DNA from: Candidatus Thorarchaeota archaeon MP8T_1
GTDB taxonomy: Archaea > Asgardarchaeota > Thorarchaeia > Thorarchaeales > Thorarchaeaceae
Direction: 5' to 3'
Assembly: GCA_002825465.1 (NCBI GenBank)
Contig: PJER01000128.1
Coordinates: forward strand, 1 to 5,953
DNA: 5,953 bases
A program made the translations under genes and the position numbers. Shown piece after piece: positions 1-5,953 of the stretch. The notes beneath the pieces were generated by a model, which was not told the DNA's origin, did not search any database, and saw nothing but the letters and a program-made list of their open reading frames with translations. Position 1 is the first letter of the stretch. Each line of letters begins with the position of its first letter.

Positions 1-37
1 TACATCTGCTCGAATTCCAATCTGTGGTAGATATGCT

Positions 38-268
38 ATGAGCGAGGAGAGTAATCATGACAATCTTAGGGAAGAAGTTGAGGTTCTTCGAGGACGTATT
101 GATGATCTGAATAGAAATTTCAAGAGACTATGTGTTCTTGTTTTTCTTATATCGATGGTTGCGCTCGTTATCAGCTTGACTGGGCTGAATTTCATTGCAT
201 TAATCGCGATTGCGGTTTTTCTTGTAGTTATAATGTGTCTCTGTTCACTAGAAAGGGATGGATTATAG
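38..268 (+). CDS. Small two-helix membrane protein with N-terminal coiled coil, unknown function
   Basis: I do not recognise this 76-residue protein. Residues 1-30 are charged and heptad-like (NLREEVEVLRGRIDDLNRNF), predicting a short coiled coil facing the cytoplasm. Two hydrophobic segments follow, about residues 31-50 and 52-71, joined by a tight GLN turn, so it is probably a membrane hairpin protein; the tail SLERDGL is short and polar. The ATG at 38 is the first ATG in frame, but the frame has no stop back to the window edge, so the true start could lie outside and the coordinates may be those of a C-terminal part. No clear Shine-Dalgarno site precedes the ATG. The downstream amidohydrolase gene converges on it, with a tRNA 3'-end-like element between the two. 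Role unknown; the coiled coil hints at oligomerisation or a partner protein. Confidence 0.6.
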   Translation: MSEESNHDNLREEVEVLRGRIDDLNRNFKRLCVLVFLISMVALVISLTGLNFIALIAIAVFLVVIMCLCSLERDGL

Positions 269-325
269 TTTCCGACCATTCTACATTTGCACTTAGAGAT
301 AGCTTGTCCACAAAGAACCTATACC

Positions 326-353
326 TCGAGTTCTAATCTCGACCGGTGCACCA
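326..353 (+). repeat. tRNA 3'-end-like element, copy 1
   Basis: These 28 nt have the exact spacing of a tRNA 3' end: a perfect 5-bp T-stem TCGAG/CTCGA (326-330 with 338-342), a 7-nt T-loop TTCTAAT, a 7-nt acceptor 3' strand CCGGTGC (343-349), discriminator A350 and CCA (351-353), followed by CTT. The loop breaks the TTCRANN rule at position 57 (T instead of purine). The upstream GCAC at 290-293 could pair with the last four acceptor bases, but the interval is only about 64 nt and shows no D-arm, so no full tRNA can be folded. The copy is 24/28 identical to copy 2. It overlaps the end of the opposite-strand amidohydrolase gene, whose stop lies in the T-loop. It could be a tRNA relic, an integration scar or a dispersed repeat. 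Confidence 0.5.
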
Positions 354-1763
354 CTTATCCTTTTGATTCAGAGTATTTATCATCTCTATCTTGATCGGAT
401 GGCATGAGCGTTCTATTGAATGACTGCTGGCTCCCACATACCCCGCAGATAGAAATTGTTGTCCGGGAGCGGTGTATTCCACAACCCCTCCTACCATCGT
501 CATTAGTACCTCTATGTCAGCAAGAGCATTTTCTGGAACTGTCAGTGGATTGTCTGATAGAATTACTAGGTCTGCAAGTTTTCCTACCTTAATGCTTCCC
601 TTAATGTCCTCCTGAAACGTACCATAGGCTGCGTCAATTGTAATGAGCCGCAGAGCTTGCTCTACACTGAGAGTCTGATTTAACATCCAATCTGTGGGTG
701 TAAGCCCTAGTTCACCAACCCTAGTGACGGCACTAGAGATCGCATACATTGCTGATCTTTCTATTGCTCCCAGAAGCCAAGGATAATCAGTACTTCCAAG
801 TGCGGGTATCCCTGCTTCAAGAATATCTCTCCATCTTCCTGCGAGGTTTGAATAATTCTGCAAAACCGGAAATGATACTGCTTGAGTCCAGTCTGAATTA
901 ATCCAGCTCAGTTGGAAAGAAGCTATAATTCCTAGATCTGCCATTCTCTGTATCTGGTCGTCTCTGAGCAGTACAAGGTGCTCGATTCGGTGACGATACT
1001 GTTGGTTCGATTGTCCGTCCAATGCTGATTCTAGAGCGTTTAGAACAATATCTGTGGCATTATCAACTACACTGTGAATAGCAATCTGAAATCCATCTTC
1101 ATGAGCTTGTTGTACCAATGAGTCCAATTCGATCTGAGAGAAGTAATGAAACTGATTGACATACCAGCTGTCCATAAAGATCTTCACTCCACCTATCCTC
1201 AACTTTGAACTATATTCCTGTCCGGGTTGATAGGCTTGATACCAATCGCCGAATCTATCAAACTGCCAGCTCAATGGAAGATAAGCATTAACACGAACGC
1301 GAAGGTTGTCCTGTTGATCCAAAGTTATGAGCTCATCCAGACGTTCTTGATTCACAAAGAGTTCAGAAATACTGGTCCATCCAGAGCTTAGTACTGATTC
1401 AATCACTTCTTCTGGCGTTGATTGGTTCACATAATTCCGATCACCTATATGATGAGAATGGGCATCATTGAATCCCGGTAGAAGCGTCCTTCCTTCAAGG
1501 TCGATGAATTGGGTGTTTAATCCTGCCATCTCGAGGATATCATTCTCATCGCCCACAGCAATAATATACTCCCCCTTGATTGCTAGTGCCTCTACTTGAG
1601 CCGGGGATTGCTCCATTGTAAGGATTTCACCATTATGTATGATTATATCGGGCGAAGAATCAGTTATTCTATTCCAAAATCCTTGTGAAGCAAGATACAA
1701 CAAAGATAGTAGCAGAAGCGTGATAATGGCCAAAGAGATTGCATACAATCTACGTTGATTCAT
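333..1763 (-). CDS. Membrane-anchored amidohydrolase family 3 (YtcJ-like) metal-dependent hydrolase
   Basis: This 476-residue protein has a basic start (NQRR) and a hydrophobic segment at about 7-27 that reads as an uncleaved signal anchor, with no lipobox cysteine, so the enzyme probably sits outside the membrane. The amidohydrolase fold follows: the beta-sandwich strand IIIHNGEILTM, then LPGFNDAHSHH with H102/H104, GGVKIF with K194, H230 (IAIHSVVD), HRIEH with H262, and D326 (GSTDYPW), the usual metal and catalytic positions. The C-terminal sandwich GSIKVGKLADLVIL closes it. YtcJ relatives are usually about 530-560 residues; here the stretch between the HxH motif and GVKIF is short (about 90 residues) and the loop after it is reduced. 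The substrate is unknown (amide, formamide or cyclic imide types exist). ATG 1763 is preferred because CGAGG lies 10 nt upstream; TTG at 1784 would add seven residues. Residues 433-476 are a non-family tail. Confidence 0.88.
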   Translation of the reverse strand: MNQRRLYAISLAIITLLLLSLLYLASQGFWNRITDSSPDIIIHNGEILTMEQSPAQVEALAIKGEYIIAVGDENDILEMAGLNTQFIDLEGRTLLPGFNDAHSHHIGDRNYVNQSTPEEVIESVLSSGWTSISELFVNQERLDELITLDQQDNLRVRVNAYLPLSWQFDRFGDWYQAYQPGQEYSSKLRIGGVKIFMDSWYVNQFHYFSQIELDSLVQQAHEDGFQIAIHSVVDNATDIVLNALESALDGQSNQQYRHRIEHLVLLRDDQIQRMADLGIIASFQLSWINSDWTQAVSFPVLQNYSNLAGRWRDILEAGIPALGSTDYPWLLGAIERSAMYAISSAVTRVGELGLTPTDWMLNQTLSVEQALRLITIDAAYGTFQEDIKGSIKVGKLADLVILSDNPLTVPENALADIEVLMTMVGGVVEYTAPGQQFLSAGYVGASSHSIERSCHPIKIEMINTLNQKDKWCTGRD

Positions 1764-1837
1764 TGCGTGGAGGCCTCGTCTCAATATCTTTTGAATGAGA
1801 TGTAGTCTTAGGATGTTTATGAGTTATCCGTTCAATT

Positions 1838-1908
1838 GGTTCTTTCTCGCCTAGGTCAAGCTACTTAGGATAGAACCGTTACGAGTTCAAATCTCGACTG
1901 GTCCACCA
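1838..1908 (+). pseudogene. Possible decayed tRNA gene containing tRNA 3'-end element, copy 2
   Basis: The 3' end (1881-1908) is the best of the three copies: T-stem ACGAG/CTCGA (4 of 5 pairs), canonical T-loop TTCAAAT, acceptor strand CTGGTCC, discriminator A1905 and CCA 1906-1908. Upstream, CTA (1861-1863) and TAG (1871-1873) enclose a 7-nt loop CTTAGGA with T in place 33 and purine in place 37. This would give anticodon TAG (Leu), but with only three pairs and no long variable arm as leucine tRNAs need. GCCTAGGTCAAG at 1849-1860 recalls a D-arm but does not pair as one. The 5' acceptor candidate GGTTCTT at 1838 matches only part of the required GGACCAG. Alternatively GGTTCT/AGAACC (1838-1843 with 1872-1877) forms its own stem. 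A functional tRNA is unlikely; only the 3' element is well supported. Confidence 0.35.
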
Positions 1909-1930
1909 CTTCCTCTTATTTATCACATCA

Positions 1931-1941
1931 AGCCTATATAG
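1931..1941 (+). promoter_or_regulatory. Candidate archaeal TATA box for the OYE-family gene
   Basis: CCTATATAG at 1933-1941 is the most TATA-like string in the gap between the divergent amidohydrolase and OYE-family genes. Initiation about 25 nt downstream would fall near 1965 and give a leader of roughly 45 nt. No strong Shine-Dalgarno site precedes ATG 2009. The box lies 25 nt after copy 2 of the tRNA-like element. It is a sequence match only. Confidence 0.35.
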
Positions 1942-2008
1942 TCGGATGAAATAAGAATGAAAGACCTACCTATCGAGCGTAGAAGATTGAGATATGTGAG
2001 TTGATTCA

Positions 2009-3136
2009 ATGGTGAACGAAGAGACTTGGGAGAGCACAGTGCTCAGGAAACTAGAGTTGCCAAATGGAGTGATCGCTTCGAATCGGATTATGAGGGCTGC
2101 TACTTGGATGGGTCAGGCAGAGCAGGATGGAACATGTGGGGACACCATTATCGAGACCTATGGAAAAATCAGAGCGGGTGTCGTGGTCACTGGTTTTCAA
2201 TATGTATTGCGTGAAGGACAATCGATTCGGCGAATGATCTCTAATTCAACGCCAAGCGATGTTGAAGGTCTGAAGCGGCTCACTGGGATAATTCATGCTT
2301 CTGGTGGTCTGGCCGCAGCACAATTAGTCCATTGCGGGAGCAGGAGTTTGCTAAAATATACTGGCACTGAGGTAGTATTCGGACCTAGTGATATGGATTT
2401 CCCTCAACCTAATGGTGACATTGCTCAAGTAAAAGCTATGACAGTTGACCATGTAGAAAGGGTCACTCAGGCATATGCTGATGCCGCCAAACGTGCTGTT
2501 GAAGCTGGATTTGATATTATTGAACTACATGGAGCTCATAACTATGGACTCTGGCAGTTCTTTGATCCTTCATTCAATAAGCGGCCAGAGGATGATCCAT
2601 ATACAGGATTGACAATCGAAGGACGCAGCAAAGCAATGGTGGATGCTGTGAGGGCTATGAAGAACGCCGTTGATATTCCCGTTCAAGTAAAGGTGGACTC
2701 AAGCTCGAAAGTTGTCGCCCCCGAGGAAGTAGGTGAGTTGGCAAAGAGGCTTGCCAAAGCTGGAGCATACTGCGTTATACTAAGTGGACCTAATCCAAGT
2801 CAGAATCCGAAGAATGTAGGTGAAGCATATTTCTTGAAAGATGCAGAAATCATCCGGTCAGTCGGTCATGATAGTGGTCTCTTGTTCGGATTAGTGGGTG
2901 GAATTCGGTCGCCGGAAACTGTCGTCAAACTTCTAACAGGGGATGGAGATCCTAGGAATGCTTTCGATGTGGTTCAGCTTAGTCGTCCCTTAATTAGCGA
3001 ACCAACACTTCTAGACCGTTGGACCGAAGAGGCGAAAATTGGTAAGCAAGAACCAGCTCGATGCATTTCTTGCAACAGTTGCCTTGCTGCTGGATTAAAA
3101 GGAAAGGTTAGATGTGTTCAGTTTGAGGGAGAATGA
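2009..3136 (+). CDS. Old Yellow Enzyme-family NADH:flavin oxidoreductase with C-terminal Cys cluster
   Basis: This 375-residue FMN-binding TIM-barrel protein belongs to the iron-sulfur-bearing branch of the family that includes 2,4-dienoyl-CoA reductase. Family marks are SNRIMRAATWMGQA (24-37), AQLVHCG with Q105 and H108, ELHGAH with the active-site pair H174/H177, and LVGGIR (295-300) followed by VVQLSRPLI (321-329) in the FMN phosphate-binding part. The usual YGG-S-ENR stretch is altered to PYTGLTIEGR. The tail has C352, C355, C358 and C369 (C-x2-C-x2-C-x10-C), probably a 4Fe-4S site; FadH uses C-x2-C-x3-C-x11-C. The FAD/NAD domain of FadH-type enzymes is absent. Likely role: hydride reduction of an activated C=C or similar bond in the cytosol; substrate unknown. 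ATG 2009 is favoured because an in-frame TGA lies at 1997. Confidence 0.92.
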   Translation: MVNEETWESTVLRKLELPNGVIASNRIMRAATWMGQAEQDGTCGDTIIETYGKIRAGVVVTGFQYVLREGQSIRRMISNSTPSDVEGLKRLTGIIHASGGLAAAQLVHCGSRSLLKYTGTEVVFGPSDMDFPQPNGDIAQVKAMTVDHVERVTQAYADAAKRAVEAGFDIIELHGAHNYGLWQFFDPSFNKRPEDDPYTGLTIEGRSKAMVDAVRAMKNAVDIPVQVKVDSSSKVVAPEEVGELAKRLAKAGAYCVILSGPNPSQNPKNVGEAYFLKDAEIIRSVGHDSGLLFGLVGGIRSPETVVKLLTGDGDPRNAFDVVQLSRPLISEPTLLDRWTEEAKIGKQEPARCISCNSCLAAGLKGKVRCVQFEGE

Positions 3137-3144
3137 ATTCGAGA

Positions 3145-3162
3145 GTCAGACTAAATCCTGAC
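3145..3162 (+). other. Short hairpin after the OYE-family gene
   Basis: GTCAG (3145-3149) and CTGAC (3158-3162) form a perfect 5-bp stem around an 8-nt loop, starting 9 nt after the stop of the OYE-family gene. No T-run follows, so it is not a normal terminator. Its layout faintly recalls the T-arm of the three tRNA-like elements, but it lacks the CCA end. It may be chance. Confidence 0.2.
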
Positions 3163-3192
3163 CAGTTCATATTGAGTCCTTGCGCAGACCTC

Positions 3193-3200
3193 TATACTAT
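3193..3200 (+). promoter_or_regulatory. Candidate TATA box for the Isf-like flavoprotein gene
   Basis: TATACTAT is centred about 32 nt before ATG 3229. With the usual archaeal spacing, transcription would begin at about 3222-3229, so the mRNA would be leaderless or nearly so. This fits the absence of a well-placed Shine-Dalgarno site: AAAGGA lies directly against the ATG, too close to act. It would give this gene its own promoter although the OYE-family gene lies only 92 bp upstream. Confidence 0.4.
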
Positions 3201-3228
3201 TAGTTGTTGGAGCGACTAGATAAAGGAC

Positions 3229-3912
3229 ATGAAGCTTCTAGTTTTCAATGCGAGCCCCAGGAAATCCAATGGAACGACTGACATTCTGCTGGAAGCATTC
3301 ATTGAGGGGGCAAAATCGTCAGGGGCGGATGTTGAGAAACATCATGTTGTTGATTTGAAGATTAATGGATGCCGAGGATGCTTCAACTGCTGGTGGGTGA
3401 CGCCTGGTAAATGTGCACAACGCGATGACATGGATAAACTGCTACCTTCTATTGTAGAAGCTGATGTAATGCTCCTCGGCACACCAATCTACGGGCGCAA
3501 TGTGACTCATTATTTGCAGAAACTACTAGAAAGAACCTTTGTATTCACACTTCCTGAGATGTTGACCCGTGACGGAGAAACAAGTCATCCCACTAGAATA
3601 CGCAGGTTTCCACGCTTGGTCTTAGCTGTGACATGTGGATTTCCTGATACGAGCAACTTCGATATTGTAAGAGCCCTCTATCCAATGGCACTTCCAATTC
3701 TTCTACCGGCCGCTCAGTTATTGTTCTATGAAGAGGGAAAGAAACATCTCTCTGGCTTTATTCAGGCTGTAAAGGTTGCAGGACAGAAGATTGCTGCTGG
3801 CGAGGAACTTACTGATGAACTGAAAGACCAATTAATTATCGAGTTTTCAGATGAGATGAAGAGGGAAATATTGGAGATGCATAATAAATACAGCGAATCG
3901 CAAAACCCGTAA
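3229..3912 (+). CDS. Isf-like iron-sulfur flavoprotein / NADPH-dependent FMN reductase family
   Basis: This 227-residue protein has a flavodoxin-like fold. The first strand and phosphate loop MKLLVFNASPRKSNGTT (1-17) bind the FMN phosphate, and LLGTPIYGRNVTHYLQKLLER (82-102) is the second flavin-contact loop and helix. Between them lies C48-x2-C51-x2-C54-x7-C62, which fits the compact cysteine motif C-x2-C-x2-C-x4-7-C of archaeal iron-sulfur flavoproteins (Isf), where it holds a 4Fe-4S cluster. Family members pass single electrons between ferredoxin-type donors and acceptors such as oxygen species or quinones; some relatives with the same motif are only annotated as NAD(P)H-dependent oxidoreductases. 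It is co-directional with the OYE-family gene, 92 bp apart, and could be its electron partner (inference). The C-terminal 60 residues are helical and charged. The stop overlaps an ATG at 3912 that is not a real start. Confidence 0.88.
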   Translation: MKLLVFNASPRKSNGTTDILLEAFIEGAKSSGADVEKHHVVDLKINGCRGCFNCWWVTPGKCAQRDDMDKLLPSIVEADVMLLGTPIYGRNVTHYLQKLLERTFVFTLPEMLTRDGETSHPTRIRRFPRLVLAVTCGFPDTSNFDIVRALYPMALPILLPAAQLLFYEEGKKHLSGFIQAVKVAGQKIAAGEELTDELKDQLIIEFSDEMKREILEMHNKYSESQNP

Positions 3913-3965
3913 TGAAATCTACAGTCTTCTTGTACATCCCAAGGCTTATCGAGCGACTCAGATAT

Positions 3966-4493
3966 TCAATCAGCTATTCTATTTCCCAATTCATAGAAGT
4001 TGAAATCGCCACCGATGGCCCAAATGAGAGGGTGAACCTTTCTCATGTCCAATTTGCCATTTACAAGTGCATTGGTATCAACATACGACTTAACGACTCG
4101 TCCAATGAATCCTTCATTGGGATCATAATCAAGTATCTCTGTGACTTCGCACTCCATATTCAACGGACATTCTTGAACCATCGGAGCAGTTTTCAACTCA
4201 CCATAGAAGGTCGTAAAGAGTGTTGATTTGTCCTTATCACGGCCAGATATGCTTCCACAAAGTTTTGTCTTCTCGAAGATTGACACTGAGGGTATGTTTA
4301 CACTGAAAGTCATGTTTTCATGAATACCCTTACTTGTGTAGCGTTTTTTATACAGACTGAAGAAGATGTGTCTTCCGAAATTGAATGGTGAGATGTATCC
4401 AATCACAAGATAATTTGGCCTACCATTAACTAGGGCTCCCACTAACGCAACGGGCAATGGGCTGAGGATGTTCCCTTCCATTTCATTTTTCAT
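3966..4493 (-). CDS. Flavoredoxin-like flavin reductase domain protein (FMN-binding split barrel)
   Basis: This 175-residue protein spans one flavin-reductase-like split barrel, about the normal length for flavoredoxins. Family marks in order are PVALVGALVNGRPNYLVIGY (14-33, the first two strands), KKRYTSKGIHEN (49-60, the FMN-contacting R-x-T segment and helix), FSVNIPS (63-69), KLCGSISGRDKDK (77-89), and PLNMECEV (110-117). Such proteins bind FMN and act as electron carriers or NAD(P)H:flavin reductases that feed partner enzymes in the cytosol. The start lies 32 bp after the nitroreductase stop on the same strand, so the two genes probably form an operon. It converges with the Isf-like gene, with 53 bp between stops and no obvious T-rich terminator for either. 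ATG 4493 has only a weak AAAG upstream; ATG 4481 is the alternative start. Confidence 0.87.
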   Translation of the reverse strand: MKNEMEGNILSPLPVALVGALVNGRPNYLVIGYISPFNFGRHIFFSLYKKRYTSKGIHENMTFSVNIPSVSIFEKTKLCGSISGRDKDKSTLFTTFYGELKTAPMVQECPLNMECEVTEILDYDPNEGFIGRVVKSYVDTNALVNGKLDMRKVHPLIWAIGGDFNFYELGNRIAD

Positions 4494-4525
4494 CTTTAGC
4501 GACCAACATCGATCAGATCATAGAC

Positions 4526-5140
4526 TCATTTCAAACTGTATCCATATGCTTCAGAGAACGCTAACTCACTAAGTGCCTTGGTAGACCTAGGTGAAGGAAC
4601 TTCATCTGGAACTCCAAGTGTTACTAACGCAACAATATCGACGGATTCTGGAATCCGAAGAGCAGTCTTGACAGCAGCAATGTTTCCACTATTCCGTGAG
4701 TCCAACATAGCTACCCAACATGAACCATATCCGAGAGCAGTCGCAGCCAGCACAAGATGTTCTGTAGAAATCATTGTGTCTTGCACATGCCACATGGATG
4801 GATTACCAGGGCAGCAGGAGGCTGCTTTATTTGCCATAGCGATTATTACTGCTTTTGCATTGGCAATGAACTTTTGTCCACCTGCTACAAGTGATAATAG
4901 TCCTATTGTATCTGGGTCCTTTACAGCAATGAAGCGCCACGGCTGTGTGTTATTTGTTGAAGGTGCAAGCCGAGCTGCTTCAAGCATCATATTGATGTGC
5001 TCATCTGGTATTTCAACGTCTTTGTATTTTCGTATACTTCTCCGTCTTGAAACTACATCAAAGAATTTCTCATTCTGAGTTTCTTCCTCAGCCATTGCAG
5101 AGAGATTGCTATTCGTCACTGGTAATGAGGTTCTTCTCAT
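4526..5140 (-). CDS. Nitroreductase-family FMN-dependent oxidoreductase
   Basis: This 204-residue protein has the nitroreductase fold. RRRSIRKYKD (32-41) is the R-x-S-x-R FMN phosphate motif, LEAARLAPSTNNTQPWRF (53-70) is the flavin-binding helix and loop, and ALGYGSCWVAML (135-146) with LVTLGVPDE (172-180) completes the FMN site. Members work as homodimers and use NAD(P)H to reduce nitro groups, quinones, enones or flavin. One feature is unusual: CC-PGNP at 109-114, a paired cysteine near a Trp-His pair (W117-H118), which could contact the substrate or a metal. ATG 5140 was chosen because AGGTGG (5154-5149) lies 8 nt upstream, the best ribosome-binding site in the window; GTG 5152 and ATG 5095 are alternatives. 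The promoter contains a 16-bp tandem repeat. It is probably the first gene of an operon with the flavoredoxin-like gene. Confidence 0.9.
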   Translation of the reverse strand: MRRTSLPVTNSNLSAMAEEETQNEKFFDVVSRRRSIRKYKDVEIPDEHINMMLEAARLAPSTNNTQPWRFIAVKDPDTIGLLSLVAGGQKFIANAKAVIIAMANKAASCCPGNPSMWHVQDTMISTEHLVLAATALGYGSCWVAMLDSRNSGNIAAVKTALRIPESVDIVALVTLGVPDEVPSPRSTKALSELAFSEAYGYSLK

Positions 5141-5154
5141 AATGTGTGCCACCT

Positions 5155-5186
5155 ATTGGACGTCCTATATATTGGTCGTCCTATAT
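5155..5186 (-). promoter_or_regulatory. 16-bp tandem repeat with TATA boxes in the nitroreductase promoter
   Basis: Two adjacent units on the + strand, ATTGGACGTCCTATAT (5155-5170) and ATTGGTCGTCCTATAT (5171-5186), differ by one base. Read on the minus strand, each begins with ATATAGGACG, so each carries a TATA-like core; the upstream one extends to TTTATATAG (5190-5182). TATA at about 5186 would set the start near 5160, leaving a leader of about 20 nt with the AGGTGG ribosome site. The first unit holds the perfect palindrome GGACGTCC (5158-5165). The arrangement suggests a repressor or activator that binds across the promoter on one face of the helix (16 bp is about 1.5 turns), but the regulator is unknown. 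Confidence 0.5.
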
Positions 5187-5225
5187 AAAATATTCATCCT
5201 ACGCAATGCTAAATTGAAGAAGCTC

Positions 5226-5253
5226 TCAAGTTTAAATCTGGACCATTCCACCA
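5226..5253 (+). repeat. tRNA 3'-end-like element, copy 3
   Basis: It has the same geometry as copies 1 and 2: T-stem TCAAG/CTGGA (4 of 5 pairs), 7-nt loop TTTAAAT, acceptor strand CCATTCC (5243-5249), discriminator A5250, CCA 5251-5253, then CTT and a pyrimidine-rich flank. Loop position 56 is T instead of C, so it would not be a normal T-loop. It is 21/28 identical to each of the other copies. No GGAATGG 5' acceptor partner exists in the 5153-5225 gap. It lies 85 bp before the four-helix membrane protein gene. Confidence 0.45.
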
Positions 5254-5338
5254 CTTCTTATTCGTTGCATTTCTCAGTTTTTTTCCTCACAAGAAACGAA
5301 TCACTTAAACCAAAATCACGGTAGATAATGCGATTCAA

Positions 5339-5794
5339 ATGGAATCGGAGAATTCAGAAACCGAGAAACCTCTCAAAAAATCCAGACGGATGGGAATTGT
5401 ATTTCTTGCATATGCTATAGTGTTTCCATTCATCACTCTCATAATGCCTGAAAACGAGGCTCCAGTTGGTACCGCATCAATCATGCTTTCATGGTTGATG
5501 ATGTTTCTGATGCCCGTTGAGATTCTACTTATCTACATACTCTATCGCTTCTTCGGTAATAGGTTCGGATTGCGTAACTTTCAAGGTCTAGCGGCTCTTA
5601 TGTACACTCTTTCTCTTGCACCATCCATCTATGCATTCGCTATCGGATTTACAGATTCGAATCTACGATCAGTTGCCATACTCCTAGGTCTGATCTTTTC
5701 TCTTACGGGCTTTTGGCTTGCTTTGAGGTTATTGTCGAACCATTGGGATGCTATCATGGCCAACAGTCAACATAGCACAGCTCAACCAGAATAA
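5339..5794 (+). CDS. Four-helix membrane protein, unknown function
   Basis: I do not recognise a family for this 151-residue protein. The first 17 residues are polar and end in a basic patch (KPLKKSRR), expected to stay in the cytoplasm. Four hydrophobic segments follow, at about 18-36, 47-70, 81-103 and 110-131. The loop after the second (GNRFGLRN) is basic and the first outer loop (PENEAP) is acidic, which fits both ends inside. The tail after 132 is polar. No catalytic motif or cofactor-binding residue pattern is visible. ATG 5339 is the first possible ATG after an in-frame TAA at 5306, but it has no clear Shine-Dalgarno site. It stands alone on its strand, divergent from the nitroreductase operon and convergent with the partial gene at the right edge. 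Confidence 0.75.
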   Translation: MESENSETEKPLKKSRRMGIVFLAYAIVFPFITLIMPENEAPVGTASIMLSWLMMFLMPVEILLIYILYRFFGNRFGLRNFQGLAALMYTLSLAPSIYAFAIGFTDSNLRSVAILLGLIFSLTGFWLALRLLSNHWDAIMANSQHSTAQPE

Positions 5795-5799
5795 ATGAC

Positions 5800-5816
5800 A
5801 TTCAATTTTTGTTTGA
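5800..5816 (+). terminator. T-rich stretch after the four-helix protein gene, possible terminator
   Basis: TTCAATTTTTGTTTG begins a few bases after the stop at 5794. Archaeal termination often needs only a T-rich tract, with no hairpin, and none is seen here. It sits in the 41-bp gap between two convergent genes, where a terminator is expected. Confidence 0.4.
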
Positions 5817-5835
5817 CTCATACACTTATGGGTCC

Positions 5836-5953
5836 TCAATGGTGCCCTAATCTTTTGATAACAAGAATACTTCCAATGAATACCAAAACTAGCACTGATA
5901 ATATTGCGAGTTCTAAGTAATACGGATTTGGAGGATACACATGGCGATAGACT
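5836..5953 (-). CDS. C-terminal end of a membrane protein (partial, runs off the right edge)
   Basis: The minus strand has an open frame from the window edge to TGA at 5838-5836, giving 38 residues. It starts VYRHVYPPNPYYLE, a Tyr/Pro-rich linker, then a 19-residue hydrophobic helix (ELAILSVLVLVFIGSILVI), then the basic stop-transfer end KRLGHH. This is the usual form of a C-terminal membrane anchor with the bulk of the protein outside, as in many archaeal surface proteins. The product cannot be named from the tail. The frame is too short to be convincing by length; the support is its clean helix plus positive-inside end and the convergent layout with the neighbouring gene. Confidence 0.55.
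   Translation of the reverse strand, partial: VYRHVYPPNPYYLELAILSVLVLVFIGSILVIKRLGHH

Follow-up and report, generated by a model that had tools for sequence, protein, structure and literature searches.

Copies of a tRNA-Ala 3' end in a Thorarchaeota contig probably mark a tRNA-anchored gene-cassette array

The DNA analysed here, hereafter the window, is a stretch of 5,953 nucleotides from Candidatus Thorarchaeota archaeon MP8T_1 (assembly GCA_002825465.1, contig PJER01000128.1, positions 1 to 5,953). It carries three short elements on the + strand and the genes that they separate. Element 1 (326..353, core 332-353) and element 2 (1881..1908, core 1887-1908) delimit a cassette of 1555 bp, element to element, whose sole annotated gene encodes an amidohydrolase on the - strand (333..1784, Pfam Amidohydro_3). 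Between element 2 and element 3 (5226..5253, core 5232-5253) lie genes for an Old-yellow-enzyme-like oxidoreductase (2009..3136, + strand, Oxidored_FMN), an FMN-reductase/flavodoxin-like protein (3229..3912, + strand, FMN_red), a flavin-reductase-like protein (3966..4493, - strand, Flavin_Reduct) and a nitroreductase-family protein (4526..5152, - strand, Nitroreductase). Beyond element 3, a gene for a 151-aa predicted membrane protein (5339..5794, + strand), present at 19 loci in 18 of 47 genomes, would form the start of the next cassette.

Sequence comparison confirms all three elements as copies of the tRNA-Ala(GGC) 3' end, from the T-loop to the CCA. Elements 1 and 2 each have 3 mismatches in 22 (PWM scores of 38.1 and 40.0), while element 3 is a more diverged copy with 6 mismatches in 22 (PWM score of 28.8). 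An outside probe, a 22-mer from the intact tRNA-Ala(GGC) 3' end of another Thorarchaeote, matched the window with up to 8 mismatches at exactly these three elements (3, 3 and 6 mismatches); in 300 dinucleotide shuffles of the window, sites with up to 6 mismatches numbered 0.01 on average and 1 at most. A pattern derived from the elements gave 3 matches in the window versus 0 in 200 shuffles. A preliminary description of the window had placed three + strand elements at these coordinates, and its account of their likeness (24, 21 and 21 bases shared between pairs of 28-mers, counted by eye) and of the CTT directly after each of them (3 of 3) is correct. It had also stated that no 5' halves lie nearby, in agreement with a blastn comparison of the window with the tRNA-Ala 5' halves of the compared contigs, which gave no match. 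No tRNA was found in the window by a tRNA search, and the window had no match in Rfam.

The window elements are members of a larger repeat family, the conserved part of which is a one-strand core, TCRAATCTCGCCCGGTCCACCA. Genome-wide comparisons were made on relatives of the window's organism, where the further copies anticipated in the preliminary description were indeed present: a PWM scan gave 109 matches versus 2 in reversed sequence, although matches at seed elements are partly circular because the PWM was built from 22 seed elements, chosen by eye and including the window's three, that came from the scanned contigs. Reversed sequence was the control for the PWM, and the outside-window control was the 22-mer of another genome's tRNA-Ala. 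A strict pattern of the site had 0 matches in one genome (G001), and a second pattern, allowed 3 mismatches at most, had 24, some of which were real tRNA genes. The exact site had 0 matches in IMG/VR, and therefore no virus carrying the site was found.

In the sequences of relatives, an intact tRNA-Ala(GGC) is followed downstream by copies lined up on a single strand, as many as 15 of them across 34 kb, and the DNA between copies recurs as a unit. The regions compared were picked for having several matches each and so do not sample Thorarchaeota at random. Eight arrays, each headed by an intact tRNA-Ala, hold 53 hand-listed fragments, all downstream and on the same strand, these having been chosen by hand as such and a weak site in L073 (8741) having been excluded. 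In all eight, the intact tRNA and the displaced 3' end form direct repeats bordering units. G045 has 15 fragments on the array side of its tRNA versus none in 14.6 kb on the other side, and a run of 27 bases is identical between the tRNA of G022 and the fragment nearest to it, the flanks differing on either side. Array-head tRNAs often carry introns. The sites did not decay significantly with rank from the tRNA (mean rho -0.21; a value this low arose in 548 of 5000 permutations), and the identity of fragments to their own tRNA (0.875) was hardly higher than to the tRNAs of other genomes (0.858). As to the side of crossover, the values of 0.863 for the left core and 0.884 for the right core, against a background of 0.822, do not separate the two. 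Directly past its array, G035 has an ORF of 3113 aa.

The DNA between repeats comprises 98 intervals with a median of 1.1 kb. Homology between genomes stops at the repeats in 110 of 523 cases, compared with a mean of 16 and a maximum of 35 at shifted positions (500 shifts). Orientation and neighbours were counted only for intervals of 300-4500 bp lying between two successive elements on the same strand; some of these open with an intact tRNA or have other tRNAs as their borders. Common intervals had the same orientation in 61 of 61 pairs and the opposite one in 0, and adjacent intervals belonged to a different family in 63 of 73 cases and to the same family in 10, with another 49 not comparable; the pairs in these counts are not independent. 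On these numbers the intervals are exchangeable cassettes in a fixed orientation to the site, as in integrons. An earlier orientation count of 98/98 pairs was set aside, as it included chromosomal genes near tRNA-Phe. Interval lengths are kept between arrays (846/846, 635/635, 561/561 and 514/515), and one 514/515-bp unit occupies different positions in the arrays of G043 and G045, the flanks of which are 93-94% identical before the tRNA. The preliminary description would have been refuted if neighbouring blocks never moved independently; in relatives, the same blocks do occur independently, with different neighbours and in fixed orientation.

The window's own intervals recur in the same way. 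The whole interval between elements 1 and 2 is also present in L068 (1540 bp) and L073 (1537 bp), in the same orientation to the elements, and that between elements 2 and 3 has same-strand DNA in common with intervals of L077, L064, L001 and L073. Elements 2 and 3 do bracket the four flavin genes, as previously described, but these genes are no fixed module, the FMN-reductase-like gene standing alone in element-to-element intervals of 921 bp (L064) and 803 bp (L066). The 151-aa gene has an element directly before and directly after it, on the same strand, at 8 of its 19 loci; the other 11 are without elements on both sides. Two borders known in relatives, before the FMN-reductase-like gene and after the 151-aa gene, were looked for in the window and are missing from it.

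The T-arm layout of 5-7-5 that had been ascribed to the elements is partly visible in the window, where they pair at 5, 4 and 4 of 5 T-stem positions (by eye), but there is no conserved folded unit across the family. T-stem pairing in 70 fragments, the window's included, averages 2.64 of 5, against a shuffled mean of 2.58 and maximum of 2.76, and the intact tRNAs at array heads are 5/5 paired in 8 of 8. Because pairing across fragments is at the shuffled level, neither a folded T-arm nor a split tRNA describes the elements, and a split-tRNA or folded-RNA role is not supported. Split tRNAs are known in archaea (as reported in PMC3218864) and each element is tRNA sequence with a CCA and a T-rich tail; however, an intact tRNA-Ala stands at array heads, no 5' half was matched in the window, and content and number vary from genome to genome, and the probability that the elements are 3' halves of split tRNAs or the source of another functional RNA is negligible. 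The array architecture is integron-like. Integrons, including archaeal ones, are likewise described as tandem small cassettes, mostly of one or two genes, with a shared border site, cassette exchange, a fixed cassette orientation and arrays without a linked integrase, and the same account reports Asgardarchaeota as enriched in archaeal integrons (PMC9668308). Such cassette arrays without a linked integrase would suit a true integron or CALIN with attC sites. In contrast to integrons, the Thorarchaeota site is a host tRNA 3' end without a conserved fold, the array heads are tRNA genes, array genes lie on both strands, and no integron integrase (IntI, a tyrosine recombinase) was found at the arrays. 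Nor was an attC-type conserved imperfect inverted repeat found, pairing across the T-loop not being conserved in the 70 fragments, with the fold judged by T-stem pairing and not by an attC model. We see virtually no chance that these are true integrons.

PF00589 was absent, even at E 10, from 7 of 9 genomes with arrays or fragment runs, where gaps in the MAGs are possible; PF16795 was found in 0 of 47 genomes and PF00239 in 14 of 47. No element was found near 29 of 30 integrase loci, the remaining one having a weak match, and no recognised integrase was found in 30 proteins from array contigs and 10 more, which are part of the array ORFs. That searches of relatives' genomes gave no recombinase would be expected if homologous recombination, acting between scattered direct repeats of tRNA origin and needing no site-specific enzyme, shuffled the blocks, and one-strand repeats do permit deletion and duplication. 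However, 22-27 diverged bases are a short core for homologous recombination, which also leaves unexplained why an intact tRNA heads the arrays and no copies lie upstream of it, and we regard it as very unlikely. Casposons can enter tRNA 3' ends with target duplication, and Cas1/casposase-like insertion beside a tRNA, duplicating the target each time as in CRISPR adaptation, would yield the same array order; no terminal inverted repeats caught the eye at the ends of the intervals, and we consider this explanation highly improbable. It is unlikely, too, that ordinary integrative elements simply accreted at a hot spot formed by a tRNA and that every island went on to lose its own integrase, leaving the elements as dead scars. 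The 3' ends of tRNAs are classical targets of integration, the fragments of G033, G105 and G213 resemble simple scars, tandem integration in archaea is on record (PMC8371274), and tRNA-targeted integrative elements are described as leaving the tRNA intact, with direct repeats of its displaced 3' end further downstream (PMC8371274; PMC4383910), as in our arrays. Against this, the Thorarchaeota units are small (~0.5-4 kb) and conserved in length, form long series, recur beside other neighbours and are reordered elsewhere, their sites show no significant decay with rank, and no integrase gene inside a unit was recognised among the array proteins scanned. In Caldiarchaeum, fragments of tRNA-Thr are credited by the authors to a plasmid-type element with a pNOB8-type integrase, a similar case in which mobile-element integration leaves tRNA fragments and brings introns (PMC3293823), whereas Thorarchaeota have long arrays of cargo units. 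The aloposons of Heimdallarchaea, as described in PMC8813620, are also Asgard mobile elements at tRNA sites, but they carry giant tandem genes and not small serial cassettes.

We believe that the window is probably a piece of a tRNA-anchored gene-cassette array in which small cassettes were inserted one after another, by site-specific recombination, at the tRNA-Ala 3' end. Serial integration scars, a cassette-like site akin to attC in role and a scattered repeat of tRNA origin had been suggested previously; of these, the former two gain support from one-strand arrays starting from an intact tRNA-Ala, the end of homology at repeats and the reshuffling of blocks. Weighing against our reading are the recombinase searches that gave none, the non-significant decay of sites with rank, the near-equal identity of fragments to their own and to other tRNAs, the 11 loci of the 151-aa gene without elements on both sides and the two borders missing from the window. 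In our model, each unit would be a circle with one copy of the site, which would enter the tRNA 3' end by site-specific recombination, rebuilding the tRNA and shifting the old 3' end downstream. Repeated insertion would then give rise to an array, and the displaced site copies may be reusable for excision or re-insertion. With less confidence, we propose that a putative recombinase acts in trans, since the examined cassettes carry cargo genes and no recognised integrase.

More tentatively, and with some doubt, we suggest that Thorarchaeota, and possibly other Asgard archaea, may own a gene-capture platform in which tRNA-Ala(GGC) is the acquisition site and its 3' end the cassette site, and in which an unrecognised trans-acting recombinase collects, reorders and exchanges cassettes, some of them defence-like; this would be an independently arisen archaeal counterpart of the integron. 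No earlier report of such arrays was found in the literature searched, the scope of which excluded most subscription papers and all bioRxiv preprints. The arrays motivate a search for a recombinase missed by current profiles and allow the question of whether gene capture of the integron type had more than one evolutionary origin to be tested directly. If our interpretation is true, they would supply a ready list of mobile cargo, and the closest archaeal kin of eukaryotes would have a single predictable site at which to acquire and rearrange genes.

The preliminary description had placed three tRNA 3'-end-like elements on the plus strand of the 5,953-base window, and they are present at 326..353, 1881..1908 and 5226..5253; its proposal that they border gene modules is borne out as well, as the DNA between elements recurs as cassettes in relatives. 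A 22-mer taken from another genome's intact tRNA-Ala(GGC) finds exactly three sites in the window at no more than eight mismatches (3, 3 and 6), against a mean of 0.01 sites at no more than six mismatches in 300 dinucleotide shuffles, while ARAGORN and Rfam gave no match in the whole window. We conclude that the elements are copies of the tRNA-Ala 3' end bordering mobile gene cassettes. The window is of Thorarchaeotal origin: the named close relatives of its old-yellow-enzyme-like protein are mostly Candidatus Thorarchaeota. At 333-353, the complement of element 1 encodes the final codons of the amidohydrolase ORF (333..1784, minus strand), which raises the possibility that protein C-termini are shaped by insertion sites.

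When the compared contigs were cut at elements, 98 intervals fell in the range 300-4500 bp, with a median of 1123 bp; some of them begin with an intact tRNA or have other tRNAs as borders. Different genomes share whole intervals at near-equal lengths (846/846, 635/635, 561/561 and 514/515 bp), and the amidohydrolase unit of the window and its recurrences elsewhere measure 1555, 1540 and 1537 bp. For blocks of at least 200 bases, 110 of 523 homologous block ends lie no more than 12 bases from an element, whereas 500 trials with shifted element positions averaged 16 such ends and never exceeded 35. Orientation relative to the array was the same in all 61 between-genome pairs of intervals sharing at least 200 aligned bases and opposite in none, although these pairs are not independent (14 families, sum of n-1 = 35). 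For neighbouring intervals, 10 comparisons gave a shared family and 63 gave different families, and 49 were not comparable. The gene for a 151-aa predicted membrane protein that follows element 3 (5339..5794, plus strand) occurs at 19 loci in 18 of the 47 genomes of the family, and same-strand elements flank it directly on both sides at eight of these loci but not at the other 11. The window itself has no element after this gene, nor one between its old-yellow-enzyme and FMN-reductase genes, though relatives have a border at both places.

The arrays begin at intact tRNA-Ala(GGC) genes, called by ARAGORN in three loci of relatives (L063, L068 and L073) and read from the sequence in L061, L065 and genomes G043, G045 and G033; intron-like inserts are found in the head genes of L061, L065, G043 and G033, and G045 has none. 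Downstream of the head, on the same strand, we listed by hand 53 fragments in eight arrays, the longest of which (G045:C140) has 15 fragments across 34 kb, and the 14.6 kb examined upstream of the tRNA contain none. The 53 fragments have the conserved core TCRAATCTCGCCCGGTCCACCA; conservation is weak in the left arm, and the right side is rich in T. In G022, tRNA and first fragment have 27 identical bases in common, from the base preceding the T-loop to three bases beyond CCA, and differ on both sides of this stretch; some fragments extend back to the anticodon loop, even with its intron. Intron-like inserts of array-head tRNA-Ala lie in the D-loop, anticodon loop and variable region (L061 near 5962, L077 9421, L069 7880, L065 164) and are sometimes retained in displaced fragments. 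In G022 an additional tRNA-Ala promoter and 5' half, detected by blastn, lie directly upstream of the intact gene (L068 12888-12990). A head-to-head arrangement, in which fragments and the intact tRNA-Ala occupy opposite strands, is seen in L150 (G032:C86, 6287-8037), L069 and L070 and would fit an inversion of the array or of the tRNA.

When the genome collection was scanned at the protein level, a single relative locus emerged, L001 of Thorarchaeota E44_bin77, with five elements, all on the same strand. Within its family, 43 of 47 genomes have at least one match to the tRNA-Ala-type pattern at no more than three mismatches and none matches the reversed pattern, counts that include real tRNA genes; a PWM scan of 28 stretches gave 109 matches against two in reversed sequence. 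Across the phylum, 109 of 227 searched genomes have a match at no more than two mismatches, real tRNAs again included. Fragments of the tRNA-Ala(GGC) 3' end also occur in other Asgard lineages (L157-L160), in four stretches picked for having several matches: an intact intron-bearing tRNA-Ala(GGC) is followed by one same-strand fragment in G105 and G213 and by two in G106, and G108 has four fragments with no head within the stretch examined. In G105, G213 and G108 the fragments have the same core as the lineage's own tRNA (for G108 judged by the tRNA of G105); in G106 the two differ. Other tRNAs are likewise represented by runs of 3'-end fragments (L028 1602 and 2043; L026 8561 and 9768; L075 7960 and 8802), which suggests smaller arrays at other tRNA genes. 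L030 has tandem tRNA-Ala(TGC) at 849-bp spacing (2354-4078), two copies intact and one degenerate.

The T-stem pairs at 5/5 in all eight head tRNAs, whereas 70 fragments average 2.64 pairs, against 2.58 (maximum 2.76) with partners dealt at random; this random-level pairing argues against split tRNAs and, as far as T-stem pairing shows, against an attC-like fold that is conserved. Fragments further down the array were not significantly less similar to the head tRNA (mean rho with rank -0.21; a value as low arose in 548 of 5000 permutations). Their identity to the own tRNA, 0.875, is hardly above the 0.858 for tRNAs of other genomes, and comparison of intervals at elements gave no clear preference for one side of the crossover. 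Genomes G043 and G045 have chromosomal flanks in common ahead of the tRNA, at 93-94% identity, and also share a 514/515-bp unit, 92% identical with breaks at elements, which adjoins the tRNA-Phe-side flank in G043 and lies deeper within the array in G045. Insertion at the tRNA with deletion alone would account for this only if the unit had been acquired twice or been present in two copies, and its differing place suggests that displaced sites probably recombine too.

Among the 47 genomes PF00589 was found in 18, PF00239 in 14 and PF16795 in none, and PF00589 was absent even at E 10 in seven of the nine genomes bearing arrays or fragment runs. No elements were found at 29 of 30 integrase loci, with a weak match at one, and there was no integrase among 30 array-contig proteins scanned with Pfam or among ten further proteins. 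The recombinase would act in trans or belong to a kind missed by these profiles; alternatively, gaps in the MAGs may account for its absence. The 30 proteins include NosD-like beta-helix proteins, an Rce1-like protease, DNA methylase, PLD, TIR, AFOR, GNAT and APH- and beta-lactamase-fold enzymes; many of the proteins match no family. PADLOC, applied to eight proteins, gave GajB-like, DrmC/MkoB-like, HerA-like and TIR matches and none for three. Defence-like cargo comprises PLD with TIR (L073 10048-11691), a GajB-like helicase with a PLD protein (L144 5972-9988) and a HerA-like protein beside a 902-aa protein of no assigned function (L147 7189-12456); in G035, a genome that looks closed, a 3113-aa ORF lies directly past the array (L139 1954-11295).

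We compared these arrays with accounts of Heimdallarchaea aloposons (PMC8813620), archaeal integrons (PMC9668308), Caldiarchaeum tRNA-Thr fragments (PMC3293823) and tandem integration at tRNA genes (PMC8371274). We found no published report of such tRNA-Ala-bounded arrays in the literature searched, a scope outside which most subscription papers and all bioRxiv preprints fall. Their way of working is similar to that of an integron array, although two defining integron features tested here were not found in them; they also resemble the accretion of tRNA-targeted elements, from which they differ in that their units have no recognised integrase. It is a real possibility, if somewhat short of one that we would favour, that they form a separate cassette system in its own right.
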